A stretch of 42,863 nt of DNA from a bacterium (GTDB lineage Bacteria; Patescibacteriota; Minisyncoccia; Sungbacterales; HO2-52-23): NCBI GenBank assembly GCA_030697525.1, contig JAUYPW010000018.1, forward strand, positions 1-42,863, given 5' to 3'. The notes beneath the pieces are model-generated. The model was not told where the DNA came from and did not search any database. It saw only the letters and a program-made list of their open reading frames with translations. A program made the translations under genes and the position numbers. The stretch's first letter is position 1, and each line of letters starts with the position of its first letter. Positions 1 to 42,863 of the stretch are shown here, piece by piece.

Positions 1-2
1 TA

Positions 3-30
3 TAAAAGAGAGCTTACGGCTCTCTTTTTG
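3..30 (-). terminator. Rho-independent terminator of the acyl-CoA dehydrogenase gene
   Basis: Inverted repeat aagagagc-ttac-ggctctctt with a T-run on the minus strand, just past the stop codon. Confidence 0.65.
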
Positions 31-31
31 G

Positions 32-1876
32 TTACATAATACCTTCGTGCAAAAACTTGTAATGCCCTTCCATTATTTTGGATGCGACCAATCCGGCCTG
101 ATGATCTTCGTTTTTCCAAATCTTTCTGAATTGTTCATCGATTCTTAGTCTGGCCTGACGGCAGAATATATCTGCAAGATCAAACACCTCCAAACCGAAT
201 CTGGCAGAAATATTTTGGGCGTAAGACAGGATTACAGAGATGGCAAAAAGGTCGGTCGCTATCCAGAAACACCCCTCCATGATAAGTTGTCTATGAGCCA
301 AATCGTTGCGGAATTTAGCGCCCAAGATCATTAGGGCGCGTTTTAGTTTTCTGGCCCGCTTCTCCACAAATTTCAAGTGTTTTTTCAGATAAGGATAGGG
401 TAGTTCTACATACTGAATTTCGTTTGGCCAAAACAGCCTTAAATATTCACAGGACAGCCGCCAAACTATTTTAAATCTTTTTTTTCTTGATGCTTGGTCT
501 TCTTTTCCATCCAGCAGGGTAGTCGCCTGTTTGATAAATTCATCCAGTCCTTCTCTCAATACCCACTGACTTAAAATTTGGGTTGATCCCTCAAAGATAC
601 GGTTTGGTCTGGCATCACGCCAGATTCTCTCCACCGCTGCAGTTTTTTCTCTGGATGATAAGCTTGCGTAAGTCTCGTAGCCCCTGCCCCCAAAAATCTG
701 CATCGTATTATCCACGATAGTCCACATATGTTCCGAACAAAAAACCTTGCACACCGCCGCGGTCAGGCGCACGTCTCTTTCACGATCAACCAGAGAAGAA
801 GCATGGTTTACCATCGCTTCCATGGCTAAAATATTAGACGCCGCTGGAGTAAGAAACCCCGCACCGATAGCCTCATGTTGTCCAATGAGTTTGCCCCATT
901 GGGATCTAGTTTTGGCCCACCACTGACTGGCGCTAAAAGCTTTTTTAGCGAGACCCAGGCAACCGGCAGATATGGAAATTCGTCCGGTATTTAGAGCTTC
1001 AAGAGCTATTTTAAATCCCTGTCCTTCTTGGCCTATCAATTGATCTGGGTCTACCAAAACATACCTTAATTTTATAGTGGCATTATAAATCCCGTGTATG
1101 CCGCAAAATTTATTTCTGGGACCTATTTCAATTCCCACCGCATCAGACGGAATTATAAACATGCCAAAATATTTTGATTCGGCAACATCTTCTTGGTTGT
1201 CTACTATTTTAGTCACCACAGCCAAGTATTTAGCCAAGGGTTTTCCGTCTTCTAAAACCGAATTGGTTATATACCACTTTTCGCCCGTGAGTATATATCC
1301 TTTTATTTGGCCGTGTCGGGTTTTTATGCGCAGAGCATAAGTGCCCATTTGCGCGGGATCAGACCCAACGTCTTTTTCGGTGAAGCAAAAGGCCGATGGA
1401 GTTTTTGAAAGCTCCGGCAGATATTTTGCTTTCTGCTCCGGTGTGCCGTAATGCATAACCGGAAATTTAGCTCCGATGGTATTATCAGCCGAGAGTAAAA
1501 TCCCCACCGCGGTTGAGTAGCTGTTGGCCAGCTCAATTACATGACCATAAGCAGTCTGGCTAAGTCCGCGACCTCCCTGTTCTTCCGGAACTTTAAGAGC
1601 AAAAAAACCTTGTTGAGCCAAATCGCTAAAAATTTCAGGCGGAAGATCGTGAGTTTGATCTACCAGCTCGGGATCAACTTTCTTGAGTAATAAACTCATA
1701 AGATCGCCAATGACTTGTTTTTCTTTGGCCCAATCCGCATCTGTTCTTCCGCGCCACGGAAAAATATAATTAAAACCGGCTTTGCCCCGAAAAAGATCGG
1801 CTATAAATCCATCGTGTCTTCTTTTTTCGCGGTGCTCTTCGGCAATCTCCACTCCTTTGCCCATTTTCTCCAGCAT
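32..1876 (-). CDS. Acyl-CoA dehydrogenase family protein (long form with C-terminal extension)
   Basis: 614 aa; FCFTEKDVGSDPAQM, YITNS, GRISISAGCLGLAKKAF, FGGRGYE, RPNRIFEGSTQIL motifs; RBS-like aaaggaggttgattc upstream. Confidence 0.9.
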   Translation of the reverse strand: MLEKMGKGVEIAEEHREKRRHDGFIADLFRGKAGFNYIFPWRGRTDADWAKEKQVIGDLMSLLLKKVDPELVDQTHDLPPEIFSDLAQQGFFALKVPEEQGGRGLSQTAYGHVIELANSYSTAVGILLSADNTIGAKFPVMHYGTPEQKAKYLPELSKTPSAFCFTEKDVGSDPAQMGTYALRIKTRHGQIKGYILTGEKWYITNSVLEDGKPLAKYLAVVTKIVDNQEDVAESKYFGMFIIPSDAVGIEIGPRNKFCGIHGIYNATIKLRYVLVDPDQLIGQEGQGFKIALEALNTGRISISAGCLGLAKKAFSASQWWAKTRSQWGKLIGQHEAIGAGFLTPAASNILAMEAMVNHASSLVDRERDVRLTAAVCKVFCSEHMWTIVDNTMQIFGGRGYETYASLSSREKTAAVERIWRDARPNRIFEGSTQILSQWVLREGLDEFIKQATTLLDGKEDQASRKKRFKIVWRLSCEYLRLFWPNEIQYVELPYPYLKKHLKFVEKRARKLKRALMILGAKFRNDLAHRQLIMEGCFWIATDLFAISVILSYAQNISARFGLEVFDLADIFCRQARLRIDEQFRKIWKNEDHQAGLVASKIMEGHYKFLHEGIM

Positions 1877-1989
1877 AGAATCAACCTCCTTTAAGTTTCT
1901 TTGATTTCAAATAAGCTGTTTCTAAAATACCACTAAAAATTCCCCAGTCAATCAAGTAAAAATTCGGCTGGTCTTTTGAAAAATAATAA

Positions 1990-2013
1990 ACGGTCCGAAT
2001 AACATCGGACCGT
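1990..2013 (-). terminator. Rho-independent terminator after the ABC ATPase gene
   Basis: acggtccga-ataaca-tcggaccgt perfect stem, T-rich on the minus strand. Confidence 0.65.
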
Positions 2014-2023
2014 CTTTATGTTT

Positions 2024-2863
2024 TTACATCACCGTACCAAATTTTTCTCGTATCTCTCTGATCAAGTCAATGAATTTTTGGGTAAACGCTATGTTCGGCC
2101 TCCAAGCCAATTCCATATCCACAAGATCATAGATTTCTTTTATCCTTGCTCCTGGAATTTCGGTGTCTCCTTCCTTGTCTTTGCCCATTAGCCAGAGGGT
2201 ATCGGCAACTTCCACTACCGGTTCCAGATAGTGACTGGCTAATATAATTGTATTAAGCTCGTGCGTATCGGAGACCCTTTTAATATACTCTATAACCTCG
2301 TTTACCATAGGAGGATCAAGACCGGAGAATGGTTCATCCATGAGCAGAAAGTGCTTACTGCAGAGGAGTTGTTGGGCGATAGCTCCTCTCTGTTTCTGCC
2401 CGCCCGACAGCTGACCCGGATACAAGTTTGCCCGGTTAGACAGTTGGAAATTCTCCAACATTTCCATCGATCTTTCTGTTGCTTCTTTTTTTGAGCAACC
2501 CGTACGCAGGGCGGCTTTTACAAGATTACCGAGAAGCGTCCGGTGTATGAATAAGGGATAATGTTGAGCCACTAAACCCACCAATCCTCTTTTGACTGGA
2601 ATAGGGTGGGTGTTGTCTGGGTTTATGAAAACGGACCCGGTAGTTGGCTTATCCAGTCCAGCTAAGATTCTAAACAGTCTTGTCTTTCCCACACCTGACC
2701 GTCCGAAGATGCCAATCACTTGTCCTTGTTGTACATTCGGCCTTATAATATTTTTCACTTCAACCGAGATGTCCCGCAATATTTGGGTACCACTCAAGGC
2801 TTGAGACACGTTATCTGCTCTAAGCAGTATTTCTCCCAAATGATGTTCATGGGGGTCTGGCAC
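2024..2863 (-). CDS. ABC transporter ATP-binding protein (nitrate/taurine-like)
   Basis: Walker A GRSGVGKT, signature LSGGQKQRG, Walker B FLLMDEPFSGLDP. Confidence 0.92.
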   Translation of the reverse strand: MPDPHEHHLGEILLRADNVSQALSGTQILRDISVEVKNIIRPNVQQGQVIGIFGRSGVGKTRLFRILAGLDKPTTGSVFINPDNTHPIPVKRGLVGLVAQHYPLFIHRTLLGNLVKAALRTGCSKKEATERSMEMLENFQLSNRANLYPGQLSGGQKQRGAIAQQLLCSKHFLLMDEPFSGLDPPMVNEVIEYIKRVSDTHELNTIILASHYLEPVVEVADTLWLMGKDKEGDTEIPGARIKEIYDLVDMELAWRPNIAFTQKFIDLIREIREKFGTVM

Positions 2864-2867
2864 TTTA

Positions 2868-3674
2868 TTACCTCCTTTCCATCATAAGTTTTATATAGGG
2901 ACAAATTTTATTCTTCAAAAATACTCTGATAAATTTATCTTGTACCAGAGACACCAAAAATTGAAACAAATAAATTGCTGCTACTGCATCGATGTTGAAG
3001 TGCTTGTCTTCGTTCAAAAACAAAGCACCAATACCACCTTCGGACCTGGATAGACCTTCGGCTATGGTAATAACCGCCCAGCCCATGGCCGCATTTTGTC
3101 CCATACACTCTATGGCTTTATCAAGTTTACCAATTACCACAACCTCTAAAATTACTTCCCACTCGCTCATGCCTAAGGTTCGGGCATGGTCATACTCTGT
3201 CTGTGGGATGGAGGCAATTTCATGGGACATATGAGTTACAAAGTATACCCCCATACTTATTACCAGAAGCCAAAGTTTCAAACCATAACCGCCACCAATT
3301 GCCTGCATAAGGAAGAATATATAACCATTTAGGCTAAAGAATCGCATTGTTCCGATTACTCCAACCAGTGGTCTTACGGCTGGTACAACGGAAAGATACG
3401 ATAGCCCCAAGGATATGACTGTGGTTATGGCCAATGCATGCAAGTTAAGTTTGAAACTTACCCACATGTGCCCGGCCAAATTTTCTTCAGTCCACAATCT
3501 GATTAGTGCATGGATTGTTTCTAGTGGTTTCGGCAGAAATTTCATTGTTGAAAACTGCCACGTCAATAAAATCAGTAGTCCAAGAACACCAGCAGCTATC
3601 CGCACGTCTCTTTTGGAGACATCCTTGTTGGGAGTGAATACGTCAATGAATCTCTGAACAAACTTTTTCAACAT
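2868..3674 (-). CDS. ABC transporter permease (BPD_transp_1; SsuC/TauC-like)
   Basis: Multiple TM segments and EAA-like loop EYDHARTLGMSEWEVILEVV; adjacent to the ATPase. Confidence 0.85.
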   Translation of the reverse strand: MLKKFVQRFIDVFTPNKDVSKRDVRIAAGVLGLLILLTWQFSTMKFLPKPLETIHALIRLWTEENLAGHMWVSFKLNLHALAITTVISLGLSYLSVVPAVRPLVGVIGTMRFFSLNGYIFFLMQAIGGGYGLKLWLLVISMGVYFVTHMSHEIASIPQTEYDHARTLGMSEWEVILEVVVIGKLDKAIECMGQNAAMGWAVITIAEGLSRSEGGIGALFLNEDKHFNIDAVAAIYLFQFLVSLVQDKFIRVFLKNKICPYIKLMMERR

Positions 3675-3846
3675 GAAAAACCTCCTCTCCTTGTTTGTTA
3701 TATTGTCAAAAATCTTTTGAGAATTTTTTGTCTTCTCTAAACCTCTTTTTCTGTTGCCAGAAAACGGGGCTTAGAAAAATTCCTGACCGCAGATTTTAAT
3801 CTTTGGTCAGGAAATATTTTGTTTTTGTCTAAAGAACTTTTAAGAA

Positions 3847-5664
3847 CTAGTGGCCCATGACGATTTCAACTCGTCTGTTCTGGGTCCGGCCGTACTCGGT
3901 GCTATTGTCGGCAACCGGCTGGTCTGGGCCGTGACCTTCGGTACGCTTTATACGGCCATTGAATTCTCCCCGGGCATTGGCCATGAAAAACCTTTTTACT
4001 GCTTCGGCTCGATTGCGGGAAAGCTGGTAGTTATAATCCCGATCTCCACTTATGTCTGTGTGCCCATGGAGTTCAAGTACCATAGAGGTCATGGTTATGT
4101 CTGGCAGAACCTCATCGCGTAGAAGTTTTTCAGCCGCCGCGGTGAGAGTAGCCTCGTTGGTATTAAACTCAATGTTCCAAGACCGGCGACTGACTACCTC
4201 GCTGACCATTGGAGCCGAAGAAACCTTCGGACGCTCCACTTCAGCGACATGCTGAACCTTCTCGGCCGCCATCCGCAGATAGGTGGTGTTTACCACCTGA
4301 TCCACTGGGTAGATATTTGGAACATCTTTCGGATACATGGTCATCATGATTCTTCCAAATTTGCCGTATACATCCGCATAGATGTTCCTGCTATACGGAG
4401 GTAGTCCAAACAAATGAAGATTGTCCGCAAGGTTGTGAACCCGCGAACCACCCAACTGCACGAGCATTCCCTTGGCATCCATTTCCGTGACGCCCTGAAA
4501 ATATTTCTTCCAATATCCCGGCCCCGTATCCGCTTCGTCATAAGCCAGATTACTGATCTCGGCGGCGCGATCCAAAGCATCGGGAAAGTTTTTAATCTGG
4601 TCTCCGGCCTCACTCGAGGCAAGAATACATCGTACAACCAGATCCGCATTGTCGCGATTCCATTTCTTGATGCCCACAACCAGATTGGCCATCTGGTAAT
4701 AGTAGTCCCGTGTTGAAGCAATAACTGCGAGTCCACCTTTCTTTTTGGCCACCAGCTCATCTGCGGGTGTCCAACTTGCCATGCCGGTAATCGGCAAGGT
4801 AACCATCTTGCCTGTCTTTTTGTGGCGCAAGGTTACCTGCTGACCGGCTACCAAAGCTTTGGCGGCAGTCATGTAGTCTGGAGCATTCCAGAAATTGATG
4901 GCTTCCGGATCATAACTTTCCCAATCGGGATTGACGTGAATTTTATTGTCTCCAGCCCACTTGACCACGATGTTCCAGTCGCCATCTTTCACGACGGTGG
5001 CTATGATAGAGCCCTTGGCTTTCTGCGGATCTATCTTGACTTCGGGCCTGTCCATATATTTGTCTTCCCCGCAGGACGAGCCGTTGGTCCAGATAGCTTC
5101 GGCAGAGTAGTCGGGTCCCAGTCTCTTGATCAACTCATCGTTGATGTCTTTCAAGAAAGTCGGAGCAAAGTCGCCCATGAAAGCAATAAAATTTGTCCCA
5201 ACTGTCGGGTGTTTAACTCCCCGCGCGACCTCGCTTGCGAAAAGCACCAACTCACCGCGGAGTTTGGAATTATCATCCTGACGAATGAAGCGGAACTTTA
5301 TCCCGTGCTTCTCCATAATACTTCCACGACTTGTCACAATGCCGGCACGACCATCATTGGCGCCGCCGATGGCATAGAGCAAACCCATCTGCGCGTTCCA
5401 GGCGTAACCAAGAAGCTTGACCTCCGGTCCCTGCAGATTAGCCGGCTGACTGCTCGGCAAGGGGAACTTCCTGACCGGTCCGCTGGACTGGACAGAAGCA
5501 ACCTCTCCTCCCGGCAGATCAACCTTCTCTGGCACGACCGAGGCTATAACCTTATGGCCCGGAAGTTCAACCAAGTAGCGGTCAATTCCGAGATAAGCTA
5601 CTACCCCGATGGCTCCCCAGAACAAAAGTTTTGTAGCCCATCCTGCTCTGCTATACCAACCCAT
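3847..5664 (-). CDS. Substrate-binding-like protein with N-terminal TM anchor and C-terminal OmpA-like peptidoglycan-binding domain
   Basis: C-terminus IEFNTNEATLT...LELHGHTDISGDRDYNYQLSRNRAEAVKRFF...EYGRTQNRRVEIVM is OmpA-like; middle resembles periplasmic binding proteins of nitrate/taurine type; N-terminal TM. Confidence 0.8.
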   Translation of the reverse strand: MGWYSRAGWATKLLFWGAIGVVAYLGIDRYLVELPGHKVIASVVPEKVDLPGGEVASVQSSGPVRKFPLPSSQPANLQGPEVKLLGYAWNAQMGLLYAIGGANDGRAGIVTSRGSIMEKHGIKFRFIRQDDNSKLRGELVLFASEVARGVKHPTVGTNFIAFMGDFAPTFLKDINDELIKRLGPDYSAEAIWTNGSSCGEDKYMDRPEVKIDPQKAKGSIIATVVKDGDWNIVVKWAGDNKIHVNPDWESYDPEAINFWNAPDYMTAAKALVAGQQVTLRHKKTGKMVTLPITGMASWTPADELVAKKKGGLAVIASTRDYYYQMANLVVGIKKWNRDNADLVVRCILASSEAGDQIKNFPDALDRAAEISNLAYDEADTGPGYWKKYFQGVTEMDAKGMLVQLGGSRVHNLADNLHLFGLPPYSRNIYADVYGKFGRIMMTMYPKDVPNIYPVDQVVNTTYLRMAAEKVQHVAEVERPKVSSAPMVSEVVSRRSWNIEFNTNEATLTAAAEKLLRDEVLPDITMTSMVLELHGHTDISGDRDYNYQLSRNRAEAVKRFFMANARGEFNGRIKRTEGHGPDQPVADNSTEYGRTQNRRVEIVMGH

Positions 5665-5741
5665 GATGATCTCTCCTTTCTAGTACTGTGGTTTCGGGTT
5701 ACTCCCACACCAATTTGATATGGGAGTAATCCCGAAGATGG

Positions 5742-6992
5742 TTAAGTGGTTGTGGGGTTACTGGTTGGCGGAAGTTGCTGACTCTGTTGCCTTCTTCTTT
5801 CCTGCATCTCCTGATATTTTCTTGTTTGGAGAGTTGGTTCTATTGGAACTTCTGAGAAAGTGGTATCAACCGGCTCTACAGGCATACCCAGGGGTCGCTC
5901 TCCAAGCGTTTTGTTTTTTGCCGCTGCGGCTACATTGAAAATCTCGCCGGAGACAATCTGCTGTTGGGTATTCTGAATGTTACCTATGGTCTGATCAGCG
6001 GCAACACCCCACCCTTCGAGCAGAGCATGCATTTTGTCTTCAGCGACATCGCTCATCAGATCTTGATCAGCAATAAGCTGATTGCATGCCTGCATAAAGG
6101 TATCTGTCTGGGCGGTGAAAGTGGCAATTTGGTCACGGGTGTAGTCCACAGCCATTTTAAAGAGTCTCTGTTTGTCATCTGTTCCGCTCACCAGACTCGC
6201 GACCGTTTGCGTCGCCTCCGCGGTAGCCTTTTCTGATTCATACTCAATAGTCAGAACCTCTACGAACGATCTGACGGTTTGAATCATAAAATCAAAAGCT
6301 TGTTGGAATTTTGCCAAGATCTCGCATAGAAAATTCATGCGAACTTCTCTTTGCCTAAGTCTTTGGGCTAAAGCAGTTTTGTTTTGGAAACTGGTGGAGT
6401 GAGACTGGAACTGATTTTGGCGTGTCTGTTGAACAATACCAGAAGTATTGAAATCGCGCGTTTGTTCAACCCAAGCTCCATTCTTGAAATATCTATCTCG
6501 CAAAGTTTGGGCCATAGCCCGGTGTTCTTCAGCTTCTTTTTCAACTTCCACCGCCTTGCTCTTAACCAAATTTCTTTTTGCAAGAACATCCTGCATGCAT
6601 TTTATAAATTCCTGCTTTTTCTGATTCAGATATTCATCCGCAAAGGCATTCAGAACTCCGACAGGATTGGATTTGACCATAGCCATATCCAGTTTTCTGG
6701 AAAAGATGGTGTACATGTACCACATCCTTGTCCAGAATTCCTGACGAGTCACCACAAACAAGACACACATGACAAAAGCGATCATTCCTGCAAGCAACAT
6801 ACTTCGGCCGACCATCGTCAAAGCCATCCCCAAAAAGTTGTTTATATAAGGAAGGGCGTGATAAAGGCCGGTTAAGGCGATAAACCCAAGCGCCGCGGCG
6901 CCAACAAAACCAATTATCTTTTCTCTTTTTGTAAGAAAAGATTTGGCCTTGTCTGAAATACCCGGCAAACTTGGTAAGCTCGGAACATCCAT
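5742..6992 (-). CDS. Membrane protein with two N-terminal TM helices and long coiled-coil region, unknown function
   Basis: 416 aa; hydrophobic segments near residues 25-100, then alpha-helical, Q/K/E-rich sequence. Confidence 0.7.
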   Translation of the reverse strand: MDVPSLPSLPGISDKAKSFLTKREKIIGFVGAAALGFIALTGLYHALPYINNFLGMALTMVGRSMLLAGMIAFVMCVLFVVTRQEFWTRMWYMYTIFSRKLDMAMVKSNPVGVLNAFADEYLNQKKQEFIKCMQDVLAKRNLVKSKAVEVEKEAEEHRAMAQTLRDRYFKNGAWVEQTRDFNTSGIVQQTRQNQFQSHSTSFQNKTALAQRLRQREVRMNFLCEILAKFQQAFDFMIQTVRSFVEVLTIEYESEKATAEATQTVASLVSGTDDKQRLFKMAVDYTRDQIATFTAQTDTFMQACNQLIADQDLMSDVAEDKMHALLEGWGVAADQTIGNIQNTQQQIVSGEIFNVAAAAKNKTLGERPLGMPVEPVDTTFSEVPIEPTLQTRKYQEMQERRRQQSQQLPPTSNPTTT

Positions 6993-7016
6993 ATACTTAT
7001 CCTCCTTTTTTGGTTT

Positions 7017-7799
7017 TCAGGCCTGTGTTGTGGTGGTTGGAGCCGGACTTGTAGCAAGCCGGCTTTCCATTTTGCTAACGATTGTCGTGAGATCACGGCG
7101 ATGAAAATCGCAAGTCACTCGAAACTCTTCCGCGGCAATCCTGTTTCTCTCGCGGACTTCTTCAACTTGTCCGCTTACCACCTCCAACTGTTGAATTAAG
7201 GCGTCCTTCTCCTGCTGGAGAGCGGTGAGTTGAATATCTTTCTCGGCAACCTGTTGCTCCAGGGTTTGAACCTGTTGGGCCGTGGTGCCGATGGTTTGCT
7301 GTTCCTGCGCCTGCAAAAAGCTGGCATACTCTTGATCCTCCCTGTCCAAAACTTGCAATCGCTGTTTCAATCCTTCCAGCAATTTCTCTGCTGTTAGTTG
7401 ATGAGTTCTGGCCACAGTTTTCAGGGCGATGTTTATTCTTTTACTTTCATCAGGGACATCTTCTCTCAAAACATCAAGCTGGGCCATGAATTCCTCCACA
7501 CCCGGTGTGTCGGTTTCGGCCAAGGCCTGGCGGATAAGAGCATCGCACTCCGGATCAATTTGTTGCTGAACTGGAGCAGTCGCTGTCTGTTGACCCAAAG
7601 AAGAGATTCTGGTTACGGCCGGTGTCTTTCTTGCCGCATAACTTGCCGCTCTGTTTGTCGGAGCTGGCTGTTGCGGCGCAACAGTTGCAGATAGGGGTGG
7701 GGGAGGCAGAGGCTCTATTTGAGCTCCGTTTCCTTTCCAAAAAGCTTTCAAGACAGCACTTCCTACTTTCCTCAAAGTTTCTTCAGCCATCTTAAACAA
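7017..7799 (-). CDS. Coiled-coil protein with Pro/Ala-rich N-terminal part, unknown function
   Basis: 260 aa; heptad-like QQVQTLEQQVAEKDIQLTALQQEKDALIQQLEVVSGQVEEV. Confidence 0.7.
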   Translation of the reverse strand: MFKMAEETLRKVGSAVLKAFWKGNGAQIEPLPPPPLSATVAPQQPAPTNRAASYAARKTPAVTRISSLGQQTATAPVQQQIDPECDALIRQALAETDTPGVEEFMAQLDVLREDVPDESKRINIALKTVARTHQLTAEKLLEGLKQRLQVLDREDQEYASFLQAQEQQTIGTTAQQVQTLEQQVAEKDIQLTALQQEKDALIQQLEVVSGQVEEVRERNRIAAEEFRVTCDFHRRDLTTIVSKMESRLATSPAPTTTTQA

Positions 7800-7863
7800 C
7801 CTCCTTTCGTGTCGTTAAATCAGGCTTTTTATTTGAAAACATGTAAAGATCTATTTGAGGGGT

Positions 7864-7892
7864 AGTTTATCATGACAACTTATACATGTCAA
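7864..7892 (-). promoter_or_regulatory. Sigma70-like promoter for the minus-strand transporter block
   Basis: On minus strand: TTGACA, 17-nt spacer, TAAACT. Confidence 0.6.
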
Positions 7893-7913
7893 GATGTCAA
7901 TCCCACCCGATCT

Positions 7914-7943
7914 TTGACAAAAACCAGCAGCCTATGTTATACT
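7914..7943 (+). promoter_or_regulatory. Sigma70-like promoter for the ferredoxin gene
   Basis: TTGACA, 18-nt spacer, TATACT. Confidence 0.6.
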
Positions 7944-8007
7944 GTATTTTATTAAATCGACCGCTCTTTGTTAAAAAAATATTCAAACCGTGAAAGGAGA
8001 TTTTATT

Positions 8008-8385
8008 ATGGCGTACATCATTGCGGCTCCATGTGTTGATGTTAAGGACAGAAGTTGTGTGGAGGTATGTCCGGTAGATTGTATTTACGAGGCCGATGTT
8101 GATCAAGGAGTGCTGGGTCCTCCCGACGGATCTGTGGGGCCTGGTATGAAAGATCAGGTTGTCTTGAGGAAAGACGGAGGTAGGCACTCTATTGCTCAAG
8201 AGTTTATGACCGATCCTGGGAAAAAGGATCAGGCTCGCCGACAACTTTTTATTCACCCAGAAGAGTGCATTGATTGCGGCGCTTGTGAACCAGAATGTCC
8301 GGTGGAAGCAATTTTCGCCGAAGAGGAAGTTCCGGAAGAGTGGAAAGAATTTATTAAACTCAACACCGAGGTTTTTGGAAAATGA
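8008..8385 (+). CDS. Ferredoxin, 4Fe-4S type
   Basis: Cys patterns CVDVKDRSCVEVCPVDC and CIDCGACEPECPVEA; RBS aaaggaga before ATG 8008. Confidence 0.92.
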   Translation: MAYIIAAPCVDVKDRSCVEVCPVDCIYEADVDQGVLGPPDGSVGPGMKDQVVLRKDGGRHSIAQEFMTDPGKKDQARRQLFIHPEECIDCGACEPECPVEAIFAEEEVPEEWKEFIKLNTEVFGK

Positions 8386-8582
8386 AGAATAAGAGAAAAT
8401 TCGGGATACTCTCGCTTCTCGCCGGTTTTATCTTGGCAGGGATCGGTATCTGTCTCCACGCATATACAAGTTCAGATCAGATAGGTGCGCTGATAATAGT
8501 ACTCGGAGCCCTGGCTTTGTTTGTAGGCTTCTCAATCGGCGCTGGAGTTAAGCGCGAACAATATAGGGCTAAGGCACAATAA
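8382..8582 (+). CDS. Small membrane protein, two predicted TM helices
   Basis: 66 aa; ATGA overlap with the ferredoxin stop codon; hydrophobic segments. Confidence 0.6.
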   Translation: MKNKRKFGILSLLAGFILAGIGICLHAYTSSDQIGALIIVLGALALFVGFSIGAGVKREQYRAKAQ

Positions 8583-8591
8583 AAATACTCA

Positions 8592-8618
8592 TAACCCCAA
8601 ACATCGGGGTTATTTTTA
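8592..8618 (+). terminator. Rho-independent terminator
   Basis: ataacccc-aaacatc-ggggttat followed by T-run. Confidence 0.65.
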
Positions 8619-8637
8619 TACACAAAAATTTTAAAAT

Positions 8638-8672
8638 TGACAAACCTCTACTAAAATGATACTGTACAGTAC
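8638..8672 (+). promoter_or_regulatory. Sigma70-like promoter with palindrome over the -10 element, upstream of the Hsp70-like gene
   Basis: TTGACA (8638-8643), 17-nt spacer, TACTGT (8661-8666); perfect palindrome TACTGTACAGTA 8661-8672. Confidence 0.6.
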
Positions 8673-8725
8673 ATAAAAAGATCCTTGATTTTTGTTTAGA
8701 ATATACACAAAAGGAAGGAGAAAAA

Positions 8726-10198
8726 GTGGGAAAAACCATAGGTATTGATCTAGGTGACACATTTATCCGTATTGCCTATCTGGATAGGTTCGGACAAGCA
8801 AAACTTATCAGTGATCAGGCCGGACTAAGCGCCTTCCCCAGCAAGGCGTCCTTTCAGCAAAACGGCAACCATAGAGTTGGGGTTGAAGCCGAAATGTTCG
8901 GCACACCGGAAAATACGGTTTTGCATCCCATGACTATTGCCGGTCTTTCTTGGGCGGAATTACAGCGTCTAAATGAGAGAGGACGATACGAGTACAAATT
9001 CTTACGAGAAAGAAGTCGGATAGTCATAGACGCTCATCGTGTTTTTCCAAGCATTGATGATTTTCTGACCTTGCTTTTCGCTCACGCCAAAAATTTGGCG
9101 GAAAAGTATCTAAAGCATGAGGTGGATGAAGCAGTGGTTGCTGTGCCCGACGGCGCTCACGATTCAAAAAAAATTCAGATAAAAAGAGCGTGCGAATTGG
9201 CCGGTTTGCAAGTTAAGCAATTACTGAATCAGACGACAGCCGCGGCCTTGGGTTATCGTTTTGACAAAGGTCCAAGAAAAAAAATTGTGGTGATCGATAT
9301 CGGATCTTCTCACACGTCCATGTCTGTAATAGAGGGCGGAGCTGATCGGTTGGATACGGTAGAAGTCAAGCATGCTGGCATTGGAACAAATTATTTCCAA
9401 GAACTATTGGCTAAGTTTATAGCCGATGCCATCGGGCTTAATGAATCTGTGCAGCCTTCCGATTTGCCTTATGCCATGAAAGAAGTTGAGTACAAGGCCG
9501 CTGAAGCTTTGGTAGAACTTAGTACCAAAAATTCGGTGGTGGTCTCTATCGGGGGTTTCGGTAGGCGTTTGATGAAAGAAATCACCAGGGCGGATTTTGA
9601 GAGGTGCATAGGTTTTGTAAGCAATGCGTCACGGGAAATTAAAGTTGTTCTAAGTTCTGATAGAATATATCCTGCGCAAGTGAACGCCCTTCTTCTTATT
9701 GGAGGGGGAGCCAATATACCAGCCATAAAAAGACTGGTGGACAGTATATATAGTAAGGCGCCGTTTGTCTCCGATAGTGTAGATCCGGCTTATGCGGTGG
9801 CTATGGGGGCGGCGGTAAAAGGTGGAATACTGGATGGAACCATAAAATCTACCAGTGTTGAGCGGACTGTCCACGATTTGGGAACCTTTGTGGCTTATGA
9901 CCGCATGGATGTTCTTATACCCAAAGGGGTTCCTCTGCCGGTTCATGTTTCCAAGGACTATAATCTTGGCATGTCGCGATACACCGAAAAAGTATATCAG
10001 TGGACTGGCCCGGGAAGCGGGCAGGACAAAAGGGAAGGAGATCCTCATCTGAAAGTTCTGGCTAAAAAAATCTTGGGTGTTACCGGAAACGGAGTGCGCA
10101 ATACATTTATTATAGATCACAATGGAGTGGCCAAGTTTGTAGTGACAGACAAAGGTAGTGGAGAGGAATTTGTGCTTACGGGGTTTGACATCAACTAA
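8726..10198 (+). CDS. Divergent Hsp70/DnaK-like protein with short C-terminal part
   Basis: GIDLGDTFIRIAYL, VVAVPDGAHDSKKIQIKRACELAGL, VVIDIGSSHTSMSVI, LLIGGGANIPAIKRLV; GTG start with purine-rich RBS. Confidence 0.85.
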   Translation: MGKTIGIDLGDTFIRIAYLDRFGQAKLISDQAGLSAFPSKASFQQNGNHRVGVEAEMFGTPENTVLHPMTIAGLSWAELQRLNERGRYEYKFLRERSRIVIDAHRVFPSIDDFLTLLFAHAKNLAEKYLKHEVDEAVVAVPDGAHDSKKIQIKRACELAGLQVKQLLNQTTAAALGYRFDKGPRKKIVVIDIGSSHTSMSVIEGGADRLDTVEVKHAGIGTNYFQELLAKFIADAIGLNESVQPSDLPYAMKEVEYKAAEALVELSTKNSVVVSIGGFGRRLMKEITRADFERCIGFVSNASREIKVVLSSDRIYPAQVNALLLIGGGANIPAIKRLVDSIYSKAPFVSDSVDPAYAVAMGAAVKGGILDGTIKSTSVERTVHDLGTFVAYDRMDVLIPKGVPLPVHVSKDYNLGMSRYTEKVYQWTGPGSGQDKREGDPHLKVLAKKILGVTGNGVRNTFIIDHNGVAKFVVTDKGSGEEFVLTGFDIN

Positions 10199-10213
10199 AG
10201 AAAGGGCCAAAAC

Positions 10214-10963
10214 ATGAACCGAAGAACAGCAGTCAGAGAGCAGGAAAAACGGGTTAATATTATTATCCCTATCTGTATGCAGAACGACTTCATTGGACCA
10301 AAGGGTGTTCGGTCCGATAGGGAAATCGCCAGTTTGGTTCTGCACGGGGGAGCAAGGGCATCACAGAAAATTTTGGGGGACGCCGATGGCTCCACGCCGG
10401 TTGATGATCTCATGGAAATTATTCATGGTAACGATCAGACCTATGTCATATATATTCAGGACGAACATCCTGATGATCCCAACGACAGAACTATCCAGGC
10501 GCATTTCCAAATTTTTGGAAAACATTGTGTGGCGGGAACTTCCGGTGTAAAACCAGTTGGACGTCTACAGGAATTCCAACGTCTTCGCAGATCGCAAGTT
10601 ATTACCACTGATGCCTTGAATATTGTGACTCACCAGCCTGTGGTGGATGCGGTAACCGCAATCATAACTGAAAACGAAATTGATGATTCTTCGCAGGTAA
10701 AGTTTATGGTTCTTGGGGGATTAACGGATGTTCTGGTGGCCGACTGCGCCAGGGGGTTTAACCACATCTGCGGTATTCCCAATCCTTATCGTCCGGATGA
10801 TCAGAGATGGATGTTTTTTACCAATGTGGCTGTCCCCGAAAGATATACTTTTTCCAACAATAACACCGAACATCTGTCTGCTCTTCGGAGTATGGATAAG
10901 GTGGCGATTAAGATTCCTAGAACCGATGCGGAGATTTTTTCTTTTTTGGGGATTGAGGCTTAG
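10214..10963 (+). CDS. Isochorismatase/cysteine-hydrolase-fold protein, probably catalytically degenerate
   Basis: IIIPICMQNDFIGP and GGLTDVLVADCARGF align with the family motifs vDMQnDF and G..TDvCV; catalytic Asp and Cys replaced. Confidence 0.65.
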   Translation: MNRRTAVREQEKRVNIIIPICMQNDFIGPKGVRSDREIASLVLHGGARASQKILGDADGSTPVDDLMEIIHGNDQTYVIYIQDEHPDDPNDRTIQAHFQIFGKHCVAGTSGVKPVGRLQEFQRLRRSQVITTDALNIVTHQPVVDAVTAIITENEIDDSSQVKFMVLGGLTDVLVADCARGFNHICGIPNPYRPDDQRWMFFTNVAVPERYTFSNNNTEHLSALRSMDKVAIKIPRTDAEIFSFLGIEA

Positions 10964-11000
10964 GTAGTTTTGCGTTGGTCTATCTAAAGGAGGGGCATAA

Positions 11001-12056
11001 ATGCCTGAAGATATTCGGCCTTGGCAGGCCCAGCAAAGCTTCCAAAAAGCAGCTGGGGCGGTCAAAGCCCCTCTGATAATGGAAGTGGTCCCGGGATCTG
11101 GCAGTTGCCAGATTTCCTGGACCAAAAGGCCCGGTATTATTGAAGGATATATAATTTTGCTCGGTCCGGATCCGGCGCAACTTATAGATGAGATGCAAGT
11201 TAAGGATGAAATTCTTCCCGGAGAGAGACAGACAATTAATTTAAATTGTCTATTCAATGGTCAGACATATTTTGTGGCTGTAATTGCTTTTGCTTCAGGT
11301 GGTCGTAGTGAAATATCTTCTCTTTGGAAATTTGTTCCCAATCAGTCTTTATTGCATAGAAAAGCTGAAAAAGTTCCGTTGAATCTGTTGCCAAGAAATT
11401 CTGTGGTTCAAGGCGGAGGAGTGCCGGCTCCTGCACGGCAAGAGCCAGTACTTCATACGCCAAAACCCATACCAACACCTCCTCCACCTCCGCCAAGATA
11501 TGGTCCGGAAGTTGTGGCTATATGCGGAGGGTGCCGAGGAGAAGTTGTACTGAAAATCGAACGTAGGTTGTATGTTTGCAGAACTTGTCAGGTGGAATAT
11601 GTACAAAGAGCATCGGACGACAAATTTATTCCTACTCGTCTTTTGACGGATGGAATTTGTTTATGTTGCGAACCGCGGCGTCCGTTGGTTAAAGCTCCGG
11701 CGGATGAGAAAATTCTTAAGTGTTCCAAAAGCGGAGAATTTTATACCCGAAAAGCTGACCAAAGTGGACTGGTTAAAATTTCTGAATTGGAATATGGAAT
11801 TTGTAGTTGTTGTGTTTTCAGATACCCTCTTGTGCGTAATGGAAACAACATAGTTTGTAGCAACCAGCCAACCAGAATATATATTCGTAATTCCGCGGGG
11901 CAATGGATTTTTAAACCTCCGGAACCGGAGAGCGGTGCGGGAGTTGATATAGATGAAATAGACAGAGCATTGGCCGAAGGTTCGGCAGTTATGTTGCCGG
12001 GCGGAGTTCTAAGCACCAATTCTCCGAGGCGTCCGCGTCGGAGGAGACGTTCCTAA
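11001..12056 (+). CDS. FN3-like domain protein with three C-terminal Cys-rich Zn-ribbon-like repeats
   Basis: N-terminal FN3-like segment (APLIMEVVPGSGSCQISWTKRPGIIEGYIIL...); Pro-rich linker; CGGC...CRTC, CLCC...C, CSCC...C repeats; basic tail RRPRRRRRS. Confidence 0.75.
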   Translation: MPEDIRPWQAQQSFQKAAGAVKAPLIMEVVPGSGSCQISWTKRPGIIEGYIILLGPDPAQLIDEMQVKDEILPGERQTINLNCLFNGQTYFVAVIAFASGGRSEISSLWKFVPNQSLLHRKAEKVPLNLLPRNSVVQGGGVPAPARQEPVLHTPKPIPTPPPPPPRYGPEVVAICGGCRGEVVLKIERRLYVCRTCQVEYVQRASDDKFIPTRLLTDGICLCCEPRRPLVKAPADEKILKCSKSGEFYTRKADQSGLVKISELEYGICSCCVFRYPLVRNGNNIVCSNQPTRIYIRNSAGQWIFKPPEPESGAGVDIDEIDRALAEGSAVMLPGGVLSTNSPRRPRRRRRS

Positions 12057-12086
12057 CCGTTAAAATCATCCGAAAGGAGATTTGCT

Positions 12087-12428
12087 ATGGAAGAGGGAAA
12101 GACAACCAATCAACCCGGGCCGCCCCCCACGACAAGCATAGGGGAAAGCCCAGTGTGTCTTTGCTGTACGCCGGCTCAACCTCTTGAGCCGCCTGCGGCA
12201 GGAGAAAACCTTTGGGTCTGCCCGGTGGAGCAGACCAAGTACGAATATAATCCGGCTGATGGTACGGTGAGACGAGTTGGTGGAGGCATTAGTTCTGGTC
12301 CTGTTTCCGGCGGAGGCCAACCTTCTCCGGAAATGCCGACCCAGAAGACCACCACCAGTTTATTCCCCGAAGCGCCTCCGGCGAGGAAGACTCGTCAAGT
12401 GAATCCTGACGACCCGTTTGCGAGGTGA
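12087..12428 (+). CDS. Small Cys-rich (Zn-ribbon-like) protein with Gly/Pro-rich tail
   Basis: 113 aa; VCLCCTPAQPLEPPAAGENLWVCPVEQTKYEYNPADGTVRRVGGG resembles the repeats in the upstream protein; RBS gaaaggaga; stop overlaps the E2 start. Confidence 0.7.
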   Translation: MEEGKTTNQPGPPPTTSIGESPVCLCCTPAQPLEPPAAGENLWVCPVEQTKYEYNPADGTVRRVGGGISSGPVSGGGQPSPEMPTQKTTTSLFPEAPPARKTRQVNPDDPFAR

Positions 12429-13123
12429 TGGATTTGGCCAAGAAATTTATCCATACCAAAACAGTCGTGTCTGATTCGGGAACGGAAAATGTTTCTTGGG
12501 AAGTTGATATCGGTGCATTGAAACAAGCCCGGGGGAACGACTGGATTAGCGATTATCCCCAGTTGATAGAGCGCGATTTAAAAGAAATGTCGGAAATGTT
12601 TCCCCGCTGGATCTTGGTTGGAGGAAAAGAAACCAATCCGGCATCTTGTTCAGAATGTGGAGAGTACGTAGTTCCTACCGAGGGCAAAATGATGTGTCTT
12701 GCCTGCGGGGAGCCGTATACCTTAAACATAAGAGCCCTTATCTGGACCGGTCTTCTGCCTGTGCAGATAAGCGGAGTTGAAAAAGTGGAGAGAAATATAG
12801 AAAAGCTCCGTGAGAGGGGACAACTCAAACTGCCTCGTGTCAGCGGGTTTCTACTTGTGCCTATACGAATAATCTATCCGAGTGATTGGCCTCATAGTAA
12901 TCCGTCAGCTTACTACACTCAAGAATTTTTTGAATCTCTGGGTACTGGAGCACCAAGCTACAGTCATGAATATCACATGAACGGCAGTTTGAGTATGTGT
13001 CTCTTTTCCAGATGGCATGAGATGAGTATCCGTGATGTAATTCAAAACCGCATTGCTCCGCACGCTTTAGCGCAGGTAAAACTTGCTAACGGCGAGCGTC
13101 CGCAAAAATGGTTTAACGAATAG
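12428..13123 (+). CDS. E2 ubiquitin-conjugating-enzyme-like protein with inserted Zn ribbon
   Basis: YHMNGSLSMCLFSRWHEMSIRDVI matches the E2 active-site pattern HxNG..C(L)...W; upstream IRIIYPSDWPHSNPSAYY; CSEC...CLAC insert; TGATG overlap with the preceding gene. Confidence 0.8.
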   Translation: MDLAKKFIHTKTVVSDSGTENVSWEVDIGALKQARGNDWISDYPQLIERDLKEMSEMFPRWILVGGKETNPASCSECGEYVVPTEGKMMCLACGEPYTLNIRALIWTGLLPVQISGVEKVERNIEKLRERGQLKLPRVSGFLLVPIRIIYPSDWPHSNPSAYYTQEFFESLGTGAPSYSHEYHMNGSLSMCLFSRWHEMSIRDVIQNRIAPHALAQVKLANGERPQKWFNE

Positions 13124-13154
13124 TTTTACAGTTCCTTATAGAAAACAAAAAAAC

Positions 13155-13182
13155 GGGGCTGGTTGCACAGTCAACCAGCCCC
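13155..13182. terminator. Strong intergenic hairpin between E2 and JAMM genes (terminator-like)
   Basis: ggggctggttg-cacagt-caaccagcccc, 11-bp perfect stem; A-run on its 5' side gives a T-run on the minus strand, no clear T-run on plus. Confidence 0.45.
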
Positions 13183-13298
13183 AAATTCTAACTTTTTGAA
13201 TTTCTTTTCCGGTAATTTTTAAAAGATTATCGGAACTGGAAATTTAACCAGAACTTTGAAAAATGAAATACTAATATCGAAAAAAGGAGGTAGTCAAA

Positions 13299-14228
13299 AT
13301 GACCAATGTTTTTATTGCCGAGAGTGCTTGGTGCACGATTACTCGTGAAGTCAGTCACTTTGCCAATATGTCTTTCATTGGTAAGGAAGCGATAGTTTAT
13401 CCGATGTTTGGATATTTTCGCAAGGAAGATTGTTTCAAAGCTCCTTGGGAAATGCTTGAGCTTGAAGATATTGATTGTTTTGTGGTTCCATTTGCGGCAC
13501 CACCTCCAAGGGAGTTAACCGATCACGGAGCTTTTAGAGCATCGCTGAAGTTCAAGACTCCCCAAGAACGGGAAAAATTCCAACAGATTATGGGCGGATG
13601 GTCCTCTTTTTTAGACGACAAGTATTATCCGATGTTAAGGGTGGGAAATGTTCATTCCCATCAATTTGCTACGGATAAAACTTGGCCGTCTAAAGGTGGC
13701 AGTCAGACTGATTATCCGCGGATATTAAATCTCTGGAAAGATCTGAAAGAAGAGGGATTAAATACTGCTCCGGAAATAATTATATGCAAGTCCCGGTCCA
13801 AGACAGAAAAGTGGGTGGCTTGTTGTTTTGCTCTGGACAAAGATCAGGAAATAGTTGATCTGGGCCATGCCGAAATAGTTTCAGATTATCACCCATTGAT
13901 GAACAACTTGCTTACTGCCCACTACACCAAAACTAGTCTTGGACAAAAATGGGAAGAAAGACAAAAGAAAATTTTGCCGGGCATTGAAAATATAAAAACC
14001 TTCAATTCCGGCTGGAGAAGTTTTGCCGTCAATTGTCTTTTTAACGGATATGTTTTCATCCATCTTCCGCCAACTTTCCCGCGCTGTGATTTTGTTTTGT
14101 ATCAGGTTTTCTACTCCAGAATTAAGCTTTGGGGAAGAATCTACAGATGGTATAAAAAGGATCATACTTTTAGATTTGACCTTGATGAAATTTGTTCAAA
14201 ACATATTTGGGCGGAGGTGAGGATCTAA
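13299..14228 (+). CDS. JAMM/JAB (MPN) family metalloprotease, putative deubiquitinase-like isopeptidase
   Basis: VGNVHSHQFATDKTWPSKGGSQTDYPRI: HxH...SxxD motif (H119, H121, S135, D138), inside an E2/E1 cluster; RBS aaaggaggt. Confidence 0.75.
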   Translation: MTNVFIAESAWCTITREVSHFANMSFIGKEAIVYPMFGYFRKEDCFKAPWEMLELEDIDCFVVPFAAPPPRELTDHGAFRASLKFKTPQEREKFQQIMGGWSSFLDDKYYPMLRVGNVHSHQFATDKTWPSKGGSQTDYPRILNLWKDLKEEGLNTAPEIIICKSRSKTEKWVACCFALDKDQEIVDLGHAEIVSDYHPLMNNLLTAHYTKTSLGQKWEERQKKILPGIENIKTFNSGWRSFAVNCLFNGYVFIHLPPTFPRCDFVLYQVFYSRIKLWGRIYRWYKKDHTFRFDLDEICSKHIWAEVRI

Positions 14229-14247
14229 CCACGAGAGGAGAATCAGG

Positions 14248-15897
14248 ATGAATGACCGCGACAGTTACTATGAGAGAATCAAAGCTCTGGTAGGGGATCG
14301 CTTGACTGAAAAAAGAGTGGAAGTGCTGGGAACTGGTTTTTTGAGCAAGGCAGTGGAGCTTCTTGCTTCCTGCGGAATTGTAAAATTCAATTTCTGCGCA
14401 AGCATGCGTACGTCCTTCGGCAATACAGCTCCGGCGGCTGTTGGTCTGATAAGTTATCTTGAATCACATAACCAATTTGAGGATCGTTGGGAGTTTGGAC
14501 ATTTGGATAATGGTGAACCTGATTTGATTCTCGGTGGTAATGGTTTGGATCATTGTCGATTGGCTTGTCATAAAGCCAGATATAAAAAAATTCCTTGTGT
14601 TCTTGCTTGGCGGTCTAAATCCGGTCTTACCATGATTATGGTTGTAAGCCCGGGAGAGGAAGATTTTTCTCTGGGGTTTCTTGAGAAGATGGATGATGGC
14701 TCAAAGGAAATTTCGTACATTGATTTGGTTGATCTTAACAATCAAGTGGCCAATGTTGCTAAAGCAATATTGCTTAAAGGAAGCCAGTGGGAAAGAAAAG
14801 ATTTCAACAATCTTTTTTCCGCAGGAAGAAATTTGATTATAGTAAATCATCCCACCTGGCCCTGGGCGGGAAAGTTCCTGAACCCCAAGGACCCCGAAGA
14901 TATCAAATTGCTTGAATATCGGTCGCCGAATTTTTCCTCTCTTAAGATCCATGATCTCCGTGGCCGAAAGGTCATGGTTGTGGGTCTTGGAAGTCTGGGA
15001 AGTATTGCGGCTGACCATTTTAGGGTACTGGGGGCAAGTGTCATCGGAATTGATTTCAAAGAAGTTTCTTTGTACAATCCTGTTCGCCAACTGTATTCCA
15101 CCTCTTGCGTTGGGCTTCCGAAATCCCAAGTTCTTCCTACAACACTTACTTTGCGGGAGGGAAGGTTTGAGGAAATTTTGGAGCATACTGATAAACGTCT
15201 GATTATAAAAATAAAAGACGGAAGAAGATTTACCGGCATAGACGAAAAAATTGAAGATTCTCGAGAGGGGCAGAAAAAATTTGAGGAGCTGGTGGATGAG
15301 TTTAAACCAGATTTGGTTATGCTCGCCACGGCTCACCAGTCGGAATTTCGCATGGCGCATGTTTTGCGCGAGCGCGGTATTTTGCATATCATTGCCCGCT
15401 GTTATCGTCGAGCCAAATGGTTTGAGGTAACGGCAGTTGACGGAGCAGGTGGTCCGTGTTTCGGATGCCTGCAAGGCCATCTATACACGGGAGTTGCTCC
15501 GAGTATTGAATTAACCGAAGAGGAGCAGACTCATTATGACGGAACGGTACGTTTAGATAAAATGGTGGAAGCGGAACCTGCCACGCGCATAGACACTTCT
15601 CGTTCCGCTGACGCAGCCACCAGGCTTGCTTGCGAACTTCTTGCGTCAGCCGAAAAAAGATCTGAATGGTTCAGGAAAATGATGTCGGAGGAACGCAATT
15701 GTCTTATCGGCGGCAATACCGCTGAATTCAGAGAGAAAGAAAACGACTGGGCTTACGGAATTGCATCTCCGGGTTCGGCAACCATTTATGGAGTCATAAA
15801 TTTTGTCGGATCAGAAACCGAAAAAGAAAAAACCTGTCTTTATTGCGGACGCACGCACGAAGTATTGATACACCGTGCCCCAACCCCTACATCCTAA
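14248..15897 (+). CDS. E1-like/ThiF-family adenylyltransferase
   Basis: KVMVVGLGSLGSIAADHFRVLGASVIGIDFKEVSLYNPVRQLY; GPCFGCLQG and KTCLYCG Zn-binding CxxC pairs; 549 aa with an extra N-terminal domain. Confidence 0.88.
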   Translation: MNDRDSYYERIKALVGDRLTEKRVEVLGTGFLSKAVELLASCGIVKFNFCASMRTSFGNTAPAAVGLISYLESHNQFEDRWEFGHLDNGEPDLILGGNGLDHCRLACHKARYKKIPCVLAWRSKSGLTMIMVVSPGEEDFSLGFLEKMDDGSKEISYIDLVDLNNQVANVAKAILLKGSQWERKDFNNLFSAGRNLIIVNHPTWPWAGKFLNPKDPEDIKLLEYRSPNFSSLKIHDLRGRKVMVVGLGSLGSIAADHFRVLGASVIGIDFKEVSLYNPVRQLYSTSCVGLPKSQVLPTTLTLREGRFEEILEHTDKRLIIKIKDGRRFTGIDEKIEDSREGQKKFEELVDEFKPDLVMLATAHQSEFRMAHVLRERGILHIIARCYRRAKWFEVTAVDGAGGPCFGCLQGHLYTGVAPSIELTEEEQTHYDGTVRLDKMVEAEPATRIDTSRSADAATRLACELLASAEKRSEWFRKMMSEERNCLIGGNTAEFREKENDWAYGIASPGSATIYGVINFVGSETEKEKTCLYCGRTHEVLIHRAPTPTS

Positions 15898-15910
15898 AGG
15901 AGGTGTAAGG

Positions 15911-18139
15911 ATGAACAATTCGAAAAGCGGCGAAACCGCTTTTGTCCGAGTAATTAGAGAAGCGCCGCAGATAGCCGGGCGTTTCGGAGTTAATTTTGCG
16001 ATTGCGAGCTACAACACCTTCCATCTTCTCCTGTCGCTTATGCGAAACGATAGGTGGCTGGCTATGTGGCTGGATAAAAAAGGAGTAAGCATAAACGATC
16101 TTCTTTCTTGCGGGCCGGAAGATAATAATTTGGAACCTTTCTCCATGGGAATGCTTTTGGCCAAAGCAAGAAAATTGGCTGAAAGTAATGGTGTGGAAAG
16201 ACACCCAATACATTTACTATTTGCGATCTTGAGCTTTGGGGAAGAGGCTGTAGCCAAAAGAGTTTTGTGGAGACAAAATTGTGATCCATCAGCTCTTTTG
16301 CGGGAAATAGTTTCCAACCACTGGCATCGCAGTCCTCCGCAGTTAAACTCGGAGGAAGATGCCGATGGTGTTCTGGAAACAATGGGTATTGATTACACCA
16401 AACTTGCTCGTGAAGGTAAATTAAAGCCGGTGATTGGACGCGGCAAAGAAATAAGAAGCGTTATAGAAATTTTAGCTAGAAAAGATACCGCCGGTTATGA
16501 TGAGGCTATAAACAACCCCGTTCTCTTGGGAGAACCCGGAGTGGGGAAGTCGGCCATCGCCAAAGGATTGGCAAGGTTGATTGCTGATCGCGATCTATCT
16601 GTTCAACCCTTTTGGGAATACAGAGTAGTTTACCTCAAACTCTCGGATATGCAGGCAGGAACTGGGATAAGAGGATCTTTGGAGCTTCGCTTCAAGGCTT
16701 TGCTGGAGGAGTGTTCGGGAGGCCAGCCCACAATTCTTTTTCTTGACGAACTTCATACTATTGTGGGGCTTGGCCGGACGGAAGGATCATCCGGAATGGA
16801 AGAATCTCTGAAGCCTGCTTTAGCCGAAGGACTTTCCTGCATAGGGGCTACCACCACCGATGAGTGGCGGGAAAAAGTGGAAACAAAAAATCCGCCCTTT
16901 GCCGAACGCTGGATTCAGGTAAGAGTTGAAGAGCCGTCTTCCGAGGATATGATGCAGATTCTTCTGGGATCGGCGGACGATCTTGCCAGAAGGCACCTAG
17001 TTCATTTTTCAGGAGAGGTTTTATCGGCCGCAATTTCTCTGGGTGAAAAGTATCTGCATTATGTCGCTTCTCCGCGCAGAGAAATTGATCAGATACTAAA
17101 CGGTGTTGGGGCTAAAGTTAAACTTGCCAACAGAGTTATGGCTTCAGTTGAAGATGTTGCGGAGGTAATTTCGCAAATTGTAGGGTATGAAGTCAAACCT
17201 GATGCTGAAGAAAGACAAAAAGTTGCCAATGCCTATGAAATTCTATCTACCGAAATAATCGGGCAGAACGATGCCATGCAAAAATTTGCCGACTTGATTA
17301 TTCGGCACAGGAGCGGCGTGCAAGATGAAGAAAAACCGCCGGTCATGCTTTTACTCGGACCCACAGGTGTCGGAAAAACTTTGTCCGCAAGACTTGTTGC
17401 TAAACACTTCTTTGCCGACAAATTGATCAGGGTGGATATGTCGGAATTTATGGAACGGCATACCGCAAGCAGACTCACAGGAGCTCCGCCAGGATATATC
17501 GGGTACGACAAACCAGGGCAACTGACTGAACCCTTGCGAAGATTCGGTAGAGCCGTGGTCTTGCTGGATGAAATAGAAAAAGCTCATGATGATGTGTTTA
17601 ATATACTGCTCCAGCTCTTTGACGAAGGACGCCTGACCGACGGCAAGGGTCGAACGGTGAGCGGGAGAAATTGTATTTTTCTCATGACCTCTAACCTTGG
17701 TTCAGAATACTTTGCCGGAAGCGTAAAGAGCATAGGATTTGGAGCCACTGCAGAGCAAAGTTCTTTTGCCGAAGCCAAAAAGAAGGCCTTAGAAGAAGCT
17801 CGTCGTCACTTCCGGCCGGAAATATTTAACCGTATTGACGAGATTATAGTTTTTGATCGTCTGGAAAAAATGGCGGTTGAGACTATCGCAAAAAATCTTC
17901 TGCAGAACGAAAAAGAGAAATGCGCCCATCTGGGATTTGCGCTTGAGTGGGAAGCCGATGTAATCAACTTTTTAGTTGAGCAAGGGTTTAGTCCCACATA
18001 TGGAGCGCGGCCGATGAAGCGCCAAATAATGAAGAGTGTCCAAAATATTTTGGCCAAACCAATTCTTCGCGGAGAAATAATTCGCGGAGACAGGATAAAA
18101 TTGTTCGTTCAAAATAATTTAATTTGTTGGAGAAAATAA
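15911..18139 (+). CDS. ClpA/ClpC-type double AAA+ unfoldase with Clp N-domain and IGF loop
   Basis: GEPGVGKSAIAKGLA, ILFLDELHTIVGLG, GPTGVGKTLSARLVA, VVLLDEIEKAH, SIGFG after MTSNLGSEYF; RBS aaaggaggtg before ATG 15911. Confidence 0.92.
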   Translation: MNNSKSGETAFVRVIREAPQIAGRFGVNFAIASYNTFHLLLSLMRNDRWLAMWLDKKGVSINDLLSCGPEDNNLEPFSMGMLLAKARKLAESNGVERHPIHLLFAILSFGEEAVAKRVLWRQNCDPSALLREIVSNHWHRSPPQLNSEEDADGVLETMGIDYTKLAREGKLKPVIGRGKEIRSVIEILARKDTAGYDEAINNPVLLGEPGVGKSAIAKGLARLIADRDLSVQPFWEYRVVYLKLSDMQAGTGIRGSLELRFKALLEECSGGQPTILFLDELHTIVGLGRTEGSSGMEESLKPALAEGLSCIGATTTDEWREKVETKNPPFAERWIQVRVEEPSSEDMMQILLGSADDLARRHLVHFSGEVLSAAISLGEKYLHYVASPRREIDQILNGVGAKVKLANRVMASVEDVAEVISQIVGYEVKPDAEERQKVANAYEILSTEIIGQNDAMQKFADLIIRHRSGVQDEEKPPVMLLLGPTGVGKTLSARLVAKHFFADKLIRVDMSEFMERHTASRLTGAPPGYIGYDKPGQLTEPLRRFGRAVVLLDEIEKAHDDVFNILLQLFDEGRLTDGKGRTVSGRNCIFLMTSNLGSEYFAGSVKSIGFGATAEQSSFAEAKKKALEEARRHFRPEIFNRIDEIIVFDRLEKMAVETIAKNLLQNEKEKCAHLGFALEWEADVINFLVEQGFSPTYGARPMKRQIMKSVQNILAKPILRGEIIRGDRIKLFVQNNLICWRK

Positions 18140-18142
18140 CTA

Positions 18143-18177
18143 AAAAAACAACCCCATGCATTGCACGGGGTTTTTTG
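18143..18177 (+). terminator. Rho-independent terminator after the Clp gene
   Basis: aaccccatgcattgcacggggttttttg. Confidence 0.65.
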
Positions 18178-18196
18178 TTTGGTTGAGATAGTCTCC

Positions 18197-18925
18197 TTAT
18201 ATTTTCAAAGAAAGACCGATGCCGTATTGTGTTTCCTTGCCTCTTCCATCACGAAGAGAACCGAAAGGAACTGAAGATATAAGAGAAGGATCAAGGTTCA
18301 AATTGCCCAGTAATTTATAAGACAAGGCTAACTGATGCTTACCAATCACACTTTTTTGAAATCCGTAAGCGCCGCGATCCAGAAGAAACTCTATTCTTTG
18401 AGTAATGGCGAGTTTCTTGTGCTCTAAGAAGTTTTCGGTGCCAAGATGGGTGTGTGACTGTCTTTTGGGACTAGTACCTTTGGCGGCGGAGATTCTCTCT
18501 ACTCGGCAAAAAGGTGTTAAGGAAAACTTTTTTGCAATTTGAAATTTTCTTTTAATTTCAAAGTACAGTTGCAATATATCTCCACGTGGCTGGGCACGGA
18601 TTTTATAATAATCCATGTAGATAAGACCAGTGCCAAAACTGTAATTCTTGATTGAGCCTTCCCAGCCGAGAGTATAGTCCAGCTCATCCCCAAAATCAGA
18701 ATTTAAATTTTTGTCATTAAGGCCGACAGAGTGCCAGAGGTAAAAATAAAATCCTCTTGAAAGAGAGGTCTTCATGTCGGTCTGAACAACCGATGTCTTA
18801 TGCCACAGATTACCCGCCTCAAACAGATAGTTGGAGAGTACTTTACTGGTTACAACCGTCTCTCCCAAGGCATGCCCGGCAGCAAGTAAAACCAATAAAA
18901 ATGATAATGCTATAACCCTCTTCAT
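18197..18925 (-). CDS. Exported beta-barrel-like outer-membrane-type protein
   Basis: Signal peptide MKRVIALSFLLVLLAAGHALG; alternating aromatic/polar strands; C-terminal strand ETQYGIGLSLKI. Confidence 0.6.
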   Translation of the reverse strand: MKRVIALSFLLVLLAAGHALGETVVTSKVLSNYLFEAGNLWHKTSVVQTDMKTSLSRGFYFYLWHSVGLNDKNLNSDFGDELDYTLGWEGSIKNYSFGTGLIYMDYYKIRAQPRGDILQLYFEIKRKFQIAKKFSLTPFCRVERISAAKGTSPKRQSHTHLGTENFLEHKKLAITQRIEFLLDRGAYGFQKSVIGKHQLALSYKLLGNLNLDPSLISSVPFGSLRDGRGKETQYGIGLSLKI

Positions 18926-19028
18926 CTATATCCTCCTTGAAAAATTGTTTTATGTCGTTGTAACTGACCTGGCCAATTTGTTGCATAAATTCCATAATTT
19001 GTCAAGGGTGTTGACGGTGTTTGTGATA

Positions 19029-19057
19029 TTGCTTTTTTATGGGTAGTGTAGTATAAT
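19029..19057 (+). promoter_or_regulatory. Sigma70-like promoter upstream of the NAD cluster
   Basis: TTGCTT, 17-nt spacer, TATAAT. Confidence 0.55.
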
Positions 19058-19141
19058 TTAAAGCAGACTTTTGACAGGTTCTAAAATAGCGACTAGTTCC
19101 TAGTGGCTAGTTGCTGATCACTATTTCCAGTGGAGGTCTAG

Positions 19142-19450
19142 ATGTCCTACTTCATGGCTTTCTTAACTGTTCTCTTTACTCTCGGATTGTTTCTGGCCAG
19201 AAGAGGCTGGCCAAAAGAGCCCAAATGGAAGAACAAGCTTTTTTTGACCGGAGCAAGTATGGTGGCCACTGCCCTCTTATTACTCGTATTGATTATGTTC
19301 TTGCTTACGGTGGTGGTTGGATTAAAAATGTTTGTTGCTATGGTTGCCGGTTTCATGGCCTTTTTGTGGGCTCTTAGATGGTTGTTAATCGTTTTAGCCC
19401 TTGTCGCGGTCTTCTTCTGGCTTAAGGGTAAATTTTCCAAGAAAAAGTAA
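19142..19450 (+). CDS. Small membrane protein, unknown function
   Basis: 102 aa, about three TM helices; RBS ggaggt. Confidence 0.65.
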   Translation: MSYFMAFLTVLFTLGLFLARRGWPKEPKWKNKLFLTGASMVATALLLLVLIMFLLTVVVGLKMFVAMVAGFMAFLWALRWLLIVLALVAVFFWLKGKFSKKK

Positions 19451-19563
19451 GTATGGCTAAGTATGACATTGTCACTTCCGGACGAACCGAACAAGTTTTT
19501 GAAACAAAGAAAGACGAACCTCTTAAGTTAGAGTAGTGCACCTTACCAAACAAGGAGGGTCAA

Positions 19564-20304
19564 ATGAGCAGAGGATTTTTGGGAGAGTTACGATTTAAAG
19601 TTCCGGTCAAGACGGTGGAGTATGGGCTGGCAGGCAAAAGGCCGGGTTTGGTGATTGTAGATGTATTGCGAGGTTTTTGTGAGACGGGATGCGGGCCGCT
19701 GGCTCCTCCTGTGTATGATCCTGAAATGCAATCCATGGTGATTCTCGTTAACAGTACTGCTCATGAATTTTACGGTAGAAAATTACCCATCATTGTATTG
19801 AAGGACTTACACAAACCCGGTGTCCCCGAACCACCTTATCCTACTCATTGTGAGGAAGGTAGCGGACAGGAAGAATTAATGCCTGAATTGAAATGGACCG
19901 AGGATCCGCGGGTGGCAGAAGTCATGCCAAAAGACTGCATAAATGGTTTTGTCGGTGGAATAGAGGGTGGTGGACACAGCAAAGTTCTTCGCTGGGTAGC
20001 CCGTGAAAATATTGACACTCTAGTAGTCGTGGGTGACTGCACGGATATATGTGTTTTAGATTTCGTGGCTACTATGCTAAGTGTTCGCAATCATCGGATT
20101 TTTGGAGATATTCCACTGGCCGGAAAACTGAAAGATGTTGTTGTTTACGTTCCCGCTTGCGCGACCTATGATCTTCCCCGAAATGTTGCTGAAAAATTAG
20201 GACTTCCTCCGGAAGCCGCTCATCCCCGGAACATAATGCAACACATGGGCCTAAAGATTATGGCCGATCGAGGAGCAATTTTGGCCCACGAATTGATTTT
20301 TTAA
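19564..20304 (+). CDS. pncA: Nicotinamidase-like isochorismatase-family hydrolase
   Basis: Intact VIVDVLRGF Asp, KDLHKP...PTHCEEGSGQEELMPEL metal-site-like segment, PKDCINGF Lys, VGDCTDICV Cys; located with NAD genes. Confidence 0.75.
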   Translation: MSRGFLGELRFKVPVKTVEYGLAGKRPGLVIVDVLRGFCETGCGPLAPPVYDPEMQSMVILVNSTAHEFYGRKLPIIVLKDLHKPGVPEPPYPTHCEEGSGQEELMPELKWTEDPRVAEVMPKDCINGFVGGIEGGGHSKVLRWVARENIDTLVVVGDCTDICVLDFVATMLSVRNHRIFGDIPLAGKLKDVVVYVPACATYDLPRNVAEKLGLPPEAAHPRNIMQHMGLKIMADRGAILAHELIF

Positions 20305-20329
20305 TAGCACATAAATCAGCATAAAATTT

Positions 20330-20354
20330 GGACCGCAAAACACGCGGTCCTTTT
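20330..20354 (+). terminator. Rho-independent terminator
   Basis: ggaccgc-aaaacac-gcggtcc followed by tttt. Confidence 0.65.
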
Positions 20355-20357
20355 AAT

Positions 20358-20386
20358 TTGACGTTTTTTGCTTAATATGTTAAAAT
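20358..20386 (+). promoter_or_regulatory. Sigma70-like promoter for the NadD-NadK fusion gene
   Basis: TTGACG, 17-nt spacer, TAAAAT. Confidence 0.55.
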
Positions 20387-20446
20387 CTTTTCAGAACTTA
20401 AACAATATTTAGAGAGTTTAAAACACTGTAAGAGGAGGAGATTTCC

Positions 20447-21829
20447 ATGAAAAAAATCGCTTTTTTGGGTGGCACATTTAACCCTCCGCACAATGGGCAT
20501 GTGAAAATAGGCAGAAGGCTTACAGAAGAATTTGATGATGTTGTAGTTATGCCTTGCGGGCCTGGGCGGGAAAAACCATCCGCGGATATGGTGGATCCGA
20601 TTTATCTGGCAACTATGTGCGACATGGCTTTTGGCGCCATACCCAAAGTGCGGGTTGATTTAAGCGACCTTGAACGGGATAGCTTTACTCGCACCCATGC
20701 GCTGGTAAAGAGGTTTTCTAAAGAGGGTGAAGTCTGGGTTGTTATCGGAAGCGATCTTCTTCAGCCCAAAGATGGCGCCAAATCCGAAATTCATACATGG
20801 GAAAAAGGAGAGTGGCTTTGGAATAATGTTGGGTTTGTGGTAGTTGAACGGCCAGATTATCCGGTTGGCTTGCAAAATCTCCCCCGTTTGGTAAAAGTTT
20901 TTCCAAAAATTTCCAATCTTTCCAGCTCGTCTATGAGGCAGAGGATTTTTAATCGGGAGTCAATTAAAGGCTTCGTTCCGCCGCGGATAGAAAAATATAT
21001 TCAGCGGCATCGCCTTTATACTGGAAGACCTCCTAGTATAGAAGGCAAGTTGATGAAGCTGGATAATCCCAGGGCTCTTATTTTCGCTGATGATTATAAT
21101 ATAGAAGCCCTAAGAGCAGCCGAAGGTCTCCGGCATTTGGAAGACCTAAATGATCCAGATTTTGTCCTTATGCTTGGTGGAGACGGCACGGCGTTTCGGG
21201 CTATTCGCCGTGATTGGCGCAAAAGACTTCCATTTTTTGGAGTCAACTTGGGACACGAAGGATTCCTGTTGAACAAAAAGAAATTTCTGGAAAATTATGA
21301 TTTCAAACAGATGAATGTTTGGCAGGTGCCTCTCTTGAATGTGAGGATCAAAGACGTCAATGGAAATTGGGAGAGAACTGTCGCCTTTAACGACGTGTGG
21401 ATGGAAAGAGACGGCGGGCATATGGCGCGGATACGAGTTCTGGTGAATGGAAAGATACACGAGGAACATCTTCGTTGCGATTCAGTGCTGGTCTCAACCG
21501 CGGCAGGTTCTACGGCCTACGCGATGAGACTGGGTGTGACACCGATGTATTGGTTTATACCATCTCTAGCTATGGCCGCATCAGCCGTCTGGGATCCGCC
21601 TTATCAGAGGTCCTGGAATCTGGACATGGCGAGCAAAATTAAACTTAAGGCTTTGGAAACAGAAAGAGCGCCAGTGAGAGTTTTTGTGGACGGCGTTAAA
21701 TATGAAAATGTGTTGGAAGTAAGAACGAGAGTTAGTCGCATTGCCGCGGTTGAGCTCGCTTTTCATCCGGAACATGATGTTACTGAAAGAGTTCAGAATA
21801 TACATCAAATATTAAAAGAGGGAAAATAA
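20447..21829 (+). CDS. Fusion protein: nicotinate-nucleotide adenylyltransferase (NadD) plus NAD kinase (NadK)
   Basis: N-term GGTFNPPHNGHVKIGRR and SSSMRQRI (NadD); C-term VLMLGGDGTAFRAIR, GVNLGHEGFL, STAAGSTAYAMRLG (NadK). Confidence 0.9.
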   Translation: MKKIAFLGGTFNPPHNGHVKIGRRLTEEFDDVVVMPCGPGREKPSADMVDPIYLATMCDMAFGAIPKVRVDLSDLERDSFTRTHALVKRFSKEGEVWVVIGSDLLQPKDGAKSEIHTWEKGEWLWNNVGFVVVERPDYPVGLQNLPRLVKVFPKISNLSSSSMRQRIFNRESIKGFVPPRIEKYIQRHRLYTGRPPSIEGKLMKLDNPRALIFADDYNIEALRAAEGLRHLEDLNDPDFVLMLGGDGTAFRAIRRDWRKRLPFFGVNLGHEGFLLNKKKFLENYDFKQMNVWQVPLLNVRIKDVNGNWERTVAFNDVWMERDGGHMARIRVLVNGKIHEEHLRCDSVLVSTAAGSTAYAMRLGVTPMYWFIPSLAMAASAVWDPPYQRSWNLDMASKIKLKALETERAPVRVFVDGVKYENVLEVRTRVSRIAAVELAFHPEHDVTERVQNIHQILKEGK

Positions 21830-21832
21830 ACT

Positions 21833-21867
21833 TTGTCGGTGGCGGCCACTTGCGCCGCTACCGACAA
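21833..21867 (+). terminator. Hairpin/terminator after nadD-nadK
   Basis: ttgtcggtggcgg...ccgctaccgacaa with one mismatch, followed by attttttc. Confidence 0.55.
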
Positions 21868-21974
21868 CAAATTTTTTCAGACAGAGAATTGAAACTAAAA
21901 ATTTGGTTTTAGTTCTCTGTCCCGAAATTGAGGACAGCGTTCTTTAAACAAAAAAAAGAAAGGACAAACTGACC

Positions 21975-22550
21975 ATGAAAATGGAAAGAGAAAATGTCTT
22001 TGAAGGAAGATTTGTAGATGTGCAAATAAGGAGTACGTCTGATCAGAAAATAGAAGTGGTGGTGTCTTGCAATTCGGTAGCGGTGTTGGTTTATAATCGC
22101 CGTTTAAGGAAGGCGGTTTTGGTTCAGCAGTCGCGTTTGGCTATGGTTTCTGCCAATAATCGAAAAGGAATTATCACTGAAGTTATAGCCGGAAGGATGA
22201 ATAAATACAACCTGACTCTTAAGGGCTTGATTGCGCTGGAAATAAAAGAGGAAGTAGGGGTTGATGTTCCGGAAAATGACATCATAGTCATAAATGGCCT
22301 GCAATCCTTAGCCATGTCTCCGGGTATGGCCACAGAGCGATGCTATCTTGCTCTTGCTGAAATTCCAGCCAGTTCTTTCCCCAAAGAAGGATCTGTCTTT
22401 GGGGTACAAGAAGAAGGAGAAAGCACAAGGCCAGTTATTTATTCCTTTGAAGAACTGGATGCGTTAGTTTATGAGGATATGAAAACGCTTGCGCTGGTTC
22501 AGTTCTTTTTGCGGGGAATTGAAAGAGAAGAAAGGAGTCGTGTGCGATGA
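21975..22550 (+). CDS. Nudix hydrolase-like protein (ADP-ribose pyrophosphatase type)
   Basis: EVIAGRMN...ALEIKEEVGVDV partial Nudix box; LAMSPGMATERCYLALAEI typical downstream segment. Confidence 0.75.
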   Translation: MKMERENVFEGRFVDVQIRSTSDQKIEVVVSCNSVAVLVYNRRLRKAVLVQQSRLAMVSANNRKGIITEVIAGRMNKYNLTLKGLIALEIKEEVGVDVPENDIIVINGLQSLAMSPGMATERCYLALAEIPASSFPKEGSVFGVQEEGESTRPVIYSFEELDALVYEDMKTLALVQFFLRGIEREERSRVR

Positions 22551-23782
22551 AGGATGAGCCGATTATTCAGTCTCTGCTTGATCTGGACTTGTATAAGTTG
22601 ACGATGGCGCAGATGGTTTTTGATCAGCACTTTGGTATGTTTGTGAAGTATGCTTTCAAAAATCGTACTAAAAAAGTGCGCTTGGCGGAGCATGTAGATG
22701 TTGGGGAGTTACGAGAGCAATTAGACCATGTTCGCGATTTAAGGTTTTCCAGAAAAGAATTGCGATATTTGCAGAGTATAAGGGTTGATGGCAAGCAGAT
22801 ATTTTTTGACCCCGAATTTTTCGGATTTTTGGAAGAGCTAAAACTGCCTCCTTATGAACTGAATATGGTGGATGGCGATTTTCAGATAACGGTTTATGCT
22901 CTGTGGCCTCTTGGGATTTTCTGGGAGACTATCATACTTTCTGTGGTGAACGAACTTTATTACAAGTCTCTCTTTGGCCGCTTGTCTCTTTTCAGAGTTA
23001 TGGTTGAGGGCCAACGCAGGTTGACTGAGAAAATGAAGATACTTGAGGAAAATCCGGATATCAGGTTTAGCGAATTCGGAACCCGTCGGCGTTTCAGCAG
23101 AAGCTGGCAGAAGTCTGTTGTGGAAACTCTTGCCCTGATTCTTCCGGCCGGGCAACTTCTCGGCACGTCCAATGTGAAGCTCGCTATGGATTACGGACAG
23201 CAGCCCATAGGCACGATGGCTCATGAGTTGTTTATGGTATATCAATCTTTGAATAATCGGAGTGACGAAGAAATTCGCAACTCCCACAACAAAGTTTTGC
23301 GTGATTGGTATAACTTTTACGGTTGGCCACTCTCTATTGCTCTTACTGATACCTGCGGATCTGATTTCTTTTTCCGCGATATGACCGAAGGGCAGGCAAG
23401 ACAGTGGAAAGGCTTGCGCCAAGATTCCGGAGATCCGATTGCTTTCGGAGAGAAGGCGATTAAATTCTACGAGAGTCACGGTATTGGTCCACACGAGAAA
23501 CTTTTGGTTTTCAGCGATGGATTGGATATTGGAATGATTTTGAAGATTTATAATCATTTCAAAGATCGGATCAAGGTGAGCTTCGGCTGGGGGACAAATT
23601 TAACCAATGACTTGGGTCCCGGATCTTTATCGCTCGTGGTTAAATCGGTTGAAGCCAACGGCCATGGTCTGGTAAAACTTAGCGACAATTTAGCCAAGGC
23701 TACCGGTAAGCCAGAAGATGTGGAAAGATTTAAAAGAATTTTCGGGTATGAAGGTGAAAATTATCAGGAGTGTAAGTATTAA
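22547..23782 (+). CDS. pncB: Nicotinate phosphoribosyltransferase
   Basis: IIQSLLDLDLYKLTMAQMVF, FGTRRRFS, LLGTSNVKLAMDYGQQPIGTMAHE, GLRQDSGDPIAFG, FGWGTNLTND. Confidence 0.95.
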   Translation: MKDEPIIQSLLDLDLYKLTMAQMVFDQHFGMFVKYAFKNRTKKVRLAEHVDVGELREQLDHVRDLRFSRKELRYLQSIRVDGKQIFFDPEFFGFLEELKLPPYELNMVDGDFQITVYALWPLGIFWETIILSVVNELYYKSLFGRLSLFRVMVEGQRRLTEKMKILEENPDIRFSEFGTRRRFSRSWQKSVVETLALILPAGQLLGTSNVKLAMDYGQQPIGTMAHELFMVYQSLNNRSDEEIRNSHNKVLRDWYNFYGWPLSIALTDTCGSDFFFRDMTEGQARQWKGLRQDSGDPIAFGEKAIKFYESHGIGPHEKLLVFSDGLDIGMILKIYNHFKDRIKVSFGWGTNLTNDLGPGSLSLVVKSVEANGHGLVKLSDNLAKATGKPEDVERFKRIFGYEGENYQECKY

Positions 23783-23789
23783 AAATCTT

Positions 23790-23826
23790 GGTCAGTCTAT
23801 TGAAGTGGAACTTCGATAGACTGACC
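23790..23826 (+). terminator. Strong hairpin between pncB and the PRPP synthase gene
   Basis: ggtcagtctat...atagactgacc 11-bp perfect stem extended by gaag/cttc. Confidence 0.5.
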
Positions 23827-23932
23827 TCTTTACTGAAGCTGCTCAAAAATGTTGGGCGTCTTCAATGAAGATAAAGAGTGCGTATCTCGCACTCTAAGAT
23901 CGTTTAAAACAAAAAAAGAGAGGAGAAAACAG

Positions 23933-24880
23933 ATGCATAATCTACTGATTTTTTCTACCCAAGCTTCCAATTATTTTTCTTTACTCATAGCCAAACACCT
24001 GGGGATATGCGGGCATGGAGAAATTGTGAGGCGTGTATTTGGTGGTGGAGAAAAATATTATCGTATTGGAGTGGAAAAAAAGACTGGTCTCTTGGGTAGG
24101 GACGTGGTTTTTGTCGGAAGCGCACACACCGACGATGACTTGGAAGAGTTGTATAGAATTGGCAGAGCTCTTGTCGGATACGGAGCGCGACGAATTATTT
24201 TTGTCATACCATTTCTCGGGTATTCTACAATGGATAGGGCGGCAAGTCCCGGAGAGGTTGTGACAGCTAAAACAGTCGCGTGCAAATTGTCTGCCATTCC
24301 CAGCGGGGATATGCGCAACACCTTCCTTATGATGGATTTACATGTTTCTGGGCTGGTGCATTATTTTGAAGGCAACTGTCTTCGTTTTGAGCTTTCTTCC
24401 GAAGACATACTACTAGAAACCATTAAGAAGATGAATTACGCTGATAACTTTGTGGTTGGTACAGGAGACCTGGGTCGTCCAAAACTTGTTAAAATATTTG
24501 CCAAGAAGCTGGGTACAAATTTTGTTTTGGTGGACAAAGATCGGGAGTTTGAGAAGGTGGTAGCTAACGGAGTAATTGGGGATGTTCAAGGAAAATTGGT
24601 TTTTATCTACGACGACATGACGCGAAGCGGAGATACCCTGGTTGAGGCGGCTACGGTTTGTCGAAAGGCCGGAGCTGTGGCTGTGGGAGCTGTACTAAAC
24701 CACCTGGCATTAAATAATGAAGGGGTGGCAAGGAAACTTAGTAGTTCTCTGTTTGGTGTAATTTCTACAAATACCCACTCTATGAGTCGGTGTGGGGCTG
24801 TACGGAATTCAGACAAGTTTGTTATCAAAGATGTATCTGGTATATTTGCAGATTCTATAAAATCCATCCTTAACTACTGA
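23933..24880 (+). CDS. prs: Ribose-phosphate pyrophosphokinase (PRPP synthase)-like
   Basis: Phosphoribosyl-binding loop VFIYDDMTRSGDTLVEAA; IIFVIPFLGYSTMDRAASPGEVVTAKTVA; ATG 23933 with RBS gagaggag. Confidence 0.88.
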   Translation: MHNLLIFSTQASNYFSLLIAKHLGICGHGEIVRRVFGGGEKYYRIGVEKKTGLLGRDVVFVGSAHTDDDLEELYRIGRALVGYGARRIIFVIPFLGYSTMDRAASPGEVVTAKTVACKLSAIPSGDMRNTFLMMDLHVSGLVHYFEGNCLRFELSSEDILLETIKKMNYADNFVVGTGDLGRPKLVKIFAKKLGTNFVLVDKDREFEKVVANGVIGDVQGKLVFIYDDMTRSGDTLVEAATVCRKAGAVAVGAVLNHLALNNEGVARKLSSSLFGVISTNTHSMSRCGAVRNSDKFVIKDVSGIFADSIKSILNY

Positions 24881-24895
24881 AGGAGGCAAGATAAA

Positions 24896-26572
24896 ATGAG
24901 AATCGCTATCTTACAGCAAAATTTTGTGGTGGGTGATATTGAAGGAAACACCCGGAAAATTGCGCAAGGCTATAAACAGGCTCGTATAAAAGGTGCCGAT
25001 TTGGTGGTCTCCACCGAGCTTGGCCCTTTCGGATATCCTCCCAAAGATATGCTGGAGAGAAAAAATTATCTGTATTTACAGAATAAATGGCTGGGCATAC
25101 TAGCGGCCGAGGTTGATAAAAATGTCGGATTGACAGTTGGTGCGGCCAGTAAAAATTATGGCGATGGCAAACCGCTTTTCAACAGCGCGGTGTTAATTGA
25201 AAACGGAAGATGTACAGAAAGATGTAACAAGGCTCTTCTCCCAACCTACGACGTGTTTGACGAGTCAAGATATTTTGAGTCTGGGAAAGAGCGTGGGCGC
25301 ACTTTTGTTTATAAAGGTTACCGGATTGCCATGTTGGTCTGCGAAGACATCTGGAACGGCAGTGAGGATCACGATGGACATAAAATGTACTATCGCGATC
25401 CGGTAAATGAGTTGGTTGATCAGAGATGCGATATCCTTATTGTAATAAACGGCTCTCCTTACTATTGGGGTAAGGGAGACGTGAGGTTTAATTTAGTTAG
25501 AGATATTGCGAAAAAACTGGACTGCGCGGTTGTTTACGCAAATCAGGTAGGATGTCAGGATGAACTAGTTTTTGACGGCCGAAGTTTTGCCGTCAATCAA
25601 TACGGCCGATGTATTGCCGCGGCCAAAGCCTTTGAAGAAGACCTTATTGTGTTTGATGTTGATAATCAAGAGAAAGTTGAATACCCGTTTGATGCCAATA
25701 GACTAGATCAATTATACGATGCTCTGGTTATGGGAGTTCGCGACTATGTACACAAGAGCGGTTTTGACAGTGTGGTTATGGGCCTTTCCGGTGGTATTGA
25801 TTCGGCTCTAACGGCTTGCATTGCGGTGGATGCGTTTGGTGCGAGAAATGTTGTTGGCGTGAGTATGCCTTCCGAATTTTCTTCGGATGGAAGTATTGAG
25901 GATGCCAGACAACTTGCTGAAAATCTGGGTATAGATTTTCATATTATACCCATAAACGGCATTTATGATGCGTTTGGCAGTACGCTACGTCCTACTACTA
26001 TTGGATGGAATAAGCCGGGGGATACACAGGGTGATGTTACAGAAGAAAATGTGCAGGCTAGAATCCGCGGAGTTTTGTTGATGGCTTTTACAAACAGAGT
26101 CTATCCAAATCGGCGCTTTATGCTTTTAACTACTGGCAATAAGTCGGAAGGCTCTGAAGGCTATTATACAATGTACGGAGATGCCGCCGGTGGGTATGCT
26201 CCGTTGATTGATGTATACAAGACCACGGTTTATAAACTTGCTCGTTATGTGAATAGTGGGGAAGAAGTAATTCCGCGAAATACTATCACAAAACCCCCTT
26301 CGGCAGAATTGCGTCATAATCAGAAAGACACGGACAGCCTTCCGGATTATGAAATTCTGGATCAGATTTTAAAGCTGCATATTGAAGAGCAGAAAAGCTG
26401 GGAGGATATTGTGGCTTTGACGGGATATGACGAGGAGGTGGTGAGAAAAGCCATAAGACTTTTGAACAAGGCTGAATACAAAAGAAGGCAGTATCCGCCT
26501 GGGCCAAAAGTTACCGCCAAAGCTTTTGGTTCCGGCCGCCGCTGGCCTATCACCGGAAAATATTTGGATTAA
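24896..26572 (+). CDS. nadE: Glutamine-dependent NAD+ synthetase
   Basis: N-terminal nitrilase-like domain (LVVSTELGPFGYPP, LVCEDIW) and C-terminal VVMGLSGGIDSALTA, TTGNKSEGSEGYYTMYGD. Confidence 0.95.
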   Translation: MRIAILQQNFVVGDIEGNTRKIAQGYKQARIKGADLVVSTELGPFGYPPKDMLERKNYLYLQNKWLGILAAEVDKNVGLTVGAASKNYGDGKPLFNSAVLIENGRCTERCNKALLPTYDVFDESRYFESGKERGRTFVYKGYRIAMLVCEDIWNGSEDHDGHKMYYRDPVNELVDQRCDILIVINGSPYYWGKGDVRFNLVRDIAKKLDCAVVYANQVGCQDELVFDGRSFAVNQYGRCIAAAKAFEEDLIVFDVDNQEKVEYPFDANRLDQLYDALVMGVRDYVHKSGFDSVVMGLSGGIDSALTACIAVDAFGARNVVGVSMPSEFSSDGSIEDARQLAENLGIDFHIIPINGIYDAFGSTLRPTTIGWNKPGDTQGDVTEENVQARIRGVLLMAFTNRVYPNRRFMLLTTGNKSEGSEGYYTMYGDAAGGYAPLIDVYKTTVYKLARYVNSGEEVIPRNTITKPPSAELRHNQKDTDSLPDYEILDQILKLHIEEQKSWEDIVALTGYDEEVVRKAIRLLNKAEYKRRQYPPGPKVTAKAFGSGRRWPITGKYLD

Positions 26573-26578
26573 ATTTTT

Positions 26579-26604
26579 AACCGCTCTTTAGGGAGCGGTT
26601 TTAT
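26579..26604 (+). terminator. Rho-independent terminator after nadE
   Basis: aaccgctc-tttag-ggagcggtt with T-rich tail. Confidence 0.65.
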
Positions 26605-26673
26605 ATTTGCCGAATAACAGTACTCGTGCTATATTTTTTCCGGAAGTTCTTTGTCAAAGGAGGTGATAAATTA

Positions 26674-28539
26674 GTGGATTCCCAAACTAATTCTGATACG
26701 AATATTGTCAAAAATATCTTGGACGAAATTGAGTCCTTGGATGCTTCTAAAAGCACCATAGATGAAATGGAAGATCTTTTGGAAAAAATTGGAGAAACCG
26801 AAGTAGGGTTTTACAAACGAGCGGACAAACTAAGAAAAAAATTGTCGCAGGAAGTTTCTAAAAGAAAAAGAAAATTGGCCAGAGGCATAGAAAGAGCTAT
26901 GCCTAAAACAGATCGCGAAGCTAGCGGACTTCCACTTGTGCCTGTACTAGAAGATCAAGATAAATTGGTTGGTGATGTGAATTTGATCATGGCCAATGTG
27001 CCTTATACCAGCCACCCGTTTGATAAGATAATGACCAATCTTGCCCAGGAACTTATTAAAAAAACCGGAGGGCTTACCCCAAACATAAATGTCCAAGCTG
27101 TGCGCGACAAAAAAGAGAATGAAGATGGAGGGCAACGATTTATAGTCAAGTGGATTTCTGATGGTCCTTTATCTCCCGAACAACTCTCCGGCCTTCATTA
27201 TATATGTGAACAAGCTTATGAGAGAAGGTTAAAAGGCCACAAAGCGGACGGCACCGGCTGGGAAAACGTGGTTAAACGCCATATCGGGCTTGACGGCAAA
27301 ATGTCTTCCGATCGCGCCGGACTTTATTTTGGAATGCAAACCCAGTGTAATTTGGTTGCCACAGGGCTAATTGTTTCCAGGAAATTTATCCGAGCATCAG
27401 AGGCAAAATTTTTAATAGACGCATATCCGGATGACTGGATTGCGCGGACTACGGAGATTGGCCACAAAATAGTTACGGAAGTGGAACTTCGTGAAGGCGT
27501 ATACAGTAAAGAAATGTCCGGCCTTTCGCAGGAAAACCTGCTTTATCTGATAGTTCAAGTCTCTTATCTTTTAGCCAAAAAAAGATTGATTGACAGGCCG
27601 ACTCTCATGACGGCAATTTTTCGGGAATTGGGTCGAGTGGGGACTTCAGCCGGAGACAGAGAGAAACTTTACGGTATGAGATCCGTGCTGGAAGTAATTG
27701 AGCGGGTTTTGCTCATGCCTCTCCAGCACCCGGAATTGGCAAGCTACTACAAGATAATTCAGCCAGAATCAGTATTGCTGGTTGGGGCTCCGGGAGTTGG
27801 TAAAACTCTTCTAGTGCACTGGCTGATGGCTAGGGATTATAATGCCATTTTTGTAGATGTGGACAGCGACCGTCTGTATATGGACCTAAAAAAAGGCAGT
27901 GGGCAGGGGGCAAGCGAGATACTTTTGCGGATAGACGCTATTAAGTCTATGACCAGGTTGCCGGTGATAATTTTGATTGACGAGGTAGATAAGCTTTTTG
28001 AAGAAAAAGGCGATATGGTGGTGAAGTTTTTAAATCTAACCCAAGGAATTCGAACCAAGGGTTTCCATATTATCGCCTCCACCAACTATCCGGAAAAAAT
28101 TGACATGCGCCTACTTGAACCGGGGCGTATTTCCCGGACGATCTATGTTGGTTTGCCGAATGAAGTGGAACGAAAGGGTGTTTTGGCAGTTCACTTAAAC
28201 GACATACCTTTTGAAGATGAGAGTATTAGACTTGATTGTGTTGAAACTATGACCAGGATGACCATCGGTTGGACGCAAAGGCAACTATGGTTTTTGTGTG
28301 TGGAAGCGGCTAAATTGTGCGGTTTTGAGATCGCGGGTGCTAATATACTAACCAAAGATTTGGTTACAGGCCGACCCTTGAGGATGGATGATCTTAAACG
28401 AGCCAGAGTGGAAGTTCTGAAATCTATAAATATGAAAGATATTAAAGACTGGGACAAACGTATCCAAAGGTTTGTATCCCAACTGGGCGGTGAAATAGGT
28501 TTTAAATCAACCAAAAAAGGGGGTGAGGTCTCGTTGTAG
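26674..28539 (+). CDS. AAA+ ATPase with ~370-aa unassigned N-terminal region
   Basis: GAPGVGKTLLVHWL, VIILIDEVDKLFEE, ASTNYPEKIDMRLLEPGRISRTIYVGLP; GTG start after aaaggaggtg. Confidence 0.85.
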   Translation: MDSQTNSDTNIVKNILDEIESLDASKSTIDEMEDLLEKIGETEVGFYKRADKLRKKLSQEVSKRKRKLARGIERAMPKTDREASGLPLVPVLEDQDKLVGDVNLIMANVPYTSHPFDKIMTNLAQELIKKTGGLTPNINVQAVRDKKENEDGGQRFIVKWISDGPLSPEQLSGLHYICEQAYERRLKGHKADGTGWENVVKRHIGLDGKMSSDRAGLYFGMQTQCNLVATGLIVSRKFIRASEAKFLIDAYPDDWIARTTEIGHKIVTEVELREGVYSKEMSGLSQENLLYLIVQVSYLLAKKRLIDRPTLMTAIFRELGRVGTSAGDREKLYGMRSVLEVIERVLLMPLQHPELASYYKIIQPESVLLVGAPGVGKTLLVHWLMARDYNAIFVDVDSDRLYMDLKKGSGQGASEILLRIDAIKSMTRLPVIILIDEVDKLFEEKGDMVVKFLNLTQGIRTKGFHIIASTNYPEKIDMRLLEPGRISRTIYVGLPNEVERKGVLAVHLNDIPFEDESIRLDCVETMTRMTIGWTQRQLWFLCVEAAKLCGFEIAGANILTKDLVTGRPLRMDDLKRARVEVLKSINMKDIKDWDKRIQRFVSQLGGEIGFKSTKKGGEVSL

Positions 28540-28571
28540 ACCACCCTCTTTTATTTTAGTATAATTTTCTT

Positions 28572-29072
28572 ATGGCTAATAAAAACAATCTGAAAGCTAT
28601 TTGTATGCGGAGTTTTGTTATGGGTTCAGAAGATAGTTTAGTCTCAACGGTGGGGCTCCTCTCTGGTATTGCTACTGCCGGAGTATCTCGCCCAACCATA
28701 CTTCTGACAGGGGCTATACTTTTGTCGGTGGAAGCTTTTTCTATGGCGGTAGGAAGTTTTCTCTCCGAGCGGTCGGCCGAAGAATATGCGGTGCATCACG
28801 AGGTAAGTCCCAAATATTCTTTTATAGGAAGTGCTGTGATGCTCTGCACCTATCTTATAGCTGGGTTTATCCCTCTTTCTCCATATATATTTGCAGGCGA
28901 AGACGCTTTGATTTTCTCTATACTATTTTCTCTAGTAACACTTTTTGTGGTAGGGATTATCACGGCTAAAGTGGTGAATGTAAATATACTTTGGAATGGA
29001 TTTAGAACTTTACTCATCGGAGGCATCGCGATTTTGGTGGGAGTATTTATAGGCGGATTGGTTAGTATATAG
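28572..29072 (+). CDS. VIT1/CCC1 family transporter (Fe/Mn-type)
   Basis: GSEDSLVSTVGLLSGIATAG, SVEAFSMAVGSFLSERSAEEY. Confidence 0.85.
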   Translation: MANKNNLKAICMRSFVMGSEDSLVSTVGLLSGIATAGVSRPTILLTGAILLSVEAFSMAVGSFLSERSAEEYAVHHEVSPKYSFIGSAVMLCTYLIAGFIPLSPYIFAGEDALIFSILFSLVTLFVVGIITAKVVNVNILWNGFRTLLIGGIAILVGVFIGGLVSI

Positions 29073-29154
29073 AAGAGTCATTTGCGTAATATAACCTTTT
29101 TTATTACAATAATTTTTGAGACGAGTTTTGGTTCTTTTCAAAGAGGGGACAGTC

Positions 29155-29709
29155 ATGAAGCGGAAACACGATTATGTTTGTCCCAAGTGCGGTGAAGGTC
29201 TGGATGTGATTGTTCAAGGGGTTTCCTCGGTAAGGAAGAATAGTGTTGAGGTGGTTTTTGAATGCGCACAAGGGCCTGGTAAGGAATGTGATTTTAAAAT
29301 TACTGTCCATCTTCTATTTTCTACAGAAGGCGAGATACTCTGGCCAAGCCAAGATTATGTTCGTAATCTTTTTAGACCGGAGTACGAACAAGCATTTGTC
29401 ATGAGCAAAAAATTTGGCCAATATCCGGAAGTTAGCGGCCCGTTCTTCTGTGAGGAAGATGCCATAAAGCAGATGAACTATCTGCTTTATGCCTTTCCGG
29501 AATCTTACTGCCGGGAATTTAAAAATAACCTTGATTATCGCACCAAACTCTGGATTCTTAAATCTTCTCAAGTTCCTCGCTGGGTTTTAGAACATATGAA
29601 AAAGGTTATGTTTCTGGAGCCTTGGGCTGATTTTCGGCCGCAAGATATTACCAACCCGGTGTTAAGAGAAGTTTTTTTAATAAATAGGTCTAACTGTAGC
29701 ATGGTTTAA
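29155..29709 (+). CDS. Hypothetical protein with N-terminal Zn-ribbon-like CPKC motif
   Basis: ATG at 29155 preceded by agagggg; YVCPKCGEGLDV. Confidence 0.6.
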   Translation: MKRKHDYVCPKCGEGLDVIVQGVSSVRKNSVEVVFECAQGPGKECDFKITVHLLFSTEGEILWPSQDYVRNLFRPEYEQAFVMSKKFGQYPEVSGPFFCEEDAIKQMNYLLYAFPESYCREFKNNLDYRTKLWILKSSQVPRWVLEHMKKVMFLEPWADFRPQDITNPVLREVFLINRSNCSMV

Positions 29710-29712
29710 AAA

Positions 29713-29739
29713 ACACGGTCCTTGTTTAAAGGGCCGTTT
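29713..29739 (+). terminator. Rho-independent terminator
   Basis: acggtcc-ttgtttaaa-gggccgttttat. Confidence 0.55.
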
Positions 29740-29757
29740 TATATTACAATTCTTACT

Positions 29758-30315
29758 ATGAGAACTACATATATTATCTTGTTTATGATTGGTTTGGTCA
29801 TTCTTTGGCTTATCTGGATGTATAATTCCTTGATAAGAAAAAGAAACCGCGTGGACGAAGCCTGGTCGGATATAGAGGTTCAGCTAAAGAGGCGGTATGA
29901 CTTAATTCCAAATGTTATGGAAACGGTAAAGGGTTACGCGTCTCACGAACAGGGCGTTTTTCAAAAAGTAACTGAAGCTCGCACACAGGCTATGGGCGCC
30001 AAAAATGCCCATGAGCAAGCGGCAGCCGAAAATGTTTTAAGCAATACTTTGAAAACTTTATTTGCAGTTGCAGAAAACTATCCGGATCTCAAAGCCAATG
30101 CTAACTTTTTGGATTTGCAGAGAGAATTGGCGGATACGGAAAACAAGATTCAATCCGCGCGCCGGTTTTTCAATTCCACGATTTTGGACTATAACTCCTA
30201 TATTCAATCCTTTCCGACTAATATAATGGCTTCCGTTTTCGGCTTCGGCAAAAAAGAGTTTTTTGACTTAGAAGACAACCATCCGGCGCAGGAACCAGTG
30301 AAAGTTAGCTTTTAA
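29758..30315 (+). CDS. lemA: LemA family protein
   Basis: TM then YNSLIRKRNRVDEAWSDIEVQLKRRYDLIPNVMETVKGYASHE. Confidence 0.95.
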   Translation: MRTTYIILFMIGLVILWLIWMYNSLIRKRNRVDEAWSDIEVQLKRRYDLIPNVMETVKGYASHEQGVFQKVTEARTQAMGAKNAHEQAAAENVLSNTLKTLFAVAENYPDLKANANFLDLQRELADTENKIQSARRFFNSTILDYNSYIQSFPTNIMASVFGFGKKEFFDLEDNHPAQEPVKVSF

Positions 30316-31247
30316 TGTCTACACTATACACTCATCAATCTTCAAACATCCGTAAGACTTGGCTTCTAATGAGTCTGTTTTTTGGTGTTGTTATTGCCAT
30401 AGGCTGGATATTTAGCGGGGCTTATGGAAATCCGAGCATACTTTATTTTGCTGTTTTTTTCAGTATCTTGATGAATGTTGTCGGCTACTGGTTTTCCGAT
30501 AAAATTGCTTTGGCTCTGCATCATGCCAAACCCGTGGAGATGAAATCTAACCCCGAACTTTACCGGATTTTAGAAAATTTAAGCATTACCGCTGGTCTCC
30601 CCATGCCGAAGTTTTATTTGATTCAGGATCCGGCTCCCAATGCTTTTGCTACTGGACGGAATCCTAAAAACGCGTCTGTGGCGGTGACCACTGGTTTATT
30701 GGAAAAGCTGGAACGCTCCGAGCTTGAAGGTGTGCTGGCCCACGAATTATCGCACATTGGAAATCGTGACATGCTGGTATCAACCGTAGCTGTTGTTTTA
30801 GTTGGTTTTGTTTCTATAGTGGCCGATATGTTTATGCGCTCCATGTGGTTTGGCGGTATGAGTAATGATGACGATAGGGGAAAAGCAGGCGGATTTCTGG
30901 TTATAATAGGAATTTTGCTTTCCATTCTTGCTCCTATTTTTGCGTCGCTTATACATTTGGCCATATCGCGCCGGCGCGAGTTTTTGGCCGATGCTTCCGG
31001 GGCGTTGCTTACCCGCTATCCGGAGGGGCTCGCCTCCGCTTTGGGGAAAATCGCGTCTTACGGTCGTCCGATCCGCACCGCTACCAACGCAACTGCCCAT
31101 CTTTTTTTTGAAAATCCTTTCGGAGCTGATAGGGACGGGGACGGCATTCCCGATCACAAACAAAAAACACCTTGGATAGTTAAGATATTCTCAACTCATC
31201 CTCCCATTGAAGAGAGAATAAAAATATTAAAAAATTTAAAGGTTTAA
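30315..31247 (+). CDS. htpX: HtpX-type M48 zinc metalloprotease
   Basis: GVLAHELSHIGNRDM HExxH motif; FATGRNPKNASVAVTTGLL; RREFLADASGALLTRYPEGLASAL. Confidence 0.96.
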   Translation: MSTLYTHQSSNIRKTWLLMSLFFGVVIAIGWIFSGAYGNPSILYFAVFFSILMNVVGYWFSDKIALALHHAKPVEMKSNPELYRILENLSITAGLPMPKFYLIQDPAPNAFATGRNPKNASVAVTTGLLEKLERSELEGVLAHELSHIGNRDMLVSTVAVVLVGFVSIVADMFMRSMWFGGMSNDDDRGKAGGFLVIIGILLSILAPIFASLIHLAISRRREFLADASGALLTRYPEGLASALGKIASYGRPIRTATNATAHLFFENPFGADRDGDGIPDHKQKTPWIVKIFSTHPPIEERIKILKNLKV

Positions 31248-31252
31248 AAAAC

Positions 31253-31864
31253 ATGCCGGAAACCATGCCCCCAAATTCATCTCCAGAAAAATCTCACCCC
31301 GAAGCTAAAAAACCGCAGTTAACTCCGGAGGCGGTTAAAAAATTGTGGGATAGATTTAATGATACCGAGAAAGGATTTATAACCACTAAAGATGACGGAG
31401 AGTTTAATAGTCTAATCAAGGATCTAAGCCCGGATACAGCCAAATCATGGACACTTTTCAGAAAAATTATAAAAACTGGCAGCCCCATGGCCAGCCTGAT
31501 AATTGCTGAAATAAATTCCCAGGGAAGAGAAAATTCAAAAGAAAACCCGCTTATTAAAATAGGGTTTATAAAATCGGAAGACGGTTCTTTTTTGTATACC
31601 AGATTACCCGGGCGGTATTTTTATGATAAAGGATTAGCCGCGGCTCAAAGCAAATTTAAAACAGATGTAAAATATCCCAGCGAAGAACAGGCCATGGCTT
31701 TATTAAATAAATTTAAAGCAGAATTTCCGGACAATGCCATCGCCGCTTTTATAGACGAAGAAAACACCTTTGCTTACTTAACTAAGACCGGTAAACCCGG
31801 CAAATTTAAATCAGAACGTGTTCCCGGCGATACCGAACTGTTTGTATTTGTGGTAGCATCGTAA
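31253..31864 (+). CDS. Hypothetical protein
   Basis: 203 aa open frame between htpX and tRNA-Ser; no recognised motif. Confidence 0.55.
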   Translation: MPETMPPNSSPEKSHPEAKKPQLTPEAVKKLWDRFNDTEKGFITTKDDGEFNSLIKDLSPDTAKSWTLFRKIIKTGSPMASLIIAEINSQGRENSKENPLIKIGFIKSEDGSFLYTRLPGRYFYDKGLAAAQSKFKTDVKYPSEEQAMALLNKFKAEFPDNAIAAFIDEENTFAYLTKTGKPGKFKSERVPGDTELFVFVVAS

Positions 31865-31870
31865 AAATAA

Positions 31871-31958
31871 GGAGGGTTGGCTCGAGTGGTCTAAGGCGCC
31901 GCACTCGAAATGCGGTTGGGGAGAAATCCCCTCGGAGGTTCGAATCCTCCACCCTCCG
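31871..31958 (+). tRNA. tRNA-Ser (anticodon CGA)
   Basis: ggagggt...accctcc acceptor stem, anticodon loop ctCGAaa, long variable arm, ggttcgaatcc T-loop. Confidence 0.95.
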
Positions 31959-31970
31959 ATTTTATCAAAC

Positions 31971-32315
31971 ATGGATTTTAAACAGTATCAAAAATTAACG
32001 GCCAAGACCGCTTTGTATAGAAAAGTGCCGACTTTGCAAAAAATTGGAACTGAACTTTACGCGGTTTTGGGTTTGGTTGGAGAAGCGGGCGAGGTTGCGG
32101 AAAAAACAAAAAAGATGTTGCGAAACGACAATGGAGTTGTAACCAAAGAATTTAAAGATGATTTAGCTAAAGAGCTCGGAGATGTTTTGTGGTATGTCTC
32201 GCAAACAGCGTCGGAATTTAAATTAGATTTGGACAAAATCGCTTTAGGCAACATAGAAAAGCTTTTTTCCCGCAAAAAAAGAGGAGTGCTCCACAGCAAA
32301 GGGGATAACCGCTGA
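31971..32315 (+). CDS. MazG-like nucleotide pyrophosphohydrolase
   Basis: GLVGEAGEVAEKTKKMLR...DDLAKELGDVLWYVSQTA. Confidence 0.85.
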   Translation: MDFKQYQKLTAKTALYRKVPTLQKIGTELYAVLGLVGEAGEVAEKTKKMLRNDNGVVTKEFKDDLAKELGDVLWYVSQTASEFKLDLDKIALGNIEKLFSRKKRGVLHSKGDNR

Positions 32316-32357
32316 TTTTTTATAGAGTTCTTTTAAAACCAAAAAAGAGGTGCCAAA

Positions 32358-32732
32358 ATGCCTGATAATCTTTACTATACCTGGAAGCAGTTTGATAAAG
32401 ATGTGCGAAAACTAATCCGATTATTGCAACAACGCGGTTCTAAATTTAACGGCGTCTGGGGACCTGCCCGAGGAGGACTTCCTTTGGCCGTATGTCTTTC
32501 TCATGCGCTGGAAATTCCTCTGCTGGCCAAACCGTTTGAAGGTAATACTTTGGTGGTGGATGATATAGTTGATACTGGAGACACTCTGTACGGTTTTTTC
32601 AAAAGTGAATATCTCATCATATCAATTTTTTATCATCGCCAAAGCAGTTTTGAACCGTGGATCTGGCTGCGGGAAAAGAAAGACAAATATATTGTTTTTC
32701 CGTGGGAGTACGCACCGAACAAAAGGGGATAA
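32358..32732 (+). CDS. Phosphoribosyltransferase-domain protein
   Basis: VWGPARGGLPLAVCLSHAL and TLVVDDIVDTGDTL. Confidence 0.85.
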   Translation: MPDNLYYTWKQFDKDVRKLIRLLQQRGSKFNGVWGPARGGLPLAVCLSHALEIPLLAKPFEGNTLVVDDIVDTGDTLYGFFKSEYLIISIFYHRQSSFEPWIWLREKKDKYIVFPWEYAPNKRG

Positions 32733-32735
32733 GTT

Positions 32736-32936
32736 ATGAAATTTTGTCTGGAGTGCGGAGAAGGTCTGGAGTTTTTGGGTTTATCAGAATGGAGTACGGG
32801 CATATGGCTTTACGGGTGTAAGCAGTGTGATATTCTCTGGGAAAGACACGGGTGTTCAATAAGCGGCAGTACCACTGGATATGAAAAGAGCTTCCAGAAA
32901 TTATCTGAATTGGAGAAGTATAAACAGAACAAATAA
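32736..32936 (+). CDS. Small Zn-ribbon-like protein
   Basis: 66 aa; CLECGEG...GCKQCD. Confidence 0.55.
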   Translation: MKFCLECGEGLEFLGLSEWSTGIWLYGCKQCDILWERHGCSISGSTTGYEKSFQKLSELEKYKQNK

Positions 32937-32964
32937 AAAATCTCGCCAATTGGCGAGATTTTTC
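32935..32964. terminator. Bidirectional Rho-independent terminator
   Basis: aaaaaatctcgccaattggcgagatttttc between convergent genes. Confidence 0.75.
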
Positions 32965-32967
32965 TTA

Positions 32968-34401
32968 TTAAGTCTGATGACTTCGTGGTTGACTTTCTTT
33001 GGCGCCGGCCTCGGTCATGCGGATAAATTTAGCTTTGGACCAAAACTCCTCCACGGTTTTTGCTCCCGAGTAGCTCATGCCGGATTGCAAACCGTCCAAT
33101 AAATTTCGCAGGACTTTTTTAACTTCGCCTTTGTAGGTAACCCTAAAACTTATTCCCTCTGGTGCCCGGTCTTGTCTTTCTTTATCTGCTTTCGCTTCGG
33201 TGGTTTGTCTATCTATGGAAGCGTCTCGGGAAGCGAGCCCTCTATAAACTTTAAAAGCAAGGCCGTCTTCTATATAGTATTCTCCCGGAGACTCATAGCT
33301 TCCCGCCAGCATATTTCCTATCATCACCGTGGAAGATCCTGCCGCTATCGCTTTTGCCGCGTCTCCAGAATTTTTTACACCGCCATCGGCAATCAAGGGC
33401 ACCTTATATTTTCTGGCCAAGGGGGATATTTCTAAAATGGCCGATAATTGCGGAACTCCGGCTCCAGCTACAATCCTGGTGGAGCAGGCCGCTCCCGGCC
33501 CGATGCCGACTTTAATAGCATCTGCTCCCGCTTTTATCAGATCTTCAGTACCTTCAATGGTGGCAACATTACCCGCCACAACATCAGTATCTTTAAATTT
33601 TCTTTTTAATTCCCGGGTTAGGTCAATACACTTTTTATGATGTCCGTGCGCTATATCAATTACCAGAGCATTGCAGCCCGCCTCTACCAGGGCTTCAGCT
33701 CTTTTTAATCCGTCTTTTACTCCCACGGCCGCACCCACCAAAAGCTGTCCGTCGCTGTCTTTGGCCGCATTGGAAAACTGATTTAATTTCTGAAAATCGG
33801 AAGAAGTAATAAGTCCTACTATTTTATTGGATTTATCTACCAGAGGTAATTTTTCTACCCTATATTTATCAAAAATTTGTAAAGCTTTTTCGGCCGATGT
33901 GCCAAAGGGCGCGGTGATGGTTTTGTTTCGCGGAGTCATGGCGTCTTTAACTCGCATTTTCAGATTATTTTTGAAACGGATATCGCGTGAAGTCAGAATG
34001 CCTTCCAGTTTTCCTCGCCGGTCACACACCAAAAGTCCGCTTATGTTATTGTTTTGCATAACTTCTAAAGATTTTTCCAGAGTAGCCTCTTTAGATATGG
34101 TGATAGGGTCTTCAATTACTAAGTTTTGGGCTCGTTTTACTTTTTTTACTTCCGCAACTTGATCGGGTATGGAAAGAAACCGGTGGATTATACCGATCCC
34201 GCCAACGCGCGCCATGGCAATGGCCATGCGCGACTCGGTTACGGTATCCATATTGGCGCTTACAATAGGCAAGTTGAGCTGGATGTTTCTAGAAAAATAA
34301 GTCCGCAAGTTTATAAATTTGCGGGATTCTATATCCGAATACTGCGGTACCAAAAGTACGTCGTCGTAAGTAAGCCCTAGTTTGAAATCATGGTTTTCCA
34401 T
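32968..34401 (-). CDS. guaB: IMP dehydrogenase (with CBS domains)
   Basis: TYDDVLLVPQYSDI, CBS region, GIGPGAACSTRIVAG catalytic loop, ADGGVKNSGDAAKAIAAGSSTVMIGNMLAG. Confidence 0.93.
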   Translation of the reverse strand: MENHDFKLGLTYDDVLLVPQYSDIESRKFINLRTYFSRNIQLNLPIVSANMDTVTESRMAIAMARVGGIGIIHRFLSIPDQVAEVKKVKRAQNLVIEDPITISKEATLEKSLEVMQNNNISGLLVCDRRGKLEGILTSRDIRFKNNLKMRVKDAMTPRNKTITAPFGTSAEKALQIFDKYRVEKLPLVDKSNKIVGLITSSDFQKLNQFSNAAKDSDGQLLVGAAVGVKDGLKRAEALVEAGCNALVIDIAHGHHKKCIDLTRELKRKFKDTDVVAGNVATIEGTEDLIKAGADAIKVGIGPGAACSTRIVAGAGVPQLSAILEISPLARKYKVPLIADGGVKNSGDAAKAIAAGSSTVMIGNMLAGSYESPGEYYIEDGLAFKVYRGLASRDASIDRQTTEAKADKERQDRAPEGISFRVTYKGEVKKVLRNLLDGLQSGMSYSGAKTVEEFWSKAKFIRMTEAGAKESQPRSHQT

Positions 34402-34434
34402 ACCAGGAACAACTATACCAAAAGCTTATATTTT

Positions 34435-35445
34435 ATGCTACATTTATCCAAGATGACCCGGGATAGCTTAAATTTTTTGGAAAGGAAGGATTTGAAAGAA
34501 GAACTGGCTATTTTGGGAGTTTTGGTGGATATAGGAAAAGATGGGTCAGGTACCGCTGGCTCTCCCGGATATTTCCGAAAGCTCGGCATCGTGGATATTT
34601 TGGAATCTTTGGGTACTAAAGTAAATGATTTGGGTGACGTCTCGTGTCCTTCTCACGCAAAAGCTGAAATAGGTGATAAAAAAGTAAAATATTTAAATGA
34701 CATTTGTCTCGCGGCTGAACATACAGCCGAAAAAATAGCCGGAGTTTTAAAAAATAAATCCAGGGTAATAACTTTGGGCGGAGATCATGCGACTTCTTTG
34801 GGAACAATTTCAGGAGCTCACGCCGTCTTTGGAGATGATCTTGGTCTAATTTGGATTGATGCCCATTCTGATATAAATACTTTCAAGACAACTCCCACGG
34901 GCAACATACATGGACAAGTCTCGGCCGCCACTCTGGGTATGGGCCATCCGCGGCTTACCAGTATTTTTAAAAAAGGAGCGAAAATAAAAAAAGAAAATAT
35001 ACTATATATAGGCCTAAAGGATATAGATCAGGAGGAGGTGGATGTTTTGCGTGAGAAAAAACTGGCTTGCGTCACGTCTTTTGATATTTTGCGTCGCGGC
35101 TTATTTTCAGCGGAGAAGGCCATAGATCAATTAAGATCACGGGTAAAAAATATATGGATTAGTTTTGATGTGGATGTAATTGACGAAGAATATTTACCGG
35201 CAACTCTGATGCCGAATTCCAGCGGTTTAGACAAGAGAGAGATAAAAGCATTGGCTAAATACATTGGAAAGACTTGTCCGGTAAGGGGTATAGACGTGGT
35301 TGAGTTTGCTCCCCAAAAAGATATTAACAAAAAATCGGGACAGTTGGTTATGGAAATAATAGCGGGATTTTTGGGGTCCGAATACGGAGACTACACAAAG
35401 TATCTGGGAAAATATAAGAAAATGTCTGAAAAGTCCTTTTCGTAG
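34435..35445 (+). CDS. Arginase/agmatinase family protein
   Basis: LGGDHATSLGT, WIDAHSDINT, SFDVDVID; likely start at ATG 34435. Confidence 0.88.
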   Translation: MLHLSKMTRDSLNFLERKDLKEELAILGVLVDIGKDGSGTAGSPGYFRKLGIVDILESLGTKVNDLGDVSCPSHAKAEIGDKKVKYLNDICLAAEHTAEKIAGVLKNKSRVITLGGDHATSLGTISGAHAVFGDDLGLIWIDAHSDINTFKTTPTGNIHGQVSAATLGMGHPRLTSIFKKGAKIKKENILYIGLKDIDQEEVDVLREKKLACVTSFDILRRGLFSAEKAIDQLRSRVKNIWISFDVDVIDEEYLPATLMPNSSGLDKREIKALAKYIGKTCPVRGIDVVEFAPQKDINKKSGQLVMEIIAGFLGSEYGDYTKYLGKYKKMSEKSFS

Positions 35446-35566
35446 GAAAATGCAGCAATTTTTGAGCGAGACAAGGAACGACGAGGAAACTGTATGTTTA
35501 CATACAGTGACGAGGAGTGACGAAGTCGCAGCCAAAAATTGCTAATTTTACAGAAAGGGGACTTTT
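35429..35566. repeat. ~138-nt long imperfect inverted repeat (giant hairpin) between arginase-family gene and dnaG
   Basis: Outer arms 35429-35464 and 35533-35566 are near reverse complements; inner hairpin ctgtatg-ttta-catacag. Confidence 0.7.
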
Positions 35567-35581
35567 TAGAGAGTTTCTAAA

Positions 35582-37354
35582 ATGAGTTTACCCACGGAAG
35601 AAATAAAAGCTCGACTGGATATAGCCGAATTTATCCAGTCATATATGAAGTTGCAAAAAGCTGGTGCTAATTACCGCGCCAACTGTCCTTTTCATGGGGA
35701 AAAAACTCCCTCTTTTTATGTATCGCCTGTGAGGCAGATCTGGCATTGTTTCGGCTGTGGGCGCGGCGGTGATGTTTTTAAGTTTGCCATGGAGATTGAG
35801 GGGCTAGATTTTACGGAGGCTTTGCGCATGCTTGCCCAAAGGACCGGGGTGGTGCTTAAAAGAGAAGATCCCGCCATGCGTTCGGAGAAAAATCGGCTGT
35901 ATGAGACTTGTGATTATGCCGCGCGAATTTTTCAAAAAAATTTGGACCTTAACCCGGCCGTAAGAGATTATTTAAAAAAAAGAGGAGTTGCGGACAAAAC
36001 AATTAAGGATTTCCAAATAGGTTTTGCTCCGGCTAGCTGGGATTTTTTATTAAAAAATTTGCTGGCCAAAGGATTTAAAAAAGAAGAAATTGAAAAAGCC
36101 GGACTTAGTATAAAATCTGAAGACAGGTCTTCTTGGTATGACCGTTTTCGCAGCCGGATAATATTCCCCATAAATGATGCCAATGGTCTGGTTATAGGAT
36201 TTGGAGGAAGAATATTTAGTGACAAGCAACAGGGAACAAGCGACAAGGAAGAAGGAAGAACCGAGGCGAAATACATAAATTCTCCGCAGACGCCGATTTA
36301 TGACAAATCATCCGTTCTTTACGGTTTTGATAAGGCCAAACAGGAGATACGTTCCAAAAACCAGGTGGTCTTGGTAGAGGGTTATATGGATTGTCTGATG
36401 TCTCATCAGGCCGGGCTTAAAAATACGGTAGCTGTATCGGGGACTGCCCTGACCGGTGTGCAGGCCAAAAACTTGAGAAGGCTTTGCGATTCTATGATTG
36501 CGTCTTTTGATGCCGATATGGCGGGGGAATCGGCTACCAGACGCTCCCTGGGAGTAGGCGCCCAGCTCGAATTTGATAGAAAAATTGCCGCCGTACCTTC
36601 CGGAAAAGATCCGGCCGATACCGTTGCTAAAAGTCCGGAACTTTGGCTGGCCGCGGTGGCCGAAGCCAAACCAGCTGTAGAATATTTTTTTGAAAAAACT
36701 TTCCGTGAGAAAAACCCAAATAATATAAATGGGAAAAAAGAAATTTCCGCTCTTCTTCTTCCCTGGATAGCCGAGCTTTCCAACGAAGTGGAAAAGGCGC
36801 ACTGGATTTCCGAGATGTCTCGTCGCTTGGAAATAAAAGAAGATTCTATTTGGAAAGAGCTAAGAAGATCTTCTTTGGGTATCAAGCCTCTCGCAGTACT
36901 CGCCAGTTCCAATCAGTCACCAAAAGTCTTGCCCAAACGGCGGGATTTATTAGAAGAGAGACTGCTGTCCACGATGGTTATGCTAGATAAAGAAATTTTT
37001 TCCAAGGAGCTTAAGGATGATCACCTTATTTTCACCTCGGTTCTGAATAGTCAGCTTTTTGAATTTTTACATGGATCAAATAAGATAATTTTGTCTCCCG
37101 AAATGCAAGAGACTATTGATCAGCTTAAGTTTAAAGGGGAACTGCTAAAAGATTTTACCGGTGATCTTTACGACGAGTTTATCACTTGCAAAAAAGAGCT
37201 TGAGAAAGTATGTATAAAGGAGGAGTTGGGGTGTCTCGGACAAAAAATAAGAGAGAAAGAAAAAGCAGGTGATGCGGGTGAAGTGGCTATAAAATTAACC
37301 GATTTTAATAATTTATCAAGAAAATTAAAAGAGTTGGAAAAACCCCCTAAATAA
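35582..37354 (+). CDS. dnaG: DNA primase
   Basis: Zn finger CPFHGEKTPSFYVSPVRQIWHCFGCGRGGDVF; VVLVEGYMDCLMSHQAGLKNTVAVSGTALT. Confidence 0.97.
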   Translation: MSLPTEEIKARLDIAEFIQSYMKLQKAGANYRANCPFHGEKTPSFYVSPVRQIWHCFGCGRGGDVFKFAMEIEGLDFTEALRMLAQRTGVVLKREDPAMRSEKNRLYETCDYAARIFQKNLDLNPAVRDYLKKRGVADKTIKDFQIGFAPASWDFLLKNLLAKGFKKEEIEKAGLSIKSEDRSSWYDRFRSRIIFPINDANGLVIGFGGRIFSDKQQGTSDKEEGRTEAKYINSPQTPIYDKSSVLYGFDKAKQEIRSKNQVVLVEGYMDCLMSHQAGLKNTVAVSGTALTGVQAKNLRRLCDSMIASFDADMAGESATRRSLGVGAQLEFDRKIAAVPSGKDPADTVAKSPELWLAAVAEAKPAVEYFFEKTFREKNPNNINGKKEISALLLPWIAELSNEVEKAHWISEMSRRLEIKEDSIWKELRRSSLGIKPLAVLASSNQSPKVLPKRRDLLEERLLSTMVMLDKEIFSKELKDDHLIFTSVLNSQLFEFLHGSNKIILSPEMQETIDQLKFKGELLKDFTGDLYDEFITCKKELEKVCIKEELGCLGQKIREKEKAGDAGEVAIKLTDFNNLSRKLKELEKPPK

Positions 37355-37360
37355 GATTAG

Positions 37361-38566
37361 ATGCCAAAAAAAAACAAGAAAAAAAATACAAAAAAGAGCG
37401 GCGCAAAACCCAAAGTTCATAAGCTTCCTCCGGCCAAGCAGTCCGCAGTGGGTGAGGTGGCTTCTAAGAAAGAAGGCGCTGAAAAGATAGAGAAGAACAT
37501 ACAAATAATTTTGAAACGCGGACGCGACCGCGGTTTTGTGACTTACTCGGAAATACTTTATTATTTCCCAAACATTGAAGAAGATGTGATGCTTCTGGAG
37601 GATCTTTACGCCAGACTTGAGAAAGAAAATATACAGATTTTAGAAACGCAGGAACTTATTGAAGAGGGGACTCCCAAGAAAACAAAAAAGGGAGCGCACC
37701 ATCAAAAAAAAGAACAGGATATAGATTTTGAACAGCTGTCGCAGGATTCGGTGCAGATGTATCTGCGGGAAATAGGGCGGATACCTCTTTTAAAAGGGGA
37801 AGAAGAAAAAGATCTAGCCAAAAGGATTGAAAAAGGAGATGAGGAAGCCCGCCGAAAACTTACTCAAGCTAACCTGCGCCTGGTGGTATCTATCGCCAAA
37901 AGATATGTGGGGCGCTCGCCGCATCTGACCTTGCTTGATTTGATTCAGGAAGGCAATATCGGGCTTTTTAAAGCCGTAGAGAAGTTTGATTACAAAAGAG
38001 GTTATAAATTTTCTACTTACGCCACTTGGTGGATTAGACAGGCCATCACTCGCGCCCTGGCGGATCAGGCGCGAACCATTCGTATTCCTGTGCATATGGT
38101 GGAGACCATTTCCAAATATCAGCAGGTAAAACGAAGACTGTTGCAGGATTTGGGCCGCGAGCCCTTGCCGGAAGAAATGTCGGCGGAGATGAATATAGAA
38201 TTAGAAAAAATCCACCACATAGAAAAAATTGCTCAAGATACTGTAAGTTTGGAAGCGCCTGTGGGAGATGATGACGAAGATTCGGTGTTGGGAGAATTTA
38301 TTGAAGATGAAAAAACTTTGTCGCCTTCACAGCTTGCCGCGCGGCGTCTTCTTCGGGATCATCTTATGGTTATAATAAGAGAGCTGACACCCCGTGAGCA
38401 GAAAATTTTAAGCTTGCGTTTCGGGCTGGACGACGGCATTACTCATACTCTGGAGGAAGTTGGCCGCGAATTCGGCGTAACCCGCGAGCGCATCCGCCAA
38501 ATTGAAGCAAAGGCTCTAGAGAGGATCAGGGGCCACCACTTGTCTAAAAAACTGGAAGGGTATTAA
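37361..38566 (+). CDS. rpoD: RNA polymerase primary sigma factor
   Basis: [64 protein letters not shown]-terminal region 4 [29 protein letters not shown]. Confidence 0.97.
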
Positions 38567-38575
38567 AAGGATATT

Positions 38576-38604
38576 AAAAAAAGAGCTCGCGCGAGCTCTT
38601 TTTG
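38576..38604. terminator. Bidirectional Rho-independent terminator
   Basis: aaaaaaagagctcgcgcgagctctttttg. Confidence 0.75.
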
Positions 38605-38606
38605 TT

Positions 38607-40118
38607 TTATTCATAAACTCCGATTCGGCTGTAATCTGCCGAAACTCTTTTTCTTTTTTCATACACTCCATCGCCATTCTCGTCTTTTATCAAATAACGA
38701 GTATCGCCGAGTGTATAGGCTATAAGTTCAGGTCGGTCTTTGGTGAAGGCGCTTTTCTCGCCGACAAAACCGTCCTGCGATTTACCGTCAGTAAAAATAA
38801 ACTGTACTTTTTTTGTGTCTTGTTGGTGTAATACATCTGCCCGAAAAACTTTGTCATAGGGTGCATTGGGTTTAAAATACTCCACCACCATTCCGATACT
38901 TGGTCGGTATCGGTCTCCGTCCGTCCACTCCTTCAAAACATATTCAATTTCTCTGGCAAGCTGATCGGGCGCTTTGTGTCCTTCCTTGAATTTCAGGCGG
39001 ACATTGTAGTTAGACAAAAGCGGCGGAATTTTATAAGGGAAGGGAATTGTCCATCCTTTGGCATCCGGCGCGTATTCCCAAAAATCAAATTCTTTACCGG
39101 CTTTGGCAATTTCTACTTTTACTTCCGGAAGTTTAGGTTCCACCAGCTTATATTCCTCTTTATTGGGGAATATCCGCTCAAACATTGCGGGGCTGGTGAG
39201 GTACCATTCCTCAACTTTTTCCACGAAATCTGGTAAACCATACCCGGTTTTATTTTTGCCGTCGTCAACATCTATGACCACAACAGCGTATGATCCGTTC
39301 CCACTAAGGAAACCTTTAACCGCTGGGTACTGCTCCAGTTCTTCAGAGACACCGACCCTCCGGATCTCAAGATAGTTGGCGAAATTATTCTGCGGACGAA
39401 CTCCTTCAAGAATTTTTGATTTGGTAACTACCAGTTTATAATCCTTGGGCTTCCAAACAAAACGATTTTTATCATCCGGATAATTAGGATCCGGCTCGCG
39501 GTGATCAAACTCGCGGTGGAAAGTTAAAATATATTTCTCCGTTTCTTTCAGTATCTGGCTCTCTCTGGCCTGATTTACAGTAGCGCTTTCAAAAGGATTT
39601 TCTTTGCGGAAATCCAGCGTCAGAAGGATAGACGGGTCATAACCTAGGCCATGGTCGCGGCCGAATCTGTCTCTTCGGCTTTGATACCAAGACCTCATGC
39701 CCATCAGTTCCTCAAAAGTATCTTTTAATTCCGAGGCGTGTACCCGCGCGTGGATGGCGCGGAAAACTTCCAAGCGGTGCTCAAAATATCCGCGCAGGCC
39801 AAAAGTTTTCAGATATTTAGCCATCTCCTCGTTCTTGTAATCAACAACTTCTTCCAGTGTTTTTATGTAAGAATCCAGTTGTTTTCTTACCCAAGTTTTG
39901 GGCAGGACTGAATACACAAGCTTGAATTCGCCATTTTCCCACTTTCCCAAAAGTTGCCTGAAACTGAAATAATAGGCGCTTTCCTGCTCCTGCTCATTGT
40001 ATCCTTTTTCTTCCACTCGTCTGTAAAACTCGCTACGGTAAGACGGCGCGCAGGAGATGAGCAGAAGATAAAGTAGGAACACAAACAGAAACCTCAAGTT
40101 TAAAAATCTCATCTCCAA
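38607..40118 (-). CDS. Putative lipoprotein of unknown function
   Basis: N-terminus FLFVFLLYLLLISCAPS has a lipobox-like end; 503 aa. Confidence 0.65.
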   Translation of the reverse strand: MEMRFLNLRFLFVFLLYLLLISCAPSYRSEFYRRVEEKGYNEQEQESAYYFSFRQLLGKWENGEFKLVYSVLPKTWVRKQLDSYIKTLEEVVDYKNEEMAKYLKTFGLRGYFEHRLEVFRAIHARVHASELKDTFEELMGMRSWYQSRRDRFGRDHGLGYDPSILLTLDFRKENPFESATVNQARESQILKETEKYILTFHREFDHREPDPNYPDDKNRFVWKPKDYKLVVTKSKILEGVRPQNNFANYLEIRRVGVSEELEQYPAVKGFLSGNGSYAVVVIDVDDGKNKTGYGLPDFVEKVEEWYLTSPAMFERIFPNKEEYKLVEPKLPEVKVEIAKAGKEFDFWEYAPDAKGWTIPFPYKIPPLLSNYNVRLKFKEGHKAPDQLAREIEYVLKEWTDGDRYRPSIGMVVEYFKPNAPYDKVFRADVLHQQDTKKVQFIFTDGKSQDGFVGEKSAFTKDRPELIAYTLGDTRYLIKDENGDGVYEKRKRVSADYSRIGVYE

Positions 40119-41581
40119 ATCACCTCACTTTGATTGTTTCTCTCTTTTTCAATAAGTTTAGAGACTATGGATAAGATTTCTGCCAGATTTTTGTCTGCCA
40201 CGTCTTCTTCTTTTATCTTATACTTTTTTGCCAGAGCAAGAGCTTCTTCTTCAGAAAGGCCGGTCATGGCGGCGAGCTGCCGCAGCAGGGTTACGGAAAG
40301 TTTTTTCTTATTTCCTGAATCCGGCTCGCCCGCTTTCTCAAAAACCTCGTTGGCTATACGCTCTATCTCATCTTCGCGAGATTTCAGCCACGACATGGTT
40401 TGTTCGTGTCCCCCAAGATTGGTTAAATCATAGCTGAAAGCCATCGCTATTCTAAAAGCGGCTTTGGGGTCAACCAGTTTTTCATGCAGAGCAGTGAAGA
40501 ACAGAGGATCATGATAAAAGAAAGGAAGTCCCTTGTCTCTGAAAAAAGGCACCAACTCTTTTTTTACTCGATCCACTTTTTCGGAATAGTATTTCCATTT
40601 GTCTCGGTCAATCCGCAAGTTACCAGCGTGATCAAATAAAATTATTTCTTTGCGTATACGGTCAAAATCTAAACCAAAAAACGCGCGGCTCATCTCGCGA
40701 ATGTCGCGAAGATATCCGTGGAAAATTAGATGTATTTTATCTTCCGGCACAAGCATGACGGGAAGGCTGGCCATAAGTTCAAAATCCATCCCCATACTTA
40801 ACGGATACCACTGCAATTTGGGATTGGCGTGGATAAGTTCATGCCGTGTTATCAGATTCTTGGTCATCAGATATTCTAAAATTCTTCCCTGCAAGGTAAT
40901 GTACCCGACCCCGCTATTAAGCCAGACAGCTCCCAAAAACGGGCCGTACCCCAAATGGATTTCTCTTATGATGAAGTCTTCTCTTTCTATTTTTGGAGGT
41001 AGAAGATTCAGATCGCGAAAATCTATTTTTTCCAGAACTTCAGGCACGGGCTTATTCAGGATACTTCGCAAGTCTGTTTCCGACATTCCCGTGTACAAAG
41101 ATTTTATTTTTATCGCCTTATCTTCCAGGTTTCGGAAGTCCTGATAATCTTCCTCCGCCGCTTCTTTATACGCCCCGATAAAATCTTTTTTTACCGCTTG
41201 CATTTGTTCTCTGGTGATTATCTGCTGGCCGCCGAAGCTATAGAAAAGGTATTTATCATCACCAACCTTTTTCCACGGCTCAAAGACAAATTTTATTTTC
41301 CGGCCGTGGATTTCCATCTCTTCCTCCACGCATCCATCAAAAATTCGGGGAATGCCCGAATCGCTCAAATAAGCCGAAGTGGCGTTTAAGTATTGCAGAT
41401 AATATTTCATCTGCTCAATCGAATCGGTTGACTGGGAGACTCCCTCCGGAAAGTAGTGAGGAAGTCTTTCTTGAGGTATGGCGACAGAGGGTATCGCAAT
41501 CAGTAAAATTATAATTGCCGGAAGCAACATTAAAAAAACTCCAACCGTGCGGTTGCTTAATGGCCTATCTTTGGACAGCAT
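40109..41581 (-). CDS. Exported/membrane-anchored protein with HExxH motif, unknown family
   Basis: N-terminal TM VGVFLMLLPAIIILLIAIPSVA; LITRHELIHANPKLQWYPLSMGMDFELMAS; overlaps the start of the next minus-strand gene. Confidence 0.65.
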   Translation of the reverse strand: MLSKDRPLSNRTVGVFLMLLPAIIILLIAIPSVAIPQERLPHYFPEGVSQSTDSIEQMKYYLQYLNATSAYLSDSGIPRIFDGCVEEEMEIHGRKIKFVFEPWKKVGDDKYLFYSFGGQQIITREQMQAVKKDFIGAYKEAAEEDYQDFRNLEDKAIKIKSLYTGMSETDLRSILNKPVPEVLEKIDFRDLNLLPPKIEREDFIIREIHLGYGPFLGAVWLNSGVGYITLQGRILEYLMTKNLITRHELIHANPKLQWYPLSMGMDFELMASLPVMLVPEDKIHLIFHGYLRDIREMSRAFFGLDFDRIRKEIILFDHAGNLRIDRDKWKYYSEKVDRVKKELVPFFRDKGLPFFYHDPLFFTALHEKLVDPKAAFRIAMAFSYDLTNLGGHEQTMSWLKSREDEIERIANEVFEKAGEPDSGNKKKLSVTLLRQLAAMTGLSEEEALALAKKYKIKEEDVADKNLAEILSIVSKLIEKERNNQSEVIWR

Positions 41582-41725
41582 TATCTTAACCTCCGTTGGT
41601 GGTTTTTATTGGCTTTTCAAAGGGCTTTTTCTGCCCCAAGAGTAATACTATATATAGAAAAGGTCAATTTGACTAAATACAAATCCTTGCCCGAAGCCGG
41701 TTTTTGTAATATTATGATTTCGTAT

Positions 41726-42071
41726 TCCCCGGTAGCTCAGTGGTAGAGCAGCTCGCTGTAAGATGTTGCAGCTTTCCGCCGAAAGACGGATTGAAAAACG
41801 AGGTTAATTGCTGGAAGTCCTAATCTGCTATTGCAGACGGATAATCAGCAGCCAAGCCGAAGCACTCAATTTTTTGAGTGCTCGGAAGGTTCAGAGACTA
41901 TCCTTTATGGAGTAGCTCCGCATCCGCCAGCTGGCGGAAGCGGCGCGAAACGCCTCGTCCCGCATTCTATCAAAAAAGATAGAGCGGGAATGATATAGTC
42001 CACGCCTTAGCGAAAGCTTTGGATTAAGTGTAACGAGTTGGTCGTAGGTTCGAATCCTACCCGGGGAGCCA
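41726..42071 (+). tRNA. tRNA-Asn (anticodon GTT after splicing), interrupted by an intron; CCA encoded
   Basis: Exon 1 41726-41759 tccccggtagctcagtggtagagcagctcgctgt; exon 2 42031-42071 taacgagttggtcgtaggttcgaatcctacccggggagcca; spliced loop ctGTTaa with stems pairing. Confidence 0.88.
41760..42030 (+). ncRNA. Group I self-splicing intron in tRNA-Asn
   Basis: Exon 1 ends in U and intron ends in G; core-like aatcagcagccaagcc, ggttcagagacta and gatatagtcc segments typical of group I P/Q/R/S elements. Confidence 0.88.
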
Positions 42072-42389
42072 GATAGGGCTATCAGCTAATTCTAGGACTA
42101 GATTGAACGGAGAACGCAAGGTAAAACCTAGCGTTTTTTCGTTTACAGTCGGGTTCTGAAGTAGATAGTTCAAAAATGCTCTTTTTTCGTGCAGTTCAGA
42201 ACTTTCAAAAATTGTCTTTGCACGGCGGGCAACAGAAAGCACCGATGCTACAGTGGTTTGATAGTCATAGTCTGCTTCAGTATGCTCTTCAAGCTCAATG
42301 TTCAAGAGCTGTATCTTATCGTGATATTCTTGATGCTTTTTGTCATATATGTCCTTAGTAATTCCCCATTGATTCTTGTAATTTGTCTT
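42057..42389 (-). pseudogene. 5'-truncated serine recombinase (C-terminal remnant)
   Basis: Open frame ...NQWGITKDIYDKKHQEYHDKIQ...ARRAKTIFESSELHEKRAFLNYLLQNPTVNEKTLGFTLRSPFNLVLELADSPIWLPG*; no catalytic domain, upstream stop at 42390-42392. Confidence 0.75.
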
Positions 42390-42521
42390 TTAATGACATA
42401 TATGGTATAGTTTAACTATGGTCAAAAAGTTTATTCTCTTATTGCTATTTTTTATATTTATCTTTTTCATCTTTCTATATTTTACAAACCTATCTTATAA
42501 ATGTGACGATCCTAAAATACA

Positions 42522-42863
42522 TTATTGTCGTGGACTAATGGTTGATTGAAAAGCACCTTTAAAAAATTTCTGTAATTCTGGAGGGATATTGTTTAAACCA
42601 AACTTACCCAGTTTTCCTCCTAAATAAGCAAATCTTTCCTGTGATAAAGAATATTCATTATCTGGCTCAAAAATATCGGGATATACTTCGGGTGAGTTTT
42701 TAATATGCTTATCAATCTCTCTTAAAATCGGATATTTTTTTGAATTTTTACTCCATGTTTCTAAAAACCCATGCATCAAATCTTCACCCCGGAAAGCTCT
42801 TTGGACATCTTCCTTGCTATGTTTAATAGATATCGGTTTTGTAAGCTCTGGCCTTACAAAGGG
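42522..42863 (-). CDS. Hypothetical protein, partial (runs off the window edge)
   Basis: Frame stays open upstream of the listed start to position 42863. Confidence 0.5.
   Translation of the reverse strand, partial: PFVRPELTKPISIKHSKEDVQRAFRGEDLMHGFLETWSKNSKKYPILREIDKHIKNSPEVYPDIFEPDNEYSLSQERFAYLGGKLGKFGLNNIPPELQKFFKGAFQSTISPRQ

Follow-up and report, generated by a model that had tools for sequence, protein, structure and literature searches.

We describe here a 460-aa protein of a member of the Sungbacterales (Patescibacteria) that is in all likelihood a bifunctional enzyme, with nicotinate-nucleotide adenylyltransferase (NadD) and NAD kinase (NadK) activities predicted from its sequence and structural model. 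Its gene lies on contig JAUYPW010000018.1 (assembly GCA_030697525.1), the whole 42,863 nt of which are referred to hereafter as the window. NadD and NadK are as a rule two separate enzymes, both of them essential, and the step of NadE (NaAD to NAD) lies between theirs. The fusion thus joins two non-consecutive steps of the pathway, as had been claimed in an earlier note made from the letters of this DNA. In the scheme that we propose, the N-terminal domain would adenylate NaMN to NaAD, a separate NadE would amidate NaAD to NAD, and the C-terminal domain would phosphorylate NAD to NADP. The same fusion has a sparse distribution: some 30 genomes, each assembled separately and together representing at least seven phyla of bacteria, carry it. 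An NCBIfam scan of the window protein matched the two halves separately and returned no model covering the NadD-NadK fusion, and a literature search found no description of it, which is not proof that nobody has noticed it. The fusion is a new architecture of already known enzymes.

Domain architecture of the window protein

The gene is preceded, 6 nt upstream of its ATG, by a strong Shine-Dalgarno sequence (AGGAGGAG), and encodes in a single frame NadD and then a NadK of the fused clade described below. Domain matches, fold and motifs all agree with the earlier reading of the frame (Table 1), and the motifs quoted at the time (HNGH, IGSD, SSSMR, GGDG, NDVW and GSTAY) are present.

Table 1 Features of the window and of related loci (window positions unless a locus is named)
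Feature	Position	Strand	Basis or remark
Isochorismatase-fold protein, probable nicotinamidase (PncA)	19564..20304	+	Pfam Isochorismatase 1e-12; function inferred from context
Terminator-like hairpin, 3' of nicotinamidase-like gene, 5' of fusion	20330..20350	+	consensus scan
Sigma70-like promoter TTGACG-17-TAAAAT, TG before second hexamer	20358..20386	+	consensus scan
NadD-NadK fusion, 460 aa	20447..21829	+	one open frame, ATG 20447 to stop 21829
NadD (nicotinate-nucleotide adenylyltransferase) domain, residues 1-192	20447..21022	+	profile, PDB and motif matches
Linker, residues 193-208	21023..21070	+	AlphaFold2 pLDDT about 86-88
Compact NadK domain, residues about 209-450	21071..21796	+	profile, fold and motif matches
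Strong terminator-like hairpin, 14 pairs and T run, directly 3' of fusion	21833..21867	+	consensus scan
NUDIX hydrolase (YffH/AdpP-like)	21975..22550	+	TIGR00052 8e-11, below its cut-off
PncB nicotinate phosphoribosyltransferase	22547..23782	+	PRK05321 above cut-off
Prs ribose-phosphate pyrophosphokinase	23849..24880	+	TIGR01251 above cut-off
NadE, glutamine-dependent NAD synthetase, 558 aa	24896..26572	+	PRK13981 634 bits, above cut-off
NadE-NadD fusion, G042, 816 aa	L092:7118-9568	-	
NadE-NadD fusion, G018, 813 aa	L101:5873-8314	-	
Myxococcota fusion, NadD without GxD and SSxxxR, NadK intact	L094:7249-8763	+	
Myxococcota fusion, NadD without GxD and SSxxxR, NadK intact	L093:1004-3307	+	

The NadD half carries HNGH at residues 15-18, IGSD at 100-103 and SSSMR at 160-164. 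Residues 7-166 match Pfam CTP_transf_like above cut-off (7e-11), and B. subtilis NadD (PDB 1kam) aligns over residues 2-192 (2e-17). Curated NadD models cover residues 1-192 with scores under their strict equivalog cut-offs (TIGR00482, 85.9 bits against 112.45); of 14 well-known genomes taken as controls, archaea included, 5 likewise lack a NadD match over the TIGR00482 cut-off. With standard NadD (TIGR00482; 1kam) the window protein has in common the full-length nucleotidylyltransferase domain, HxGH with its final His, GxD and SSxxxR, whereas it differs in its fusion to NadK and in staying below the equivalog cut-off.

In the NadK half, GGDG (244-247), ND (315-316), D345, GSTAY (354-358) and D415 can be located; the catalytic residues were checked for loss and all are kept. 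Residues 235-274 match Pfam NAD_kinase (PF01513; 2e-6) above its own cut-off, the NAD_kinase_C match falls below cut-off, and PRK04761, matched over residues 230-450, scores 120.5 bits and does not reach the curated equivalog cut-off of 211. PDB matches of this half are the NadKs of M. tuberculosis, T. maritima and L. monocytogenes, and the modelled half resembles solved NAD kinases (fold comparison, E 1e-18), so that the GGDGT, N-E/D and GSTAY motifs occur together with a NAD kinase fold. A truncated NadK was considered and ruled out, the short N-terminal part being the compact form of PRK04761. Compact alphaproteobacterial NadKs (PRK04761; S. meliloti pSymB UIJ96301.1) share this short N-terminal domain as well as GGDG, N-D/E and GSTAY; the fused NadKs, in contrast, make up a distinct, strongly supported clade and always occur with a NadD domain.

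The AlphaFold2 model of the whole protein (alignment of 20 sequences) has a mean pLDDT of 88.7 and a pTM of 0.89. This pTM, together with the pLDDT of the linker, suggests, without proving it, that the two domains are held in a fixed arrangement. An internal ATG at codon 203 (21053-21055), where the NadK part begins, is preceded at a distance of 7 nt by GAAGG and could serve as an internal start in the window only, as none was seen in the fusion of G077.

Gene neighbourhood and transcription

The fusion is located in a NAD-salvage cluster (Table 1) in which PRPP, the product of Prs, would serve as the substrate supply for PncB, and NadE is found where the earlier note had placed it. As judged from the gene content, the cluster and the fusion together would cover every step that leads from nicotinamide or nicotinate through to NADP. 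Since the fusion is bracketed by terminator-like hairpins, it probably forms its own transcript, apart from nadE. A sigma70-like promoter match lies between the upstream hairpin and the fusion, in a region where the number of such matches is near chance. The downstream spacer, taken whole, has a z of -9.8, and within 21868-21974, beyond the terminator-like hairpin, there is a second long one of 19 pairs.

Elsewhere in the window, three consecutive genes (12425-15897) appear to encode E2-like, JAMM-like (HSHQ...SQTD) and E1/ThiF proteins, with a Pfam match for ThiF only. These constitute a possible bacterial ubiquitin-like conjugation set, immediately upstream of a ClpA/B-type ATPase gene (15875-18139).

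Relationship of the fusion to NadE

In all four fusion-bearing Patescibacteria (the window, L021, L022 and L086; the clusters of G077, G007 and G390 included) nadE belongs to the same cluster as the fusion, and this is also the case in three Myxococcota/Deltaproteobacteria (G503, G505 and G740), with nadE only 13 nt after the fusion in G740. In G189 the fusion's position before PncB-Prs-NadE is occupied by an unfused NadD from its subfamily. Further to that, two Patescibacteria (G042 and G018) have NadE fused to a C-terminal NadD of the subfamily to which the window fusion belongs. By the gene-fusion argument, NadE-NadD and NadD-NadK fusions link NadE to NadD and NadD to NadK, so that coupling along NadD-NadE-NadK is indirectly supported. 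The flanks read around the fusions of Verrucomicrobia, Acidobacteria and Planctomycetes yielded no nadE, with GC-rich loci covered only through similarity to few reference proteins. The proposal of the earlier note, that the fusion is coupled to NadE, therefore fares unevenly: clustering in Patescibacteria and Myxococcota/Deltaproteobacteria and the NadE-NadD fusions speak for it, whereas the three phyla with no nadE nearby and the hairpins in the window, which suggest separate transcription, speak against it. We regard physical coupling to NadE as a tentative reading of these gene arrangements, with the balance somewhat against it.

A neutral origin of the joint competes with the coupling part of our interpretation, and with that part only; we give it slightly less than an even chance. 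The fusion would then have arisen from two neighbouring genes through loss of an overlapping stop, the domains would act independently and the joint would provide nothing but co-expression. Such a starting point exists among relatives, where adjacent pairs overlap by 4 nt: in G029 the end of a gene for this NadD subfamily runs into the start of nadK, and in G067 nadK and nadD are adjacent and overlapping. An overlapping pair of this kind is likely the precursor state of the fusion. Many lineages, moreover, have the fusion far from nadE. However, neutrality sits less well with the retention of one fused NadK clade over at least seven phyla, with the high-confidence two-domain model, and with the separate joining of the same NadD subfamily to NadE.

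Going beyond pairwise coupling, NadD proteins of this subfamily, joined to NadK in one lineage and to NadE in another, might be the centre of a complex for the last steps of NAD(P) assembly. Such a complex would keep the conversion of NaMN to NADP in one place, with local hand-over or balance of NaAD and NAD; in genomes with a second NadD, the fused one might have turned into a sensor that sets NadK activity. This broader picture is speculative and rather improbable.

Some neighbourhoods recur around these genes. The NAD clusters of G077 (L021:10336-13771) and G189 (L091:9613-15529) lie beside PP2C phosphatase-, protein kinase- and vWA-like genes, as assigned by eye, and NrtR is present in the neighbourhood of the G077 cluster. 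At L086, L090 and L101, genes of the NadD subfamily have as neighbours a gene resembling that of adenylosuccinate synthetase and one for a conserved protein of about 310 aa, with a vWA-like protein (by eye) at L090 and L101 too, making a second recurring neighbourhood.

Copy number and variation of the NadD domain

In the genome from which the window derives, the fusion is the sole NadK match, and NadD matches are confined to the fusion plus one 20-bit partial match. Standalone NadD is absent from 14 of 28 tabulated fusion genomes, about half having one, and most fusion genomes are without a second clear NadK. As the only detectable NadD and NadK of its genome, the window fusion must supply both steps, as would any fusion in such sole-copy genomes, unless products are imported or genes lie outside the assemblies.

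Invariant positions in 22 aligned members comprise H18, R164, GGDG, N315, D316, D345, G354, S355 and Y358. The Gly of HxGH is usually His across these members, with the final His kept; most of the family thus has GxHH in place of the HxGH of standard NadD, and the window protein retains the canonical HNGH. GxD is lost from the fused NadD in 8 of 28 members, L051 and L094 being examples of a degraded motif, and in two Myxococcota fusions with intact NadK it is missing along with SSxxxR (Table 1). The fused NadD, judging by these motifs, is probably not always catalytic.

It is accordingly conceivable that in part of the family NadD is a non-catalytic nucleotide sensor regulating NadK, synthesis being left to a separate NadD. 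Seven of the eight members without GxD come from genomes with a separate NadD (Fisher p 0.03, for a motif chosen after viewing and without correction for kinship; p 0.25 under a stricter rule that includes Ser-Ser-xxx-Arg as well). Scores against the NadD model are lower, in bits, for members whose genome also has a standalone NadD (p 0.001, not corrected for kinship), and the constancy of H18 and R164 also fits a sensor. Too few kinship-independent pairs, however, stand behind the association of GxD loss with standalone NadD, and we consider a sensor role rather unlikely for that part of the family. It cannot apply to the window member, which has every motif kept and no other NadD in its genome. 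For that protein, the predicted two-enzyme reading is the one that we retain.

Distribution and origin of the fusion

Hosts of the fusion are found in Patescibacteria, Verrucomicrobia, Planctomycetes, Myxococcota/Deltaproteobacteria, Acidobacteria, Latescibacterota and bins labelled Proteobacteria, and include one cultured isolate, Verrucomicrobium sp. BvORR106. Of 142 genomes related to that of the window, only G077 (assembled as a single contig) and G007 (Candidatus Sungiibacteriota, JACOYX010000016) were seen to carry the fusion, at 37-39% identity; in most of the 142, neither half had a detectable match. One more (G390) came from 380 genomes spread across the phylum. A scan of a contig collection with the window protein alone gave no match, single-sequence patterns being too strict, and with an alignment of three fusions it gave about 18 additional ones. 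These include phyla outside Patescibacteria, which rules out an oddity of CPR bacteria. Sampled frequencies were 4/195 in Verrucomicrobiota, 7/193 in the phylum of G511 (Myxococcota) and 3/199 in Planctomycetota. A phage or plasmid origin was also rejected, as no record of the phage and plasmid collections spans both halves, nor did a scan of viral contigs yield one.

That an assembly or sequencing fault joined two frames, as the fragmentation of the window assembly (36 contigs) might suggest, has a negligible probability, since homologues in about 30 separate assemblies, single-contig G077 and isolate BvORR106 among them, align through the junction. At L057:7382-8614, a frame change interrupts NadD in a Verrucomicrobia copy, and this may be an assembly fault.

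In trees, the fused NadK domains form one clade (support 100/99), with compact alphaproteobacterial NadKs among the nearest outsiders. The fused NadDs fall inside one 100/99 clade, together with a few standalone NadDs and the two NadE-NadD fusions of Patescibacteria, and their grouping as a single clade is not rejected (AU p 0.42). As the fused NadKs make up a single clade and the data allow the same for the fused NadDs, the trees are consistent with one fusion event being enough, followed by horizontal spread; a scattered occurrence in phyla so distant from one another suggests such transfer. We propose a single joining of nadD with a compact nadK, by the route that the adjacent overlapping pairs illustrate, after which the fusion would have spread horizontally, in Patescibacteria as part of the whole NAD-salvage cluster.

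Meaning of the fusion

Multidomain proteins of the NAD pathway are well known, among them NadR (NMN adenylyltransferase and ribosylnicotinamide kinase), NadM-NUDIX, NadD-HD and the NADP phosphatase-NAD kinase (PRK14076), and the present protein resembles them in this respect. To our knowledge, none of these architectures joins NadD to NadK. For the fused glutaminase-NadE (type F NAD synthetase), a single origin followed by partly horizontal transfer has been inferred (PMC3376133). The NadD-NadK fusion is similar in its proposed history; in contrast, glutaminase-NadE joins two parts of one step, and NadD-NadK two non-consecutive steps.

The joint would most likely set a fixed NadD:NadK ratio, and both ends of the NadD-NadE-NadK segment would be kept together, probably around NadE. 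Annotation by best hit would label the fusion genes as one enzyme only. As a natural joint of NadD and NadK without the middle step, the fusion can be used to test whether the NADP-synthesis end of the pathway is a physical unit, and NadD-NadK, NadE-NadD and the adjacent unfused genes are paired natural experiments that offer ready material for doing so.
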